NCBI GenBank assembly: GCA_030681645.1
Contig: JAUXRX010000005.1
Span: 124,001-188,000, forward strand
Direction: 5' to 3'
DNA from: Archangium sp.
Lineage (GTDB): Bacteria; Myxococcota; Myxococcia; Myxococcales; Myxococcaceae
Length of the DNA: 64,000 nucleotides
The position numbers and the translations under genes are program-made. Under the pieces are notes generated by a model. It was not told the origin of the DNA and did not search any database. It saw nothing but the letters and a program-made list of their open reading frames with translations. Positions 1 to 64,000 of this stretch are shown here, piece after piece; the first letter of the stretch is position 1; each line of letters starts with the position of its first letter.

Positions 1-534
1 ACCTGGGAGTACGACGAGGCCGGGCAGCGCTTCGTGGTGGTCACTGCGCCGTGGTCCGCCGATCCCTACGACGCCACCTTCTTCGAGGGCCAGCCGTACT
101 GGATCGACTTTCTGCACGCGCTGCACGTGGGGCCCACCACGCTCGCGCTCCGGTCCGAGCTGTACCCCGGGGGCGATCCTCGCGCGTTCCGCGTCGACGC
201 CAGGGGCCGGCTCTGGGTGGAGGACTTCGAGTCGGGCCTGCTGCGGCTCGAGGGTGGCCGCTTCGTCAAGCAGCCCGGCGTGGCCACGAAGGGCTCGGGC
301 GTGGCGTACGACCTCGAGCGCAAGCGGCTGTGGCTGCTCCACTACACGCAGGGCCTGGTGCTGGTGCGCGAAGGGAAGGACCCGGAGCGCGTCGACCTGC
401 CTGAGCTCGCGAACATGCGCGACCTGTTGCTCGACCCTGCCAACGGAGACGTCTGGGTCGCGGGCTGGACCCAGCTGGTGCGGATCCGCAGTGACGGGCC
501 GGCCTGGCTCAAGCAGCGCTTCCGCGTGAAGTAG
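1..534 (+). CDS. 3'-terminal part of a beta-propeller-like protein
   Basis: The reading frame is open from the first base and stops with TAG at 532-534, so only the C-terminal 177 residues are in the window. The visible part has repeated short blade-like units with Trp and Asp-Gly turns (for example RLWVEDFESGLLRLEGG and GDVWVAGWTQLVRI), which suggests a beta-propeller such as an NHL or two-component-propeller repeat. No catalytic motif can be seen and the N-terminus is missing, so I do not assign a function. The gene lies just upstream of the glycosyltransferase on the same strand, separated by a copy of the dispersed CTCCGCTCGGG repeat. Confidence 0.7.
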   Translation, partial: TWEYDEAGQRFVVVTAPWSADPYDATFFEGQPYWIDFLHALHVGPTTLALRSELYPGGDPRAFRVDARGRLWVEDFESGLLRLEGGRFVKQPGVATKGSGVAYDLERKRLWLLHYTQGLVLVREGKDPERVDLPELANMRDLLLDPANGDVWVAGWTQLVRIRSDGPAWLKQRFRVK

Positions 535-535
535 G

Positions 536-588
536 CCCTTCGACTCCGCTCGGGTGAACGGGGCTGAACTCCGCTCGCGGTGAACGGT
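536..588 (+). repeat. Dispersed intergenic repeat family 1, copy a (tandem partial copy)
   Basis: The segment carries the core GACTCCGCTCGGGTGAACGG, followed at 566-588 by a second degenerate copy (AACTCCGCTCGCGGTGAACGG, abbreviated at its left end). The same core recurs at 7900, 29130, 49082 and 58887, always between genes and always in this orientation. Confidence 0.8.
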
Positions 589-624
589 GGTGAAGTCCGC
601 GTTCAAAGCAGGTACGGCAGCGGG

Positions 625-1707
625 GTGTCAGCGGTCGCCTTCGACGCCACTCTCTGGGACGAGCCCATCACCGGCATCGGCCTCTACACGCGCGAGCTCC
701 ACCGCGCGCTGTGTGAGACGGGCCTCGAGGTGCAGCGCTGGGGTGCAAGGCACAGCGGCGAGGCTCCGCGGGGGCGAATCAGCCGCACCGGGTGGACGCT
801 CGGTCACCTTCCCGCCTGGCTCCAGGCGCGCCAGCCTTCGCTGTACCACGCGGTGTCGAACTTCAACCTCCCGCTCCAGCGCACCCGCGGCGTGCCCTAC
901 GTGCTCACCGTGCACGACCTGGTGCCGCTGCTGTTGCCCGAGACGGTGTCGGCGCGCTTCCGCTGGCAGTTCCGGCTCTGGCTGGCGCGCAGCCTCGAGG
1001 TGGCGCAGCAGGTGATCTGCGTGAGCGAGACCACGCGCAAGAGCGTGCTCGAGCGCTTCTCCGTCAATCCCCGGAAGCTGCACGTGGTGCATCACGGCGT
1101 CGACCACGTCGAGCGCGTCGCGCCGCCCGACGTCACCACGGTGAAGTGGCTCGACGCGCTGGGGCTCGAGACGCCCTGGGTGCTCTACGCGGGCGCGCTC
1201 GACGCGCGGAAGAACGTCGAGCTGGTGCTGCGCGCGATCGAGCGGCTCCACGACGGCGGCCAGCGCGTCACCCTCGTGCTCGCCGGCCAGCGCTGGTTCG
1301 GTTCCGGTCGCATCGAGCAGGAGCTGCGCCGCGTGCGCGACCGCGGCGTCGACGTGCGGCCGCTGGGCTACCTGGCGGACCCCGTCTTCTACGCGCTGAT
1401 GAAGCGGGCGGGCGTGTTCATCTTTCCCTCGCGCTACGAGGGCTTCGGCCTGCCGCCGCTCGAGGCGATGCGGCTGGGCGTGCCCACCATCATCAGCACC
1501 GAGGGCTCGCTGCCGGAGATCTGCGGCGACGGCGCGGCGCAGGTCGCCCCGGACGACGTGAACGGACTCGCCGAGCTGCTCTCGTCGTGGCTGACCTCGA
1601 GCTCCGAGCGCGAGCGGTGGGCGGGCAAGGCGAAGGCGCGCGCCGCGGACTTCTCGTGGCGAAACGCCGCACGGCTGACCGCGAGCCTCTACTCCGCGCT
1701 GCGCTGA
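625..1707 (+). CDS. GT-B glycosyltransferase, GT4 family
   Basis: This 360-residue protein is a family-4-type glycosyltransferase that retains the anomeric configuration and normally transfers a sugar from a nucleotide diphosphate donor. The N-terminal Rossmann half has the usual Gly-rich acceptor-side opening (ITGIGLYTRELHRAL). The C-terminal half has the donor-site stretch FPSRYEGFGLPPLEAMRLG with the E-x7-E pair at about Glu272 and Glu280. The segment VLYAGALDARKNVELVLRAI is the typical start of the second domain. I chose GTG 625 because it begins the conserved first strand; a GTG at 580 would add 15 residues that fall inside the repeat. The stop directly abuts the convergent STAS gene. 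The acceptor is not known, but an exopolysaccharide or lipopolysaccharide role is likely. Confidence 0.85.
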   Translation: MSAVAFDATLWDEPITGIGLYTRELHRALCETGLEVQRWGARHSGEAPRGRISRTGWTLGHLPAWLQARQPSLYHAVSNFNLPLQRTRGVPYVLTVHDLVPLLLPETVSARFRWQFRLWLARSLEVAQQVICVSETTRKSVLERFSVNPRKLHVVHHGVDHVERVAPPDVTTVKWLDALGLETPWVLYAGALDARKNVELVLRAIERLHDGGQRVTLVLAGQRWFGSGRIEQELRRVRDRGVDVRPLGYLADPVFYALMKRAGVFIFPSRYEGFGLPPLEAMRLGVPTIISTEGSLPEICGDGAAQVAPDDVNGLAELLSSWLTSSSERERWAGKAKARAADFSWRNAARLTASLYSALR

Positions 1708-2196
1708 CTACTGGCGCTGCTTCGAGACGGCCTGCTCCAACACCTCGACCACGTCGCTGAAGCGGTTCTTGTTGCGCTCGTCGACGTCGGACAGCTCCTT
1801 GTGCGCACCCAGCATCACCGACGCCATGCCTTCGCCGTGCTTGAGCGGGGGCTGCACCGGGGTGAGCGGCAGCTCCTCGGGCGGGTCGAGCATGCTGGTG
1901 AGGGTGAAGAGCTTGTCGAACTGCATGGCGCGCAGGCACTGGGCCACCTGCCCCTCGGGGCAGAGGATGACCGCGCGCCGGCTGAAGTGGGTGAGGCTGT
2001 GGCGGCCGATCGACGCGAGCAGGCCCAGGCCCGTGCTGTCGATGCTGGGCACGCCCCGCAGGTCGATCACCATCGTGTCCCCCATCTGCGGAATCACGAC
2101 CTGGTCGAGGAAGGCCTTGAGCTCGCGGCACTCGGTGTACCGAATGGCCTCTTCGAACGAGAGCCACGAGAGCTGATCACGGTGTCCGTATCGCAT
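1708..2196 (-). CDS. STAS-domain anti-sigma factor antagonist-like protein
   Basis: The 162-residue protein has a STAS domain in its first 110 residues. The signature DLRGVPSIDSTGLGLLASIG is clear, and Ser54 sits where SpoIIAA-type antagonists are phosphorylated. The C-terminal 50 residues are a charged tail ending in a predicted helix (RFSDVVEVLEQAVSK). The gene starts inside the 3' end of the phosphatase gene (20-base overlap at 2177-2196), so the two are translationally coupled. The expected arrangement is a partner switch in which the PP2C protein dephosphorylates the STAS Ser. No anti-sigma HPK-like kinase is next to it; the Ser/Thr kinase upstream or a remote kinase could supply that activity. 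That last point is inference. Confidence 0.85.
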   Translation of the reverse strand: MRYGHRDQLSWLSFEEAIRYTECRELKAFLDQVVIPQMGDTMVIDLRGVPSIDSTGLGLLASIGRHSLTHFSRRAVILCPEGQVAQCLRAMQFDKLFTLTSMLDPPEELPLTPVQPPLKHGEGMASVMLGAHKELSDVDERNKNRFSDVVEVLEQAVSKQRQ

Positions 2197-3349
2197 GGGC
2201 CCCTCCCCTCTTCAGCATCATCACCGCCACGTCGTCCGGCCGCACGGAGTTCGCCCCCAGGGACAGCGCCTTGACCAATTCCGCGGCCGAGCCCGCCCGC
2301 CGCGCAGCCTCTGCGATGCGCTGGCTCTTCTCGTCGACCGTGCCCGGCCCCATCACCTCGAACACCCCGTCGGTGCACGCGACCAGGGTGGCATCGGAGG
2401 TGAGCTCGTACGAGCGCTCCTCGTATTCGGCGGTGGTCATCAGCCCCAGGGGCATGCCGGGCAGCTCGAGCGCCAGCGCCTTCTCTCCCTGGATCAGCAC
2501 CGGCCAGGGGAAACAGCCGGCGTTGGCGCAGCGCAGCTGGTGCCGTTCCTCGTCGACGAGGCCGTAGAAGAGCGCCACGTGTTTCTCGTGACCCTGGTGG
2601 AGCAGCGCCCCGTTGAGCTCCTTGAGGAAGCGCGAGGGCGCCAGAATGCCCGCGTCGCCGTTGTGCGCGGCCAGCACCTGGCGATCGACGAGCGTGCGCA
2701 GCATCACCGTCACCAGCGCCGAGGGCACGCCGTGACCCGCGACGTCGGCCAGGTAGAAGCCCCAGCGCTTGGAATCGAGGTTGAACGTGTCGAGGAAGTC
2801 ACCGCTCAGGTACGACGAGGGCAGCAGCTCGCGGGTGAGGGTGAAGCTGCCCAACCGGCGCCCATTCTCGGGGAGCAGGCCCAGCTGCAGCCGGCGCCCT
2901 GCCTCCTGATCATCGGCCAGCTCGCGGTACACCGCCTCGAGCTTCTGCCGTTGCCGCTGGTTCTCGCGGATCAGCTCGGCCTTCTCGAGCGCCTTGCTCA
3001 CCGCCAGCTGCAGCACCGCCATCCCGGCGATCGGCTTGCTGATGTAGTCCCACGCGCCCAGGCGCAGCGCGCTCACCGCGTCGTTGAGCAGGCCCTCGCC
3101 CGACATCACCACGACCGGAAGCAGGGGATAGCGCTCGCGCAGCACGCTGAGCACGCCCAGCCCGTCCAGGTGAGGCATGCGCAGATCACACACCACCAGG
3201 TCCGGCAGGTTGGCTGCGACGGCCTCCAGGCCTTCCACGCCGTTACCCGCGCCCGACGCCTCGTACCCGAGGTGCACCAGCTGGCGCTGCACGAGCACGC
3301 GCACATCTTCGGCATCGTCGATGACGAGGATCCGCTTCAGGGCTTCCAT
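2177..3349 (-). CDS. Response regulator with PP2C/SpoIIE-type phosphatase output (RsbU-like)
   Basis: A 390-residue cytoplasmic protein with an intact receiver domain (about 5-125) and a PP2C/SpoIIE phosphatase domain (about 165-385). The receiver keeps the acid pair Asp11/Asp12, the phospho-acceptor Asp55 in LVVCDLRMP and Lys105 in YISKPI. A coiled linker (about 118-150) follows. The phosphatase has metal-ligand stretches SGDFLDTF (Asp184) and LADVAGHGVPSAL (Asp202), and a late ACTDGVFEVMG. This layout matches response regulators that control STAS antagonists by dephosphorylation. The target is most likely the overlapping STAS protein immediately downstream. The start is an ATG at 3349. Confidence 0.9.
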   Translation of the reverse strand: MEALKRILVIDDAEDVRVLVQRQLVHLGYEASGAGNGVEGLEAVAANLPDLVVCDLRMPHLDGLGVLSVLRERYPLLPVVVMSGEGLLNDAVSALRLGAWDYISKPIAGMAVLQLAVSKALEKAELIRENQRQRQKLEAVYRELADDQEAGRRLQLGLLPENGRRLGSFTLTRELLPSSYLSGDFLDTFNLDSKRWGFYLADVAGHGVPSALVTVMLRTLVDRQVLAAHNGDAGILAPSRFLKELNGALLHQGHEKHVALFYGLVDEERHQLRCANAGCFPWPVLIQGEKALALELPGMPLGLMTTAEYEERSYELTSDATLVACTDGVFEVMGPGTVDEKSQRIAEAARRAGSAAELVKALSLGANSVRPDDVAVMMLKRGGAHAIRTP

Positions 3350-3419
3350 GGCTGACCAAACCCTAACGGGCCTCGACGCCCAGTGCGTGACTTGGTGCGT
3401 CGTGACAATGGGGAGCCAC

Positions 3420-6320
3420 TCACGGGTGCAGGTGGTGGGCGACGCGATCGCTCCCCACTACCAAGAGCGAGTCTTCGGTGAAGGCGACGAGCAACACGTC
3501 GCCCGAATCGCCGGGGACCTGCCCGAGCAGCGCGCCGTCAGGGGCGGACAGCAGGTACGCGCTCCCATCGTCGCTGCCGGCGGCGAGCAACTTTCCTTCG
3601 GCATGGAAGTCGAGGGTCGAGACGCGCGCCGCCGGCTGGTTCCACGTGCGCAGCACCTTCGCGGCGGCGAGATCCCACAGCGTGACCCGGCCATCGGTCG
3701 AACCGGCGGCGAGGAACGCGTCGTCGGGTGAGAAGGCGAGCGCCGTCACCGCGCCGTCGATGGGGTCGAGCGCGCGCTGCTTTTCCTTTCCCGTGGCCGC
3801 GTCGAACAGCGACACGTGCTTGTCGTCGCGGCCCACCGCGAGCGTCTTGCCGTCGTTGGAGAACGCGAGCGAGCGCACCAGCGTGTCCTTCTCGCGGGAG
3901 ATCTCCTTGTTGAAGCCGAGGCTCCACAGCACCCGGGTGCCATCGTCGGCGGCCCAGGCGGCGGAGTCACCCGTGCGCGAGGTGGCGATCGCCACCACCC
4001 GGGCCCCGCCGATGGTGTCGAGGATCTCCACCGAGCCGTTCCAGCGCTGCGCCAGCACCTGGCCGTCATCACCCGCGGAGAGGAAGCGGATGCTGTCGGC
4101 TGCCTCGGGGCCGTACACCCGGGCCACGCCGCGCACCGGGCCGCTGTGACGCGCCTCGAGATCGCGCACCTCGCCCGATTCGGGATCGAGCCGGCGGAGG
4201 TGGCCATCGCGGTAGCCCGTGACCAGTCCACCTTTCGGCCACCAGGCGTGCGCCGAGGGCACGCCGATCGCGTCTGGCGGGCTCGCGCGCGCGGGCAAGC
4301 GCCACGCCTCGAGCCGCCGCTGCGTGGTGGCGACCACGAGCCTTCCGTCGGGCGTGGCGGCGAGCGCCTGCACCCCGGGCGCGAAGCCCGAGAGCATTCC
4401 CTCGAGCGTACCGTCGGCGAACCACCAGCGCACGGTGCCGTCGGCGCTGCCGCTCACCAGCCGCGCGGGCGTGGCGCCATCTGCGGGGACCACGGCGAGC
4501 GCGGTGACGTCGTCGCGATGGCCTGACGAGACGCGGCTCGCCTCGCCGTCGTGCACCACCAGCACCGAGCGCTCCACGCCGAGCACGAGATCTCTCGCGG
4601 TGAGCACCGCCACGGCGCCCACGTGGCGATCGAGCTCCATCGGCATCGGGCCGCTCACCCGAAACAGCCCCTCGGAGACCGACGCCACCTGCCCCGGAGA
4701 AGCGGCCAGTGCAGAGACGAGGCGGGGGTGCTTCGTCACCTGGGTGAGGGTTCCGTCTTCCGCGACGCGCATCACCTCACCGTCGGCGAGGCCCACCAGC
4801 ACCTCGACCCCGTCGAACGCGAGCGAGCGGATACCGGCCGAGAAGCCGTCGACGTGGCGCAGCTCCTTCTTCGCGGCGACGTCCCAGTAATGGAGCTGGC
4901 GATCATCGCCGCCCGAGATGAGCCGGTCGTCGTCGAGCGCGAGCACCGCGTGCTGCCAACCCCGGGGGCCGACAGACAGCTCGCCTTGTGGCGCGCCATC
5001 GGGGCCGAAGAGCGTGAGCCCGTTGAGCGTGGCGCAGGCGATGGTCGTGCCGACCGCGGCGAGCGAGGAACACCCGGCCGGCACCTTCACCGCCCACAAC
5101 GTCTCGGGCACGCCTCGCTCTTCGGCCAGCCAGAGCACCCCGCGCGCGAGCGGGTGGAGCTGCACCGGCGCGGCCGTCTTCTTCGCCAGCAACGTGTCGC
5201 GATCGCGGAACGCCGCGAGCGCGGCCAGGGCCTGGGCGTCGGCCGAGGCGCGCTGGGCGTCATCGACGGCGATGCGGGCGTCGCGGCGGGCGTCGTCGAC
5301 GCGCACCGAAGAGGCGACCCCCCACACCCCAAAGCCCAGCGCGAACACGCCGAGCGCTGCCGCGGTGGCGATCAACCCCACGGGCCTGGGCGCGCGCGCC
5401 CGCTGCGCCGCTTCCAGCGCGTCGGCCATCGCGCCGGCGTCGGGGTAGCGCTTGCCGGGGTCCCGCTCGAGGGCCTTGTCCACCACGGCCAGCAGGGCAG
5501 GCGGCGCCCCCGGCTCGCGCTCCCGCACCTTCGGAATGGGGCTGGTGCGCACCGCGTCGAGGATCTGCGTGGGCCCGGAGCCGTCGAAGGGCAGCTTGCC
5601 GGTGAGCAGCTCGTAGAGCATCACCCCCAGCGCCCACACGTCGCTGCGGGCGTCGACGAAGGCGCCGGCCGCCTGCTCGGGGGCCATGTACGAGGGCGTA
5701 CCAGCGAGCACGCCGCCCTCGATGGGCTCGTTGCCGACGATGGCCAGGCCCCAGTCGATCACCTGCGTCTCGCCGAAGCGGCTGACCATCACGTTCTCGG
5801 GCTTGAGGTCGCGATGCACCACGCCCTTGCTGTGCGCGAAGCCGACGGTCTGCACCACGTCGATGAAGTGAGAGAGCAGCGCCAGGCGCTCTTCGAGGTT
5901 GGCGCAGGCGTGCAGCTCGGCGGCGAGCGAGCGGCCGCGGATGCGGCGCATCGAATAATACGGTGCGCCGTCGGCGCGGCGGCCCAGCTCGTACACCGGC
6001 ACCACGCCCGGGTGCTCGAGCAGGGCGAGCACCCTCGCCTCGCGCACGAAGAGGTTCTCGAGCAGCGGCCCGGTCGAGCTGCGTTCAGCGGTGTGCTCGA
6101 GCAGCAGCTCCTTCACCGCCACCTCGCGATGGAGGTGGGTGTCGACCAGCGTCACCACCCGCCCCATGCCGCCGCGCCCCAGCTCGGGATCGGTCTGGCC
6201 GGGGGGGTTCTCGTAGCGGCCAGGGGCGAGCGTGGGCAGCACGTGCCGCGCCCCGCTCGAAGGGGCGCTGCCCGGCTTCGTGGGGAGGGTCTTTCCAAGC
6301 TCGTCGTCGCGTTCCGTCAC
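3420..6320 (-). CDS. Hanks-type Ser/Thr protein kinase with WD40 sensor domain
   Basis: A 966-residue transmembrane kinase. The kinase domain (about 44-305) has the Gly loop LGRGGMGRV, Lys70 in [17 protein letters not shown] at 169-176, DWG in place of DFG at 189-191 and APE near 213. One hydrophobic segment (about 313-336) leads to a WD40/beta-propeller C-terminal part (about 400-965) with repeats such as [13 protein letters not shown] and [14 protein letters not shown]. The topology suggests a cytoplasmic kinase and an exported propeller that senses a ligand or organises partners. The start is GTG 6320. It is divergent from the VWA gene. DWG also occurs in the kinase at 23347, so it appears to be a subfamily trait rather than inactivation. 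Confidence 0.93.
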
Positions 6321-6423
6321 TGGGGCCCCCGAAGTGCTACCGAACCGCGCGATTCTTGGTCGTTTTTGGTGAATTCACCACCGCTCAGATCCGTTGGGCG
6401 GGCCCGCGCGTTTCACTGCGACC

Positions 6424-7869
6424 ATGAACCGGACGAGCGCTTTCCTTGGTGCAGCGGCTGTTCTTCTCCTTCTCGCCGTGGTGGTGGGCCTGCCCCGCCT
6501 GTCGCCGGCGCCCACGGTGAGCCCACCTGCGCCCACACCGGTGGTGAACGCCCCGCCCGCGCCTCCCCCGGTGGTGCCGGCGCCGGTCGCCAACCCGGGC
6601 TCGCTCTCGCTGACGGGCCGGCTCTCGCATCCGTACCTGGTGCCGGGCACCAGCGACGTCTTCGCCACCCTCGAGGTGAGCGCGGTCGACGTGCCGGGGG
6701 CCAAGCGCGCGCCGGTGAACCTGGCGGTGGTGATCGATCGCTCCGGCTCGATGTCGGGCGCGAAGATCGAGAACGCGCGCCGCGCCGCGCAGCGCCTGGT
6801 GGACCTGCTGGGCGACGAAGACCGCATCTCGGTGGTGCACTTCGGCACCGACGTGAGCGCCCTGGGCGGCGTCTTCGCCACCGAAGAGAACAAGCTCAAG
6901 CTGCGCCGCTACATCGCGAACATCGGCGACGAGGGTGGCACCAACATCGGTGACGGCCTGGCGGTGGGGCTCAAGCACCTCGAGCGCGCGAAGTCGGACT
7001 TCCGGGTCAACCGCCTGCTGCTGCTGTCCGACGGTCAGCCCACGGTGGGCATCACCAGCACCCAGGGCCTGACCAACGTGGTGCGCCGCATTCGCGACGC
7101 GGGCGTCTCGGTGACCTCGCTGGGCCTGGGCTCGGACTTCAACGAAGACCTGATGCAGCGCCTGGCCGACGTGGGTGGCGGCTCGTACGGCTTCATCAGC
7201 AACGCGTCGGCGACCGCCGCGATCTTCCAGCGCGATCTCGAGCAGGCCGGCACCATGGTGGCGCGCACCGCGAGCCTGACCTTCACCCTGCCCGACGGCG
7301 TGCGCTTCGTGGAGGTCTACGGCCGCCCGGTCTCGCAGCTGGGCAACACCGTCACCATCACCCTCCCCGACTTCTCGGCGCGCCAGGTGGAGAAGCTGGT
7401 GGTGCACCTCACCGCCTCGCCCTCCGTGCGCAACGGCACCGTGGACATCGCCGGCTTCCAGCTCGCGTACACCGATCTGCTCACCGAGAAGCCGGCCGAC
7501 GCGCGGCTCTCGCTGGCGGCGATGGTGACCGAAGACAGCACCCTGGCGCTGGGCAAGCGCGACAAGGCGGCGGTGGTGGTCGCCACCAGGGCGCGCGCCG
7601 CGGTGAACTACCAGAAGGCGGCCGAGGCCCTCGATCGCGGCGACTTCGGCGGAGCCAAGCGCTTCGTGAAGGACAACGACGCCATCTTCTTCGAGGCCGA
7701 CGCCGTCGCCGGCGAGGGCTCGATGGCCGACGAGCGGGCTACCAACTCGACCATCTACGGCCTCTCGAACAACGCGCCGTCGGCCGCCCCCGAGCAGCGC
7801 CGCGAAGCGGTGAAGCAGATGAAGACCGAGTCGCTTCGTTCGAGCGGCCGCGGGGCGTCGATCTACTGA
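6424..7869 (+). CDS. VWA-domain exported protein
   Basis: A 481-residue protein with an N-terminal signal-anchor (SAFLGAAAVLLLLAVVVGLP), then a Pro/Val-rich spacer and a von Willebrand type A domain (about 90-260). The metal-ion site DxSxS is seen at Asp105, Ser107 and Ser109 (VIDRSGSMSG), with a later LLLSDGQPTVG. The region after the VWA domain resembles the C-terminal part of bacterial VIT/VWA (inter-alpha-trypsin inhibitor heavy chain-like) proteins. Its role is probably adhesion or assembly at the cell envelope. I chose ATG 6424 because it starts directly before the hydrophobic segment; an upstream TTG at 6394 adds only a charged stub. It is divergently arranged from the WD40 kinase. Confidence 0.88.
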   Translation: MNRTSAFLGAAAVLLLLAVVVGLPRLSPAPTVSPPAPTPVVNAPPAPPPVVPAPVANPGSLSLTGRLSHPYLVPGTSDVFATLEVSAVDVPGAKRAPVNLAVVIDRSGSMSGAKIENARRAAQRLVDLLGDEDRISVVHFGTDVSALGGVFATEENKLKLRRYIANIGDEGGTNIGDGLAVGLKHLERAKSDFRVNRLLLLSDGQPTVGITSTQGLTNVVRRIRDAGVSVTSLGLGSDFNEDLMQRLADVGGGSYGFISNASATAAIFQRDLEQAGTMVARTASLTFTLPDGVRFVEVYGRPVSQLGNTVTITLPDFSARQVEKLVVHLTASPSVRNGTVDIAGFQLAYTDLLTEKPADARLSLAAMVTEDSTLALGKRDKAAVVVATRARAAVNYQKAAEALDRGDFGGAKRFVKDNDAIFFEADAVAGEGSMADERATNSTIYGLSNNAPSAAPEQRREAVKQMKTESLRSSGRGASIY

Positions 7870-7899
7870 GCAGCCTGGTCCAATGAATCGAGGGGCGCG

Positions 7900-7924
7900 T
7901 CTCGACTTCGCTCGACGTGAACGG
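7900..7924 (+). repeat. Dispersed intergenic repeat family 1, copy b (degenerate)
   Basis: The sequence TCGACTTCGCTCGACGTGAACGG differs by a few bases from the family consensus and has the same orientation as the other four copies. It lies 30 bases after the VWA gene. Confidence 0.65.
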
Positions 7925-8002
7925 GACTCTCGAGCATCGGTCAGATGACCGACGGGCGTCCGGCCGATGCCCCGTCGGCCCGCCGGCTGCTCTGCTGTGC
8001 GC

Positions 8003-8167
8003 ATGCCCGGGTTCCTCGTCCTCGCCTGTCCGCCTCCTGATTCGGTGCTCTGGGAGATGCACCTCCGGGAGCTGGGCGCCCTGCTGCTGATCGTCTTTCC
8101 CTTCACCCTGCTGCTCTGCTTCTCCATCGCCGTGGGAATCCACGCCAGTCAGACCCTGTCGCGCTGA
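8003..8167 (+). CDS. Possible small membrane protein
   Basis: A 54-codon frame starting at ATG 8003 (or ATG 8057) contains one strong hydrophobic helix, LGALLLIVFPFTLLLCFSIA, followed by a short polar tail. It lies in the 338-base gap between the VWA gene and the Cys-rich lipoprotein gene, on the same strand as both. There is no clear ribosome site for ATG 8003; ATG 8057 has GGGAG very close upstream. I do not recognise a family. It could be a real single-pass peptide or chance coding in GC-rich DNA. The rest of the gap (7870-8002) holds only repeat copy b. Confidence 0.35.
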   Translation: MPGFLVLACPPPDSVLWEMHLRELGALLLIVFPFTLLLCFSIAVGIHASQTLSR

Positions 8168-8207
8168 CTGAATTGACAGACAAGGGTCGCACCTCCACTG
8201 TTCGCGT

Positions 8208-9407
8208 GTGCGCATCGCCGGTCTCTTCGCTCTCGCCCTGCTCCTCTCCGCCTGCGGAAAGAAGCCCTGCAAGATCCACAGTGACTGCAGCGAAACCGAA
8301 CGCTGCGTCGCCAACGAGTGCACGGTCATCTGCCGCACCGATCGCGACTGCGAAGCAACGGGAGGCCGCTGCCTCTTCGGCGACTGCCAACTCGGGGGAA
8401 GCGGCGGCGGCGCTGCGTCGGGAGGCGGAGCCGGCGGGGGCGGCGGAACCATCGACTCCGGAACGGACTCCGGAATGGACTCTGGAACCGACGCCGGCCG
8501 CGACGCGGGCTTCGACGCAGGTCTCCCCGACGCGGGCTTCGACGCCGGGCTGCCAGACGCAGGCTTCGACGCGGGCGCGGAAGAAGACGCAGGCCTCCCC
8601 GACGCAGGCTTCGACGCCGGAATCGAAGACGCCGGCAGCCCCGTCGGCCAGTACGGCGACGGCTGCAACACGGGCCGCGACTGCGCCTCGAACCTCTGCA
8701 TCGGCACGCCCGCGGGCCTGAAGATGTGCACCATCCAGTGCGCGAGCGAGAGCGCCTGCACCCAGGGCCACGCCTGCCTCCCGGTGCAGGACACGAGCGG
8801 CACCATCAACATCTGCGTGCCCTCCGACTCGGGCCGTTCCTGCCCTTCCGGCTCGCCCGCGCCGTGCATCGCCGGCATCTGCCTGCTGCACCCCGGCAGC
8901 GTCTCGCTCTCGGTCTGCACCACCCCGTGCGAGTCGACGCACTCGTGCCCGATCGGCTTCTCGTGCTCGCTGGTGCAGGTGGGCGCCAACATGCAGAAGG
9001 TCTGCTCTCCGGTGGCGTCGATGTGCAACGTGCAGGGGAACACCACCCAGTGCATCAGCCGGTGGTGCTCGACCCAGCCTCAGGTGCCCACCAGCGGCAT
9101 CTGCACCGGCAGCTGCAGCGCCGCGACAGACTGTCCCCCGGGTTGGGCGTGCGGCCTCGACGACAACGGTGGCGCAGGCGTGGTCGATCGCTGCCAGCCC
9201 ATCGGCATGACCTGCAACGTCAACACCGGCGGCTTCAACAACTGCTACTCGAAGACCTGCGCGACGGGCACGCCGCAGGGCGACTACTGCACCGCCTTCT
9301 GCATGGACGGCCTGGGCAACCAGCAGGCGGCGCGGTGTCCGCCCGGCTGGGTGTGCCTCGACGAAGGCACGGCGGGCAACCCGCTCTGGGTCTGCGAGCA
9401 GCCTTAG
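8208..9407 (+). CDS. Cys-rich surface lipoprotein with Asp-Ala-Gly linker
   Basis: A 399-residue lipoprotein. The signal peptide ends in LLLSAC with the lipid-bearing Cys16. An N-terminal Cys-rich module (about 20-65, CxxxSDCxxxERCxxxxC spacing) is followed by a low-complexity linker (about 70-150) made of GGG and repeated DAGFDAG/LPDAG units. The C-terminal half has many regularly spaced Cys pairs, with recurring blocks of the type C-x-S-D-C-P-x-G-x-x-C. This architecture is common in secreted myxobacterial lipoproteins of unknown function; disulfide-rich adhesin or scaffold roles are possible. The start is GTG 8208. Its stop codon overlaps the stop of the convergent outer-membrane protein gene by four bases. 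Confidence 0.85.
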   Translation: MRIAGLFALALLLSACGKKPCKIHSDCSETERCVANECTVICRTDRDCEATGGRCLFGDCQLGGSGGGAASGGGAGGGGGTIDSGTDSGMDSGTDAGRDAGFDAGLPDAGFDAGLPDAGFDAGAEEDAGLPDAGFDAGIEDAGSPVGQYGDGCNTGRDCASNLCIGTPAGLKMCTIQCASESACTQGHACLPVQDTSGTINICVPSDSGRSCPSGSPAPCIAGICLLHPGSVSLSVCTTPCESTHSCPIGFSCSLVQVGANMQKVCSPVASMCNVQGNTTQCISRWCSTQPQVPTSGICTGSCSAATDCPPGWACGLDDNGGAGVVDRCQPIGMTCNVNTGGFNNCYSKTCATGTPQGDYCTAFCMDGLGNQQAARCPPGWVCLDEGTAGNPLWVCEQP

Positions 9408-10060
9408 AAGCGGTAGCCGATGCCCAGCGAGCTCTCGAAGGTCACCTCTGCGGGGCGCGCCGTGCGGATGGTCGGCCCGATGCGCGCGCGGAAGAAGACC
9501 GCGAGCTGGCTGGTGATGAAGTACTCCACGCCGCCGCCGGTGAGGATGGGGAGGTTGAAGCCGCCGAAGAGGCCGAACTCGACCCACATCGGCAGGTCGA
9601 CCAGCACCGCCACCGCGATCGCGCTCGACGCGGCGATGCCGAGGCGCAGCCCGACGGGAATGGTGAGCCCCACCCGCGCGCCCTGGAGGAACGACGAGTG
9701 ATAGAGAATGCCGGGCTCAGCGGTGAGCGCGAGCGACACCTTGCCCGAGTCGAGCAGGCGCAGCTTCAGCAGGCCCTGCAGCTTGAACCCCGGGGCGGTC
9801 TCGCGAAACATGCCCTCCACCCCGTACACGAAGCCCGCCCGCGCCCCGACGTTGATCCCCGGCGCGATGCCGCGCAGGAACCCGGCGCTGATCGCGGGGT
9901 AGCCGATCGACGCCTCGAGCGCGTTGGCCCCCGGAGCGAGCGTCCTGGCGCCCACCACGCTCCACGCCTGGCCGACGTCTTCCTGCACCACCTCGACCTT
10001 CACCTCTTCGCCCCGGGCCGACGCAGCCACCACCAGCACCGACAGGACCAACGCTCTCAT
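9404..10060 (-). CDS. Predicted outer-membrane beta-barrel protein
   Basis: The 218-residue protein has a signal peptide (MRALVLSVLVVAASARG) and then alternating hydrophobic strands rich in Gly and aromatic residues (ASIGYPAISAGFLRG, GLFGGFNLPILTGGGVEYF). It ends with Phe in a typical barrel C-terminus (SSLGIGYRF). No ligand-specific motif is visible, so a generic porin-like or structural barrel is the best call. The start ATG overlaps the stop of the upstream mutase gene (ATGA at 10057-10060), which indicates a two-gene operon, although a functional link to sugar phosphate metabolism is not obvious. Confidence 0.75.
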   Translation of the reverse strand: MRALVLSVLVVAASARGEEVKVEVVQEDVGQAWSVVGARTLAPGANALEASIGYPAISAGFLRGIAPGINVGARAGFVYGVEGMFRETAPGFKLQGLLKLRLLDSGKVSLALTAEPGILYHSSFLQGARVGLTIPVGLRLGIAASSAIAVAVLVDLPMWVEFGLFGGFNLPILTGGGVEYFITSQLAVFFRARIGPTIRTARPAEVTFESSLGIGYRF

Positions 10061-11799
10061 GGCAGCCCCCGCTCACGGGCCAGGGCGAGGAAGGCGGTTT
10101 CCATGGCAGCGAGCTGCTGCTGCGCCCGCGCGCGCGCCCCGGCCATCGGCTCACCCGCGGCGAGCGTCTCGCGCCACTCGAAGTACACCTTGATCTTCGG
10201 CTCGGTGCCCGAGGGCCGCAGCGTGACCCGGCTGCCGCCTTCCAGCTCCCACGCCAGCACGTTCGACTTCGGCAACGCGAGCGTCGAGCTGACGCCGCCC
10301 TGCTGCCGGCGCTGCGCCTGGTAGTCGTTGGTGGCGTCGATCTTCAGGTTCCCGATGGCCGAGATGGGCCGGGCGCGGAACGCTTCCATCACCGCGCGAA
10401 TCGTGGCGGCGCCGCTGGTGCCGGCCAGGGTGGCGTTGAACTGAGAGGCGACGAAGAGGCCGTGCTCGCGCTGCACCTCCTCGAGGTAGCCCAGCAGCGT
10501 GGTGCCGCGCGCCTTGCACCAGGCGGCCATGTCGGCGAGCACCAGCGCGGCGCCGACGCCGTCCTTGTCGCGCACCACGTCACCGACCGTGTAGCCGAGC
10601 GCCTCTTCGTACCCCATGACGAAGTGGATGCCCTGGGGCAGCAGCTCCATGGCGCGGTTGGCGATCCACTTGAAGCCGGTGAGCGTCTCTTCGAAGCGCG
10701 CGCCCTTCGCGGCGGCGATCGCCTTGAGCTGCACCGACGAGACGATGGTGGTGACGACGAGCGGGTTGGGGGTGGTCACCTGGGTGAGCATGAAGTGGCC
10801 GAGCAGCACGCCCACCTCGTTGCCGGTGAGCATGCGCAGCGCGCCCTTGTCATCTCGCGCCATCACCGCCAGGCGATCTGCGTCGGGGTCGTTGGCGAGC
10901 ACGAGGTCGGCCTTCACCTGCTCGGCGAGCGCGGTGGACAGGTCCATCGCGCCCTTCTCTTCGGGGTTGGGGAAGCGCACGGTGGGGAAGTCGCCGTCGG
11001 GTTCCTGCTGCTGGGCGACGGGGGCCACGTGCTTGAAGCCGGCCTCCTTGAGCGCCGCGAGCACCCACCGGCCGCCCACGCCGTGCATCGCCGTGTAGAC
11101 GATGGAGAGCTCACCGGTCTTCTTCGTGGGGCGCAGCGCGAGGATCGCGTCGAGGTACTCCCGCTCGACCGACGCGGGCACGTCCTTCCACAGGCCCTTG
11201 CTGCGCGCGGTGGCCTCGTCCATCAGGGGGACGCTCTTCGCCGAGCCGACCGCGTCGATGGCCTTCGCGATGCCGACGTCGTGCGGGGGGACGATCTGCG
11301 CGCCGTTGCTCCAGTAGACCTTGTAGCCGTTGTACTCGGGCGGGTTGTGGCTGGCGGTCACCATCACCGCTGCCGCCGCGTTCACCTTCGCCAGCCCGAA
11401 CGCGGTGACCGGCGTGGGAGAGACGTCGACGAACACGTGGGCGGGCACGCCCTCCGCGGCGAACACCATGGCGCTCTCCCGGGTGAACTCGAGGCTCATG
11501 TGCCGGCCGTCGCGGCCGATGAGCACGCCGCGCTGGGCGAGGTCGGGCACGGTGGCCTTGAGGTACTTCGCCAGGCCCGAGGCGGTGCGGCGCACCACCG
11601 CCAGGTTCATGCGATTGGTGCCGCCGCCGAGCACGCCGCGCAGGCCGGCGGTGCCGAACTCGAGCGAGGCGCCGAAGCGGTCCTCGAGCTCCTTCCAATC
11701 CTGCTTCTTCAGCAGCGCGCGCACTTCGTCCGCGGTCTTCGGGTCGGGGTCGCCATCGGCCCACTCCGCTGCCACTGCTGCAAGGCGTTGCTGGTCCAT
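10057..11799 (-). CDS. pgcA: Phosphosugar mutase (PgcA/PGM2-type phosphoglucomutase, possibly phosphopentomutase)
   Basis: A 580-residue enzyme of the alpha-D-phosphohexomutase superfamily, which moves phosphate between C1 and C6 (or C5) of a sugar. The phosphoserine loop TASHNPPEYNGYK has the active Ser at 150. The Mg2+ loop NDPDADRLAV is at 303-312, the sugar-specificity loop GYEEALGY at 396-403 and the phosphate-binding RPSGTEPKIK near 540. The length matches B. subtilis PgcA and eukaryotic PGM2, and PGM2 members can act on pentose phosphates. A fossil copy of this gene joined to deoC at 20345-20640 suggests an ancestral mutase-deoC gene pair, so phosphopentomutase activity in nucleoside breakdown is a fair alternative. 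The start is ATG 11799. Confidence 0.92.
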   Translation of the reverse strand: MDQQRLAAVAAEWADGDPDPKTADEVRALLKKQDWKELEDRFGASLEFGTAGLRGVLGGGTNRMNLAVVRRTASGLAKYLKATVPDLAQRGVLIGRDGRHMSLEFTRESAMVFAAEGVPAHVFVDVSPTPVTAFGLAKVNAAAAVMVTASHNPPEYNGYKVYWSNGAQIVPPHDVGIAKAIDAVGSAKSVPLMDEATARSKGLWKDVPASVEREYLDAILALRPTKKTGELSIVYTAMHGVGGRWVLAALKEAGFKHVAPVAQQQEPDGDFPTVRFPNPEEKGAMDLSTALAEQVKADLVLANDPDADRLAVMARDDKGALRMLTGNEVGVLLGHFMLTQVTTPNPLVVTTIVSSVQLKAIAAAKGARFEETLTGFKWIANRAMELLPQGIHFVMGYEEALGYTVGDVVRDKDGVGAALVLADMAAWCKARGTTLLGYLEEVQREHGLFVASQFNATLAGTSGAATIRAVMEAFRARPISAIGNLKIDATNDYQAQRRQQGGVSSTLALPKSNVLAWELEGGSRVTLRPSGTEPKIKVYFEWRETLAAGEPMAGARARAQQQLAAMETAFLALARERGLP

Positions 11800-12030
11800 G
11801 GAGGCGAGGATTACGGCAAGCAGAGGACACGTGCCAGACTCTCGAGGGGGACTTGCTCACGGGCAGTCGTTGGAAGAACGGGCGCCGCTCACGCGCCCGC
11901 CCGGTGCAACTGGATGCCAGACGGGTTCGTCGCGTTCGAGCTCCTCAGGTGGGAGACCTACGCCGCGCTGGAGGCGTCAGGTAGCTCCCCCGCAGTTTGC
12001 CCAGCAAGACCGATCATCGATCAGGCCCGC
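11800..12030. other. Gap without a recognised gene
   Basis: The 231 bases between the mutase start and the subtilase stop contain no convincing frame. The first 25 bases match the sequence upstream of the fossil mutase copy at 20613-20637, which shows that the duplication included the mutase leader. Confidence 0.5.
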
Positions 12031-13647
12031 TCACATGTCGAACAACGGAATGAACGGGATCAGCTGAATGTGTTCGATTGCTCTTCTGAGATTCGGCTGG
12101 AAGCCGATCGGTTCAGCCAGATTGCCAGTCTGGCCCTCCCCAGTGACTCGGATGATCCTCATCAGGTCAGACTCGGTGAGCCGACCTCCGTGAAGTTCCG
12201 TGGCAACGCCTTGAATGATGCAAAGGGCCCCCGCGATCATGGGCGTCGCGGAAGAAGTGCCCGAGAACGACTTGTACCATTGCCTCTGATCACCAGGGTC
12301 GGAGGGGCTTTTCCATAAGTCTCCGTATCCCAAAGTGGCGACGCTGTCGCCCCACCCTTGAAGCCGAACACGGTTCCCGAAGTTCGAAAAACTCGATCGT
12401 GCATTGCTGGTGCTGACCCCGGCTCCAACCAGAATCGCGCCGCTCTCGCGTGTCAGAGTGTTAGCAAAATAGGAGTGGTCAAGATTCACGCCGCCATTCG
12501 CCGCCGCCTCGACCACACGGATCCCATTGGCAACTGCCGTCTTAATTGCAGTGAATTCCCAAGAATAGGTTTCAACCGGAATCCACTTGCCACATTCGCC
12601 GCCACAGGTTGAGGATATTGCGCCCAAAGGAACCGCAGGGTCCGGTGGAAACTGCTGCTCAATCAGAAGCGTGCGGTCGGGGCGCCCCCAATTCAGAAGA
12701 TTGTCCGTCGCGATGCCGATCGCTTGGGCGGGCGAATAGGGCCAACTTGGCAGTGGCGCGAGAAAAACCGTGAGAGGTGTCACGGGGGACGCCAACCCAG
12801 CGCGCGCCTCCGGCACGACGCCCTTTACGCCAATGCCGTTCGAATCGTCTGCCACGAGAATGCCCATCACGGCCGTTCCGTGTGATTTGGGGCTAGTGAG
12901 CCACATCGAAATTCCGATCGTTCCGAGCGTAGAGAAGGGCATGTCTTCATGGTCGAAAGTTGCGGCTGTCTCAACGTCATACATGTCGCAGATTGCACCT
13001 CGCCCACCGGCTATGCCATTGGCAAAGTCGTAATTGAACGTCGAAGCTAGATGCGTCTGCGCGAGCACCGGAGTTGTCGGCGGGATGTCCGCGATTGGCT
13101 CGGATGCCTTCGGCATTGCGTAGGCGACCTCGACGACGGCGAACGCACTAAGTGCGTCGCGGAAATCGCGCATTTCTGTCTGCGCAAAACTCCTCGAGAT
13201 GATGAAGTAGAGGGCGAGGGAGCCCAGTTCGTCACCAGTCGCAGCCTCTCCGGAATCTCTCATTGCATCCAAGCTGGCCGCGCTGAGGTCTCCATAGGGG
13301 ACCCTGGGCACTGCGCCGTACGTATCAAGCACGCCATTGAGGCTAAACAGCTCAGCGTTAATCTCTTCGCCAGTGAGTCCGTACCGGGTACGAAACACAG
13401 TGTCGCGGGCCGTGACCGAATGAGTGGCGACGAAGTGGCCGTCGTCAATCGATACTCGAGAGCCCTCCATGAACTTGATCACCACATGCTCAAGGGAGTG
13501 TGTCTCTGAGGAAACAGTCGCTGCAGCCGTCTTGGGCGGAAACGTGTAGTTTCCGGCGAGGGCTGCGTGCGCGACAACCAAAGCAACAGTCCCGAGCAGG
13601 CGAGCCAACGGTCCGCTGCCTTGCAGCATCATCTTATCCCGACTCAT
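12031..13647 (-). CDS. Secreted subtilisin-family (S8) serine protease
   Basis: A 538-residue exported protease. The start ATG 13647 opens a signal peptide (LARLLGTVALVVAHAALA); an earlier in-frame start at 13737 would place an odd basic stretch ahead of it. The catalytic triad is visible as Asp in AICDMYDVE (Asp221 or Asp224), His256 in SHGTAVMGILVADD, and Ser465 in SGTSSATPM, with the oxyanion Asn in VEAAANGG. The Asp motif is unusual because the classic DTG/DSG is missing. Residues 30-190 form an inhibitor-like propeptide region. The gene belongs to a leftward block with lower GC and less biased codon use than its surroundings, suggesting acquisition. A role in extracellular digestion or prey attack is inference. 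Confidence 0.87.
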   Translation of the reverse strand: MSRDKMMLQGSGPLARLLGTVALVVAHAALAGNYTFPPKTAAATVSSETHSLEHVVIKFMEGSRVSIDDGHFVATHSVTARDTVFRTRYGLTGEEINAELFSLNGVLDTYGAVPRVPYGDLSAASLDAMRDSGEAATGDELGSLALYFIISRSFAQTEMRDFRDALSAFAVVEVAYAMPKASEPIADIPPTTPVLAQTHLASTFNYDFANGIAGGRGAICDMYDVETAATFDHEDMPFSTLGTIGISMWLTSPKSHGTAVMGILVADDSNGIGVKGVVPEARAGLASPVTPLTVFLAPLPSWPYSPAQAIGIATDNLLNWGRPDRTLLIEQQFPPDPAVPLGAISSTCGGECGKWIPVETYSWEFTAIKTAVANGIRVVEAAANGGVNLDHSYFANTLTRESGAILVGAGVSTSNARSSFSNFGNRVRLQGWGDSVATLGYGDLWKSPSDPGDQRQWYKSFSGTSSATPMIAGALCIIQGVATELHGGRLTESDLMRIIRVTGEGQTGNLAEPIGFQPNLRRAIEHIQLIPFIPLFDM

Positions 13648-13715
13648 GTTCGCTCCGATTCCTAGAATAATCGAGTTAATATGAAGCCGATACCTACAAA
13701 GACGGAAGAGCCATC

Positions 13716-13820
13716 TCAGGAGCGCAACAGACAACACCTGAGTGACTGTTTAGCCCACACCTGAGTCGCCGTCAGCAATACAAGCATCACCATCATCAGA
13801 CTGTGGGTCGTCATCTTCAT
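13716..13820 (-). CDS. Possible small exported peptide
   Basis: A 34-codon frame (ATG 13820) encodes a signal-like hydrophobic run SLMMVMLVLLTATQVWA followed by a short Cys-containing tail. An AGGA lies about six bases before the start. It sits between the subtilase and the small lipoprotein, both on the same strand. It may be a genuine secreted peptide or the residue of a truncated exported protein. No family is recognised. Confidence 0.35.
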   Translation of the reverse strand: MKMTTHSLMMVMLVLLTATQVWAKQSLRCCLLRS

Positions 13821-13839
13821 CGAGTGTCCTGAGACCCAT

Positions 13840-14259
13840 TCAAGCCGTCGCTGCGAGAAGTGCAGAAAGCGGAAGAACCGTCGGCATGCCAGACCCCTTG
13901 ATGGGAAGACCGCCGTTTGAGGTGTAGTTGCACTCGACAACGGGGAAGGGGCCCCACCACTCCGCTGGATCGAGGAAGTCACCAGGGTCAAATTGATAGG
14001 AATAGTTCTGGTAATTCGGGTCGTAGTGAACGCCTCCAATCAGCGTTACACCGACCGGCTCACGGCACACCCAATTGGTCGACTCAGTTAGCACGATCAG
14101 ATTCGGTTCGATGGACGTGTCTGAGAGGTTGGCGATCTCAGGTGCATTGATCCCTTCGGCGAAGTACTCGCAGGCCACGGGGCTGGTGTCGAGCTCAGTC
14201 GGCGGCTCGCTCTCGGATGTCAGACACCCAGTTGCTGCGAGCACCACAAAAAGAACCAC
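13840..14259 (-). CDS. Small lipoprotein of the low-GC block
   Basis: A 139-residue product with a short hydrophobic start and lipobox (LAATGC, Cys12), followed by an extracellular domain containing several Cys residues and aromatic-rich stretches (YDPNYQNYSYQFDPGDF, EWWGPFPVVECNY). The start is GTG 14259 because an in-frame stop lies just upstream. The signal peptide is unusually short, and an ATG at 14269 in another frame raises the possibility of a small frameshift at the 5' end. I do not recognise a family. It is one of a series of leftward genes for exported proteins. Confidence 0.6.
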   Translation of the reverse strand: MVLFVVLAATGCLTSESEPPTELDTSPVACEYFAEGINAPEIANLSDTSIEPNLIVLTESTNWVCREPVGVTLIGGVHYDPNYQNYSYQFDPGDFLDPAEWWGPFPVVECNYTSNGGLPIKGSGMPTVLPLSALLAATA

Positions 14260-14325
14260 CGTTCGACATTACAGCTCCCGTTGTCGTGCATTTGTTCCGA
14301 CCACATCTGACAAGAGGATCATGGG

Positions 14326-14706
14326 TCAGTTCATCGTCATGTAGCTGATGTCTTCCCCCCAACCACACAGGCCGGATCCGCAAGTCTCGGTCCTCGGGTA
14401 CAGCAAACAAGTGCCAGTGCCAAAGGCGGTGATCGTCCGTCCGGCGAGCTTCGCGGAGGCGGCGAGAGAGAGGATGCTCTTGCCGCCCGCGGTTGTGGTG
14501 TCGAACGCGAACACGTTCATCATCGAGTAGTTCGCGCTGGCAGCGCAGGTCGCCGGGGTGGAGATGTTCGTCGAGAAGAAGATGAACCCGCGCCCCGTTG
14601 CAGCATCGACACGGACCGAAGAGACGGTCGCGGTGACACTTCCCGCAGCAAACGCCGGGCTCGCGGTGAGAAGAAGGAAGAGGGCAACAGCGAACGTGGG
14701 CTTCAT
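14326..14706 (-). CDS. Small secreted protein (DUF5992-like family), paralogue 1
   Basis: A 126-residue exported protein. ATG 14706 begins a clear signal peptide (MKPTFAVALFLLLTASPAFA). The mature part starts with GSVTATVSSV, has the recurrent block GGKSILSLAASAKLAGRTIT and ends in a Cys-Gly-Trp segment (GLCGWGEDISYMTMN). I recall a widespread family of small exported proteins with this GTVTS...MLS..L.AKASGK...W.D pattern; the family name is from memory and uncertain. The protein at 16053 shares the AAKLAGR core and a similar C-terminus, so the two look paralogous. They flank the metalloprotease gene. Function unknown. Confidence 0.7.
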   Translation of the reverse strand: MKPTFAVALFLLLTASPAFAAGSVTATVSSVRVDAATGRGFIFFSTNISTPATCAASANYSMMNVFAFDTTTAGGKSILSLAASAKLAGRTITAFGTGTCLLYPRTETCGSGLCGWGEDISYMTMN

Positions 14707-14783
14707 GGGAACTCCTGGCGTGAGGGTTGACGACGCGATGAGTCGGTAGGTGCTCATCGGGGACTGCGGGAGTGGAAACCAAC

Positions 14784-15959
14784 CTAGGGGATGGTGGCCA
14801 TCACCAGCGCCGCGAACAAAGAGTCGTCCGCAACGACGTCGGTCGAGGCGTAGTGGGGCCGCCCCATTGAGTCAGTGAACTGGAGGTAGAGGTTGTTTGT
14901 GCCTGCGGGATGAACGCGCTCGTCGGTCGGCGTTCCGCCGAGGTATTGGCTCCCTCGATACCAGGAACTCGTCTGCTGATAGAACTCAGAGCCACCGGCG
15001 GCCGTCCACTCCGTACCGATTGCGACGGCCTCGGTGGTTAGCACGACGATGCCGAACGCTGTCTCGAAGGCCGGTCCGCGAACGGGGCGCAGCGTACGGG
15101 TGAAAGAATGGGGGTAGAGCATTTGCACGCCCAGGGCATCGAACCGACTCAGGGAAGTCTTTCGTGGAGCGCAGTAGTTCATTACCGAGTCTGGGTCGAA
15201 CTCAGTTAGATTGCGGTAAACGAATGGGCTGCGATTACCAATCCAACTCTGCGCAGTGCAGAGGTCCACTGTCTCTGCAGGCCAGCAACCCGTCGCGGTA
15301 AACGTCAGTTTATATACAGACGTTCCACATGGGGTTGGAACTGGAGTTGGCTGGGCGTTTACGACTTGTTGTGCGCGAAAAAGTCGCTGCGCCTCACAGT
15401 CGCAAAGTGGCACCTCGAGTGTTCCAGGCGAGGTGGCTCGTTGGTGTTCGTGCGCGAATCCAAGCGCATGCCCGACTTCGTGGATCCCGACTGCTGTTGT
15501 GTCTGCCAAATTCCCAGAACCCACACCAACGACGCACGACGTGTCCCGTCCCGTGCCACAGAATCCTGCGCCGCTCAGGTTCGCGCTCAGCGTGACTCTG
15601 AGCGTATTGACGGGAGGAGAGGGAAGGCACGTGCCGGTGTCTGAGAACGAGAGCGAGGAGGAGGCCTGCCACGTTTGCTGTAGAGCGCTCATCAACGCGT
15701 TCTTGGCCCCGGTGTAGTCAATTGGGGCCGTGCCTCCGTCAGGAAGCGGAAAGGTCGAACCGCCGTCAGGAAGGAGTTGATAGGTAAAGCAGACATTGAC
15801 GATGTCGCTCCAAAGAACAAACGACTGAAACGCTGCAAGTTCATCCCTCTTGTTGGCAACACTCTGCTCGCCAACGTCGAGAGCAGTGGGGTCCTCAGGT
15901 GTCGACGTGCCTGCGCACGAAACAAGGCAACCGACCAGTGCGGCGAAAAGGAATCGCAT
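14784..15959 (-). CDS. Metzincin-type zinc metalloprotease lipoprotein
   Basis: A 391-residue lipoprotein protease. ATG 15959 opens a signal peptide with lipobox LVSC. The zinc signature HEVGHALGFAHEH places ligands at His160, His164 and His170 with Glu161 as catalytic base, and SVMNYC further on is the Met-turn. This HExxHxxGxxH plus Met-turn arrangement identifies a metzincin, closest in look to matrixin/M10-like or M12-like proteases. A C-terminal region of about 90 residues has no recognised motif. Several Cys pairs suggest a disulfide-stabilised extracellular fold. It may act on prey or host proteins; that is inference from the setting among other secreted proteins of lower GC. Confidence 0.88.
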   Translation of the reverse strand: MRFLFAALVGCLVSCAGTSTPEDPTALDVGEQSVANKRDELAAFQSFVLWSDIVNVCFTYQLLPDGGSTFPLPDGGTAPIDYTGAKNALMSALQQTWQASSSLSFSDTGTCLPSPPVNTLRVTLSANLSGAGFCGTGRDTSCVVGVGSGNLADTTAVGIHEVGHALGFAHEHQRATSPGTLEVPLCDCEAQRLFRAQQVVNAQPTPVPTPCGTSVYKLTFTATGCWPAETVDLCTAQSWIGNRSPFVYRNLTEFDPDSVMNYCAPRKTSLSRFDALGVQMLYPHSFTRTLRPVRGPAFETAFGIVVLTTEAVAIGTEWTAAGGSEFYQQTSSWYRGSQYLGGTPTDERVHPAGTNNLYLQFTDSMGRPHYASTDVVADDSLFAALVMATIP

Positions 15960-16052
15960 TGTACCCTCCCACACCCGAGCAGAGAGTGCGGTGAGAAAGA
16001 GAAAGGCCAGGCCAGGCGTGTTGTCAGATCGGTTACTGCGAGTCGCGCCGGC

Positions 16053-16508
16053 CTACATCATCGTGACGACTTCGACTCGACAACCGTACCCGACACCGAG
16101 ACCGGCGGCAGACGAGTTGTTGGTTGTAGCGATCCAGACCCTGCGACCAGCCAACTTTGCGGCAGTGAGGGTGCTGATCATGGCTTTCATTGCCTCAGCC
16201 GTCACAGGGATTCCGCTGCTTGGATTCAGATTTACGGCAATTTCACCCCAGGTATTGCCGCTGACACCGGTGCCGCAGAGAGCAACTCCGCCATCAAGCT
16301 GAAACCGAAAGGGGCCGTTGCCATTCTGTTGAATTTGACCGACCAGGGCTCCTGCACTTGACATGCCAGCTGAAGGAACGAACATGTCGAAGCCGTACGC
16401 AACCGGCGGCGAAACCAAGGTCAAAGCCAGAACGGCCGACAAGCCCATCTTGCTCAGTTTGGTGGCCCCAACCTTCATCGCGCTCACTTGCTGCTTTGTC
16501 GTGTTCAT
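16053..16508 (-). CDS. Small secreted protein (DUF5992-like family), paralogue 2
   Basis: A 151-residue exported protein. The start ATG 16508 is preceded by a good ribosome site, AAGGAAA, seven bases upstream. The signal peptide is long (Lys-rich N-region, then LSAVLALTLVSPPVAYG). The mature part carries ALCGTG, EAMKAMISTLTAAKLAGRRV and a terminal GYGCRVEVVTMM, in the same order as the 126-residue paralogue at 14326. It is the first gene of the leftward low-GC block and may set the promoter for the block. No catalytic motif is visible. Confidence 0.72.
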   Translation of the reverse strand: MNTTKQQVSAMKVGATKLSKMGLSAVLALTLVSPPVAYGFDMFVPSAGMSSAGALVGQIQQNGNGPFRFQLDGGVALCGTGVSGNTWGEIAVNLNPSSGIPVTAEAMKAMISTLTAAKLAGRRVWIATTNNSSAAGLGVGYGCRVEVVTMM

Positions 16509-16671
16509 GTGCTTTCCTTTGGCATTGGGTTGATTTGAGGTGGTCGTGACGGTGCGCTCGCCTCAGCAAGGCGTACGCCAGCACCGCGCCCCCAAAAACA
16601 CGGGGTGGCCCCTCTGCACGAGGCGGGATTTGTCGCAGCGCTGGGATTTCGATCTCAGGAGTGCGACGAAG
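16509..16671. other. Gap between the low-GC block and the activator gene
   Basis: This 163-base gap precedes the first gene of the exported-protein block. It becomes GC-rich again toward 16600, so it marks the right border of the compositional change. No repeat, integrase or tRNA was seen at the border. Confidence 0.4.
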
Positions 16672-18348
16672 TCAGGCGCTCAGGCCCAACTCTTTGATGC
16701 GACGGTAGAGCGTGGAGCGCGAGACGCCCAGCTGCTCGGCCGTGCGCTCGACGTCGCCGTCCTTCGTTTCGAGGGCCGTCGTGATTTCACTCCGCTCAAA
16801 AGCCTCGAGGCGCTGCTGCAGGGTCCCCGGGCCCGCCCTGGCTGGGCTGCGCAGCAGTGGGCTCAAGCAGGCCGTGTCGACGAGCTGCCCAGGCACGACG
16901 AAGACCGCCGCGCGCTCCATTTCCGCGCGCAGCTGCCGCACGTTGCCTGGCCACGGGTACTCGTTCAGCAACTCCATCACAGCCTTCGAGAGCCCGCGCG
17001 CCTCCACCCCACGCGTCTTCAGCGCCTGCGCGAGGAAGTGCACCGCCAGGGCAGGAATGTCAGCGCGCCGCGCTCGGAGCGGCGGCAGCTCGGCCTGCCA
17101 ACCCGCGAGCCGATAGAAGAGATCGAGGCGGAACCGGCCCGCCGCCACTTCTGCAGACAGATCGCGATGCGTCGCCGCGATGACCCGAACCCGCGCCGGG
17201 CGATGCGTCGTCGAGCCGAGGCGGCACACCCGGCGCTCCTCCAGCACACGGAGGATGCGCGCCTGCGTGTCGAGCGCCATGTCGCCGATCTCATCGAGGA
17301 ACAACGTGCCTTCGTCCGCAGCCTCGAAGATGCCCGGCCGCGCCTCGACCCCCGTGGCCACGCCGCGCTCCACGCCGAAGAGCTGCGCCTCGAGGAGATC
17401 GCGCGCGAGCGCCGCGCAGTTGAGCGCCACGAAGGGCCCTTTCGCCCGTGGCGAGGTCTCGTGCACGTGACGGGCGAGCAGCTCCTTACCCGTGCCCGAC
17501 TCACCGAGGACGAGCACACTCACCTCGGCCGCAGCGATGCGCGTCGCGTCGCGGTAGAGCGCCTGCATCGAGGGCACCGCCGAGCCCGGCTCGGGCATCC
17601 GTGCGTTCATCACGGTCGGAGCGAGCGCCACCCGCCTCTTGGCAGCCAGGTGAAGCAGGCTCGCGACCACGCTCAACACGGGCGCCAGGGTCTGCCAGTG
17701 CGATTCCGACAAGAGCACCGCGCGAAGCTCGAAGTCGCCGCGCTGCACCCGGCGGAGCTCCGGTGCCGCAGACGAGCCACGCTCGAACAAAAGCGCCTCT
17801 GGCTCTGCACTCACGTCGACGATCTCGAGGCTCGAGAGGGGAAGACTGGTGCTCAGCGCCCCACCGGCGCTCACGGCGAGTTCGTTCACCGACGCTCCCC
17901 GGCTCAGCTGCTCATGCAACGAGGGCAGCCCTTCCCGAACGAAGGAATCGGCTGCCAGCAGGCCGACCGTCACTCCACTCGCCTCGGGCTGCACGCGCGT
18001 TCCGGCGGGTTCAGGCAAGCGCGGCTCGGCGGGCTCGAGGTCTGACCTGCTGATCGCCTCGATCATCAACTCGACTTGTCCGAGGCGGAGCAGCGCGCCC
18101 AGGCCCAGCCGCGCTCGCGTGGCGCCCAGCTTCACCTCGCCCAGGTAGCTGCCGTTACGCGAAGCGAGATCGATGACCTCCACCGATCCATTCGCCACCT
18201 CGAGGCGCGCGTGCCGCCGGGACACTGAGGGGTGCCTGAGCACCACGTCGCAGTCAGGGCTTGAGCCGAGCATGAACTGCCCGTCCTCCAACACGAAGGA
18301 GAGGGAATCTGGCTGGCCAACGCTGATAAGTCGAAGGCAATCGCCCAT
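16672..18348 (-). CDS. FHA-domain sigma-54-type transcription activator with altered GAFTGA loop
   Basis: A 558-residue regulator. An FHA domain (about 5-95) shows the phosphothreonine-binding pattern GSSPDCDVVL...SVSRRHARLEV...SRNGSYLG. The AAA+ domain has Walker A GESGTGKE at 282-289 and Walker B LFLDEIG at 349-355. A Fis-type helix-turn-helix ends the protein (AEQLGVSRSTLYRRIKELG). The loop that contacts sigma-54, normally GAFTGA, reads GVATGV at about 329-334. This may weaken or remove sigma-54 activation. The start ATG 18348 gives a clean FHA start. It is divergent from a Ser/Thr kinase gene 70 bases away, so that kinase is the natural partner to create the pThr ligand; this is inference. 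Confidence 0.92.
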   Translation of the reverse strand: MGDCLRLISVGQPDSLSFVLEDGQFMLGSSPDCDVVLRHPSVSRRHARLEVANGSVEVIDLASRNGSYLGEVKLGATRARLGLGALLRLGQVELMIEAISRSDLEPAEPRLPEPAGTRVQPEASGVTVGLLAADSFVREGLPSLHEQLSRGASVNELAVSAGGALSTSLPLSSLEIVDVSAEPEALLFERGSSAAPELRRVQRGDFELRAVLLSESHWQTLAPVLSVVASLLHLAAKRRVALAPTVMNARMPEPGSAVPSMQALYRDATRIAAAEVSVLVLGESGTGKELLARHVHETSPRAKGPFVALNCAALARDLLEAQLFGVERGVATGVEARPGIFEAADEGTLFLDEIGDMALDTQARILRVLEERRVCRLGSTTHRPARVRVIAATHRDLSAEVAAGRFRLDLFYRLAGWQAELPPLRARRADIPALAVHFLAQALKTRGVEARGLSKAVMELLNEYPWPGNVRQLRAEMERAAVFVVPGQLVDTACLSPLLRSPARAGPGTLQQRLEAFERSEITTALETKDGDVERTAEQLGVSRSTLYRRIKELGLSA

Positions 18349-18418
18349 GGAGCAAGCATCGGGCAGATGTGGCCGGGTTTTCCAGCGCCGTGGTTTGACG
18401 CTATGAAAGAAATACAAC

Positions 18419-19975
18419 ATGGGCGGGGTGAACGAGGCGGGTCGATATTCGACTGGCGTGCTGATTGGCGCGGGCGCGAGCGGCGAGGTCTATCGTGCGT
18501 GGGATCAACACGCGCGCTGCTGGGTCGCCCTCAAGTTCCTCCGCAACAACGAGCCCCGTCTCATCGAGCGGCTGTTCCGTGAGGCCCACGCCCAGGCGGT
18601 GCTCTCCCATCCCTCGGTCTGCCGCGTCTACGAGGTGGGGGAAGTCGACGGCCGGCACTTCATCGCCATGCAGTTGATCGAGGGCCAATCGCTCGACACC
18701 GTGCTCGGGCGACTGACGGTTCGGCAGCGAATCGAGCTGCTGTGCGACGTAGCCGAGGCCGTGCACCAGGCCAACGAGCGCGGCCTCGTTCACCGCGACC
18801 TCAAGCCCAGCAACGTGCTGATCGAGTTCGCCGCCGGCGGGCCGCGCGCGTACATCACCGACTTTGGAGTCGTTCACGAGGCAGGCCTCCCCCGGCTCAC
18901 GCGCGCCGGGGAGATCATCGGTACGCCAAGCTTCATGGCGCCCGAGCAGGCGCGCGCAGAAGACCCGCAGGTCAGCGCAGCGACCGACGTCTACGGCCTG
19001 GGTGCGACGCTCTTCTACGCGCTCACGGGCAAGCCGCCCTTCGAGCGCGACAGCGTGATCGAGACCCTCATCGAGGTCGTGCAGCGGCCAGCGCCGGGCA
19101 TTCGCGATGTCGACCCTCGGTTGCCAGCGGCGCTCGGGCGCATCGTCAAGAAGTGTCTGGAAAAGGAGCCGCGCGACCGCTTTGCAGACGTGCGAGCACT
19201 GGTGACTGCGCTGCGCGATTTCCTGAACACGCAAGAGCCCGCCGGGCCCAGGGGCCAGCGATGGAAGGCCGTGAGCACGCTCGCAGCCGCCGTGGTGGTG
19301 CTGACGGCCGTGGCCCTGCCGAGAGGAGTTGCAGCGCCTTGTGCGGAGGTGCCCAGACCGATCGCCCGGTGGGATGGCGAGGGCCAGGGCGATCAGGACG
19401 TCGAGGGGATGGTGGGCGAAGCCTTCCACTTCGACGGCAAGAACGTCATCGAGCTGGAGGCCACGGTGCCCCGCCGCGCGCTTTCCGTCGAGGCGTGGAT
19501 CAAGCCCGAGTCGCTCGACCACAACTGGCAGCGAATCGTCTCGAAGACGCACGATGACGACTCCCTCGGTTCGACGTTCATCCTCGGGATCTCCGGCCGT
19601 GGAGGCATCTACTTCGGGCTCTTCGCCGGTGATTCGCAAGCGTGGATCGAGACCGCGACGCGCGTCGAGCTGCAGCGATGGAACCACATCGCCGGCGTCT
19701 GGGATGGCGAGCGTATGACCACCTATCTCAACGGGGTTCTGCAACCCGAGTCCGAGCGCTTCAACTGGGAGCTGAACCAAACGGCGCAGCCGCTGCGACT
19801 CGGGCGCGGCGACACGAATTGGTACTCGTTCAAGGGCAGCGTCGACGAAGTGTCACTCTACGACCGAGGTCTGAAGCCGGAGGAGATCGCCGCGATCTTC
19901 TCCGCCGGCTCGTCGGGCAAGTGCAAGGAAGAACAACCCGGCAAACCGGGAGCACCAGGAAAGGAGAGGCGGTGA
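18419..19975 (+). CDS. Hanks-type Ser/Thr kinase with extracellular LamG-like domain
   Basis: A 518-residue membrane kinase. The kinase domain (about 12-270) has the Gly loop IGAGASGEV, Lys39, HRDLKPSN at 125-132, DFG at 148-150 and APE near 174. A transmembrane helix follows at about 284-302. The outer part (about 315-500) is a concanavalin/LamG-like jelly roll, seen from LSVEAWIKPE, WNHIAGVWDGERMTTYLNG and FKGSVDEVSLYDRGLKPEEI. Such domains bind glycans or proteins, so the kinase probably senses an extracellular sugar or surface ligand. The tail ends with a short Lys/Gly/Pro-rich segment. The gene is divergent from the FHA activator, forming a likely kinase-regulator pair. Confidence 0.92.
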   Translation: MGGVNEAGRYSTGVLIGAGASGEVYRAWDQHARCWVALKFLRNNEPRLIERLFREAHAQAVLSHPSVCRVYEVGEVDGRHFIAMQLIEGQSLDTVLGRLTVRQRIELLCDVAEAVHQANERGLVHRDLKPSNVLIEFAAGGPRAYITDFGVVHEAGLPRLTRAGEIIGTPSFMAPEQARAEDPQVSAATDVYGLGATLFYALTGKPPFERDSVIETLIEVVQRPAPGIRDVDPRLPAALGRIVKKCLEKEPRDRFADVRALVTALRDFLNTQEPAGPRGQRWKAVSTLAAAVVVLTAVALPRGVAAPCAEVPRPIARWDGEGQGDQDVEGMVGEAFHFDGKNVIELEATVPRRALSVEAWIKPESLDHNWQRIVSKTHDDDSLGSTFILGISGRGGIYFGLFAGDSQAWIETATRVELQRWNHIAGVWDGERMTTYLNGVLQPESERFNWELNQTAQPLRLGRGDTNWYSFKGSVDEVSLYDRGLKPEEIAAIFSAGSSGKCKEEQPGKPGAPGKERR

Positions 19976-20344
19976 GAGGTGCAGCAGGACCGGGCGAGGT
20001 CAACGGGTGGCGAAGATGGGCGGACGCACCTCTGGCGCGACTGCTGTGGTCGGGGTGAAGCGGACGGGCTCCTTCACAGCGAGAGGAGCAGTGGCCGGAG
20101 GGAACACCCGCGAGGGGAGCGCGACGCCGCGCTCTGCGAGCCGCGTGCTTCCGCCTGCTTGCGGGTGGAATGGAGACTCCGGATGGTGCGGCGGCCACCG
20201 CAGGGGCATTGCAGCACGTCGGTGCCGAACGTCCTCTGGTGAAACGCCATCCTCCTCCGGTATTCGCGCTCGCCTCGCCGCTGTGGGCCTGCATCCCCCA
20301 GCAGCTGCCGGCCTCAGGCCTGCGAGGCCAGGCAGAGCGGCTCG
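19976..20344. other. Gap without a recognised gene
   Basis: These 369 bases follow the LamG kinase and run up to the fossil deoC end. Frames are open on both strands, as is usual at this GC, but none has a signal peptide, domain motif or ribosome site that convinces. It may be remains of sequence caught in the duplication described at 20345-20640. Confidence 0.4.
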
Positions 20345-20640
20345 TCAGTACTTCGAGGTCGCCGTCGTGCCGGTGACGATGGCGATCGAAGCCGAGGCGG
20401 TGCGCCGCACCACCGCCAGGTTCATGCGATTGGTGCCGCCGCCGAGCGCCGCGCAGGCCGGCGGTGCCGAACTCGAGCGAGGCGCCGAAGCGGTCCTCGA
20501 GCTCCTTCCAGTCCTGCTTCTTCAGCAACGCGCGCACTTCCGCCGCGGTCTTCGTGTCGGGGTCACCGTCGGCCCATTCCGCTGCCACCGCTGCAAGGCG
20601 TTGCTGGTCCATGGGGCGGAGGATTGCGGCAAGCAGGGGG
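20345..20640 (-). pseudogene. Chimeric remnant: 5' end of mutase gene joined to 3' end of deoC
   Basis: Read on the minus strand, 20612-20400 matches the first about 215 bases of the intact mutase gene (11799-11585) with roughly ten mismatches and a 2-base deletion. It then passes directly into 20397-20345, which matches the last about 53 bases of deoC (21567-21513) with two or three mismatches. The junction at 20392-20399 is CCGAGGCG, present in both parents (11577-11584 and 21560-21567). The homology continues about 25 bases upstream of the mutase start. This is the mark of a duplicated mutase-deoC pair that collapsed by deletion between 8-base microhomologies. The 2-base deletion breaks the frame, so no functional product is expected. 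Confidence 0.88.
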
Positions 20641-20675
20641 AACGGGGAAAAGAATTGTCCGGCCCACCTCGAAGT

Positions 20676-21065
20676 TCATCGCAGGTCGAACTCGAGAGCG
20701 AGGCTGGTCATCCACCGCTCGGGGCCGCTGAGCCCCACGCCCAGCGCGAGGGTGAGGGCGCCCCACCCCCAGCCGAAGTCGATCACGCCGAGGAGCCGGT
20801 GCGCCTGCTCGCTCAGAGGCGCCTGGCTGACCTGCGGGCCCAGCGCCACCGAGTACTCGGTTCCCACGGCCAGAAAGGGGAAGACCTGTACCGAGGCCCT
20901 GAAGCCCGCCTCGACCTCGAGTTGGCCGGCCAGCGTGTTGCCCAGGGGCTGCTCGTTGACCGGGCTCGCGACCAGGCTGAGCCACGCCGGCAGGGCCCGC
21001 GACTCCTCTTCCGCCCGGCAGGGCAGGGCGACCAGCGGCAGCACCACGAGCACCCAGCGACTCAT
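20676..21065 (-). CDS. Small predicted outer-membrane protein
   Basis: A 129-residue product with an N-terminal signal peptide (MSRWVLVVLPLVALPCRAEE) and alternating strand-like segments (VEAGFRASVQVFPFLAVGTEY, GWGWGALTLALGVGL), ending MTSLALEFDL. This looks like a small beta-barrel or the end of one. ATG 21065 was chosen because it starts the signal peptide. The neighbours are the fossil mutase/deoC scar and a small membrane protein gene. No specific family is recognised. Confidence 0.6.
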   Translation of the reverse strand: MSRWVLVVLPLVALPCRAEEESRALPAWLSLVASPVNEQPLGNTLAGQLEVEAGFRASVQVFPFLAVGTEYSVALGPQVSQAPLSEQAHRLLGVIDFGWGWGALTLALGVGLSGPERWMTSLALEFDLR

Positions 21066-21151
21066 GGTCCGGACTGTCGCGGCTACGACTTTGCGATTCA
21101 ACGTCAAAATCAAGACAAGCTGATGACTTGACGCGAATCGTCAAGCAATTC

Positions 21152-21379
21152 TTATCTGAATGAGCTCCCCCGCAACTCGGCCCGGGTGGCTGGCTGGCGC
21201 ACGTAGCGCTCGATGGTCTTCATCAACGAGTTCGCGTCGAGGCCGAACTGGCTCGACCAGATGGTCAACGGCGCGCCCCTGTACGCGAGCGACTGGCCGA
21301 ACTTCTTGCCGGCGCCGTCGCGCTTCGCCTCGGGCACCGTCATGACCAGCGCGGCGAGGTTGATCGGCGTCAGCAGCAC
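21152..21379 (-). CDS. Small protein, possibly the second half of a frameshifted membrane protein
   Basis: A 75-residue frame from GTG 21379 starts in a hydrophobic stretch (LLTPINLAALVMTV) and continues as a charged, soluble tail with Arg/Lys. It begins three bases before the stop-adjacent end of the frame at 21382-21513, which encodes another hydrophobic segment. Reading back one base at the junction would join them into a two-helix protein of about 120 residues. It is therefore either a separate coupled gene or the C-terminal part of a broken one. No family is recognised. Confidence 0.5.
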   Translation of the reverse strand: MLLTPINLAALVMTVPEAKRDGAGKKFGQSLAYRGAPLTIWSSQFGLDANSLMKTIERYVRQPATRAELRGSSFR

Positions 21380-21381
21380 GA

Positions 21382-21513
21382 TCAGGCGAGCCCGAAGAAC
21401 CCCACGTTGCCCAGGCCGAGGCGCCAGTCACCCAGCGCGGTGACCAGCAGCCCCAGGCACACGAAGCCCAGGCTGACGGCGAGCAGCAGCCCCAGCCGGA
21501 CCCGAGGGGTCAT
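21382..21513 (-). CDS. Small membrane peptide coupled to deoC
   Basis: A 43-residue frame with one strong membrane helix (LGLLLAVSLGFVCLGLLVTA) and a Gly-rich end. The ATG overlaps the deoC stop (TGATG at 21511-21515), which indicates coupled translation. It stops with TGA at 21382-21384 just before the frame at 21379. It may be the N-terminal half of one gene with that frame. Function unknown. Confidence 0.5.
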   Translation of the reverse strand: MTPRVRLGLLLAVSLGFVCLGLLVTALGDWRLGLGNVGFFGLA

Positions 21514-22424
21514 CAGTACTTCGAGGTCGACGTCGTGCCGGTGACGATGGCGATCGAGGCCGAGGCGCCGATGCGGTTGGCGCCTGCGTTGATCATCTTC
21601 ATCGCGTCTTCGGTCGAGCGAACGCCGCCCGACGCCTTCACGCCCACGTCGTCGCCGACGATGCGCCGCATGAGGGCCACGTCTTCCGCGGTCGCCCCGC
21701 CCTGCGCGAACCCGGTCGAGGTCTTCACGAAGGCCGCGCCCGCCGCCTTGGCCAGCGCGCAGGCGATGATCTTCTCTTCGTCCTTCAGCTGAGAGGTCTC
21801 GAGGATCACCTTCACCGGCCAGGGCTTCGCGGCGTTGACGACCGCCTCGATGTCCTTCTGCACCAGCGCGTAGTCCTTCGAGCGCAGCGCGCCGATGTTG
21901 ATGACGGTGTCGATTTCCTTCGCGCCGCAGCGCACCGCCTCGCGGGTCTCGAAGGCCTTCGCCGAGGGCACGCCGGCGCCCAGCGGAAAGCCGACCACGG
22001 CGATCGCCAGCACCGGCGAGCCATGGAGCGCGCGCGCCGCGGTGCCCACGTTGATCGAGTTCACGCACACGGTGGCGAAGCCGTACTTCTTCGCTTCCTC
22101 ACACAGCTTGAGCACCTCTTCGCGGGTGGCCTCGGGCTTGAGCAGGGTGTGGTCGATGAACTGGGCGATGTCCTTGCTGGTGCGCAGGCGATCGGGCGTG
22201 ACCCGCTCGGTCAGGCCGTGGCGTACCGACAGCGACGTCCCACACGTGTCGTGGTTGGCGCACTCGAAGCACGACGGCGCGCAGTCGGCGGCCGCGGTCT
22301 CGGCCTTGCTGCCCTTCGAGGGCCCGGTGGTGCAGGGCTCTTCCTTGCCCACGCGCAGCGCGTCGAGGCGCCGCTTCACGCGGTCCGTAATGTCGTCCAC
22401 CAGGGCGTTGACGTCGTTGGACAT
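21513..22424 (-). CDS. deoC: Deoxyribose-phosphate aldolase with Cys-rich N-terminal extension
   Basis: A 303-residue aldolase that splits 2-deoxyribose 5-phosphate into glyceraldehyde 3-phosphate and acetaldehyde in nucleoside breakdown. The TIM-barrel core begins near residue 88 (FIDHTLLKP). The Schiff-base Lys234 lies in [10 protein letters not shown], the proton-relay Lys263 in GVKASGG, and Asp172 in EIDTVIN. Usual bacterial DeoC is about 220-260 residues, so about 85 residues are extra. The extension has an amphipathic helix (about 4-23), a Ser/Lys linker and five Cys (31, 48, 52, 55, 61) in a cluster ending [15 protein letters not shown]. It may bind metal or target the enzyme. The stop is coupled to a small membrane peptide gene. 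Confidence 0.93.
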
Positions 22425-22439
22425 GGGGTCACACAGATA

Positions 22440-23300
22440 TCAGCGGGAGACGCTCATCGCGAGGGCGAACACCGCCAGGTAGATGGCGACGATTCCGCCA
22501 CAGAGAAGGAGGAAGGGGATGAGCACCGCCGCCGTCGCCTTGCCCGCGGTCGTCTTGTGCAGGTGCATGTTGGCGATGATGCGCAGCACGACCGACCAGA
22601 GCGGAAAGACGTACAGGCTGCAGAAGGGCAACAGGCCCAGCAGGTAGGGCCCCATGGAGAGCGCGTGGGCCCGCACCGTCACCGTGTAGCTCTTCGGCCT
22701 GGCCCCCATCAGCATCAGCCCCAGGTGGTCGAGCCCCGAGATGAAGAGCACGCTGCCGAGCTGAACGGCGAGCAGCACCACCACGTAGATCAGCACCACC
22801 CCGACCCCGGTGCCGGCGGCCAGCAGCCAGTTGCCGTCGCCCACGCCGCGGTTGGCGCGCCCGAAGATCAGCATCGGCACGATGATCAGGGCGTAGCCCA
22901 GCATCGTCGGCCCGAAGCCCACCGCGGTCGAGAGCAGCGAGAAGAGCACCGAGCTCCCCAGCGGCGCGTCGGGCTCGGCGGTGGTGAGCGACTGGGTCGG
23001 GCTGGAGATCATCAACACCGAGGTGCGCCACCACGCCCGCCACAGGCCCAACGAACTGCGCTCGTCCCAGGGGAGCTTGCTCACCCGGCCCAGGCATTGG
23101 CTGCACAGCCAGTCGTCGCCTCGCGACGAGAGGCAGTTGCCGCAGCCGAAGGTGCCGCAGCGGGAACACGCACCGGTGGCCTTCACCTCGGGGTGGGCGG
23201 CGCACAGCGCGTCACCGGCCGGCAGCGGCAGCACCAACGAGCAGTGAAAGCAGGTCTGCTGGCCTGGCGGGTTGTAGTACCCACACGCGGGGCAATTCAC
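22440..23300 (-). CDS. Zinc-ribbon/B-box membrane protein (Yip1-like)
   Basis: A 286-residue product. GTG 23300 starts MNCPACGYYNPPGQQTC, a zinc ribbon, followed by a B-box-like Cys/His set (C-x-x-H-P...C-x-x-C-G...C-x-x-C...C-x-x-C, to about residue 65). The rest has about five membrane helices (GFGPTMLGYALIIVPMLIFG, VLIYVVVLLAVQLGSVLF, YLLGLLPFCSLYVFPLW and a C-terminal pair), as in Yip1-family or YIP-like bacterial proteins. An upstream ATG at 23348 overlaps the start of the divergent kinase gene; the zinc-ribbon start is more usual. The gene ends 16 bases from deoC on the same strand. Function unknown. Confidence 0.75.
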   Translation of the reverse strand: MNCPACGYYNPPGQQTCFHCSLVLPLPAGDALCAAHPEVKATGACSRCGTFGCGNCLSSRGDDWLCSQCLGRVSKLPWDERSSLGLWRAWWRTSVLMISSPTQSLTTAEPDAPLGSSVLFSLLSTAVGFGPTMLGYALIIVPMLIFGRANRGVGDGNWLLAAGTGVGVVLIYVVVLLAVQLGSVLFISGLDHLGLMLMGARPKSYTVTVRAHALSMGPYLLGLLPFCSLYVFPLWSVVLRIIANMHLHKTTAGKATAAVLIPFLLLCGGIVAIYLAVFALAMSVSR

Positions 23301-23346
23301 GATTCTGCAGAGCTTCCCCCAGAGTCCTCCCGGTAAGGTGTTTTTC

Positions 23347-25329
23347 ATGAGCAGCAGTCCCGCGACCCTCGAGCAGCTGTGGCAGACGCTCGGGCTCGAC
23401 TCCCTCCCGCCCGACGCCGGCAGCGCCGAGTCGCTGGGCGACACCCGCGTGCCCGACTGGGACAAGGCGACCCTCCGCCACGAGCCCACCTCGGCGCCAC
23501 CCACCACCACCGAGCGCATCGACCTCCCGCGCATCTCGTTGACGCCGCCCGTCCCCGCTCGAGGCGCGAGCTCGCCCAGCGAAGATCAACCCGGGAAGGC
23601 GGCGCTCCACCGCGACCTGGTGGTCACCGGGCTGCTGGGCGAAGGCGGCATGGGGCGGGTGCTGCTGGCGCACCAGGCCTCGCTGGGCCGCGACGTGGCG
23701 GTGAAGGTGCCGCGGGCCAACGCGTCGGTGGGCACCATCAACGCGCTCGTCTCGGAGGCGAAGATCACCGGCGGGCTCGAGCACCCCGGCGTCATCCCCG
23801 TCTATTCGATGGCCAGCGACGCCGACGGCCACCCCGCGCTGGTGATGAAGCGCGTCGACGGCGTGTCGTGGAGCATGCTCCTTCGCCACGCCGAAGACCC
23901 GGCGTGGAGCCGCATCGCCACCGGCGGCGCCGATCGCATCGACACCCACGTCGAGCTCCTGCGCCAGGTCTGCAACGCCGTCGCCTTCGCGCACCGCAAG
24001 GGCGTGCTCCACCGCGACCTCAAGCCGTCCAACGTGCTCATCGGCGAGTTCGGCGAGGTGTACGTGGCCGACTGGGGCATCGCCATCGTCAAGCCGAAGC
24101 CGGGCGAGGTGCGCAAGCCCAGCCTGGTGGGCAGCCCCGTCTACATGGCGCCCGAGATGGTGACCGGTGACGACGCGCAGATGGACGAGCGCACCGACGT
24201 CTTCCTGCTGGGCGCGACGCTGTACGAGCTGCTCACCGGGACCCCGCCGTGGACCGGCCCCGATCTCAAGTCGGTGCTCGAGGCCGCCTGGCAGTGCCAG
24301 CCGAAGCCGCCACCCCCGTCAGCGCCGCAAGAGCTGGTGGCGATCTGCGCGCGCGCCATGGCCCTGGAGAAGAAGGACCGCTACGCCTCGGCGCTCGAGT
24401 TCCGCGAGGCGCTGGGCGGCTTCCTTCGCCACCGCGGCTCGGTGCAGCTGGCGAAGGCCGCCGAGGAGCGCCTGCTCACGCTGCTGGCGACGCTGCAGAG
24501 CACCTCGAAGGAGAACGTGTACCCGCTGCTCTCGGAATGCCGCTTCGGCTTCACCCAGGCCCTGCGCGAGTGGCCCGAGAACGAGGTGGCGCGCGCCGGC
24601 CTCTCGCGGTGCATCGAGGCCACCGCGCACCACGAGATCTCGCAGGGCAACCTCGTCGCGGCCCGCGCGCTGGTGAGCGAGCTGGCGTCGGTGCCCGCCG
24701 AGCTGAAGGCCGCGCTCGCGACGCTCGAGAGATCGGCGGTCGAGTCAGAGCGGCGCCAGGCGCGCCTGGAGCACCTGAGCCAGGAGATGGATCCGCTCGT
24801 CGCCTCGCGCCAGCGCGTCTCCGTGTTCGCGGCCACCATGGTGGTGATCGTGCTCATCGTCTCCCTCCCGGCGCTCTCCCCTTCCTTGCACGAGGTGATG
24901 CTCGGGCTGGGCCGCTGGTACCTGACCGCGTTCATGGTGCCGTTGCTGGCGGTCTTCTTCCTCGCGGTGTGGATCGGGCGCCGCTCGATTCTCTCCACCC
25001 GCATCAACCGGCGCCTCACCGGCCTCGTCGCCATCTCGGGGGTGGGGGTGCTCGCCCAGCGCATCGCGGCCGCGCTGATCGGCCTCGACGTACGCCAGAC
25101 GGCGATCCAGAACTTCCTGCTGGTGATCGCCGTGTGCGTCACCGGGGGCTTCACCCTGCACTGGGGCTTCTTCTGGTCGGCCGGGGCGCTGGTGGCGGGG
25201 CTGCTCATCTCGGCGATCGTCGGCTTCGAGCCGCAGATCTTCGGGGCGGCCTCGGTGGGCGCGCTCGTGTTCGCGGTACTCTCGTGGCGCGGGTGGAAGG
25301 GCGAGTTCTCTCTCAAGCGCGAGGAGTAG
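23347..25329 (+). CDS. Hanks-type Ser/Thr protein kinase with polytopic C-terminus
   Basis: A 660-residue kinase. A Ser/Pro-rich leader (1-90) precedes the kinase domain (about 92-370) with Gly loop LGEGGMGRV, Lys120, HRDLKPSN at 222-229, DWG at 242-244 and APE near 262. A helical, tetratricopeptide-like region follows (about 375-480, with SECRFGFTQALREWPENEVA). The last 170 residues form about five membrane helices (VFAATMVVIVLIVSLPAL to VGALVFAVLSWRGW), so the sensor part is largely in the membrane. The start ATG lies in the palindrome TCATGA shared with the opposite gene. It forms an operon with the gene three bases downstream. DWG replaces DFG as in the WD40 kinase. Confidence 0.92.
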   Translation: MSSSPATLEQLWQTLGLDSLPPDAGSAESLGDTRVPDWDKATLRHEPTSAPPTTTERIDLPRISLTPPVPARGASSPSEDQPGKAALHRDLVVTGLLGEGGMGRVLLAHQASLGRDVAVKVPRANASVGTINALVSEAKITGGLEHPGVIPVYSMASDADGHPALVMKRVDGVSWSMLLRHAEDPAWSRIATGGADRIDTHVELLRQVCNAVAFAHRKGVLHRDLKPSNVLIGEFGEVYVADWGIAIVKPKPGEVRKPSLVGSPVYMAPEMVTGDDAQMDERTDVFLLGATLYELLTGTPPWTGPDLKSVLEAAWQCQPKPPPPSAPQELVAICARAMALEKKDRYASALEFREALGGFLRHRGSVQLAKAAEERLLTLLATLQSTSKENVYPLLSECRFGFTQALREWPENEVARAGLSRCIEATAHHEISQGNLVAARALVSELASVPAELKAALATLERSAVESERRQARLEHLSQEMDPLVASRQRVSVFAATMVVIVLIVSLPALSPSLHEVMLGLGRWYLTAFMVPLLAVFFLAVWIGRRSILSTRINRRLTGLVAISGVGVLAQRIAAALIGLDVRQTAIQNFLLVIAVCVTGGFTLHWGFFWSAGALVAGLLISAIVGFEPQIFGAASVGALVFAVLSWRGWKGEFSLKREE

Positions 25330-25332
25330 GAC

Positions 25333-25944
25333 ATGTCGATGGTGCTCGGCCTCACGCTCGGCTTCGCCCTCGCCCAGCCGGTGGCGGTGCTCTTCGGCAA
25401 GGAGCTCTCGCGCAAGGACCTGGTGCCGGCCGCCGAGCTCGAAGCCCAGCGCAGGCTGCTGCCCCCCGAGCAGGTGGCGGCCTGGCTCGAGGGCGCGCGA
25501 TGCGAGGCGCTGCAGGGCCGGGTGTGGGACGCCGTGTTCGCCGACTACGTGAAGGCGAAGGCGCTCGAGCCGACGAAGCAGGAGATCGAGACCTGTGCCC
25601 GCGCGCACCGGGCCTGGCTGGTGAAGACCTGGCCCCCGGAGTCCGGCCCGGTACCTCCCCTGGATCGCGCCAGGGCGGCGGAGCTGCTCGGCGGGTGGAA
25701 GCGGGACGTGGCGCTCTACCGGGAATACGGGGGGCGGCTGATCTTCCAGCAGCACGGGCTCGAGCCGCTCGACGCCTGGCGCAAGCTCCTCGAGGCGCAC
25801 GAGGCCCAGGGCTCGTTCGTGGTGAAGGACCCCGGGCTGAAGGGCTGCGTCTACCGGTACTTCGGGCTCAAGTTCTTCGACGCCGGCGCCGAGGCCACGA
25901 AGAAGTTCCTGGACCGGTCTCCCTGCAACGGCTGGTCGGAGTGA
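25333..25944 (+). CDS. Hypothetical exported protein downstream of kinase
   Basis: A 203-residue product whose first 18 residues look like a short signal peptide (MVLGLTLGFALAQP). It is rich in helix-forming segments (LEAQRRLLPPEQVAAWLEGA) and has two conserved-looking Cys near residues 59 and 91 and two more near the C-terminus. The start lies three bases after the kinase stop, so it is almost certainly co-transcribed and may be a partner or substrate of that kinase. No known family is recognised. Confidence 0.65.
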   Translation: MSMVLGLTLGFALAQPVAVLFGKELSRKDLVPAAELEAQRRLLPPEQVAAWLEGARCEALQGRVWDAVFADYVKAKALEPTKQEIETCARAHRAWLVKTWPPESGPVPPLDRARAAELLGGWKRDVALYREYGGRLIFQQHGLEPLDAWRKLLEAHEAQGSFVVKDPGLKGCVYRYFGLKFFDAGAEATKKFLDRSPCNGWSE

Positions 25945-25945
25945 C

Positions 25946-27250
25946 TCAGGGCACCAGCGCGAGCATCTCTTCGTAGACGGCCTTGAAGTCGCCGCGCGCG
26001 CCGATGTTCTCGAGGTTCTGCGAGAGGCCCCCGATGGCCCGGTAGAAGTTCACCGATTCCTTGGGCGGGCGGATGCCGCCCAGCCGGGTGGCGTTCTTCA
26101 TGAAGTGGTTGCGCATGTCGCGGCTCAGGTAGCTCTGCGCGAAGTCGAAGTCGCGCGAGCGCGGAGGCCGGGTGGCGATCTCGATCACCGTCTGCACGAA
26201 CTGGCGCGCGGTCACCACGTCGTCGAACTCGAAGCCGCTGTCGATGGACAGCTGGATCTCGTCGAAGTCTTCGCCCTTCACCACGTGGGTGAAGAGGCGG
26301 CGGTTCACGTCGAGCCAGGCCGGCGACATCTGCTTGATCGCCCCGAAGTCGAGCACGCCCACCTTGCCGTCGGGCAGCAACAGGAAGTTGCCCGGGTGGG
26401 GGTCGCTGTGGATGGTGCCGTTGAGCAGCAGCGGGCCCCACACCGCGCGCATGATCAACCGCGAGGCCTGGAAGCGCTCGTCGTTGTCGTGCTGGTCGAG
26501 GTGGTTCAAGAACTCCTTGAGCGTGGGCCCGGGCAGCAGCTCGAGCGTGAGCACCTTCTCCGAGGTGAGCGCCTCGAAGCTCCTGGGCACCCGCACCTCG
26601 GTGAGCGGCGCGGCGGCCTGGGCGAACTGCAGCGCGCGCTTCGCCTCGAGGCGGTAGTCGAGCTCTTCCATCATGCTGTCGCGCAGCTCGGCGTAGTACG
26701 CCTTGCCGTGCACCATGCGGGTGGTGGCCGCGACCACGCTCACCATCGCGCCGAGGTTGTCGAGGTCGGCCTTCAGGGCGTTGGCGATGTCGGGGTACTG
26801 CACCTTCACCGCCACCACGTCGCCCTCGTGGGTGACGGCGCGGTGCACCTGGCCCAGCGAGGCCGACGCGATGGGCGTCTCGTCGAACTGCGCGTAGAGG
26901 GTCTCGGGCGGCTTGCCCAGCTGGCTCTGGATCACCTCGCGCACCTGCGCGTACGGCATCGGGGGCGCCTGGTTCTGCAGCCGCGCCACCACCGCGCGCA
27001 CCTCGGGGGTGAGCAGGTCGGGGTCCATGCTCACCTGCTGGCCGATCTTCATCGCCAGCCCCTTCAGATCGCCCAGGGTGGCCACCAGCTTCTCGGCCGC
27101 GCCCGCGCCCAGCATCGACTCGGCGTCGTTGCCGCGCATGCGGCTCACGCCCCGTGAGAACACGTCGGTCGAGAGCTTCGCCGACATCTTGGCGAGCTTG
27201 GCCAGGCGCGCGAAGCGGCCCGTCGAGAGCTTGGAGTCGTCGTCAGCCAT
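25946..27250 (-). CDS. ABC1/UbiB-family atypical kinase
   Basis: A 434-residue protein of the ABC1/ADCK/UbiB family. It has the family-specific KxGQ motif (AMKIGQQVSMDPDLL, near residue 70), the Ala-rich nucleotide loop ASASLGQVHRA, VAVKVQYP with the catalytic Lys, the ExD region (LDYRLEAKRALQF), and HSDPHPGNFL and VLDFGAIKQ as the catalytic and Mg2+ loops. Members support isoprenoid quinone biosynthesis or lipid homeostasis and have ATPase or unorthodox kinase activity. ATG 27250 is preferred; a longer frame would overlap the upstream receiver gene. The stop is two bases from the convergent hypothetical gene. Confidence 0.9.
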   Translation of the reverse strand: MADDDSKLSTGRFARLAKLAKMSAKLSTDVFSRGVSRMRGNDAESMLGAGAAEKLVATLGDLKGLAMKIGQQVSMDPDLLTPEVRAVVARLQNQAPPMPYAQVREVIQSQLGKPPETLYAQFDETPIASASLGQVHRAVTHEGDVVAVKVQYPDIANALKADLDNLGAMVSVVAATTRMVHGKAYYAELRDSMMEELDYRLEAKRALQFAQAAAPLTEVRVPRSFEALTSEKVLTLELLPGPTLKEFLNHLDQHDNDERFQASRLIMRAVWGPLLLNGTIHSDPHPGNFLLLPDGKVGVLDFGAIKQMSPAWLDVNRRLFTHVVKGEDFDEIQLSIDSGFEFDDVVTARQFVQTVIEIATRPPRSRDFDFAQSYLSRDMRNHFMKNATRLGGIRPPKESVNFYRAIGGLSQNLENIGARGDFKAVYEEMLALVP

Positions 27251-27263
27251 CAGGCGCCCCGTA

Positions 27264-28985
27264 TCATGGCTGCAGCGAAGCGACCCCACGCCGCAGCAGC
27301 TCGCGCACCACGGCGGCGACCTCCATGGGCGTCACCTGGAGCCGGGCGATCACCTCGGCGGGGGTCAGCTTCTGCTCGCACAACATGCGCACCATCGGCT
27401 GCCACGCGGGCGGGCCGACGGTGATGAAGAGCCGGTAGAGCTCCTCGTTGACCTGCAGCGCGCGGGCGCGGGCGAGCTGCCCTTCGGCGGCGCGCTTCTG
27501 CTCGTCGTTGAGCCAGGGCACCAGCCGGGCCAGGGTGGCCGCGGTGGACTGCCTGGCGAAGCCTTCTTCGGGCGCGGGGGTGCCGCGGCTCAGCGAGCCC
27601 TCGGCCTGCTTGCTGCTGATGAAGCCGCAGAGGGCGCGATCGCCGCCGAGCGAGGTGCTGCCCAGGCGCGCGGTGCACTGCACCAGCCGCCCCGCCTCGA
27701 ACCACAGCCGCCAGTTCGCCCAGCTGTCGCGCGCGTCGAGCTGCCCGCTGAAACCCGACACGGTCAGCGCCCGCAGCGTCCACTGGGGACCCAGGGAGCC
27801 GAAGTTGAACTCGATGCCGCCGTCGGTGTCGATCAACCGCAGGAAGCGGCGCCGCGGCTCGCACAGCTCCTTCACCTGCACCTCGAGCGCCGAGAGCCGC
27901 AGGGTCTTGGGGAAGTAGGCCTGCGCGCCCGCGTGCAGCAGCCGCAGCGACTCGCGGTAGTTGTCCTGCGCAGAGAAGAGCGCCACCGGCGTCTCCTGCG
28001 TGCGCAGGTCTTCCCGCACCATGCGCAGCAGGCCCCAGCCGTCGAGGCGCGGCATGTTCAGATCGGCGATCACCACCTCGAACGAGCGGGTGGTGAGCAG
28101 GTTCATCGCCTCGATGCCGTCGGAGGCGGTGGCGACGGGGTAGCCCTTCTTCGAGAAGTAGCCCGACAGCATCAGCACCACGGCGGGGTCGTCGTCGACG
28201 AAGAGGATCGGCGTGCGCGCGGCGTCGGGGTCGACCACCACCGGCGCCATGGGCACTGCCGGAGGCCGGGTGGTGGGCTCTTCGACCGGCGCGGGCTGGG
28301 CCTGCACCCGGGCCTCGCCGTACTCGCGGTAGGTGACGACGAAGGGCTCCTCTTCGCCCATGAAGTCGACGAGGCCCGAGGCCCCGTCGGCGCCTTCGGT
28401 GTAGGTCCAGGTGGCGGCAGAGCGGGTCATCGCCGCGAGCGCCGGCTCCATGGTGAGGTCTTTGAGGCGGGCGGCCTTGAGCACGCCCCGCACGAAGAAG
28501 GCGCGGCCCTCTTCGCCGACGGCGAGGCCACCGGTGCGGCGGGTGCGCATGAGGTGCTGCACCAGCTCGCTGATCTCCCGCCCTCCGCCCCGCCCGCTCA
28601 GCTCACCCGAGCGCTGCGACAGCTCGGCCATCAGCAGGCGGACGCGGTTGATGTGCAGCCGGGCGCTGAAGGGTTCCTGCAGCAGCTCGACCAGCCCGGT
28701 GCGCATCTGGCGCACGAAGCGCTCGTCAGCGACGTCCTTGCACAGCAGCGCCACCGGTACGGGCGTCGCTTCCAGCCGCGCCAGCAGCGCGCCGAGCTGA
28801 GGCGAAGAGAGCTCGGAGTGCACCAACAGCACCGAGGGCCGGAAGTCCTTGAGGTTCTCGGCCACTTCGGTGGGCGCGAAGCTGCACCAGGTGACGGGAA
28901 AGCCGGCGCTGTCGAGGGCGAGGCCCATCTTCTGCGCGGCCGCGGTGTCAGCGTCGATGATGAGGACCCGCGCTTCCTGGCTCAT
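27264..28985 (-). CDS. Multi-domain response regulator: degenerate receiver, DUF4388/PATAN-like, active receiver, second PATAN-like region
   Basis: A 573-residue protein. The first receiver (about 5-120) lacks the acceptor Asp: the usual LLLDLxMP is replaced by LLVHSELSS. A DUF4388/PATAN-like segment follows (about 135-225, with REISELVQHLMRTRRTGGLAV and AFFVRGVLKAARLKDL). The second receiver (about 265-385) is complete, with FVDDDP, acceptor Asp in VIADLNMPRLDG and Lys in AYFPKTLR. A second PATAN-like part (about 390-490) and a C-terminal helical region end the protein. Such regulators are common in Myxococcota gliding and development. ATG 28985 begins the first receiver. The gene is followed at 14 bases by the UbiB-like gene. 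Confidence 0.85.
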   Translation of the reverse strand: MSQEARVLIIDADTAAAQKMGLALDSAGFPVTWCSFAPTEVAENLKDFRPSVLLVHSELSSPQLGALLARLEATPVPVALLCKDVADERFVRQMRTGLVELLQEPFSARLHINRVRLLMAELSQRSGELSGRGGGREISELVQHLMRTRRTGGLAVGEEGRAFFVRGVLKAARLKDLTMEPALAAMTRSAATWTYTEGADGASGLVDFMGEEEPFVVTYREYGEARVQAQPAPVEEPTTRPPAVPMAPVVVDPDAARTPILFVDDDPAVVLMLSGYFSKKGYPVATASDGIEAMNLLTTRSFEVVIADLNMPRLDGWGLLRMVREDLRTQETPVALFSAQDNYRESLRLLHAGAQAYFPKTLRLSALEVQVKELCEPRRRFLRLIDTDGGIEFNFGSLGPQWTLRALTVSGFSGQLDARDSWANWRLWFEAGRLVQCTARLGSTSLGGDRALCGFISSKQAEGSLSRGTPAPEEGFARQSTAATLARLVPWLNDEQKRAAEGQLARARALQVNEELYRLFITVGPPAWQPMVRMLCEQKLTPAEVIARLQVTPMEVAAVVRELLRRGVASLQP

Positions 28986-29129
28986 GGGCGCAGGCAGCTT
29001 GCCACGTGGCACCAGCGATGGGGCCGGCCTTGATGGGCGGTGCTTCCAGCAGCTGTAAGCGAGCTGTTGATCGGGCCGTTCACCCCGCGCGGAGGCGCGG
29101 GGCGTCTTCCTCCGGGCGTGGGCGCGCAT

Positions 29130-29155
29130 CCCTCGACTCCGCTCGGGATGAACGG
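29130..29155 (+). repeat. Dispersed intergenic repeat family 1, copy c
   Basis: The copy reads CTCGACTCCGCTCGGGATGA plus ACGG and sits in the 205-base gap between the multi-domain regulator start and the diguanylate cyclase stop. Its orientation is the same as the other copies, although both flanking genes are on the minus strand. Confidence 0.8.
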
Positions 29156-29190
29156 AAGTTCCGCCGACCTTGCAGGCGGGGGGTGAACTC

Positions 29191-30213
29191 TCACGTGGCC
29201 ACCCGGTTCCGGCCGGCGGCCTTCGCCCGGTAGAGCGCTGCGTCGGCGCGCGCGAGCCAGTCGGCGCCCGACTCGCCCAGCGCCCAGCTCGCCACGCCGC
29301 AGGAGACGGTCACCCGCACCGGCCCCCCTTCGGCACCGACGGTGAGGCTGGCCACCGCCTCCCTGGCCCGCTCGCCCAGGGTGAGCGCCTCGGCCGGGGT
29401 GACGTCGCGCACCAGCGCCACCAGTTCCTCGCCGCCGAAGCGCGCCAGGAAGTCGCTGCGCCGCTTGAACACGCGCACGAGCGCGTGCGCCACGGCCTTG
29501 AGCACCGCGTCGCCGCAGGGGTGGCCGCGGGTGTCGTTGATCTGCTTGAAGTGATCGAGGTCGATCATCAGCAGCGCCGCGCCGCCCTCGCGCAGCGCCG
29601 CCAGCTCGGCCGCGCGGCCCAGCTGCTCGTCGAACGCGCGCCGGTTGTAGAGCTGGGTGAGCGCGTCGATGGTCGAATCGCGGCGCGCCACCTCGAGCTG
29701 CGAGCCCAGCGCCTCGAGCCGCTCTCCCAGCTCCGCCACGTGCTTGCGCTGCCGGGCGCGGCGCGCGTCCAGCACGTCGTGCACCTGCTTCACCGCCTCG
29801 AGCGCGAGGCGCCGCAGGTCGCCCGTGCCCGCGGTCTGCAGGGTGGTGCCCAGCGCCGAGAGCGAGCGCGAGAGCGTCGCGTCTTCGGTGCGCTCGGCCA
29901 CCACCTCGCGGTTGACCGAGCTGACGAACATCCACACCACGTCGCGCAGGGCGTCGCGCGACTGGGTGAACTCGGTCTGTTCCTGCTTGCGGTGCGCCAC
30001 GAAGCCGGCCCGAAGCGCGGCGTGCTGGCGCGGTCCACCCGCCGGCGCCTGGCCCGGGGCCTCGATGCCGGTGAGCAGGTGCTGGGCCCATTGATCGAAC
30101 AAGGTCTGCGTCTTGCGGGCCTCCACCCGTTCCAGATCGAAGGAATGGCGGCCGAAGTCGCGCAGCAGGCCCGCGAGGGTGTCGATCAGCTGATCCACGT
30201 CAGGGGGCATCAC
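29191..30213 (-). CDS. GGDEF-domain diguanylate cyclase
   Basis: A 340-residue protein predicted to make cyclic di-GMP from two GTP. The C-terminal GGDEF domain (about 175-338) has the active-site motif as GGEEL and the product-inhibition I-site RRSD five residues upstream, so feedback control is likely. The conserved ALTQLYNRRAFDEQL and MIDLDHFKQINDTRGH segments are present. The N-terminal 170 residues are mostly helical with no obvious sensor; LGERLEALGSQLEVARRD looks like a short coiled coil leading into the catalytic domain, so activation by dimerisation is plausible. ATG 30213 (or the next codon) is the start. Confidence 0.92.
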   Translation of the reverse strand: MMPPDVDQLIDTLAGLLRDFGRHSFDLERVEARKTQTLFDQWAQHLLTGIEAPGQAPAGGPRQHAALRAGFVAHRKQEQTEFTQSRDALRDVVWMFVSSVNREVVAERTEDATLSRSLSALGTTLQTAGTGDLRRLALEAVKQVHDVLDARRARQRKHVAELGERLEALGSQLEVARRDSTIDALTQLYNRRAFDEQLGRAAELAALREGGAALLMIDLDHFKQINDTRGHPCGDAVLKAVAHALVRVFKRRSDFLARFGGEELVALVRDVTPAEALTLGERAREAVASLTVGAEGGPVRVTVSCGVASWALGESGADWLARADAALYRAKAAGRNRVAT

Positions 30214-30340
30214 GAACGCTAAAAGCCGCGCGTGCCCCGCGCGACGTCATGGTGTTGACGCCTCGGGGAAACGGTTGCGCTGGGGGGCCTGTGTGCTATT
30301 GCGCGCGCGCCATCAACCCTCTCTTCAAGGGAACAAAACC

Positions 30341-32863
<2,523 letters not shown>

Positions 32864-32886
32864 TTCAGCCTCTGCTGATGAAGTTC

Positions 32887-32924
32887 ACGGCCGCTCCGGG
32901 CAACCGGAGCGGCCGTTTCGTTTT
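32887..32924 (+). terminator. Rho-independent terminator after hppA
   Basis: A perfect 13-base stem, ACGGCCGCTCCGG with its complement CCGGAGCGGCCGT, closes a GCAA tetraloop and is followed by TTCGTTTT. It lies 24 bases after the hppA stop. Its distal end overlaps the stop codon of the convergent gene, but the T-run favours termination in the plus direction. Confidence 0.92.
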
Positions 32925-33979
32925 CAGGCGTGTTGTTCGAGCCACGCCTCGGCCTGCGCCTTCACCTTCGACTTCGGCCCAGCCAGGTGCTGCATGAGCT
33001 CGACCACGCGCGGTGAGCGCAGGTGCCGGTACGACTCGAAGGCCTCGACCTGCTTCGTGCCCGGGTAGACGTCGACCACCTTGAGCTCGGTCTCGAGCGC
33101 CTGGTCGCCGCCGAGGAAGAAGAGCCGCGCGGGCGAGGTGCCGCTCATGTGCGCGATGACGCGGTACCTGAAGGCCGCCCAGAGCGCGGCGAACTGCTGC
33201 GCGACGAAGTCCGGCTCGCCGTCGCAGAAGCAGAGGTCGTGCACGTTCGAGGGATCGCTGCTGTCGTTGCGCTGGTACGAGTTGAACTTGAGGCTGAACT
33301 TGTAGCCGCGGCGGGCGATGCCCGCTGAGCCGTGCAGCATGATGTCGAGGCCCGCCGAGGCGAAGCTGCTCTTCCTCTTCGTGAAGAGGGCTTCGAGCCG
33401 CTCGCGCGCGGCGTTCGATTCGTCGGGTGGGGTCCGCAGCAGGAGCCCGTAGAGGACGGGGAAGAGGCCGGCGAGCATGCCGGTGTCCCAGGGCTGGGCC
33501 TTGAGGGCCTCGAGGCCCTCGACGAACGCCGGCAACAGGCAGGACGGCCCGAGCATGGCCTCGAGCGCGCGCAGGTGGATCGGCACCGAGCCGAGGAGGC
33601 GGGTGCGGAGGAACTGCTGCGCCTCGTCGGGCTCGATGGGCGGCGGGGCCTCTTCGTGGGCGACCGGCCCGAAAGGTGCGCCCTTCGGCTTGCGCAGCGC
33701 CGCGATGGCGACGTTGCGGTGGACCTCGAAGAACGAGCTGGGCTGCTTCTTGCCGGGCGCGAGGTCGGCCAGGAGCTTCACCGGTCCCATGCCCGAGCCC
33801 TGGCCCAGCGCGAAGGCGAGGTCGAGCTCCGGGGTGAGGGTGGCGCCGGGACGCAGGTACCGGGCGCCGAAGGCCGCGGCACCATGCTCGAGCGCGCGGC
33901 TGGGGAGCTCCTCCCGGCCGCCCTTCTTCGCCGCGGGCTTCTTCCCGGCAGAGACCTTCTTCGTTCGGAGGCTCTTCAT
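32924..33979 (-). CDS. Hypothetical cytoplasmic protein with Lys-rich N-terminus
   Basis: A 351-residue protein. The first 25 residues are basic (SLRTKKVSAGKKPAAKKGG) like a nucleic-acid-binding tail. The rest has alternating helices and a central segment with aromatic residues (GYKFSLKFNSYQRND) followed by HDLCFCDGEPDF. No signal peptide or membrane helix is present. A much longer open frame continues upstream antisense to rnz, but ATG 33979 is the natural start. I do not recognise a family. Confidence 0.75.
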   Translation of the reverse strand: MKSLRTKKVSAGKKPAAKKGGREELPSRALEHGAAAFGARYLRPGATLTPELDLAFALGQGSGMGPVKLLADLAPGKKQPSSFFEVHRNVAIAALRKPKGAPFGPVAHEEAPPPIEPDEAQQFLRTRLLGSVPIHLRALEAMLGPSCLLPAFVEGLEALKAQPWDTGMLAGLFPVLYGLLLRTPPDESNAARERLEALFTKRKSSFASAGLDIMLHGSAGIARRGYKFSLKFNSYQRNDSSDPSNVHDLCFCDGEPDFVAQQFAALWAAFRYRVIAHMSGTSPARLFFLGGDQALETELKVVDVYPGTKQVEAFESYRHLRSPRVVELMQHLAGPKSKVKAQAEAWLEQHA

Positions 33980-34084
33980 CGGCCCGGGAATTTCCGTCGC
34001 GGAGCGGGAGGAGACAAGTGAAACGGACCATGTGCGTCTGGTTCGGTCCACCTGTTGCGTCGCATCTGCTAGGGGGAAGGCGCC

Positions 34085-35023
34085 GTGAGCTCCGCTGGAA
34101 TGTCCATTCTGCGTCTGACCTTCCTGGGCACCTCGGCCGCGATGCCGACGTTGCACCGCAACGTCTCGGGGCTGTCGGTGAAGGCTGACGGAGACCTGCT
34201 GCTGTTCGACTGCGGTGAAGGCAGCCAGCGGCAGATGATCAAGTACGGCACCGGCTTCTCGGTCGACGCGGTGTTCTTCACCCACTTCCACGCGGATCAC
34301 TACCTGGGGATCATCGGGTTCCTCCGCACGCTGGGCATGGGCGGGCGCGTCGAGCCGCTGACGCTCTACGGCCCGCTGCCGGCGAAGAAGGTGCTCGACG
34401 CGGCGATCCACCTGGGCGTCGAGCGACTCGCCTTCCCCGTCGACATCCAGGAGCTGCGCGGCGGCGAGTTCCTCCAGCGCAAGGGCTACGGCATCCGCGC
34501 GGTGAAGGTGGACCACCGGGTGAATGCCCTGGGCTACGCGCTCGAGGAAGACCTGCGTCCGGGCCGCTTCGATCCCCAGGCCGCGATGAAGCTCGGGGTG
34601 CCTTCCGGGCCCGACTTCGGGAAGCTGCAGAAGGGCCAGAGCATCACGCTGGCCGACGGCACGGTGGTCAAGCCCGAGCAGGTGATGGGCGGCTCGCGCC
34701 AGGGACGCAAGGTGGTCATCTCGGGCGACACCCGGCCCTGCGCGATGATGATCGAGGCCGCGCGCGACGCCGACCTGCTCATTCACGAGGCCACCTTCAG
34801 CGATGACGAGCAGGCGCGGGCGATCGAGACGCGGCACTCCACCGCGCGAGAAGCCGGGCGCATCGGGCACGAGGCGAAGGTGAAGCGGTTGGTGCTCACG
34901 CACCTGTCGTCACGGCACGACGTCGATCCGCGGCCGCTGCTCGAGCAGGCGAAGCAGGAGTACTCGGGGCCGCTCGAGATCGCGTTCGATGGGTTCAGCA
35001 TCGAGGTGCCGCTGCGCGAGTGA
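34085..35023 (+). CDS. rnz: Ribonuclease Z
   Basis: A 312-residue metallo-beta-lactamase-fold nuclease that trims the 3' trailer of tRNA precursors lacking encoded CCA. The zinc motif THFHADH gives His67, His69, Asp71 and His72; other ligands are in VDHRVNALGY, SGDTRP and LTHLSSRH. The segment LGTSAAMPTLHRNVSGL is the typical N-terminal loop of the family. Length is normal for bacterial RNase Z. GTG 34085 has GGGGGAAGG upstream; ATG 34100 is a possible alternative. The gene is divergent from the Lys-rich hypothetical protein. Confidence 0.95.
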   Translation: MSSAGMSILRLTFLGTSAAMPTLHRNVSGLSVKADGDLLLFDCGEGSQRQMIKYGTGFSVDAVFFTHFHADHYLGIIGFLRTLGMGGRVEPLTLYGPLPAKKVLDAAIHLGVERLAFPVDIQELRGGEFLQRKGYGIRAVKVDHRVNALGYALEEDLRPGRFDPQAAMKLGVPSGPDFGKLQKGQSITLADGTVVKPEQVMGGSRQGRKVVISGDTRPCAMMIEAARDADLLIHEATFSDDEQARAIETRHSTAREAGRIGHEAKVKRLVLTHLSSRHDVDPRPLLEQAKQEYSGPLEIAFDGFSIEVPLRE

Positions 35024-35193
35024 GGAGCCGCTCTGAAAGGCGCCCTGATGGGACGCGCTGCAGGGGGGATCTGCGCTGTGCTCGTGGCGGGCATGCCTCT
35101 CTACTCCGGGCAAGGACGCGAAGCTCAACCAGGCGGCTCCTCTTGGGGGCCTCCGGTTCGCTCTCGGCCGAAGCGGACAGGGCCAGCGCGCAC

Positions 35194-35261
35194 TTGTCTC
35201 CTTTGTTGACTGTGAGGCGGGGTCGGGAGGGGCCTCAAAAGCCTGTACTCTTTGATGACAA
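35194..35261 (+). repeat. Left arm of a 68-bp inverted repeat
   Basis: This arm and 35847-35914 are reverse complements over 68 bases with a single mismatch (A at 35245 against C in the other arm). The arm starts TTGTCTCC and ends GATGACAA, so each arm has short inverted ends of its own. The flanking bases differ on the two sides, and no target-site duplication is seen. Confidence 0.95.
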
Positions 35262-35286
35262 TTGACCGGCGCGACCTCCAACGGCC

Positions 35287-35790
35287 TCAGGAGAAGCGGG
35301 CACTCCAACTGGCGCTGACGGCCATGAGGTCCTGCAGGTCGGCTTTCTCGGCGAGCTTACGTGCCGTGGCCTTGCGGAGCGCCGTCAGAGAAGGCTGCTC
35401 CTTCGCCTCGGAGCGGGACGCGCGAAGCGCCTCCGCCTCCCGTGCGAACTCGAGGTTCGGATCCCGGCGGAGTTCGTCGGGGTGGTACAGGCCGGCGAGG
35501 TAACCCTCCATCGTGCGGTTGACGAGCGCGCGCAGCGTCGAGCGGAGTTCGACGAGGAGCGTGTTGACGTCCACGCGGCCGACGAGGTGCTCCTCCCAGA
35601 TGTGCATGCGCCGCTCGAGGCACTCGAGGCGCGCGATCCCCGACTTGCTGAGCCGCCAGGCTGCGACCCGTCCGCGTCGGGTGAAGGTGGCCGCCTCGAC
35701 CAGTCCCGCTTCTTCGAGCCGGACCAGGCTGCGATGGACCTGCTGGCGTCTACGGCCGACACCGACACGCTCTTCAGGCTCATTCCCGCT
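35287..35790 (-). pseudogene. Winged-helix regulator fragment inside the inverted repeat
   Basis: An open frame of 167 codons runs from just after a TGA at 35791 to a TGA at 35287, but its first 60 codons contain no ATG, GTG or TTG. The translated start reads EERVGVGRRRQQVHRSLVRL, then EEAGLVEAATFTRRGRVAAW, which resembles the recognition helix and wing of a MarR/PadR/ArsR-type winged helix. The remaining C-terminal part is helical. Removing one base near 35783 would fuse it to an upstream stub, MKRE, which begins at ATG 35796. So this is probably a frameshifted gene, or it has a rare start codon. The ATG at 35607 would give only the helical C-terminal 106 residues. Confidence 0.6.
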
Positions 35791-35846
35791 TCATCTCATG
35801 CGGGTCCGACAAGTCGGCGCGGGCGGCCCGCTGCTTGGCCGGATAT

Positions 35847-35914
35847 TTGTCATCAAAGAGGACAGGCTTTTGAGGCCCCTCCCGACCCCGCCTCACAGTC
35901 AACAAAGGAGACAA
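35847..35914 (-). repeat. Right arm of the 68-bp inverted repeat
   Basis: This is the inverted partner of 35194-35261. Together they bound a 585-bp interior. The outer side continues for about 150 bases without a gene up to the lipoprotein stop at 36066. Confidence 0.95.
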
Positions 35915-36065
35915 CGTCTCCGCTGGGCGGCTTCTTCGATGCGGGTGGCGTCTCACTGTGCCGAAGCCAGCAGCACTGGATTCACAAAGAGCCCGCGTCG
36001 CGGAGCCTGTCCGCGCTGGGCACCGAGTCGCCAGGTGACCAGCGCGTTCCCCGGTGCTGTTCGCT
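35915..36065. other. Gap between inverted repeat and lipoprotein gene
   Basis: No gene or repeat is recognised here. The minus-strand frame stays open through this stretch from the lipoprotein side, but it lacks a start and any motif. Confidence 0.4.
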
Positions 36066-37112
36066 TCAGGGACCGCCGTCAGGACCAGCGTCCGACGTGC
36101 CGCCGTCCGGGGTGCCGGCATCGGTTCCGCCATCAACCGGGAAGCCGCCATCTGACGTGCCGCCATCGGGAGTGCCAGCGTCCGTGACGCCGCCATCGGT
36201 GGGGAAGCCACCGTCAGACGTGCCGCCGTCAGCGGGGAAGCCGCCATCGAACACGCCGCCGTCCGTCGGGAAGCCCCCATCGAACACGCCGCCGTCCGTC
36301 GGGGAGCCGCCATCGAACACGCCGCCATCGGGGCGAACGCCACCGTCGACGCCACCATCGACGAACACCCCACCATCGACGCCCGCGTCCACCGAGAAGC
36401 CGCAGAGCCGATCGAGATCCGACGCCGCCGGACACACGAGCGAGCTGACGAAGCCGACCTGCACGCCGTTGCGCACGCATGCGCAGCCCAGCGGCGAGGT
36501 GCCCGAGCACTGGATCTCCAGCGTCTCCTGGCCACACACCCGCGAGCACTCGCAGTCGGCGCCGCCGTCATTCGGAGTCACGCACCGCTCGGTGCACGCC
36601 GTGCCGCCATCCGTCCCGCCGTCACCACCGCCGCGCGCCGAGTCGAGCGTGGGCACGAACACCGAGAAGTGCAGCGTGTCGGCCTCGACGTGCGTCGAGT
36701 CGACGATGCGCGTGGGCAGCGCCTCGAACGCCGCCGTCCCGATCGGCGCGCGCAGCACCACCACGTCGGCAATCGAGTAGCCCGCCGGGAGCCGCGCGAG
36801 GTCGACCTCCAGCTTCACCTTCGCCGGCACGTCGAAGGTGAGCCCCTCGGGCCCGAACTCGTACATCTCACCGACCGACGGAGTCGTCGGCCGCACCTGC
36901 TCGAGCGTCGCCGGCTGCAGGGTGATCAACGCTGCGCGCCGCAGCGCGCCTGCAGGAACGGTCACGCCGACCCCGTTGGGCGCAGCCACGGTGCCACCCT
37001 CGACGCCGAGCGACTTCGACGCGCTCTTCTGCGGATCTCCGGTGGGACCAGCGCAAGCCGCGAGCGTGAACAGCGCCGCGATGACCGAGAACCGAATCGA
37101 CTGTCGAACCAT
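36066..37112 (-). CDS. ZU5-like lipoprotein with Asp-Gly-Gly repeat tail
   Basis: A 348-residue lipoprotein. ATG 37112 has GAGGGGA about eight bases upstream and begins a signal peptide with lipobox LAAC. Residues 35-130 resemble a ZU5 domain (GGTVAAPNGVGVTVPAGAL, MYEFGPEGLTF). A Cys-rich segment follows (about 155-235). The last 110 residues are an imperfect repeat of units such as DGGVFDGGFPTDGG, a flexible low-complexity linker ending at the C-terminus. This mix is common in Myxococcota surface proteins of unknown role, and a spacer to the cell surface is one reading. The repeat tail makes this locus prone to length change. Confidence 0.82.
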   Translation of the reverse strand: MVRQSIRFSVIAALFTLAACAGPTGDPQKSASKSLGVEGGTVAAPNGVGVTVPAGALRRAALITLQPATLEQVRPTTPSVGEMYEFGPEGLTFDVPAKVKLEVDLARLPAGYSIADVVVLRAPIGTAAFEALPTRIVDSTHVEADTLHFSVFVPTLDSARGGGDGGTDGGTACTERCVTPNDGGADCECSRVCGQETLEIQCSGTSPLGCACVRNGVQVGFVSSLVCPAASDLDRLCGFSVDAGVDGGVFVDGGVDGGVRPDGGVFDGGSPTDGGVFDGGFPTDGGVFDGGFPADGGTSDGGFPTDGGVTDAGTPDGGTSDGGFPVDGGTDAGTPDGGTSDAGPDGGP

Positions 37113-37232
37113 TGGGAATCCCCTCGGCGCCTTCGTGTTCTGAGGGCGGGTGAACATTCACACCTGTGCACACCCCGGGCCCACCCGAAGTGCAGTCTTT
37201 TCAGGCCCCTGCCCCCTCGGATTCCTGAGGGA

Positions 37233-39257
37233 CTACTTCGTCCACTGATCGAGCCACCCCAGCACCGTGTCGTGCCAGACGATGGAGTTGTGCGGCTTGA
37301 GCACCCAGTGGTTCTCGTCGGGGAAGTAGAGGAACTTCGACGGAATGCCCTTGCGCTGCAGCGCCGTGAAGGTCGACATGCCGTGCGTCTCGACCACGCG
37401 GAAGTCCTTCCCGCCGTGCACCACCAGCATCGGGGTCTTCCACTTCGCCACGTGATCGATCGGGTTGTGCTTCGCGTAGCCGGCCGGGTTCTCCCAGGGC
37501 GTGCCGCCGTGCTCCCACTCGGGGAACCAGAGCTCCTCGGTGTCGAACCAGGCGAAGCGCTCGTCGAGGTTGCCGTCGTGGCTGACCAGGCACTTCCACG
37601 GCTCGCTCCAGTTGCCGGCAATCCAGTTCACCATGTAGCCGCCGTAGCTCGCGCCGAGCGCGCACATCTTCGCCTTGTCGATCGACGGGTATTTCTCCAG
37701 CGCCGCGGCGAGGCCCTTCTGCAGGTCTTCCAGCGGCTTGCCGCCCCAGTCGCCCGAGATCGCGTCGGTGAACGCCTGGCCGTAGCCAGTCGACCCGTGG
37801 AAATCGATCATCACCGCCATGTACCCATGCGCCGCGTAGCTCTGCGGGTTCCAGCGATAGTGCCAGTGATTGCCGAAGCTGCCCTGCGGCCCACCGTGAA
37901 TGAGGAACGCGAGCGGGTACTTCTTCTTCGGGTCGAAGCCGACCGGCTTCACCGCGTAACCGTAGACCGTCTCGCCGTTCCAGCCCTTGAAGCTGAACTG
38001 CTCGGGCGCGCCGAGCGAGAAGCTGGCGAAGGCCGCCGCGTTCACCTCGGTGAGCTTCTTGAGCCCGCCCTTGCCGTCGAAGGCCAGCGAGTAGAGCTCG
38101 GTGGCCGACAGCAGCGAGTCCTGCGCCACCACCAGCCCCGTACCCGTCACTTCGACCTGGCTCACCGTGCCCTCGTTGATCACCTTCGTCACCTGCCCGC
38201 TCGCCGCGTCGACCGCGAACACGCCGTGCTGCCCCAGCTCGTCGGCCGTGACGTAGAGCGTCTTGCCGTCCTTCGACCAGGCGAGCGACGAGGCTGAACG
38301 ATCCCACGCGTCGGTGAGCGAGCGCTCCTTGCCGCTGGCGAGCTCGCGCACCATCACGCGCTGCTTGTCGGCCTCGAACTTCGGCCGGCTCATCGCCACG
38401 TACGCGAGCGACTTCCCATCGGGCGAGAACACCGGGATCGCGTCGGTGGCGCGGTTCTTCACGGTGAGCTTCGTGGGCGGCTTGCTCCCGTCGAGCGGCA
38501 CGGAGAAGAGATCGAGGTCCGTGCTCCACGCCTCTTCACGGCCCGCATCGCGCGCCACGTAGACCACCGTCTTGCCGTCGGGGCTCACGGTGAAGTCCTC
38601 GGTGCCGCCGAACGGCTTGGTGGGGCAGTCGGCGTTCTGCTTCTTCTGCAGGTTCACCACCGGCCCGCCGCTGACCTTCTGGGCGAACAGGTGCGCGCGG
38701 CGCCCGTCCTTCCACGTGTCCCAGTGGCGGAACATGAGGCTGTCGTAGACCTTCGCGGTCGTCTTCTTCTTGCCGTTCTCCTCGACGCGCTTCGCGGTGC
38801 ACTCGAGCGTGTCGCAGTCGACGAACACCTCGCTGGCGAACACGATCGTCTGCCCGTCGGGCGAGAGGCCGAACGCGTCGACGTCGAGCGGCAGCTTGGT
38901 CACCTGGCTGGCCTCACCGCCCTCGAGCGGCAGCCGCCACACCTGGCTCGAGCCCGAGCGCGCCGCGAGGAAGTAGAGGCTCTTGCCGTCGGGGGCCCAG
39001 ACCGGGTCGGTCTCGTTGCCCTCGTGCGAGGTGAGCTGTCTGGTGCCCGCGCCGTCGGCGCCGACCAGCCACAGGTCCATCCGGCCCTTGTTGGCCTCGA
39101 GATCGGTGGTGCGCAGCACGTACACGAGCTTCGTCCCGTCAGGCGAGACGCGAAACCCGCTGATGCGCTTGAGCGCGACCTGGTCTTGAACGGTGTACGG
39201 CTTCTTCGCCACGGGAGCCGCGGCGAGCATTGAGGCGACGAGCAGCGAAGCGATCAT
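37233..39257 (-). CDS. S9-family prolyl oligopeptidase/acylaminoacyl-peptidase, exported
   Basis: A 674-residue serine peptidase with a signal peptide (MIASLLVASMLAAAPVA). The N-terminal part (about 25-400) is a beta-propeller of the TolB/WD-like type with repeated DPVWAPDGKSLYF and FSPDGKSLAYVA units. The C-terminal alpha/beta-hydrolase (about 420-674) has the triad Ser537 in GASYGGYM, Asp618 in HGGKDFRV and His650 in ENHWVL. Members cut short peptides, often acylated ones, and an exported form may process peptides in the periplasm or outside. ATG 39257 starts the signal peptide; frames upstream overlap the divergent gene. It is complete and of normal length. Confidence 0.93.
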   Translation of the reverse strand: MIASLLVASMLAAAPVAKKPYTVQDQVALKRISGFRVSPDGTKLVYVLRTTDLEANKGRMDLWLVGADGAGTRQLTSHEGNETDPVWAPDGKSLYFLAARSGSSQVWRLPLEGGEASQVTKLPLDVDAFGLSPDGQTIVFASEVFVDCDTLECTAKRVEENGKKKTTAKVYDSLMFRHWDTWKDGRRAHLFAQKVSGGPVVNLQKKQNADCPTKPFGGTEDFTVSPDGKTVVYVARDAGREEAWSTDLDLFSVPLDGSKPPTKLTVKNRATDAIPVFSPDGKSLAYVAMSRPKFEADKQRVMVRELASGKERSLTDAWDRSASSLAWSKDGKTLYVTADELGQHGVFAVDAASGQVTKVINEGTVSQVEVTGTGLVVAQDSLLSATELYSLAFDGKGGLKKLTEVNAAAFASFSLGAPEQFSFKGWNGETVYGYAVKPVGFDPKKKYPLAFLIHGGPQGSFGNHWHYRWNPQSYAAHGYMAVMIDFHGSTGYGQAFTDAISGDWGGKPLEDLQKGLAAALEKYPSIDKAKMCALGASYGGYMVNWIAGNWSEPWKCLVSHDGNLDERFAWFDTEELWFPEWEHGGTPWENPAGYAKHNPIDHVAKWKTPMLVVHGGKDFRVVETHGMSTFTALQRKGIPSKFLYFPDENHWVLKPHNSIVWHDTVLGWLDQWTK

Positions 39258-39297
39258 GGCGCGCGCACTTACCCCAGAACTCGACGAGGCTGGCACC

Positions 39298-39798
39298 ATG
39301 ATCAGCGCACTGGCCCTCGCGGCGTCCCTCGTCTCCCAGGCGCCCAGCCAGGCCGTGGTCGCGGATCTCGGGCTGCACGTGCTCGGCGTCGCGTACCACC
39401 GCTCGTACAACGAGCGCGTCATCGGCTCGGTGTCCGTCGATCTCTACGTGCCGTGGACCTTCACGCAGAACAGCCTGGGGCTCTCGGGCACCTACCGCTC
39501 CGACCTCGCGGGGATCATCGCGCGGGCGCGCGTGTACTTCGTGCTGTGGCGAGGGCTCTGGGTCTCACCCTTCCTCCAGGGCGGCGTGGCCCGCGCCACC
39601 GAGGCCGGCGTGACCACCTTCGGCAGCGTCGCCGCCGCGGGCGCCACGGTCGGCTACGCCGTCGTCCTCTGGGAACACCTGCTCATCTCAGGAGGGCTCG
39701 GCGTGCAGGTGCACGGCGCGTGGGTGGGCGGCAGGAGTCCCCCCAGCTTCCTCGGCGCATGGCCCGCGATCGATCTGATCGCCGGCTACATCTGGTGA
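39298..39798 (+). CDS. Predicted small outer-membrane protein
   Basis: A 166-residue product with a signal peptide (MISALALAASLVSQAPSQA) and amphipathic strands rich in Gly and aromatics (GSVSVDLYVPWTFTQ, RARVYFVLWRGLWVSPFL, LISGGLGVQVHGAWV). It ends with aromatic residues (DLIAGYIW), as many barrels do. It is divergent from the S9 peptidase; the two starts are 40 bases apart, so they may share control. No specific family is recognised. Confidence 0.62.
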   Translation: MISALALAASLVSQAPSQAVVADLGLHVLGVAYHRSYNERVIGSVSVDLYVPWTFTQNSLGLSGTYRSDLAGIIARARVYFVLWRGLWVSPFLQGGVARATEAGVTTFGSVAAAGATVGYAVVLWEHLLISGGLGVQVHGAWVGGRSPPSFLGAWPAIDLIAGYIW

Positions 39799-39799
39799 G

Positions 39800-40510
39800 T
39801 CATCGAATGCGGATCGCCGGGTGCACGTACACCCCGCGGCTGCGGCGGAAGCCCGGCACGTACACGCGCACGCCGACCGGTCGATAGGTCGGGTAGCGCA
39901 CGTACACGCGCGGCGGCCGGCGGTAGTACGTGGGCGGCGCAGGGGCCCACTGCGCTTGCGGCTGGGTCACCGCCGCCACCTGCTCCGGCGGGGCCCTGGC
40001 CGCGGCGATCATCTCGGGGCGCTCCAACGAGATCCACCACGCGTCGAACGCATCAGGGGCGTTGCGCGGCGTCACCTCCACCGTCAGCCCCGGCTGCTGA
40101 TCGAGCGCCGGCGCCGGCGTGAGCCGCTGCACGCGCTGCTGATCAGCCGCAAGCAGCGGCTGCGCGGCGATGAACTGCAGCAGACACTGCTGCAGCGCGG
40201 GATCTTCGACCTTGGTGCCCGCCTCGAGCCCGACGAGATCGCCGGGGTCCCCGTACGCGTTGACCTCGACGTTGCCGTTGCTGAACGACTGATACGGCAC
40301 GTTGCCGAACACGCCGATCTCCACCACCGTCGCGGGGATCGAGTGCAGCCCGGCCACGCAGGGGAAGCTCTCGGCCGACGCGAGCACCGCGTCGAGCTCC
40401 TGGATGCGCGGTGGCTGAGGCGGAGCGGAAGGCGTGCTGACGACCTGCCGCCTGGAGCAGCCGGTCGCGACGAGGAGCACTGCGAAACAGAGCGTGCGGA
40501 GGTTGGTCAT
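39800..40510 (-). CDS. Lipoprotein with Tyr/Arg/Pro-rich C-terminus
   Basis: A 236-residue lipoprotein (signal MTNLRTLCFAVLLVATGC, Cys18). The central part has no recognised domain. The C-terminal 50 residues are rich in Tyr, Arg, Pro and Val (RRPPRVYVRYPTYRPVGVRV), which resembles surface-binding or cell-wall-associated tails. The gene ends one base from the convergent barrel gene and lies eight bases downstream of rsmB on the same strand, so it may be part of that transcript. Function unknown. Confidence 0.7.
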   Translation of the reverse strand: MTNLRTLCFAVLLVATGCSRRQVVSTPSAPPQPPRIQELDAVLASAESFPCVAGLHSIPATVVEIGVFGNVPYQSFSNGNVEVNAYGDPGDLVGLEAGTKVEDPALQQCLLQFIAAQPLLAADQQRVQRLTPAPALDQQPGLTVEVTPRNAPDAFDAWWISLERPEMIAAARAPPEQVAAVTQPQAQWAPAPPTYYRRPPRVYVRYPTYRPVGVRVYVPGFRRSRGVYVHPAIRIR

Positions 40511-40518
40511 GGGGCGGA

Positions 40519-41976
40519 TCAGTACATCTTTCTGAGCCGCGCGGCGAAGAACCCGTCGAGTCCTTCCGGCCCGGGCAACGTGCGGAGGTGCCCCTGCCAG
40601 GTAGGCAGCGCCGAGAGCCCCTTCGGCGGCTCGGTGGTGAAGTCGGGGTGCGAGCGCAGGAACATCTCGATCTGATCAGGCCCCTCCGCCGTGTCGGTGC
40701 TGCACACCGCGAAGACGAGCAGGCCGCCCGGCTTCACCACCAGCGAGCACTGCTCGAGGATCTCCCGCTGCAGGTGCGAGAGCTCGGCGATGTCCGACTC
40801 CTGGCGGCGATAGCGCAGCTCCGGGTGGCGGCGCAGCGTGCCCAGGCCCGTGCAGGGCGCGTCGATCAACACCGCGTCGAACTCGCCCAGTGACTCCGGC
40901 AGCGGCTTCGACGCGTCGGCGCGCTCGAGGGTGAGGCGCTTGCGCAGCCCCAACCGCTTCGACTCCGCGTCGATCTTCGGCAGCTTGTTCGCGTGCACGT
41001 CGATGGCGACGACCTCGTTGGTCTGCGCCAGGTGGCACGCCTTGCCGCCGGGCGCCGCGCAGGCGTCGAGCACGCGCGCGTTCGCGGGGATCTGCGCGAA
41101 CACCGTCACCAACTGCGCCGCTTCGTCCTGCACCTGCCACAGCCCCTCGCGGTACCCGTAGAGCTCCTCGATGCGGCCGGGCGAATCCAGCACGATGCCC
41201 AGCGGAGAGAGCGTGGCGGGCCGGCACGCCACGCCCGCCTCGGTGAGCTGTGCGAAGAGCTCGTCGCGCGTCACCTTCGAGGTGTTCGCGCGAATGACCA
41301 CGGGCGGAGAGTCGTTGTCGGCGGCCAGCATCGCGCTCGCGCGCTCGGGGCCGAACTGCCGCAGCCAGCGCTTCACCAGCCAGGCGGGGTGGCTCGTGTC
41401 GTAGACCAGCCGGCCGATCTCATCGCCGTCCGACTTCGGCAGCTCGGGCAGCTCCGACACGCGCCGGAGGATGGCGTTGACGAAGCCCGCGGCGCGCTCC
41501 AGCCCGACGGCCTTGAGCGCGTCGACGGTGTCGCCGACCGCGGCGTGCTTCGGCACGCGCATGAAGAACAGCTGGTAGACGCCGAGGCGCAGCGCGGCGA
41601 GCACGCGATCTTCGATGGTGTCGAGCGAACGATCAGCGAACTTGCGCAGCACCGTGTCGAGCGTCATGCGGCGGCGCGTGGCGCCGTAACAGAGCTCGGT
41701 GACCAGGCCCGCATCGCGGGGGTCCTTCAACTTCTGTTCGTCGAGCACGGTGTCGAGCACGACGTTCAAGTACGCGTCGGTGGCAGCGACGCGAGCGAGC
41801 ACCTGGATCGCCACGGTGCGAGCCGTCGCCGGACCGCGCCGAGGCTTCGGAGCGTTCGTGACTGTCTCCCGCTCCCCCGCGGAAGAAGGCGAACTCGCAC
41901 CTCGAGGGGAAATGAGCGCTTGGGAGGGCTTCTCGGCCGGCTTCTCGGCCGGCTTCTTCGGAGTGGTGCGCTTCAC
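40519..41976 (-). CDS. rsmB: 16S rRNA (cytosine-967-C5) methyltransferase
   Basis: A 485-residue Fmu/RsmB-type m5C methyltransferase. After a Pro/Lys-rich N-terminal extension (1-45) comes a NusB-like RNA-binding domain (ARTVAIQVLARV to about 175). The AdoMet domain has VLDACAAPGGKACHLAQ, the motif-IV catalytic-release Cys375 in DAPCTGLG and the motif-VI nucleophile Cys425 in VCSTD. This pair is diagnostic. The start GTG 41976 overlaps the upstream stop (GTGA), so translation is coupled to the AroQ-like gene. The extension repeats AEKPAEKPSQ and is probably unstructured. Confidence 0.93.
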   Translation of the reverse strand: MKRTTPKKPAEKPAEKPSQALISPRGASSPSSAGERETVTNAPKPRRGPATARTVAIQVLARVAATDAYLNVVLDTVLDEQKLKDPRDAGLVTELCYGATRRRMTLDTVLRKFADRSLDTIEDRVLAALRLGVYQLFFMRVPKHAAVGDTVDALKAVGLERAAGFVNAILRRVSELPELPKSDGDEIGRLVYDTSHPAWLVKRWLRQFGPERASAMLAADNDSPPVVIRANTSKVTRDELFAQLTEAGVACRPATLSPLGIVLDSPGRIEELYGYREGLWQVQDEAAQLVTVFAQIPANARVLDACAAPGGKACHLAQTNEVVAIDVHANKLPKIDAESKRLGLRKRLTLERADASKPLPESLGEFDAVLIDAPCTGLGTLRRHPELRYRRQESDIAELSHLQREILEQCSLVVKPGGLLVFAVCSTDTAEGPDQIEMFLRSHPDFTTEPPKGLSALPTWQGHLRTLPGPEGLDGFFAARLRKMY

Positions 41977-42806
41977 GGGTCGAGCTTCGCCATCTGCGCC
42001 ACGAGGATCTGATCGCTCGCCTTCGCGCCGGCCATCAACGTGAGCAGCACGTTCTCGATCGTCTCCTTCGCGCCCGCCTCGCACGCCGCCCCGCGCTGCA
42101 AGCCCGTCCACGTCTGCCGCGCCCACTGGGCCAGGGCGTCCGCAGTCTCGTCACCCTTGAGCCGCTTCTTGATCCGATCGCGAACCTGCGTCCGCGTGAG
42201 GGTCGTCGTGGGCAGGCGCGGAGCCACGACCTTCTTCTCCTCCCGCGCGCCGCGACCGATCGTCTTCCCTCTCGCCGGCGCTTCAGCTGCCCCGGGCACC
42301 GCCGCGACCTTCCGGCCGATGCTCTTTCCACGGGGAGCCACGGCCGGCTGCGCGCGGCCGCGAGAAGGGGCCTCCTCCTCTTCTTCTGCTTCGTCCTCTG
42401 CCCCGGCCGCCGGCTTCCCCTCCGGCACCAACAGCTCGAGCGCCTTCACGTACCCGTCGACGCCGAGGCCATGGACCTGCTGGCGGGCGACACTTGTCAG
42501 CGAAGAGAGCCCGCGGTCGGGAGAGAGGCCCTTGAGCAACACCTCGATCACCGGCAGCCCGACCTGTTGCAGCCCCTCGGCGAGGGCGAAGGCGATGGGG
42601 GCGAGCGCGCCGGGGTTCACCAGCACCGCGTCGGCCGATTCCCACTCCTCGTGCAGAGCGTCGAGCAGCCCCTGCTCGCCATTCGACTGCACGATGATCA
42701 ACTCCACCCCCAGCTCGGAGGCGCGGCGCTCGAGGCGCGGATCGATCTCCTCGGCAGCGAGCAACGACAGGTTCGGGCCATGAAGGACGAGCACCGAGTA
42801 GGACAT
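41973..42806 (-). CDS. AroQ-fold pseudoenzyme with charged linker and helical C-terminal domain
   Basis: A 277-residue protein. Residues 1-128 follow type II 3-dehydroquinate dehydratase: LVLHGPNLSLL, IVQSNGEQGLLDALHEE, VLVNPGALAPIAFALAEGL, GLPVIEVLL. However, catalytic positions are gone. The lid Arg/Tyr (RxxxYG) is replaced by EEIDPRLE, the EVH catalytic His by EVL (Leu90) and the FRHxS stretch by RGLSSL. It therefore cannot work as a dehydratase. A Glu/Arg-rich linker (about 135-190) with two GKSIGRK/GKTIGRG-like units precedes a helical domain (about 200-277). It is coupled to rsmB by GTGA. A structural or RNA-linked role is possible. Confidence 0.85.
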   Translation of the reverse strand: MSYSVLVLHGPNLSLLAAEEIDPRLERRASELGVELIIVQSNGEQGLLDALHEEWESADAVLVNPGALAPIAFALAEGLQQVGLPVIEVLLKGLSPDRGLSSLTSVARQQVHGLGVDGYVKALELLVPEGKPAAGAEDEAEEEEEAPSRGRAQPAVAPRGKSIGRKVAAVPGAAEAPARGKTIGRGAREEKKVVAPRLPTTTLTRTQVRDRIKKRLKGDETADALAQWARQTWTGLQRGAACEAGAKETIENVLLTLMAGAKASDQILVAQMAKLDP

Positions 42807-42936
42807 GAGCTGGGGTTTATGAGCGCTTACGCGCCGCGTCGAGGTCGAAGGTTCGTCCTTTTCGTGGACGCCACCGCACCGGCAGTCAGAATCGCGCGTG
42901 AATCAACTTTCCCCCCCGTCGTCCGAGGCCCCACCC

Positions 42937-43671
42937 ATGACCAAAACAACACTGCTGCTGACAGCCCTGGTGTCTGCAAGTGCACTCGCTCAGGAGACCC
43001 CGCCCCCGCCTCCCCCACCCGCGCCCCAACCCGCCGTGGTCAAGCCGATGGACGCGCCGATGGTCGAAGAAGATCCAGGTGGCCGCTTCCGCTGGGGCGT
43101 CTCGGTCAACCTGGGCTGGAACATCCCCACGCCCGCCTTCGTCGGCGGCGCTGAGGTTCACCTCGGCTGGCAGGTCTCACGGATGTTCGCCCTCTACGGC
43201 ATCATCGGCACGCACTTCGGCCTGGGCTTCAACGCGAGCGTCACGGGCTCGAGCGCCAAGGGTGGCATCACGGCCTTCGGCGCCTACTACGGCGGCGCGA
43301 TCGCAGAGCTGATGCTCGCTGACATCTTCTACGTGGGCGGCGGTGGCCTCCTCGGCAGTGGCGGGTACGGCGGCATTCAGGCCGGCGCCAACTCGTCGGG
43401 CGCGCAGCAGGTGCAGGTGCTCGCGCAGGGCGGCTTCATGTTCGGCCTCGACGCGCGCCTGGGCCTCAACCTGGGCCGCCCGCACCCGGCGCCCTCCTTC
43501 CGGCGCGGCGGGTTCAACATCGGCATCGACGTGATGGCCATCTTCCGCCCCAACACCGTCGTCGTCACCGAGACCTCGGACGCGAGCGGCAACTTCGGCG
43601 CCGGCGTGACCACCAACACGCTGACCGCGAGCGTGATGCCGATGCTCACGCTGGGCTACGACGCTCGCTGA
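42937..43671 (+). CDS. Predicted outer-membrane protein with Pro-rich leader
   Basis: A 244-residue product. The signal peptide (TLLLTALVSASALAQE) is followed by a run of eight prolines and then a barrel-like sequence with Gly/aromatic strands (FRWGVSVNLGWNIPTPAFVG, ALYGIIGTHFGLGFNASV, FNIGIDVMAIFRP). The C-terminus is LTLGYDAR. It resembles other small myxobacterial barrel proteins in this window (9404, 39298). ATG 42937 starts the signal peptide. A strong terminator follows. Confidence 0.7.
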   Translation: MTKTTLLLTALVSASALAQETPPPPPPPAPQPAVVKPMDAPMVEEDPGGRFRWGVSVNLGWNIPTPAFVGGAEVHLGWQVSRMFALYGIIGTHFGLGFNASVTGSSAKGGITAFGAYYGGAIAELMLADIFYVGGGGLLGSGGYGGIQAGANSSGAQQVQVLAQGGFMFGLDARLGLNLGRPHPAPSFRRGGFNIGIDVMAIFRPNTVVVTETSDASGNFGAGVTTNTLTASVMPMLTLGYDAR

Positions 43672-43691
43672 GCGACGCCCGCCTCACCCAA

Positions 43692-43729
43692 CCCTCTCCC
43701 GGCTCGCGCGGGGAGAGGGTTTTTCTTTT
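43692..43729 (+). terminator. Rho-independent terminator, also family-2 repeat copy
   Basis: Stem CCCTCTCCC pairs with GGGAGAGGG around a 10-base loop and is followed by TTTTTCTTTT. It lies 20 bases after the outer-membrane gene stop and one base before the convergent gene stop. The sequence before it (CCTCACCCAACCCTCTCCC) also matches a second dispersed repeat (47200 and 59828 regions). Confidence 0.9.
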
Positions 43730-43730
43730 G

Positions 43731-44831
43731 TCACGGACACGGGAAGAGCGCGTCGAGCGCGCCCGTCAACGCGGCGACGTCGACTTCCCCCGGGCCCGCC
43801 CGCGTCACCTCGCGGCGCAAGACGTCAGCCTGCCCTGCGTCGCGCGCGCGAGCGGCGCGATCGAAGAACGGCCCCAGGGTGGTGACGAAGGCGAAGCGGG
43901 CCTCGCGTACCTCACCGGTGGTGCAGCTCAGCTCGGTGGCCTGCTGCCGCAGCACCAGCGCCAACCCGCGGAGCAGCGCCTCGTCGAGCTGGGAGAAGGC
44001 GAGGTCGCGCCGCGCGGTGTCGGTGGCCACGCCGGTCTCGTTGTCGAGGTTGCGCCAGCAACGCACGGCGAGCGTCGCGTCATACGCGCGATGGTGCGTC
44101 TCAGGGCCGAGGGCGCGCACCCGCTTCGCCAGGCCCAGCGGCGCGTCACGCGCGGTGCCGCCCGTGTAGTAGGCCCACGCCGAGTCGCAGTCCTGCGGCC
44201 TGGTGGTGCACGACCTCACCTCGGACAGTGATGACAGGTAGAGGAACCACACCAGCGCCGCCTCGATGCGGGCGGCGTGGATGCGCGGCGTCTCGCCCAT
44301 CGCCCCCTTCGCGAACGCGTCGTTGAGAATGGGCAGCAGCGTCGCTGGCCCTGCGCAGCGATCCGGATGCTGCGCCGGAATGCCCGCGGTGCTGCAGGGA
44401 GCAGGCGCGGCCGGATAGTGCACGTCCTCCCGGCGCTGGAGGCGCGAGTCGAGGCCCTGGTCGAGCGCGTACTCCACGCGCGCGTCGATGAAGGCCTGCG
44501 GGCTGGGCAGCACGCCGTCACGCCACAGCAGCCCCGCGATGTTCTCGAAGGCCGTCACGCGCGCGATGCTCGAGATGTTCGGGTCGATCGGCGTGAAGGT
44601 GTTCGTGTCGCTGATGCAGGCGGGCCAGGTGTCGGTCGATGAGTTGCTCGTGCGCGGGAGGTAGTCGGTGGCGAGCGGCTGACAGCTCGTCACGTTCTCC
44701 ATGAAGACGGGCGGTGGGGTGCAGAAGGTGCCGCTCGACGCGCCGCCATCGACGCCTCCGTCGGTCGGAGTGGGCGCGGGTCCCGGGCAGGCACAAAGCA
44801 ACAGCGTCAGGCCAGGAAGGAGTCTTCGCAT
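43731..44831 (-). CDS. Hypothetical lipoprotein
   Basis: A 366-residue lipoprotein (MRRLLPGLTLLLCAC, Cys near 15) with a short DGGVDGG linker and a mostly helical body containing several Cys (RSCTTRPQDC, LSCTTGEV). Residues about 70-330 look like an all-alpha domain. It lies downstream of the TonB receptor on the same strand, about 255 bases away, and may be a periplasmic partner, as is common for receptor-linked lipoproteins; that is inference. ATG 44831 is the natural start. No family is recognised. Confidence 0.7.
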   Translation of the reverse strand: MRRLLPGLTLLLCACPGPAPTPTDGGVDGGASSGTFCTPPPVFMENVTSCQPLATDYLPRTSNSSTDTWPACISDTNTFTPIDPNISSIARVTAFENIAGLLWRDGVLPSPQAFIDARVEYALDQGLDSRLQRREDVHYPAAPAPCSTAGIPAQHPDRCAGPATLLPILNDAFAKGAMGETPRIHAARIEAALVWFLYLSSLSEVRSCTTRPQDCDSAWAYYTGGTARDAPLGLAKRVRALGPETHHRAYDATLAVRCWRNLDNETGVATDTARRDLAFSQLDEALLRGLALVLRQQATELSCTTGEVREARFAFVTTLGPFFDRAARARDAGQADVLRREVTRAGPGEVDVAALTGALDALFPCP

Positions 44832-44881
44832 GCGCGGCAAGTGAGCCTGAGTGACGGGCAAAGTCGAGACTCCATGACACC

Positions 44882-45067
44882 GAAGTGGAGAGCCATAGTC
44901 AGAGTGGGGCGGCAAAGTGGCGCGGCCCGGCCTGCGCGCAGCGCCCAGCTTCGGGTCCTTGCCCGAAGCCGAGGGGCAAGCTCGCGAGGGCACCGAGCAA
45001 ACCCGTGAAGCCGTGCGGTCCCGGGGCCTGATCTCCGACCACTCTGACTACGGCTCCTCTCCACTTC
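44882..45067. repeat. Possible MITE-like element with inverted ends
   Basis: The ends 44882-44907 and 45039-45067 are imperfect inverted repeats, sharing GAAGTGGAGAG and TAGTCAGAGTGG in the same order with a 3-base insertion in the right arm. The 186-base unit contains a hairpin, CTTCGGG with CCCGAAG at about 44950-44967. That hairpin is part of a 29-base sequence repeated in reverse at 53413-53441. No coding potential is seen. It fills most of the gap between the TonB receptor stop and the lipoprotein start. Confidence 0.65.
44953..44981 (+). repeat. Dispersed repeat family 3, copy a
   Basis: The 29-base sequence begins GGGTCCTTGCCCGAAGC and ends GGGGCAAGC. The reverse complement recurs at 53413-53441 with one mismatch. 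It contains a stable hairpin with a short loop. Confidence 0.8.
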
Positions 45068-45086
45068 TGCATTCCATTCCCGTGGA

Positions 45087-47180
45087 CTACGGCGCCCGGA
45101 AGGACACCAACATCATCAACCCGCGGCCCGGCCCGTTGATCGACGAGCCATGCGCCCGCCACGCGGTGTCGAGCAGGTTCTCGAGCACCATCGTCAGCAA
45201 CACCGGCGCGAACCGCACCGACGCGCGCGCATCGACCACCGCGTACCCGGGCGTGCCCCCCAGCGGAATGCGCGCGTCCGAGAGATCCGCCAGCGCCAGC
45301 CGCGTCTGCGGCCCCGCCCAGCGAACGGCCGTCGCCAGCACCAGGCCCACCTCGTGACGCCAGGTGAACTCCACCGTGCCGTTGGCCGGCGGAATGCGGC
45401 TGAGCGGAACGCGCGAAGGGCCCTGCCCCCAGGTGTACGCCGCCGTCGCGCGCGCGCCGAAGCCGAGCGGCAGCCTGAGGCGCGCCGAGCCCTCCACGCC
45501 CCGCACCTCTGAGAGCCCCGGCGCGTTCTGCAACTGGTAGCGGAACCACGCCGAGCTGCACTGCGGGGTCGAGCCCGGGCACTCGCTCAGGTCGCGCGGC
45601 TGCTTCACCATCGCGTCGTCGAGCCACGTCTGGAACGCCCAGGCCTCGAGCGACAACCAGTCGACCCGCAGGCGCGCGCCCAGCTCGACGCTGGTTCCGC
45701 GCTCGGGCCGAAGGTCGGGGTTCTCGAACTGGAAGCCCGGGCCCGTCTGCTGGCGCGAGGTGAGGTCGTCGAGGTTGGGCGCACGGAACGAGCGGTCGAC
45801 GTTCGCCAGCAGCGTCAGCGGCCCCACGGCGCGCCATTCCACCCCGAGGTGTCCGGCCAACGGCACCCACGCGCCCCGCACGGGCACGGTGCCCGAGGCG
45901 TCGTCCCCCGGGGCGTTCGACGCCGCCACGCCGAGGCGCCCGCCGCCCCGCAGCGTCACGCGCGCGCCCAGCCCCAGCGCCGCGTCGACGAAGGCGCCGC
46001 CGGTGAGCGAGGTGCTCCCCGCGAGGTACTGGCCGCGGGTGAGTTCGCGGGTGACGGCGATGTCGGTGAACGACACGAAGCTGCGTGAGTCCACCAGGTC
46101 GACGTACGCGTCGGCGCCGCCGCTGAGCTCGAGCGAGATTCCCGCGGCCGGCGCGAAGGTTCGCGACCTCAACGCCAGCGACGCGCCCAGCGTGTCCACG
46201 GTGTCGCGCCCGGTGGTGAGCACGAAGGACGCGGGCCGCGCGCCCTCGCGCACCTCGTGCTGGCGCTGCCACGAGAGCGTCACCCGTGCTGACTCCACGT
46301 CGGTGAAGTGACCCTTCCACGCGGCGAACGTGAGCGTGCGGAACTGCTCGGTGTACGTGAGGCACTCGTCGCTGCGCGCGAACGCGGGCGGACATTGATC
46401 GGTGCGCGGCGCGTCGAACTGCCGGTACGCGTTGGTGGCCAGGGTGAGCTCGTGCGCGCCAGAGGGCCTCCAGCTGACCCGGCCGTCGGCGGTGAACTCG
46501 TTGAAGCCGGTGCCCAGCTGGGTGCGCCCGTCGGGGGCGAAGCGGGGCACGTCGCTCTTCACCGGCCCCGCTCCGCTCTCGAGCAGGCCCACGCGCCGCA
46601 GGCCGGCCCCACCCACGAAGCCGACGGGGCCAATCCAGCCCTGGACCGCGACCCGGCCTCCCGCTTCGGAGTCGGCCGAGGTCGCCTTGAGGGTGAGCGA
46701 GGGCGCGAAGTGCGCCTTGCCGTCTCCCGTGGGCGCTTCGATGGGCAGGGTCGCGATCGCCCCTCCGAGCGCGTCGCTGCCGAAGCGCGTGGAGCTGCCG
46801 CCGCGCAGCACCTCGATCGACTCGATGCTCGCTGCGTCGAGAGTGAAGAAGTACTGGTTGGGGCCCTGGCGCCAGGTGCTGGTGTTGAGGCGGATGCCGT
46901 CGAAGAGCAGCACCGTCTGCTGGCCGGTGAGCCCGCGCAGGTAGACCGAGGCCTGGCCGTGGGCGGTCTGCTGAATGAAGGCTCCCGGCTCGTAGCGGAG
47001 CGCGTCGGGCGCGCTGCGGGGGAGGCGGCGCTCGAAGTCTCCCTGGCGCACCACGCTCGAGGCGCGCCCGTCGTCGATGCCGGCGCGCTCGTCGGAGACG
47101 GTGGTCTCGAATGGCGCGACTCCGGCGTCCTGCGCCAGCGCGCGGAGTGCGAGAAGCGAGGTGAGACCGAGGAACCGCAC
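45087..47180 (-). CDS. TonB-dependent outer-membrane receptor
   Basis: A 697-residue receptor. The signal peptide (FLGLTSLLALRALAQ) starts at GTG 47180; the region upstream is repeat sequence. The plug domain (about 35-170) shows ASVYLRGLTGQQTVLLFDGI and ESIEVLRGGSSTRFGSDAL, and the rest is a 22-strand barrel with FRAPNLDDLTSRQQTGPGFQ, typical of TonB receptors for metal chelates, cobalamin or carbohydrates. The C-terminus is LMMLVSFRAP. The N-terminal TonB box is probably FETTVSDE. The substrate cannot be judged; no riboswitch or Fur-like box was recognised upstream. Confidence 0.92.
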   Translation of the reverse strand: MRFLGLTSLLALRALAQDAGVAPFETTVSDERAGIDDGRASSVVRQGDFERRLPRSAPDALRYEPGAFIQQTAHGQASVYLRGLTGQQTVLLFDGIRLNTSTWRQGPNQYFFTLDAASIESIEVLRGGSSTRFGSDALGGAIATLPIEAPTGDGKAHFAPSLTLKATSADSEAGGRVAVQGWIGPVGFVGGAGLRRVGLLESGAGPVKSDVPRFAPDGRTQLGTGFNEFTADGRVSWRPSGAHELTLATNAYRQFDAPRTDQCPPAFARSDECLTYTEQFRTLTFAAWKGHFTDVESARVTLSWQRQHEVREGARPASFVLTTGRDTVDTLGASLALRSRTFAPAAGISLELSGGADAYVDLVDSRSFVSFTDIAVTRELTRGQYLAGSTSLTGGAFVDAALGLGARVTLRGGGRLGVAASNAPGDDASGTVPVRGAWVPLAGHLGVEWRAVGPLTLLANVDRSFRAPNLDDLTSRQQTGPGFQFENPDLRPERGTSVELGARLRVDWLSLEAWAFQTWLDDAMVKQPRDLSECPGSTPQCSSAWFRYQLQNAPGLSEVRGVEGSARLRLPLGFGARATAAYTWGQGPSRVPLSRIPPANGTVEFTWRHEVGLVLATAVRWAGPQTRLALADLSDARIPLGGTPGYAVVDARASVRFAPVLLTMVLENLLDTAWRAHGSSINGPGRGLMMLVSFRAP

Positions 47181-47194
47181 CGGCGCGATAAGTA

Positions 47195-47277
47195 TCCTGT
47201 CTCCCTCTCCCTGCGCAGCGGGGAGAGAGGCGGGGTGAGGGGCCGATGGTCCGAAGCGCCCCTCACCCAACCCGTCT
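47195..47277. repeat. Family-2 dispersed repeats, facing copies
   Basis: The gap holds CTCCCTCTCCC, a GGGGAGAGAGG hairpin partner and GGGGTGAGGGG. It is followed at about 47259 by a facing copy, GCCCCTCACCCAACCC. These match the CCTCACCCAACCCTCTCCC unit at 43682 in inverse orientation. Confidence 0.7.
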
Positions 47278-47724
47278 TCAGCGCGGCCCTCGCGCTCCCG
47301 AGACGCGGCCGCTCCTCCAGGCGCCCCGCAACAACACCACGCTGCTCACGCCCAGCGAGATCGCCGCAGAGAGCCGCGGCCAGTGGCGGCTGAGCGGCAA
47401 CGAGACCCACCACGACATCGCCGCGATCCCCGCGAGGATCCCCGCCGCCAGCGCGGCCGGAATCGCCACGTTGCCCACGGTGCCGACCGGCTCGAGCCGC
47501 ATCACGTCGCGGGCCGACTCGTCGCGTGTTGCGCGCAGCTGAGCAGCTCGCTCAGCCGCCTTCGCCGTCCAGGTCTCGAGGCTGCTCAGCTCCGAGCGCA
47601 GCGCCTCGATCGCCGCCAGGTCCTCCGGGAGCGGTGCCGACGCGTTCATCGACGGCAGCGACTCGCGCAGGCTCCTCACCCTGCCCTGCGCTGCTTCGAG
47701 GCGTGTTCGCAGCTCCCGACTCAC
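47278..47724 (-). CDS. Small coiled-coil membrane protein
   Basis: A 148-residue product. Residues 1-70 form a coiled coil (LRTRLEAAQGRVRSLRESL, LEEL-like heptads), followed by two membrane helices (VAIPAALAAGILAGIAAMSW and LSAAISLGVSSVVLLRGAW). Start GTG 47724. It overlaps the upstream gene by 173 bases in a different frame. Because both proteins have the same layout (coiled coil, then two helices), the pair could be one gene split by a frameshift, or tandem paralogues. Function unknown. Confidence 0.6.
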   Translation of the reverse strand: MSRELRTRLEAAQGRVRSLRESLPSMNASAPLPEDLAAIEALRSELSSLETWTAKAAERAAQLRATRDESARDVMRLEPVGTVGNVAIPAALAAGILAGIAAMSWWVSLPLSRHWPRLSAAISLGVSSVVLLRGAWRSGRVSGARGPR

Positions 47725-48142
47725 GCCACGAGCCTGCCACCATCAGGGCCACGAAGGCGATCGGCAGCCCCAGCACCAGCGCGAGCACCAGCCCGGGGCT
47801 GCGAATGAACGTGTACGCCGCCACCAGGCTGCCCACGTAGACGACGAAGGCGGCCGAGCGGAAGAACCAGGTCAACGGCGTGGCCACCCGCGGCGGGAGC
47901 CTGAAGCCGGGGGCCTTGAGCTGCGCCGTCAGCCGTTGCAGCTCGGCGTCGAGCGAGACCGTCTCGTCGCTGAGAGCGCGGAGCGTTCGGTTGAGCTCGT
48001 CACGGCGGGTCTGCAGGTCGGCGAGCTCCTGTGCAGACAGCGCGTGCCGCTGCACCCCGATCGCGCCGGCCTGGTCCTCGAGCGCCTGCGCTTCCGCCTC
48101 GGCAGCGTCGACGGCCTCTTGCAGCGCCTCTTCGTCGGTCAC
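47552..48142 (-). CDS. Coiled-coil membrane protein coupled to fmt
   Basis: A 196-residue frame. GTG 48142 overlaps the fmt stop (GTGA). The first 80 residues are a coiled coil (EALQEAVDAAEAEAQALEDQ), and residues 85-138 hold two membrane helices (WFFRSAAFVVYVGSLVAAYT, LVLALVLGLPIAFVALMVAG). The last 55 residues are Gly/Ala/Arg-rich and look like a shadow frame over the downstream gene. A natural stop TGA exists one frame away at the GTGA of 47724. A one-base indel near the end of the gene would explain this, so the C-terminal part is doubtful. Confidence 0.6.
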   Translation of the reverse strand: MTDEEALQEAVDAAEAEAQALEDQAGAIGVQRHALSAQELADLQTRRDELNRTLRALSDETVSLDAELQRLTAQLKAPGFRLPPRVATPLTWFFRSAAFVVYVGSLVAAYTFIRSPGLVLALVLGLPIAFVALMVAGSWRESGAANTPRSSAGQGEEPARVAAVDERVGTAPGGPGGDRGAALGAEQPRDLDGEGG

Positions 48143-49062
48143 GAGAAGGGCGCGCTCCCCACGGCGACCTTCCGGCCGGCGAGGAACTCCTGCGCCGTCA
48201 TCGCCCGCTTCCCCTCGGGCTGGAGCAAGAGCAGCTTGAGCGAGCCCTCGGCGCACGCCACCTCGACGCCGTCAGCCGAGGCCGAGAGCACCGTGCCGGG
48301 CGCGCCCTTCCCTTCGCTCGCGAGCGCCTTCGCCACCTTGAGCAGCCCGCCGTCGAAGGTGCAGAACGCGCCGGGCCACGGGGTGAAGGCGCGCAGCCGG
48401 CGCTCGAGCTCGCGCGCGCTCTTCGACCAGTCGAGGCGGCCGTCTTCCTTCTTGATCATCGGCGCCATCACCACGCCCTCGCCAGGCTGGGGCACGGCCT
48501 CGACCTCCCCGGCCACCCAGCGCGCGAGCGAGCGGCGCAGCACCACCCCGCCGAGGTCCGACAGCTTGTCGTGCAGCGTGGCCGAGGTGTCGCCGGGGCC
48601 GATGGGCAGCTCGGCGCGATCGATGACGCCGCCGGTGTCCATGCCCGCGTCCATCTGCATCAGGCACACGCCGGTCTTCTCGTCGCCCGCGGCGATGGCC
48701 CACTGAATCGGCGCGGCGCCGCGAAAGCGCGGGAGCAGCGAGGCGTGCACGTTGACGCAGCCGCGGCGCGGCGCATCGAGCACGTCCTGGGGGAGAATCT
48801 TCCCGTACGCCGTCACCACCGCCACGTCGGCGTTCAGCGCGCGCAGCTCGTCGGCGAAGTTCGTGCCCTTGATCTTGAGCGGCTGCAGCACCGGAATGCC
48901 GCGCGCCACGGCCAGCTCCTTCACGGGGGAGAAGCTCACCTCCTGCCCACGGCCGCGCGGCTTGTCGGGTTGGGTGACGACCGCGACGACCTCACCGAGC
49001 GAGAGACAGGCCTCGAGTGACTTCACCGCGAAGGCGGGCGTGCCCATGAAGACGATGCGCAT
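48139..49062 (-). CDS. fmt: Methionyl-tRNA formyltransferase
   Basis: A 307-residue enzyme that formylates initiator Met-tRNA using 10-formyltetrahydrofolate. The N-terminal Rossmann domain begins RIVFMGTPAFAVKSLEA. The folate-binding and catalytic stretch is NVHASLLPRFRGAAPIQWA with the conserved Asn-His, and LMQMDAGMDTGGV follows. The C-terminal tRNA-binding barrel is present (about 205-307). ATG 49062 is preferred; GTG 49068 adds two residues. No deformylase gene is beside it; instead repeat copy d lies just upstream. Confidence 0.95.
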   Translation of the reverse strand: MRIVFMGTPAFAVKSLEACLSLGEVVAVVTQPDKPRGRGQEVSFSPVKELAVARGIPVLQPLKIKGTNFADELRALNADVAVVTAYGKILPQDVLDAPRRGCVNVHASLLPRFRGAAPIQWAIAAGDEKTGVCLMQMDAGMDTGGVIDRAELPIGPGDTSATLHDKLSDLGGVVLRRSLARWVAGEVEAVPQPGEGVVMAPMIKKEDGRLDWSKSARELERRLRAFTPWPGAFCTFDGGLLKVAKALASEGKGAPGTVLSASADGVEVACAEGSLKLLLLQPEGKRAMTAQEFLAGRKVAVGSAPFS

Positions 49063-49081
49063 GGGCACGCTGTATCAAGAG

Positions 49082-49108
49082 CCCCTCGACTCCGCTCGGG
49101 GTGAACGG
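49082..49108 (+). repeat. Dispersed intergenic repeat family 1, copy d
   Basis: The copy reads CCCCTCGACTCCGCTCGGGG then TGAACGG, identical over 27 bases to copy e at 58887. It lies between the fmt start and the stop of the next minus-strand gene. Confidence 0.88.
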
Positions 49109-49121
49109 AGAAGGGCGAGGG

Positions 49122-50843
49122 TCACTGCCAGATGACGGGGCGATCCGGCCGCTCCATGAACTCGGCGGCGCGCTCTTCCTTGGACAGGTGGCGGTTGTCG
49201 CTCTTGAGGCCGGCGCTCTCCATTCGCTGCTTCATCAGGTTCACCGCGGCCTCCACGTCCTTCAAGATGGCCTTGCTGAACTCGCCGAGCTTCGCGAGGT
49301 CGGCCTCGAGCTCGGGCTTGTTCGCGGGCGCGGGCGTCGCCGCCAGCTTCTCGCGGATGCTCTTGGCGGCCTTCTCGAAGGGGTCGGAGGACGCGGTGTC
49401 CCACTCGGCCTCGAGGTGCAGCCCGCGGCCCACGCGACCGGTCTCGTCGTCGATGTCGGTGGGCGCTTCCTTGCGCGCCGCCGGGTCGTAGACCGAGTAG
49501 CGATCGGCCGAGATGATGAAGCCGTCCGTGTTCGAGGGCAGGTACTGGCCGTGCTTGCTCAGCAGCGCGCCGGCCTCGGTGAGGAACTTCTCCTGGGCGG
49601 CGAGCTTGTCGTCGTACTTCTGCAGCGCCGGGGGAATGGGCTTGTTGGCGGCCTTGAGCGCGTCCATCTCGGTCTTCAGCGCGGTGCGCTTGGCCTGCAC
49701 GTCGCTCACGTTCTCGAACTGCATGTGCGAGCGCTGGCGCTTCTGCAGCACCACGCTCTTGGCGTCGAGCCTGAGATTTTTATCCACAGGCAGCGTGCCC
49801 TTGTCCTGGGCGGTCTTGTAGAGAATGGCCGCGACCTCGAGCGTCCCACCGGCGGGGTCCTTGCCGTTGCGGAGGAGGTCCTGGGCCTTCGCCTCGTCCA
49901 CGCCGCTGTAGCTGCCGTCGAAGCGCTTCTCGAACTTGTGCACCGCCGAGTTGCCGTCGGCGTCGACCGCGCGGCCTTCCTTGCCCTGGATCAGCACGCG
50001 GGTGGCGGCGAAGGGCGGCTTGTCGTCGAAGCGAACGCGCGCGCGCACCGAGGCGCCGGCCCTGGCCAGGGCGCCCGAGGCGTCGTCGAAGTAGGTCTCG
50101 CGGAACATCTCGTCCTTGTTCTGGAACGAGACGGTGCCGTCGGGCTTGGTGGTCTGCTCGAGGTGCATGGGCATGGTGAACTTCTCCACCAGCTCCATCG
50201 CCGCCGGGTCGTCCCACTTCGGCTTGTGCATCTTCTCGAAGGTGGCGATCGCGCCGGTGTCCTTGAAGATCTTGTTGGCGCCGTTGCCCATCTTGAAGTC
50301 GGCCCACGCCTCCTGCTCGGTGCGGTTGCGGTCCCACCCCATGTCGATGGGCTTGGCGAGGATGTCCGGGCCGATCACCGGCGTCGGCACCAGCTTCGCC
50401 TCGCTCTTCACGCCCACGCCGGTGAGCTTCACCGTCGACTCGGCGGTCAGCTTGCTGGCGTAGTTGCCTTCGACCTTGTCCAGCGAGAGCGCCTTGCTCA
50501 CGTTGCTGTTGGGCGAGAGGTTGAGCGAGAGGCCCTTGTCGTCGCTGACCGCGAGGTCGTCGACCACGTTGCAGAAGTCTTCGAAGGTGATGCCGAACTT
50601 CCTGGGGAAGTCGGCCGTCTTCGCCTTGGTGCTGGCGTGCTCGGTCATGAACGCCTTCCACTCGGCCGCGGTGGACAGCTTGACCGTCGAGGTGCCCTTC
50701 TTGAGCAGCACGCTGTTGTTCGCCGCCACCAGCTTCTCGGACGCCTGCTTCAAGTACGTCCCGGCCTTGCCCTTGTCGTCGAAGAGCTGCGCGGTGACGT
50801 CGCCTGCGAGGAACTGCCGGCCGCGTTGAATTTTGACGGTCAT
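49122..50843 (-). CDS. Large hypothetical protein with CYTH-like segment
   Basis: A 573-residue protein without signal peptide or membrane helix. Residues about 205-330 have a CYTH (triphosphate tunnel enzyme)-like layout: ELVEKFTMPMHLEQ may be the ExExK strand, RETYFDDASGALARAGASVR the YFDT..L...G..LR strand, and HKFEKRFDGSY a later one. The flanking regions (1-200 and 350-573) are helical, Lys/Asp/Ala-rich and unrecognised. The CYTH reading is from memory and moderate at best; the Glu/Lys spacing is not exact. It could bind polyphosphate or nucleotide triphosphate. The start ATG 50843 is clear (MTVKIQRGRQFL). Confidence 0.7.
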   Translation of the reverse strand: MTVKIQRGRQFLAGDVTAQLFDDKGKAGTYLKQASEKLVAANNSVLLKKGTSTVKLSTAAEWKAFMTEHASTKAKTADFPRKFGITFEDFCNVVDDLAVSDDKGLSLNLSPNSNVSKALSLDKVEGNYASKLTAESTVKLTGVGVKSEAKLVPTPVIGPDILAKPIDMGWDRNRTEQEAWADFKMGNGANKIFKDTGAIATFEKMHKPKWDDPAAMELVEKFTMPMHLEQTTKPDGTVSFQNKDEMFRETYFDDASGALARAGASVRARVRFDDKPPFAATRVLIQGKEGRAVDADGNSAVHKFEKRFDGSYSGVDEAKAQDLLRNGKDPAGGTLEVAAILYKTAQDKGTLPVDKNLRLDAKSVVLQKRQRSHMQFENVSDVQAKRTALKTEMDALKAANKPIPPALQKYDDKLAAQEKFLTEAGALLSKHGQYLPSNTDGFIISADRYSVYDPAARKEAPTDIDDETGRVGRGLHLEAEWDTASSDPFEKAAKSIREKLAATPAPANKPELEADLAKLGEFSKAILKDVEAAVNLMKQRMESAGLKSDNRHLSKEERAAEFMERPDRPVIWQ

Positions 50844-51078
50844 GAGGAATCCCCTGGGCTGCGTGGAACGAGGTGGGCGAAGTTAGCGGATCAACACCGT
50901 GACTTCGTCTTCTGTGAACCTCAGTGTCGGCCGGGCGACGACAGAGTTGCCTGTTTCCCTACACGACTTCTGATGACTGCCATCAACCCTGCAGAATTCC
51001 TCAAGTGTCGTTGACCGGGTGGAGGTGCGGGTCTACGAAGCCCCCACTTCCCGCCTCACCACGTCAAAGGGGTTCGCA
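50844..51078. other. Divergent promoter gap between the CYTH-like and HEAT genes
   Basis: The 235 bases between two divergent genes have lower GC toward 50940-51010 and must carry both promoters. No box fits a sigma-70 or sigma-54 consensus clearly enough to name. An AAAGGGG ribosome site precedes ATG 51079. Confidence 0.4.
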
Positions 51079-52665
51079 ATGCGTCGAATCGTCGTCGGTG
51101 GATTGATGTCGTTGGCCCTCGTGCTGTCGGCCTGCAAGAGCGATCCGGCGCTGCCCGAAACCTGGGAGAAGCGGATCGCCGGGACCAAGAGCACGAAGGA
51201 GAAGCTCAAGGCGGTCGAGGATCTGCGCAGCAGCAAATACATGAGCGCGGCGATGGTGCCGATGCTCGAAAAGCGCCTGGCTGACGAGAAGAAGCCCGAG
51301 GTGAAGGCGGTGATCGCGCGCGTGCTCGGCGAGGCTGGGCAGCCTTCGTCGGTCGACGCGCTGGTCGAGGCCATCGAGCCTGCCGCGACCGACAGCGACG
51401 CGAAGACGATGAACAAGGAGATCGCCCACTCGCTGGGACACATCGGCGACCCGAAGGGCGCGCCGGCGCTGATCAAGCTGCTCAAGACGAAGGACAACTA
51501 CACCGTCATCGCCGCCATCGACGCGCTGGGCGACATGAAGGCGAAGGAGTCGTTCGACGCGCTCTACTTCATCGGTACCGACGACGCGATCGAGCCCTTC
51601 ATCACCAAGAAGGCCATCATCGCGCTGGGCAACATGGGCGACCCGCGCGCAGCGCCGGGCCTGGTGCGCGCGATGTTCAAGGAGCGCAAGGGCATCAGCT
51701 TCTACGGCGAGGCCTCGTTCGCGCTCTACCAGCTGGGCAAGCCCGCCGCCGACCTGCTCGTGCCGGTGGTCGACGGGAAGGACAAGGAGCTGCTCGACTG
51801 GGCCAGCAAGAACAACGTGAAGGACGTCGCGCTGCTCGCCAAGGGCGTGCAGGTGCTGGGCGATCTCCACGACCGCCGCGCCGAGAAGGCCATCGTCGGG
51901 TACCTCAACTACAAGAGCGACTTCGACGACATCAAGCTCATCATGCGCATGCGCGCCGCCGACGCGCTGGGCCGCATGCGCAGCAAGGAAGGTGTCAAGC
52001 CGCTCGCCGCCCTCCTCGACGAAGAGGAGCCCAACGCCCGCAAGGAATACGTCTGGTCGCTCGCCCGCATCGGCGGCAAGGAAGCGGTCGCCAAGCTGGT
52101 GGAGACCTCGGGCAAGGGCTCGTGGGGCGCGCGCGAGGAGTCGATGCGCGGCGTGGCCATGCTCGGTGAGGACCCGTCGGTGTTCGACAAGTTCGCCGCG
52201 GCCGAGCAGAAGCTGTTCGAGGCCGAGTGCAAGGACGACCCCGAGTACGAGGAGTGCAAGGACCTCCCCGGCGCGGTGAAGAAGCACCAGGCGAAGATCC
52301 TCACCTACAAGAACCGCGCGACCGCGGCCGCCGAATGCAAGAGCGACGCGAAGTGCTGGGTGAAGCACCTCGACTCGAAGGACGAGGGCACCCGGGAGCG
52401 CGCGGCGTACGAGATCGGCCGCAGCGGCAACGCCGAGCTGATCGAAGAGCTGATGAAGCGCCTGCCCGAGCCCAACCTCGACACCCGCCTCGCCATCATC
52501 CAGGGCGCGGACTGGCTCATCGACGACTCGAAGGACGCCATGGCCACCGCGCGCAAGGGGCTGCCTGCGCTCGAGAAGCAGGTCGCCGACGAGCGGGGCA
52601 AGACCGAGTTCGTGAAGGTGAACGAAGACCTGCGCCGCCTGCTCACGAAGCTCCAGCGGGGCTGA
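51079..52665 (+). CDS. HEAT-repeat lipoprotein
   Basis: A 528-residue lipoprotein. ATG 51079 follows AAAGGGG and opens a signal peptide with lipobox LSAC (Cys near 19). The body is a chain of HEAT/PBS-lyase-like helical pairs (ALVEAIEPAATDSDAKT, IAHSLGHIGDPKGAPALIKL, AADALGRMRSKEGVKPLAAL), about eleven or more, forming a solenoid that binds other proteins. A short Cys-bearing insert lies around residues 385-425 (EAECKDDPEYEECKD). The next gene follows after two bases on the same strand. An adaptor role in the outer membrane or periplasm is likely. Confidence 0.87.
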   Translation: MRRIVVGGLMSLALVLSACKSDPALPETWEKRIAGTKSTKEKLKAVEDLRSSKYMSAAMVPMLEKRLADEKKPEVKAVIARVLGEAGQPSSVDALVEAIEPAATDSDAKTMNKEIAHSLGHIGDPKGAPALIKLLKTKDNYTVIAAIDALGDMKAKESFDALYFIGTDDAIEPFITKKAIIALGNMGDPRAAPGLVRAMFKERKGISFYGEASFALYQLGKPAADLLVPVVDGKDKELLDWASKNNVKDVALLAKGVQVLGDLHDRRAEKAIVGYLNYKSDFDDIKLIMRMRAADALGRMRSKEGVKPLAALLDEEEPNARKEYVWSLARIGGKEAVAKLVETSGKGSWGAREESMRGVAMLGEDPSVFDKFAAAEQKLFEAECKDDPEYEECKDLPGAVKKHQAKILTYKNRATAAAECKSDAKCWVKHLDSKDEGTRERAAYEIGRSGNAELIEELMKRLPEPNLDTRLAIIQGADWLIDDSKDAMATARKGLPALEKQVADERGKTEFVKVNEDLRRLLTKLQRG

Positions 52666-52667
52666 GC

Positions 52668-53357
52668 TTGGTCGGGCTCACGCTGACGCTGCTGCTCCAC
52701 GCCGCGCCTGCCCAGGTGCTGGTGTGGGGTGGCGGCAAGACCCCGGAGGCCGCGCAGGAATCGCTCGCAGGGTGGACGAAGCGCAGCCCCGAATGGGCCG
52801 CGTGGATCGCCCTGAAGGACGGCTATCCGCGCGTGGTCGACAGCAGCACCGTGCCGGGGATGAACCCGGGCTTTCACATCGTGGTGCTGGGCGCGTGCAG
52901 CGACGCTGACGTGGTGAGCCGGATCGACCTGCTCAAGACGCTCGAGCCGTCGGTGTACGTGAAGGCCGTCACCTGGCCTGAAGAGGCCTGCCCGGCGCTG
53001 GGGCCCGCAGACGCTCCGCTCGAGGCGGGTCCAGTCGGCAGGTTGAAGACGCCGGCGGGGGAGCTCACCGTGATCACGCTCTCCTCGGGCAGCGAAGACG
53101 CGTGGAAGACGACGGTCCTCACCCGGTGGCAGCCGAAGGGCGGCGAGGCGGTGGTGAAGACGTTCGATCAGGCGGACTGCGACGGAGGGGCGCCGGCTCC
53201 GCGCGGGGGCGGGCTCGCGTACGAGAGCACGTGCGTGACTGGGCGCTGCACGTCGTGGGGGCACAGCGTGATGCGGTACACGTACGCCGTGAAGGACAAC
53301 GCGGTGGTCGAGGCGGTGAAGGAAGTGAGAGTGATCGATCGCGCGGTGTGTGACTGA
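52668..53357 (+). CDS. Hypothetical exported protein
   Basis: A 229-residue product read from TTG 52668, directly after the HEAT-lipoprotein stop, with GCGGGG upstream. The first 16 residues look like a signal peptide (MVGLTLTLLLHAAPAQ). The mature part has several Cys (GACSDADVV, CPALGPADAP, STCVTGRCTSWG) and a late DNAVVEAVKEVRV segment. It resembles a small disulfide-stabilised periplasmic protein. No ATG or GTG in frame fits better. It is probably an operon partner of the HEAT protein. Confidence 0.65.
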   Translation: MVGLTLTLLLHAAPAQVLVWGGGKTPEAAQESLAGWTKRSPEWAAWIALKDGYPRVVDSSTVPGMNPGFHIVVLGACSDADVVSRIDLLKTLEPSVYVKAVTWPEEACPALGPADAPLEAGPVGRLKTPAGELTVITLSSGSEDAWKTTVLTRWQPKGGEAVVKTFDQADCDGGAPAPRGGGLAYESTCVTGRCTSWGHSVMRYTYAVKDNAVVEAVKEVRVIDRAVCD

Positions 53358-53412
53358 GGTGGCTGTGGTGGTGCGTGGGGCGAGCAGGATCTCGTTCGGT
53401 GCTCGTCGCGCT

Positions 53413-53441
53413 GCTTGCCCCTCAGCTTCGGGCAAGGACCC
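53413..53441 (-). repeat. Dispersed repeat family 3, copy b
   Basis: Reverse complement of 44953-44981 with one mismatch. It lies between the exported protein stop and the small lipoprotein, followed downstream by the perfect inverted repeat at 53493. Confidence 0.8.
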
Positions 53442-53492
53442 TCAGGTGACGCGGTCCAACGGCCAGCGCGCCGAGAGGGCGTCGTTACGTAG

Positions 53493-53528
53493 TCAATGAT
53501 GACGTTGCGAGCGGGACGTCATCATTGA
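53493..53528. other. Perfect 13-bp inverted repeat
   Basis: TCAATGATGACGT at 53493-53505 is repeated in inverse at 53516-53528 with a 10-base loop. It lies between convergent genes. There is no T-run on either side, so a simple intrinsic terminator is doubtful; an operator or an mRNA stability hairpin are alternatives. Its AT-content differs from the surroundings. Confidence 0.7.
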
Positions 53529-53548
53529 ATACGATTCCCGAGGCTCGC

Positions 53549-53836
53549 TCAGATTCCGGCGTCGCCGGAGACCGCCAACCCGCAGCGCTCTTTGCCGGCC
53601 TGGGTGTCGACGAGGCGGCAATCGCAGGTGGGCGCGAGCGCCTCGCAGCGGGCCTCGGTCTCTTCCGTGGCCACGTAGGTGCCGTCGCGGGTCGCCACGT
53701 TCGACAGGCAGTTGGTCTTGTCAGAGGAGTTCGTGGTGCAGTCGCAGAGCTTCTCCGAGAGCAACCGGCACTGAGTCTTGCAGCCGGAGGTGACGAGGAG
53801 CAGCGAGCTGAAGGCGATCAGGACGACGTGGCGCAT
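53549..53836 (-). CDS. Small Cys-rich lipoprotein
   Basis: A 95-residue lipoprotein (signal MRHVVLIAFSSLLLVTSGC, lipid Cys near 19). The short mature part has nine further Cys spaced CRLLSEKLCDCTTN, CLSNV, RCEAL and TCDCRL, which will form disulfides. It lies just downstream of the ureohydrolase on the same strand. The layout recalls other tiny Myxococcota lipoproteins, such as the one at 58493. Function unknown. Confidence 0.75.
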   Translation of the reverse strand: MRHVVLIAFSSLLLVTSGCKTQCRLLSEKLCDCTTNSSDKTNCLSNVATRDGTYVATEETEARCEALAPTCDCRLVDTQAGKERCGLAVSGDAGI

Positions 53837-53858
53837 CGGGCCGCGGACCCTGCCACAG

Positions 53859-54956
53859 TCACCTCGGGAGCGCAGCATCGACCGTCTCTCTCAGGTAGCG
53901 GGCGGCGAGCGCCAGGGTGCGCGGCGCGCTGTCGGGAGTCGGGGTGAGCGAAGGCGCGACCTCCATCACGTCGCCCCCGAGCAGGCCGACTTCGCGGCCC
54001 AGGCGGCGGATGAGCTCGACCACCCAGTCGGGTTCCAGGCCGTTGGGCTCGGGCGTGCCCGTGGCGTCAGCCCACTTCGAGTCGGTGCCGTCGATGTCAT
54101 TGCTGAAGTAGACGCCGCGCACGCCGGTCGATTTCACGTGCGCGAGCAGAGCGTCGAGCTGCCCCTGGGGGTCGGCCAGCACGTCCTTCGCCCAGAACTG
54201 CCGCACGCCGAGCGTCGATTCCCAGTGGGCGCGGTCCCGGCCCGAGGCGCGAATGCCCACCTGGGTGAGCCGGCCCTGGCGGCCCAGCAGCTCGTTGGCG
54301 TGCCAGCTCCAGGTGGCGAAGCAGTGCCGGATGCCGAGCCGGCTCTCGAGAAGATCAGTGTGCGCGTCGGGCTGAACGATGCCCCACGGCTGTGGCGCGA
54401 CGGCGGCCAGCGCCTGCACGGGCGGCAGCGCGGTGGAGTGATCTCCCCCGAGGACGAAGGGCTTCACCTTCGGGTTGAGCGCGAAGACGAGCTCGAACAC
54501 GCGGCGCTCGATGGACAGCGGCGACACCGGCAGCTTCGCGCGCTCGACCTCGGCCACGTCGGGGTACACGGCGCGCTGGCTGGCGGCGAGCTGTTCAGGC
54601 GAGAGCATGTCGTCAGACAGCAGCTGCGGCACCACGAAGACATCGCCCAGATCCACCACGCCCCGGCTGGCGAGGTCGACGCCGTCATCGAGCAGGCTCA
54701 GTCGAATGCCCTGCGGCCCCAGGTTCGCCCCCCGCCGAAAGCCCGCGCCGACATCGGAAGGAACGCCGACCAGCACGCCCTTCGCGGTGGGGATCTTCTC
54801 GATCGCGTCGCGGAAGCGCTGCCGCACCTGGTCGGGCGTCGAGGCGCCGTAGAGGCGCTGCTGCAGCGACTCCTGCTCGGCCTTGCCGGTGCTGACGAGG
54901 TAGAGCCCACCGCCCGCGGGGCGAAGCAGGGTGGCCAGTTCGTCGAGGGGGCTCAT
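53859..54956 (-). CDS. Arginase/agmatinase-family ureohydrolase
   Basis: A 365-residue enzyme of the ureohydrolase superfamily with a two-manganese site. The ligands are seen at His173 (GGDHS), Asp197, His199 and Asp201 (DAHTD), and Asp287/Asp289 (NDIDGTD). The N-terminal part is about 60 residues longer than ordinary agmatinase, and the segment VGVPSDVGAGFRRGANLGP begins the core. The family cleaves guanidino compounds (arginine, agmatine, formiminoglutamate and related substrates); the substrate here cannot be told from the sequence. The nearest neighbours give no pathway hint. ATG 54956 is the start. Confidence 0.9.
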   Translation of the reverse strand: MSPLDELATLLRPAGGGLYLVSTGKAEQESLQQRLYGASTPDQVRQRFRDAIEKIPTAKGVLVGVPSDVGAGFRRGANLGPQGIRLSLLDDGVDLASRGVVDLGDVFVVPQLLSDDMLSPEQLAASQRAVYPDVAEVERAKLPVSPLSIERRVFELVFALNPKVKPFVLGGDHSTALPPVQALAAVAPQPWGIVQPDAHTDLLESRLGIRHCFATWSWHANELLGRQGRLTQVGIRASGRDRAHWESTLGVRQFWAKDVLADPQGQLDALLAHVKSTGVRGVYFSNDIDGTDSKWADATGTPEPNGLEPDWVVELIRRLGREVGLLGGDVMEVAPSLTPTPDSAPRTLALAARYLRETVDAALPR

Positions 54957-55056
54957 ACGCAGCTATATACACACATGCCCCCCTCTCCCGCTCCGGCGGC
55001 GCCCGTACCGACGGACCTGGAGCCTGCTTTCGCCGTGCCCGGGCTACCGTAGAAGG

Positions 55057-55428
55057 ATGAAGTTCGAAGAGAGACCCGCGGGCCTCCTGCGGGTGAGCTA
55101 CGCCGTGGCCGATGATCTGAAGAAGGAACTGCAGGCGCCCGTGCTGGCGCGGCTCGAGGAGAAGCGCGGCAAGGTGGTGCTGATCTTCGACGTCGCCGAT
55201 GCAGTCCGTTCCGTGCCGATGGACGTGCCCAACTTCTGGCTGGGCGTCACCGCGCGGCAGGAGCTCCAGCTCGTCGGCATGGGCATCGTCACCCGCTCGA
55301 TCGCAGTTCGGGTGGCGGCCAGGGGCTTCTCGCTCGCCAACACGGCGCGGGGCGTGCCCACCACGGTGGAGACCTTCACCGACCTCGACGCGGCCGCCTC
55401 GTGGGCAATGGCCCTGCTCGCGCGCTGA
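55057..55428 (+). CDS. SpoIIAA-like (STAS-related) small protein
   Basis: A 123-residue protein preceded by AGAAGG at a normal distance before ATG 55057. It has the alternating strand-helix order of SpoIIAA-like proteins: LLRVSYAVADDLKKELQAPV, GKVVLIFDVADAV, IAVRVAARGFSLANT and a last strand VETFTDLDAAASWA. The family is common in soil bacteria, with a lipid- or anti-sigma-related fold but no fixed function. It is divergent from the ureohydrolase (about 100 bases). Confidence 0.65.
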   Translation: MKFEERPAGLLRVSYAVADDLKKELQAPVLARLEEKRGKVVLIFDVADAVRSVPMDVPNFWLGVTARQELQLVGMGIVTRSIAVRVAARGFSLANTARGVPTTVETFTDLDAAASWAMALLAR

Positions 55429-55448
55429 TCGGCCGCGTGGAACCGAAA

Positions 55449-56126
55449 CTACTTGAGGTCGAACAGCGCCAGCGTCTGCTTCGCCATGTCCTTCGCGAGC
55501 TGGAGCTGCGCGGCATCGCCGGACTCCTTCGCGTTCGAGGCGAGGCCGGCCATGAGCCCGCCGGTGATCATGCACGCGTCGTAGACGGCGGTGCGCTTCT
55601 GCGCGCTCATGGTCTTGAAGGCGGGCGTCTCGGCGATCGCCTCGTTCATCAGCCGCTGCAGGCCCTCGGCCTCCGCGTCGCTGAACTCACGCTCGGCGAG
55701 GATCTGGACGGCCGAGGCGAACAGCAGCGTGAGCGCGCTGGAGAGGTTGTTCTTCCGCACCCCGGGCTGCGCCTCGATGGCCGGGACGATCGCCTTGAGC
55801 ATCTCGAGCAGCTGCGCGCGCTCCTCGGGCGTCTTCCCGGCGGCGGAGAGCTGCTCGGGCACGTTGCGAAGCCCCGCGGGCTTGAAGTCCGTCGCGGCGA
55901 GCTGGAACTTGTACGCGGGCGCGGAAGGAGGCGCTGGGGGCGGCGCCTTCGCCAGCGACGCGCGCATCGACGCGCGAATCGAGTCACGCCGCGAGAGCTG
56001 CGTGGTGATGAAGTCGCCGTACGCGCTCGACATCGTCGAGAACTGCCGGCCGTTGAGCATGTTCGTGTACGGCATCTGGGCCAGCGCGGCTGAGCTGACG
56101 AAGGCGACGACGAGAATCGAGCGCAT
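55449..56126 (-). CDS. Hypothetical exported protein
   Basis: A 225-residue exported protein with signal peptide (MRSILVVAFVSSAALAQ). The body is alpha-helical with TMSSAYGDFITTQLSRRDS and PGVRKNNLSSALTLLFASAV segments. A Pro/Ala-rich spacer (KAPPPAPPSAPAYKF) lies at about 66-80. The C-terminus repeats Ala-rich helices (QLQLAKDMAKQTLALFD). No catalytic motif is visible. ATG 56126 begins the signal; the longer start at 56144 has no hydrophobic reason. Confidence 0.7.
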   Translation of the reverse strand: MRSILVVAFVSSAALAQMPYTNMLNGRQFSTMSSAYGDFITTQLSRRDSIRASMRASLAKAPPPAPPSAPAYKFQLAATDFKPAGLRNVPEQLSAAGKTPEERAQLLEMLKAIVPAIEAQPGVRKNNLSSALTLLFASAVQILAEREFSDAEAEGLQRLMNEAIAETPAFKTMSAQKRTAVYDACMITGGLMAGLASNAKESGDAAQLQLAKDMAKQTLALFDLK

Positions 56127-56191
56127 GGCGTTGGACCTGACCAACCTGCCCGGGCGAGGTCAAGCGGCGAAGCCGCGGCGCGTCACCTGGC

Positions 56192-56620
56192 TTACTTCGG
56201 CAGCCGCTCGGCGATGAAGTCGATGGCGGCCTGGTTCGTGGCCGAGGTGAGTGAGATGGGCTGACCCGCGCCCCTGCGCTCGTTGACCTGCCAGAGCCGC
56301 TCGCCGGGCCCCACCTGCTCGAGGTTCGCCCAGGGAATGAAGCCGCGCTGCCACAGCCGCGCCCACACGATGCCGCGCGCGTACACACCCACGAGCACGC
56401 GCGCCCCGAACAACTCCGGGAGAAACTGAACCACCGCGGCGACCAGGGGGATCGCGCAGACGGACCCGAAGACCAGCGCCACGCCCACCCACTTCCCCTC
56501 GAGGATGAACGACGTGCTCGCCGCCGTGGCGATGATCAGGATCAGCACGAGGAACGGCCAGTTCCCGAACGACATCGTGCGGTGAAACACGAAGACCTCG
56601 ATGCCGGGGTCCGGGTCCAT
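56192..56620 (-). CDS. Small membrane protein, last gene of a coupled operon
   Basis: A 142-residue product with two membrane helices (WPFLVLILIIATAASTSFIL and VGVALVFGSVCAIPLVAAVV) followed by a cytoplasmic PH-like or YcxB-like part (RVLVGVYARGIVWARLW). ATG 56620 overlaps the stop of the upstream gene (TGATG), so translation is coupled. It is the last of four minus-strand genes that start at 58849. Function unknown. Confidence 0.7.
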   Translation of the reverse strand: MDPDPGIEVFVFHRTMSFGNWPFLVLILIIATAASTSFILEGKWVGVALVFGSVCAIPLVAAVVQFLPELFGARVLVGVYARGIVWARLWQRGFIPWANLEQVGPGERLWQVNERRGAGQPISLTSATNQAAIDFIAERLPK

Positions 56621-57876
56621 CACCAGGCAGTGCGCATCCACACCGCGCGCAGCAGCGGCAGCGAGCGTTCACCCAGCGTCTGCCGCCCGCTGATCAACGC
56701 CACCACCTCGACGCGCGTGCCGTTGGGGAAGTTGCCGCCCCACGACTTCTTCGGCGGAATGAAGAGGAACACCTGGCGATCACCCACCTGGATGATGCCG
56801 ATGTTCTCGGTGAGCCCTTCGCCGACGATGCCCTCGAGCAGCACCGCGCGCCCTTCCGCCGCCTCGGGGGTGTCGAGCACCGCGTTGTCCTTCGAGTTGG
56901 CCGCGAGCTTGAGGGTGGGCGCGTAGGCCGAGACCGCCTCTTCGAACGTCGACACGTTGGTCCCCGGCGCCCACGCGGCGGGGCTGCCCGTCTCCCGGCG
57001 GCGGGCCAGCTCGGCGTCGGCCGCCTTCACTGCCTCGTCGAGCGAAGTGCCCCGCACCTTCCGGCACTCGCGCAGTTTCTCTGCCCGGGCCAGGAGCCCC
57101 GTCTCGCTCAGCGCGTCGAGCGTCTTGGCGGCGTCCTGCTCGAGCGCGGCGCACGCGGCCCAGGCGGAGAAGAGCACCTGCGCCTCTTCGGTCAGCTCGA
57201 CCTCGCGCTCGGCGAAGCGCAACGACTCGGGCACCGACGTCAACTTCGTCCCGTCGACGTCGATCGCCCCGTCCACCACCTGCAGCGGTATGGCCGTGCC
57301 CTGCGCCGACACCAGCGTCATCGGCCCCGTCACCGGCCGCTCGTTGCAGCGCGCGTCCTTCTGGCTGATCACCTGCTCGGCGCGCTGCGCCTCGACGTCT
57401 TCTCCGCTGCGCGCGCGCGCGATCAACCCGACGATCAGGGCGGGCACGCCGATGCCCAGCGTCACCAGGCTGGCGCCCTGCACGTACTGCCGCGTGGAAG
57501 GCCCGTAGCGCCCGCCCCCGTCGATGATGTTGGTGTCGGCCGCCGAGGTGACCGCGAAGCTGACGGCCAACAGCACTGCGCTGGCCAGCGTGTTGGCGAT
57601 GCCGGTGGACAGCGCCGGCCCGGCCGCGCCCGAGGTGCGCTCGGTGATCTTCTCTTCCGCGTACTCCTCGACCTGCTGGGCGCGGCACACGTCGAAGCCG
57701 ACGACGGTGAGCTTGAGCAGCGGCCAGTCGACGCGCACGTCAGACGTCACCCCCCCCTCGAGCAGCACCGGGCGCTCGAAGGTGCGCAAGAGCGGCCCGC
57801 GCTCCACGCGCGTGGTGGAATCGAGCGCGGTGCAGGAGGCCACGAACGGCACCAGGATCAACGCGAGGCGCCTCAC
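56620..57876 (-). CDS. Lipoprotein-like membrane protein with extended soluble domain
   Basis: A 418-residue product read from GTG 57876, which overlaps the stop of the START-domain gene (GTGA). The N-terminus is a lipoprotein signal (RRLALILVPFVASC). Two helices follow (ANTLASAVLLAVSFAVTSA and GASLVTLGIGVPALIVGLIA). The rest is a Cys-containing helical region (about 195-330) and a C-terminal beta-rich segment (FLFIPPKKSWGGNFPNGTRV). The last part resembles GW/SH3-like folds but is not certain. No family is recognised. Confidence 0.7.
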   Translation of the reverse strand: MRRLALILVPFVASCTALDSTTRVERGPLLRTFERPVLLEGGVTSDVRVDWPLLKLTVVGFDVCRAQQVEEYAEEKITERTSGAAGPALSTGIANTLASAVLLAVSFAVTSAADTNIIDGGGRYGPSTRQYVQGASLVTLGIGVPALIVGLIARARSGEDVEAQRAEQVISQKDARCNERPVTGPMTLVSAQGTAIPLQVVDGAIDVDGTKLTSVPESLRFAEREVELTEEAQVLFSAWAACAALEQDAAKTLDALSETGLLARAEKLRECRKVRGTSLDEAVKAADAELARRRETGSPAAWAPGTNVSTFEEAVSAYAPTLKLAANSKDNAVLDTPEAAEGRAVLLEGIVGEGLTENIGIIQVGDRQVFLFIPPKKSWGGNFPNGTRVEVVALISGRQTLGERSLPLLRAVWMRTAW

Positions 57877-58496
57877 TTGCCGCCCTCCTGGAACCGCTTC
57901 GTCTTCAGCAGCGCCATCAGGGTGGAGTCGATCACCGACTTCCGCTGGCCGCCGTGCACGAGGAAGCTGGGCACCGAGCCCGCGGGATCGGAGAAGAGCG
58001 TGTAGGTCAGCTTCGTGCCGCCCCCGGGCACCGCCTCCAGGAGCCACTCGCCCCAGAGCTTGTCCATGCGCACGAAGCCGTCGGGCTTCGGCGGCGCGGC
58101 CTCGTTGGTGGTGCGAAAACGAATGCGGCAATTCCCGTCGGGCAGCCGCTGGCGCGCCACCGTGAGCGAGAAGTCGCGCTTCGCCACGATGGGCTGGGTG
58201 ATCTGGTTGTAGAGCACGCGCACGTCGTCGCCGTCCTGCAGCACCTTGTTCAGGGTCACGCCCGGCCCGTCGCCGTGCTTCGTGCCCCACTCGAAGATGG
58301 CCACGCACATCGTCTCGACCGGAAGCGCGGTGGCGACCTCGGCGCGGTACTCGCGGTAGGGGCTGCCCTTCACGTCGCGGCCACTGAGAATGAGCCCGTC
58401 CCGCTTCTCCAGCTCGGCGAAGGGCGTGGTGTTCTCGAACACGTCCATCGGGAACTGCGCGAGCGCCACCAGGGCCAGGGCGATCATGGAGGTCAT
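57873..58496 (-). CDS. START-domain (lipid-transfer-like) exported protein
   Basis: A 207-residue protein with a signal-like N-terminus (MTSMIALALVALAQ) and a START-type helix-grip fold, seen in RDFSLTVARQRLPDGNCRIR, RMDKLWGEWLLEAVPGGGTK and LTYTLFSDPAGSVPSF. Family members bind sterols or phospholipids in a cavity. Exported bacterial START proteins may move lipids between membranes. ATG 58496 overlaps the upstream stop (ATGA) and gives coupled translation. Length matches the family (about 200). Confidence 0.85.
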   Translation of the reverse strand: MTSMIALALVALAQFPMDVFENTTPFAELEKRDGLILSGRDVKGSPYREYRAEVATALPVETMCVAIFEWGTKHGDGPGVTLNKVLQDGDDVRVLYNQITQPIVAKRDFSLTVARQRLPDGNCRIRFRTTNEAAPPKPDGFVRMDKLWGEWLLEAVPGGGTKLTYTLFSDPAGSVPSFLVHGGQRKSVIDSTLMALLKTKRFQEGGK

Positions 58497-58849
58497 GGCC
58501 TGCCCCCGAGGAACACCACCAGGTCGGGGCAGTTGCGAATGGTCTCGTCGACGTAGTCGCACGAGGGGTGCGCTGAGCGCTGGTCGCTCTCGCGCACGAG
58601 CGGGAGCCGGCAGGTGAGCACCTGCTCTCGCGTCGGCGAGGTGAAGGCGAAGTCGGTCGCGTTGCAGCCCGTGCGCGTCTCGAGCTCGATGGCGCAGTTC
58701 TCGGTGGGCAGGTTGAGGCGCGTGGCCGCGGTCACGCAGACGGGCTCGGCGCAGAAGCGGGCGATCACGTCCCGGCAGACCTCGGCGTCTGGCGCCGGCG
58801 GGCCGACGCAGGACAGGAGCAGGACGGTGGCGAACGCGGCGGCTCTCAC
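58493..58849 (-). CDS. Small Cys-rich lipoprotein, first gene of operon
   Basis: A 118-residue lipoprotein (signal RAAAFATVLLLSC, Cys 14) with eight further Cys in the mature part (CRDVIARFCAEPVC, CAIELETRTGC, CRLPL, CDYVDETIRNC). It starts from GTG 58849. It overlaps the START-domain gene by four bases and is the first member of a four-gene chain. The Cys pattern is similar in style to the 95-residue lipoprotein at 53549, but no clear homology is seen. Confidence 0.75.
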   Translation of the reverse strand: MRAAAFATVLLLSCVGPPAPDAEVCRDVIARFCAEPVCVTAATRLNLPTENCAIELETRTGCNATDFAFTSPTREQVLTCRLPLVRESDQRSAHPSCDYVDETIRNCPDLVVFLGGRP

Positions 58850-58886
58850 GGAGCAGGCAGCATAATCACGAGTCGGACCGGGGTGG

Positions 58887-58913
58887 CCCCTCGACTCCGC
58901 TCGGGGTGAACGG
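58887..58913 (+). repeat. Dispersed intergenic repeat family 1, copy e
   Basis: Identical over 27 bases to copy d at 49082. It lies 43 bases before the prmA start, between divergent genes, again in plus orientation. Confidence 0.9.
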
Positions 58914-58955
58914 AAGGGCTGGTTCCGTACACACCATTCTGGTTAGTGCTCGTCC

Positions 58956-59816
58956 ATGGCCTGGTACTCCCTGACGGTCGACATTCCCGAGGAAGAGAGC
59001 GAGCTCGCCCAGAGCGTGCTGTACGAGCACGGCGCGGCGGGCCTCGAGGTGCGTGACTCGCTCAACCAGACGGTGCTCACCGTGCGCGCCCCCGCGAAGG
59101 GCGAGGCGATCCTCATCGCGTACTTCGAAGACAAGACCGACGCGTCCGACGCGCAGGTCGAGCTGGCCGAGAAGATCGCCGGCTCGCGCTTCGCCCTGGA
59201 AGACGTGGTCGAGCGCGACTGGAGCGTCGAGTGGCGAAGCCAGATCAAGAGCGTCACCGTGGGTCGCCTCTGGGTCGGCCCGCCCTGGGAGAAGGCCACC
59301 GCCCCGAAGGACAAGGTGTGCCTCTTCATCGAGCCGAAGATGGCGTTCGGCACGGGCGATCACCCCACCACGTCGCTCTGCCTCAAGGCCGTCGACACGT
59401 TCATGGCCACCCACCCCGGCGCGAGCGTGCTCGACGTGGGCACCGGCACCGGCGTGCTCGCCTTCGCCGCGAAGAAGCTGGGCGCGGGCCGCTGCGTGGG
59501 CGTGGACAACGACGTCACCTCGGTCGGGCTGGCGAAGGAGTGCGCCCAGGAGAACGGCATCGAGGGCGTCGAGCTGTCGACGAAGACGCTGCACGGCATC
59601 GAGGGGAAGTTCGATCTGGTGCTGGCCAACATTCTCGCCAATACGCTGTGTGAGCTCGCGCCGTTGATCGCTCCGAAGGTGAAGGAGCGGCTGGTGCTGG
59701 CGGGCGTGCTCGTGCCGCAGGCGGATGAGGTGACCGCGGCCTACGTCGCCGCGGGGTTGAAGCACGCGGGCAATGAAACCATCGGCGAGTGGATTCGGCT
59801 GGAGTTCACCGCTTGA
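58956..59816 (+). CDS. prmA: Ribosomal protein L11 methyltransferase
   Basis: A 286-residue class I methyltransferase that trimethylates lysines and the N-terminus of ribosomal protein L11. The N-terminal L11-binding domain (about 1-60) is typical (MAWYSLTVDIPEEESELAQ). The AdoMet motif is VLDVGTGTGVLAFAAK and is followed by GVDNDVTSVGLAKEC and DLVLANILANTLCEL, all standard for PrmA. FGTGDHPTTSLCL is the signature before motif I. Length is normal. rsmE follows after a family-2 hairpin repeat. Confidence 0.95.
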   Translation: MAWYSLTVDIPEEESELAQSVLYEHGAAGLEVRDSLNQTVLTVRAPAKGEAILIAYFEDKTDASDAQVELAEKIAGSRFALEDVVERDWSVEWRSQIKSVTVGRLWVGPPWEKATAPKDKVCLFIEPKMAFGTGDHPTTSLCLKAVDTFMATHPGASVLDVGTGTGVLAFAAKKLGAGRCVGVDNDVTSVGLAKECAQENGIEGVELSTKTLHGIEGKFDLVLANILANTLCELAPLIAPKVKERLVLAGVLVPQADEVTAAYVAAGLKHAGNETIGEWIRLEFTA

Positions 59817-59827
59817 GGATTCGGTTT

Positions 59828-59868
59828 GCCCTCTCCCCGACCCTCTCCCCCTCGGGGAGAGCGAGCGC
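59828..59868 (+). repeat. Family-2 dispersed repeat with hairpin between prmA and rsmE
   Basis: CCCTCTCCCCGACCCTCTCC is followed by CCCTCGGGGAGAGCG. The hairpin CTCTCCCC/GGGGAGAG (8 bp, loop CTC) sits at about 59841-59860. There is no T-run, so it may protect or attenuate RNA rather than end it. Confidence 0.75.
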
Positions 59869-59871
59869 GTT

Positions 59872-60594
59872 GTGATTCGTCTGCTCGTCCCCGGTGCTGC
59901 CGAGGGCCAGGTCTCCGTCAGCGGGCCCCGGCTCCACTACCTGCTGCACGTGCTGCGCGTGAAAGCCGGCGACGTGCTCGAGGTGTTCGACGGCGAAGGC
60001 CTCGCGTTCGACGCGAAGGTGCTCTCGCTGGGTGAGCTCGGCGGCGCGCTGATGCTCGGTGAGGCCCGGGAGGCGCCGCGGCCGAGATCGATCACCATCG
60101 TGCAGGGCCTGCCCAAGGCCGAGAAGCTCGAGCTGGTGCTGCAGAAGTGCACCGAGCTCGGCGCCTCCGCGTTCGCCCCCGCCAGCTGTGCGCGGAGCGT
60201 GGTGAAGCTCGACGGGAAAGAAGAGGCGAAGCTCGCGCGCTGGCAGCGCATCGTCGAAGAAGCCGCGCGGCAATGCGGGCGCGCCACCGTGCCCCAGGTG
60301 TTTCCCCCGAAGCCCCTGCTCGCCGCCGTCGCGGCGCTCCCCGGCGAGCCCGCCCTGCTCGTGCTCGATGAAGAGGAACGTTCCCTGCCTCTCTCCACCG
60401 CCGTCGCGTCCCTCGGGACCCGGCCGCTGGCGCTGATCATCGGCCCCGAAGGCGGGCTCACCCGTGAAGAGGTGAACGCGCTCACCACGAAGGGCGCCAT
60501 CGGCGTGACCCTGGGCCGCCTCGTCCTCCGCACCGAGACCGCCGCCCTCGCGGCCCTCGCCGTGCTCCGCCACCTCGACGGCGAGCTCGGCTGA
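59872..60594 (+). CDS. rsmE: 16S rRNA (uracil-1498-N3) methyltransferase
   Basis: A 240-residue SPOUT methyltransferase. GTG 59872 begins IRLLVPGAAEGQVSV, the N-terminal PUA-like domain (to about 70). The knot part has QGLPKAEKLELVLQKCTELG, LIIGPEGGLTREEV and the C-terminal LGRLVLRTETAALAALAVLR that binds AdoMet, all diagnostic. It lies 55 bases after prmA on the same strand; this pair is common in bacteria. A longer frame starting at 59773 would overlap prmA and the repeat, so it was rejected. Confidence 0.95.
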   Translation: MIRLLVPGAAEGQVSVSGPRLHYLLHVLRVKAGDVLEVFDGEGLAFDAKVLSLGELGGALMLGEAREAPRPRSITIVQGLPKAEKLELVLQKCTELGASAFAPASCARSVVKLDGKEEAKLARWQRIVEEAARQCGRATVPQVFPPKPLLAAVAALPGEPALLVLDEEERSLPLSTAVASLGTRPLALIIGPEGGLTREEVNALTTKGAIGVTLGRLVLRTETAALAALAVLRHLDGELG

Positions 60595-60666
60595 CCCGAA
60601 GTCCGAACAGGTAGGCCGGTGTAGGTTTTCTTGATCCGACCTCACTCTCGGCGTCTCATCTGAGGC

Positions 60667-62121
60667 GTGAGCAGCGATCCGAAGAAGCCTCCATTCGACG
60701 CCCCCCCCAGCGGCACTCCGGATCTGCTCCAGAAAGACCTGTCGCTCGATCGCCGCCGCAGGGTCCCCACCTTCGAAGAGCTGCAGGCGCAGCCCGCGAC
60801 GGCGAGGCCCAACGCGATTCCGCAGGCCACCGTGCCCGCGCGCCCGGCCAACACCGAAGATCTCCCCACCCAGTCGATGCAGCGCATCGTCGTTCCCCCC
60901 GGAATGCAGCCGCGCCAGCCGGTGATGCCGATTCGCACCCCCACGCCCCCGACGCAGCCGGTGCGGGTGGCGGTCGCCCCACCGCCGCCGCCGCCGACGC
61001 GCATCCCCACGCCGGCCCCGCCCACCCGCCCCGCCGCGCCGCGCACCGCGCCTCCGACCGCGGCGGAGATGTGGAGCGCCCAGCAACTGCAGCAGGCCCG
61101 CCCTCCTGCTCCGCAAAGACCAGCCGTTCCACCGCCGGCCGTTCCACTCCCACCGCCCGGCGCGCAGGCCACCGGAATGATCGCTCCGCCACGCGCCGAG
61201 CCGCCCTCTCCCGTCGAGTTCGCCCAGGCGCGGCCCCAGCTGGCCGCCATGCCGCAGGTGACGCCCAGTGTTCCGTCGCAGGGCGCGGTCATGCCCGAGG
61301 GACAATCGGCGACGCCCACGCACCGCGCGTCCCAGGCCCTGCTCAAGGCGGCGCCGCCGCCGCCGCGCGCCGTGATCGACGAACCCGAGCCGCGCACCCA
61401 GCCCGCGGCCACGCCGATGCCCCGCACCTTCACCCCGCCTCCGATGTCACAGCCACGCAAGCCCAACGCCCTGCCCGCCGAGATGCTGGTGACGCAGCCC
61501 GGCCTGCCCGGGCCGTTCGCCCCGGCGCGCGCGATGCCCCAGGGCCAGGCGATCCCCCAGCGCCCCCCCTCCGTCCCCGACATGCCGCGGGTCGAAGAGC
61601 CTGCCGTCTCCTCTGGCGTCAACCCGGTCTTCGCCGCGGCCCAGTTCGAGGAACCGCTCCTCTCCGCCGACAGCGACACCGTCACCGCCGAGCCGGCCGC
61701 GCTCTGGCGCCGCATGGGCGCCTGGCTCACCGATCTCCTCTTCGTGGGCGTGCTGGTCTTGATCTTCCTCACCGTCGCGATGGCGGTGATCGCCCCGAAG
61801 AACCTCACCCCCCTGCAGCAGCTCGTCGCCATCGCCACGCCCGGCGCCGCGCTCGCCGGCGTGCTGGCCTTCGTCTACACCACCCTCTTCGCCTTCCTCT
61901 GGAACGGGCGCACCCCCGGGCGGAGGCTCATGGGCATCCACCTGGTCGACGTCACCGGCCACGCCCCCGCCCCGGCCCGAGCGCTCATTCGCGCCATGCT
62001 GTCACTGGTTTCTTTCGGCCTCTTCCTCTCTGGTTTCTGGTTGGCGCTCTTTGACCGCCACGGACAGACGCTCCATGACAAGCTCACGCGGACGTTCGTG
62101 GTGAAGCTCCAGGACGCCTGA
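60667..62121 (+). CDS. RDD-domain membrane protein with Pro-rich cytoplasmic leader
   Basis: A 484-residue product from GTG 60667. The first 330 residues are a Pro/Ala/Gln-rich disordered region with VPTFEELQAQPATARP and TRIPTPAPPTRPAAP stretches. The last about 140 residues are an RDD domain: LWRRMGAWLTDLLFVGVLVL with the first Arg-Asp, a second helix (TPGAALAGVLAFVYTTLF), the conserved NGRTPGRRLMGIHLVD, and a late DRHGQTLHDKLTRT with the Asp. RDD proteins are often involved in transport or stress. The next gene starts three bases after the stop, which suggests an operon. Confidence 0.87.
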   Translation: MSSDPKKPPFDAPPSGTPDLLQKDLSLDRRRRVPTFEELQAQPATARPNAIPQATVPARPANTEDLPTQSMQRIVVPPGMQPRQPVMPIRTPTPPTQPVRVAVAPPPPPPTRIPTPAPPTRPAAPRTAPPTAAEMWSAQQLQQARPPAPQRPAVPPPAVPLPPPGAQATGMIAPPRAEPPSPVEFAQARPQLAAMPQVTPSVPSQGAVMPEGQSATPTHRASQALLKAAPPPPRAVIDEPEPRTQPAATPMPRTFTPPPMSQPRKPNALPAEMLVTQPGLPGPFAPARAMPQGQAIPQRPPSVPDMPRVEEPAVSSGVNPVFAAAQFEEPLLSADSDTVTAEPAALWRRMGAWLTDLLFVGVLVLIFLTVAMAVIAPKNLTPLQQLVAIATPGAALAGVLAFVYTTLFAFLWNGRTPGRRLMGIHLVDVTGHAPAPARALIRAMLSLVSFGLFLSGFWLALFDRHGQTLHDKLTRTFVVKLQDA

Positions 62122-62124
62122 CGA

Positions 62125-64000
62125 ATGCCTCAGCGGCTCGCACAACACCTGATTGCCCGGGGGCTCCTCCCCGCGCGCGTCGTGGACGAGGCGCTGCGTC
62201 GGCTCGGCCGAGAAGGAGGCACGCTCGATACCGTCCTCCTCGAGATGGGCGCGGTGTCCGAGGCCGGCATCCTCCAGGCCATCTCCGACGTCAGCGGGGT
62301 GCGCCTGGTGAACCTGGCCGACTTCGAGCCGAACACCGAAGCGGGCCCGCTGATGCCCTTCAAGATGGCGCGGCAGCTCAACGTGGTGCCGCTCTCGGTC
62401 GACGGCACCTCGCTGCACCTGGCCTGCGCCTACCCGCTGCAGCAGCCCCAGCTCAAAGACGTGGGCTTCCTGCTGGGCCGCAAGCTCGAGCTCTGGGTGG
62501 CGCTCGAGTGCCGGGTGCGCGACTGGCAGCAGACGCTCTACGGCCAGAAGGTCGAGCACCGCTACGGCAAGCTCCTCTTCCAGCTCGACCCGACGCGGCC
62601 GAAGCCGAAAGAAGAGGCCATGCTGCCGGGCGGTGACACCGAGTCACTGAGCTCCGACGTGCTGGAGCGCCTCGCCAAGGGCATCGTGGAAGAGCCGGTG
62701 CTGCTCGACCGCCCCAAGAAGAAAGAAGGGGTGCGCCGGCCGATGATCGAGGTCCTCGACGAGCCCGACGGCGAAGCCGGCGCGCTGGCCCTGGGCGACG
62801 AAGAAGATCCGCGCACCTCGGTGCTCGACCCCACCGCGTATTCACGCTTCGCCCGCGCCGAGCACGGGCAGCTCGACCAGGTCAGCTCGCCCGGCGTGCC
62901 CCTCGAGGAACATCACTCGACGCGGGTGATGGACATCAGCGGCTACAAGAACTTCGCGAAGGAGATCTCGAACACGCCCAGCGGCGAGTTCGCCAACCCC
63001 GCGCCTTCCGCCCCGCCGCCCCCGCCGCCGCGCATCTCGTTCCCCGGTGGCGTGCTGCCGCCGCGCCGCAGCTCGAGCGACGCGGTGCCGGTGCGCAAGG
63101 CCGAGCCGGTCGCCTTCGTTCAGCCCGCCTCGGCGCCGCGGCCCAGCAGCGAGAAGGTCCGCCCCGCCGAGCGCAAGGCCGTCGCCCCGCCGCCCAGGCC
63201 CGTGCGCCCCCCCGACGCCGCGCGAGATGAACGGCTGGAGCCGCCGGTCGACCTTCCGCCGCCCGCGAAGGCGCCTCCGCCCCCGCGCGCGCCGGCGAAG
63301 CCGGTGCGGCCGCCCGTCGACGAGATGGACTTCTCCGAGGTGAACGAGGTCATCTCGTCGCCCGGGGAAGCGCCGGTGGTGCCGCCCGAGCCGCCCACGC
63401 CGCCCGACTTCACCCGGCAGGTGCACTCCCCGGCGCCCGTGCCGATGATCACCCAGGCGCCCGCGCAGCTGCTCAACGTGGTGCCGGAAGAGCCGCCGCC
63501 GGCCGAGCTTCCCCCGCAGCCGGTGGAGACGTGGCAGGCGCCGGTGGAAGCGCAGCACGTCACCCAGCCGCCCAACGCCGTCGACTACTCGCAGGTGCAG
63601 GGCATTCTCCCCTCGCCCCCCGGCCTGGTGGCGTCGTCGGCGACCGAGTGGAGCCTCGCCCAGGCCCGGGTGGCGCTGCGCGAGGCGGTGAACGATCGCG
63701 AGCACCTCATGCACGTGGTGCTCGAGTACGCGCGGCGCACCTTCGAGTTCATCGGCTCGTTCGCGGTGATGAAGGGCGCGGCGGTGGGCTGGGACGCCCG
63801 CGGCGACGGCGACGTCACGGCGATCCGCCAGCTCGCCATTCCGCTCGACGCGGCCAGCGTGTTCCGCACCGTGGCGCTCACCCGCGGCAGCTACGTGGGC
63901 CCGCTGCCGCCCGACGCGCTCTCGCAGCACTACCTGGCGCTGCTGGGCCGAATGCCCCGCACCGTCTTCGTCTGGCCGGTCGAGGTGCAGTCGCGGCTGG
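62125..64000 (+). CDS. GspE N-terminal-domain hybrid protein (partial, runs off window)
   Basis: The frame begins at ATG 62125, three bases after the RDD stop, and stays open to the end of the window, giving 625 residues without a stop. Residues 1-145 match the GspE/MshE N-terminal domain (MPQRLAQHLIARGLLPARVV; LHLACAYPLQQPQLKDVGFL), which in other proteins binds c-di-GMP. A long acidic and Pro-rich region follows (about 150-500, PPPPPPRISF). The last visible part (about 520-625, AQARVALREAVNDREHLMHV then LEYARRTFEFIGSFAVMKG) resembles a GAF-like sensor domain. No Walker motif is seen in what is present, so it is not a normal secretion ATPase. A c-di-GMP or type IV pilus-linked regulator is likely. 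Confidence 0.82.
   Translation, partial: MPQRLAQHLIARGLLPARVVDEALRRLGREGGTLDTVLLEMGAVSEAGILQAISDVSGVRLVNLADFEPNTEAGPLMPFKMARQLNVVPLSVDGTSLHLACAYPLQQPQLKDVGFLLGRKLELWVALECRVRDWQQTLYGQKVEHRYGKLLFQLDPTRPKPKEEAMLPGGDTESLSSDVLERLAKGIVEEPVLLDRPKKKEGVRRPMIEVLDEPDGEAGALALGDEEDPRTSVLDPTAYSRFARAEHGQLDQVSSPGVPLEEHHSTRVMDISGYKNFAKEISNTPSGEFANPAPSAPPPPPPRISFPGGVLPPRRSSSDAVPVRKAEPVAFVQPASAPRPSSEKVRPAERKAVAPPPRPVRPPDAARDERLEPPVDLPPPAKAPPPPRAPAKPVRPPVDEMDFSEVNEVISSPGEAPVVPPEPPTPPDFTRQVHSPAPVPMITQAPAQLLNVVPEEPPPAELPPQPVETWQAPVEAQHVTQPPNAVDYSQVQGILPSPPGLVASSATEWSLAQARVALREAVNDREHLMHVVLEYARRTFEFIGSFAVMKGAAVGWDARGDGDVTAIRQLAIPLDAASVFRTVALTRGSYVGPLPPDALSQHYLALLGRMPRTVFVWPVEVQSRL

Follow-up and report, generated by a model that had tools for sequence, protein, structure and literature searches.

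A near-perfect inverted repeat in the genome of Archangium sp. is considered, with moderate confidence, to form the core of one copy of a dispersed and likely mobile repeat, whose copies have shared ends, operator-like box pairs and, in some cases, a gene for a MarR-type regulator predicted to bind the boxes of its own subfamily. The repeat lies in a stretch of 64,000 nucleotides analysed as a whole and called here the window, to which all coordinates without a contig name refer (Table 1). As far as can be judged from sequence comparison, the elements are best read as working like REPIN or MITE repeats with an added operator-regulator layer, and they are assigned to neither of these families.

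The geometry given in a preliminary description of the site was confirmed: the two arms are alike over 68 bp with one mismatch (77 nt at 95% under laxer extension) and enclose an interior of 585 bp, which contains a winged-helix frame without a usable start. The repeat stands far above chance, the next-best inverted pair listed between 33 and 38 kb measuring 26 nt at 81%. Uniqueness of the arms in the genome had been named beforehand as a point against any movement or inversion; the 68-mer in fact has 30 matches in its own genome (10.24 Mb in 66 contigs, both window arms counted), several as close inverted pairs and others single. It was matched in three of the 60 genomes searched, namely its own and two of the same genus (G002 and G005).

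Table 1. Coordinates of the element at the inverted repeat and of the other family members recognised in the window.
Feature	Position	Strand	Description
Outer module A	35037..35127	-	Common to most family elements; nhmmer profile of 53 copies, E 6e-18 (C35:159037-159127)
Whole element	35042..36070	.	GCCCTGATGGGACGCG at 35042 is the left end; the right end was set by eye close to the stop of the convergent gene
Left arm	35194..35261	+	Boxes at 35196-35210 and 35245-35259, 49 bp apart
Broken MarR-type winged-helix gene	35287..35790	-	167-codon open frame; little of the N-terminal part left and no normal start
Leader block TTGTCGGACCCGCATGAGATG	35792..35812	-	Same sequence precedes the window gene and both G002 genes
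Right arm	35847..35914	-	Boxes at 35849-35863 and 35898-35912
Outer module B, diverged	35952..36051	-	Local alignment score 32.5; none of 500 shuffles as high, best shuffle 22.5
Third family member	44946..45029	+	Only module A recognised
Second family member	53367..53528	.	Gene-less; module A with a box pair of the TCAATGATGA type; situated between two convergent genes

Each arm proved to be a two-box module. The 15-bp boxes GTCTCCTTTGWTGAC and GTCCTCTTTGWTGAC are present, within a base or two per copy, in all 28 aligned arms (two of the 30, being partial matches, were left out), and at least 27 of the 28 have the same base in 26 of the 30 box columns, as against 5 of the 34 spacer columns. 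The boxes, palindromic in part only (4 of 7 positions pair), are 49 bp apart in 21 arms, 48 bp in six and 50 bp in one. The TTGTC/GACAA ends reported earlier are real and correspond to the outer edges of these boxes, while the accompanying idea that each arm could itself be a small unit came close, the arm being a two-box module that also occurs singly. Moreover, the second G002 gene copy is flanked by changed boxes (TGTCGCCTTCGTTGAC) in arrays of four and two, with exactly 49 bp between successive boxes within each array.

When nine arm pairs were compared arm by arm (one of them with both arms on the same strand), each arm was closer to an arm elsewhere than to its own partner in seven; the exceptions were the window pair (99%) and one pair on contig C6 (93%). 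Because most arms resemble arms elsewhere more than their partners, it is the boxes, and not arm-arm pairing, that are generally kept, and the near-perfect repeat in the window probably reflects recent homogenisation or duplication. A likeness of 99%, above that of most arm pairs, would also allow for recent exchange between the two arms, as in an invertible switch in which their recombination flips the interior. This option of the preliminary description is hardly credible, however, since the arms belong to a dispersed family, no recombinase frame was recognised in the 585-bp interior and the gene is broken whichever way round it lies.

The arms and the regulator gene are framed by outer modules. 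About 60 related elements, with outer ends in common and a variable core, were located by similarity in the parts of the genome examined, a number that is no full census; seven of them lie on C35, a contig of 400 kb that was read whole. Module A has at least 43 matches in the genome, a lower bound obtained by scoring 40 of 184 candidates, and a 20-base piece of it has 73 matches at three mismatches or fewer, as against 34 for a reversed control. In the nine relatives for which two ends could be recognised, inverted terminal repeats of about 20 bp are found, such as GGCCTCGAGGTGCGCGGTGA and its inverse; the family ends are also written GGCCTCGAGG. The elements measure about 160-460 bp without the gene and about 1 kb with it, and their units are arranged as inverted doublets (A-/A+ and C+/C- pairs) placed intergenically. 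The box pair of the second, gene-less member in the window also flanks an intact regulator gene at C25:80-682. Four loci (L001, L004, L006, L010) gave no match in Rfam up to E 1. Two module A copies lying 1.5 kb apart on C6 (35.6-37.2 kb) had been considered one long element and were judged by eye to be two short elements around another gene.

Besides the window type, the cores fall into types with the box pairs TAATGGACCATTA, GTACACCGGGTGTAC, CAACCATGTTG-type and TCAATGATGA-type. From the offsets of box matches, the box centres were calculated to be 21 bp apart in all 12 TAATGG cores, in all four distinct GTACACC cores and in both CAACC cores matched, as well as in seven of eight cores of the sister genome G004 (box about GTGACAACCCTGTTGTCAC); in the TCAATGATGA type the distance is 26 bp and not 21 (2 of 2). 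The candidate sites are near-palindromic and 13-19 bp long in most subfamilies: the TAATGG and GTACACC boxes are perfectly palindromic, the TCAATGATGA type weakly so, and several cores, for example those of the TAATGG type, form long perfect palindromes. At least two elements, C36:170811-171047 (L137) and C10:72937-73418 (L059), hold two box types each by eye, as if cores had been combined. As a separate observation, the TAATGG elements at C26:211928-212210 (L113) and C15:159645-159808 (L119) are also alike in their right-hand flank, so that these loci look duplicated, or the assembly mixes two strains (its contamination is given as 6.66%).

The gene of the window has, by an estimate from alignment with its homologues, lost about 45 codons between its first codons and the recognition helix, and the start codon that remains is out of frame with the rest, the frame being shifted. 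Its nearest paralogue is 89% identical, and dN/dS between these two closest copies is 0.32 over 152 codons. Copies of the gene were found in six elements of this genome, representing five subfamilies, and in two of G002, and gene-less elements carry the same boxes as gene-bearing ones. The state of the copies varies: the one on C6 is interrupted by a stop, and in that at 524.7 kb of C58 the first codons and the right arm are gone. Full-length open frames for the regulator are present at C58:482464-482979, C25:80-682 and on contig C582 of G002. In G002, one copy is flanked by arms on either side and has an open frame of 211 aa.

Assignment to the MarR type is based on profile and fold comparisons. 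The Pfam family MarR_2 scored above its cut-off in two of the four members tested, with a weak or no match in the other two, and a structure model of moderate confidence (pLDDT 70, pTM 0.57) has MarR-type proteins as its top PDB fold matches, one of them at E below 0.001, which suggests a fold of this kind. The matches of four members in NCBIfam and PHROGs were weak and sub-threshold only. Searches of 5.77 billion protein sequences returned 12 clusters for a single query and 17 when a profile was used, the few names among them being MarR-type or winged-helix regulator of Archangium MAGs, or hypothetical protein. A scan of genome contigs returned the known G002 copy and a weak match in Nomurabacteria (28% identity over part of the query), and no winged-helix signature was seen in a pattern scan of the examined G004 loci and contig C108. 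Like members of the MarR family (Pfam MarR_2, PDB matches), the protein is predicted to have a winged-helix fold, and candidate sites are near-palindromic in most subfamilies; unlike them, it has an extra C-terminal part of its own. The window-type regulators share a conserved W..L(F/W) tail, a possible docking motif (alignments of P0001-P0016), and the TAATGG and CAACC regulators have a different tail with P.E.....W.

The recognition helix reads GR.RQQ(V/T)HRSL in regulators associated with window-type boxes, GR.RQNIQASL with TAATGG boxes, GR.RQSVQR(S/T)L with GTACACC and CAACC boxes, and GR.RQNVWRSL with TCAATGATGA boxes. These differences go with box type in about five independent cases, which is suggestive of recognition of each box by its own regulator. 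By eye, the boxes sit beyond the 3' end of the gene in the four other gene-bearing subfamilies of this genome; since they lie there, simple autoregulation is not indicated, and their position speaks against it and in favour of a function that concerns the element as a whole. Typical MarR operators differ from these candidate sites, which are spread genome-wide in repeats and are found past the gene in those four subfamilies. The leader block is identical in the three genes of Table 1 though their proteins agree at about half of their positions, and the remaining regulator genes are preceded by related blocks; a conserved block of this kind lies upstream of the regulator genes in the window and at L042, L043, L067, L068, L131 and L133. 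Translated, it would give a short peptide, (M/L)S-D-P-H-(E/G)-M, with variants; both in the window and at L042, the stop of this leader frame overlaps the start codon of the gene (ATGA), as in translational coupling.

The placement of the elements among genes is far from even. Among the 55 elements flanked on either side by a called gene (the other 5 of the 60 were left out for want of one), 28 lie between convergent genes, 20 between tandem and only seven between divergent ones; on C35, 56 of 321 adjacent gene pairs and 15 of 127 gaps over 100 bp are convergent, so that convergent placement is enriched against both (P 6e-7 and P 6e-8, respectively) and divergent placement differs from that of the wide gaps at P 0.009, values that come from an own codon-usage gene caller, a one-contig background and neighbours some of which are more than 1 kb away. 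Such a distribution would be expected of regulator-controlled roadblocks or terminators kept by the host between convergent genes, like phage stoperators. This explanation is nevertheless improbable: harmful insertions upstream of genes would give the same placement, REPs are placed likewise according to the available text of PMC3733652, and the content of the sites varies between sister species. The gene next to the element in the window (36066-36380) encodes a DGG-rich tail by imperfect repeats of about 15-33 bp, and the tail of its G004 orthologue is similar.

Comparison of orthologous sites bears on mobility. Four of the seven C35 elements sit in stretches that align on both sides to contig C108 of G004. 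One of them is absent in G004, where about 5 bp separate the aligned blocks as against about 270 bp here, leaving an empty orthologous site; two others face shorter, unrelated G004 spacers without a module A match. At the window site, two sister species have different cores: the G004 element (L152, G004:C108:12653-12927) has A-type ends on both sides of another core, which may reflect an exchange of cores or another insertion at this position. In G005, the element and the next gene are both absent from this site. At least 28 matches were obtained in G004 (from the best 40 of 62 candidates scored, some being the two strands of one place), and one of these shares its place with a G000 element in the part of G000 that was compared. 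By eye, the elements of G005 keep arms, gene scraps and most of the leader block, and because gene scraps are kept, gene-less forms can arise by internal deletion. The dispersed copies, the shared ends and the empty site for one relative support the small non-autonomous mobile element that had been among the options first put forward.

Target duplications and a moving enzyme were looked for, the latter in one transposase family. A match of at least 3 bp of the kind expected for a target duplication was found in one of nine two-ended elements, with 1.4 expected by shuffling. The only family searched, Y1_Tnp, has one gene in the genome (C48:229-552), and module A gave no significant match in the 2052 bp around it, of which 228 bp lie upstream (best E 7); and none of the 60 located elements was recognised as an autonomous transposon bearing these ends. 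A third early option, the relic of an insertion sequence that has lost its transposase, would account for the outer inverted ends of the two-ended relatives; with target duplication not found, no module A within 2 kb of the sole Y1 gene, and every gene copy seen, six here and two in G002, encoding the same kind of winged-helix MarR-type protein, it is very improbable.

In the available text of PMC3733652 and PMC3116915, REPs are described as small scattered extragenic inverted doublets of 20-40 bp that lie for the most part downstream of genes, with convergent or unidirectional neighbours, and the CGTC-tagged REPs as having no known transposase. Like REPs, BIMEs and REPINs, the elements described here are scattered extragenic inverted doublets at the 3' ends of genes and, like the CGTC-tagged REPs of these sources, they have no linked transposase that was found. 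Unlike REPs, they are longer, have several kinds of box-pair core and carry a MarR-type gene in some copies; unlike REPINs, they have no linked RAYT, as judged from one Y1 gene and the 2 kb around it. Module A has, by eye, CGTC before a GCG...CTTGCC/GGCAAG hairpin, which departs from the described CGTC families in loop, stem and tail and shows weak covariation of the stem. As for MITEs, of which a general bacterial definition is found in the accessible part of PMC3116915 and the enterobacterial RU repeats in that of PMC2759123, the likeness lies in short length, terminal inverted repeats and gene-less forms that are apparently deletion derivatives of longer ones, and the difference in that no autonomous transposon or target duplication was found here and the long form encodes a regulator and not a transposase.

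These likenesses raise the possibility that the elements are ordinary REPIN- or MITE-like palindromic repeats acting as DNA or RNA hairpins, with boxes kept by a host factor or by the moving enzyme and the MarR-type gene as a passenger. Inverted doublets, 3'-end placement and the lack of a linked transposase would suit it, being REP-like features in the available text of the two sources cited above, as would the long perfect palindromes of the TAATGG and several other cores. It is however rather unlikely, since partners are less like each other than like arms elsewhere in seven of the nine arm pairs, so that boxes and not long pairing are kept; furthermore, five subfamilies of this genome have the gene, matched to box type, with the dN/dS given above in one pair. 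Module A alone was also rejected as a strongly supported hairpin, RNAalifold keeping a weak consensus stem of five pairs (-1.6) over its 53 copies.

For the favoured reading, that of a dispersed mobile repeat with its own operators and regulator, a mechanism can be outlined. An enzyme acting in trans would move the elements by their shared ends; the box pair would be bound by dimers of the regulator lying on one face of the DNA; and this binding would limit movement, block read-through between neighbouring genes, or both. Divergence of boxes and regulator would give the subfamilies independent control, and the window copy, its working regulator lost, would persist as an operator-only element. 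Gene and boxes could also share a history without any binding.

A broader proposal, offered tentatively and as a possible rather than a probable one, is that these mobile repeats have split into immunity-like groups, each with its own operator pair and sometimes its own MarR-type repressor, in which box and helix would diverge together, the mobile ends would remain shared and cores would be swapped at occupied sites, the window site having different cores in two sister species. The available text on mycobacteriophage stoperators and immunity groups (PMC9283540, PMC6550527) offers a parallel, with many sites per repressor and with repressor and site diverging together. The likeness is an analogy only: the proteins are other ones, the repeats are chromosomal and not phage, and the case presented here is known from sequence. 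A literature search, with most subscription journals outside its reach, found, among the titles and abstracts listed, none on regulator-bearing repeats of such a kind in myxobacteria.

The usual view of small palindromic repeats is that of passive, non-coding DNA moved by an enzyme encoded elsewhere. Here, some copies have a regulator gene together with its apparent binding sites, and a single genome contains several box types. Should binding be confirmed, the repeats would police their own copies or profit from them, and regulons would be made by the spread of operators; their diversification would resemble that of phage immunity groups, in units small enough to be rebuilt in a laboratory strain.
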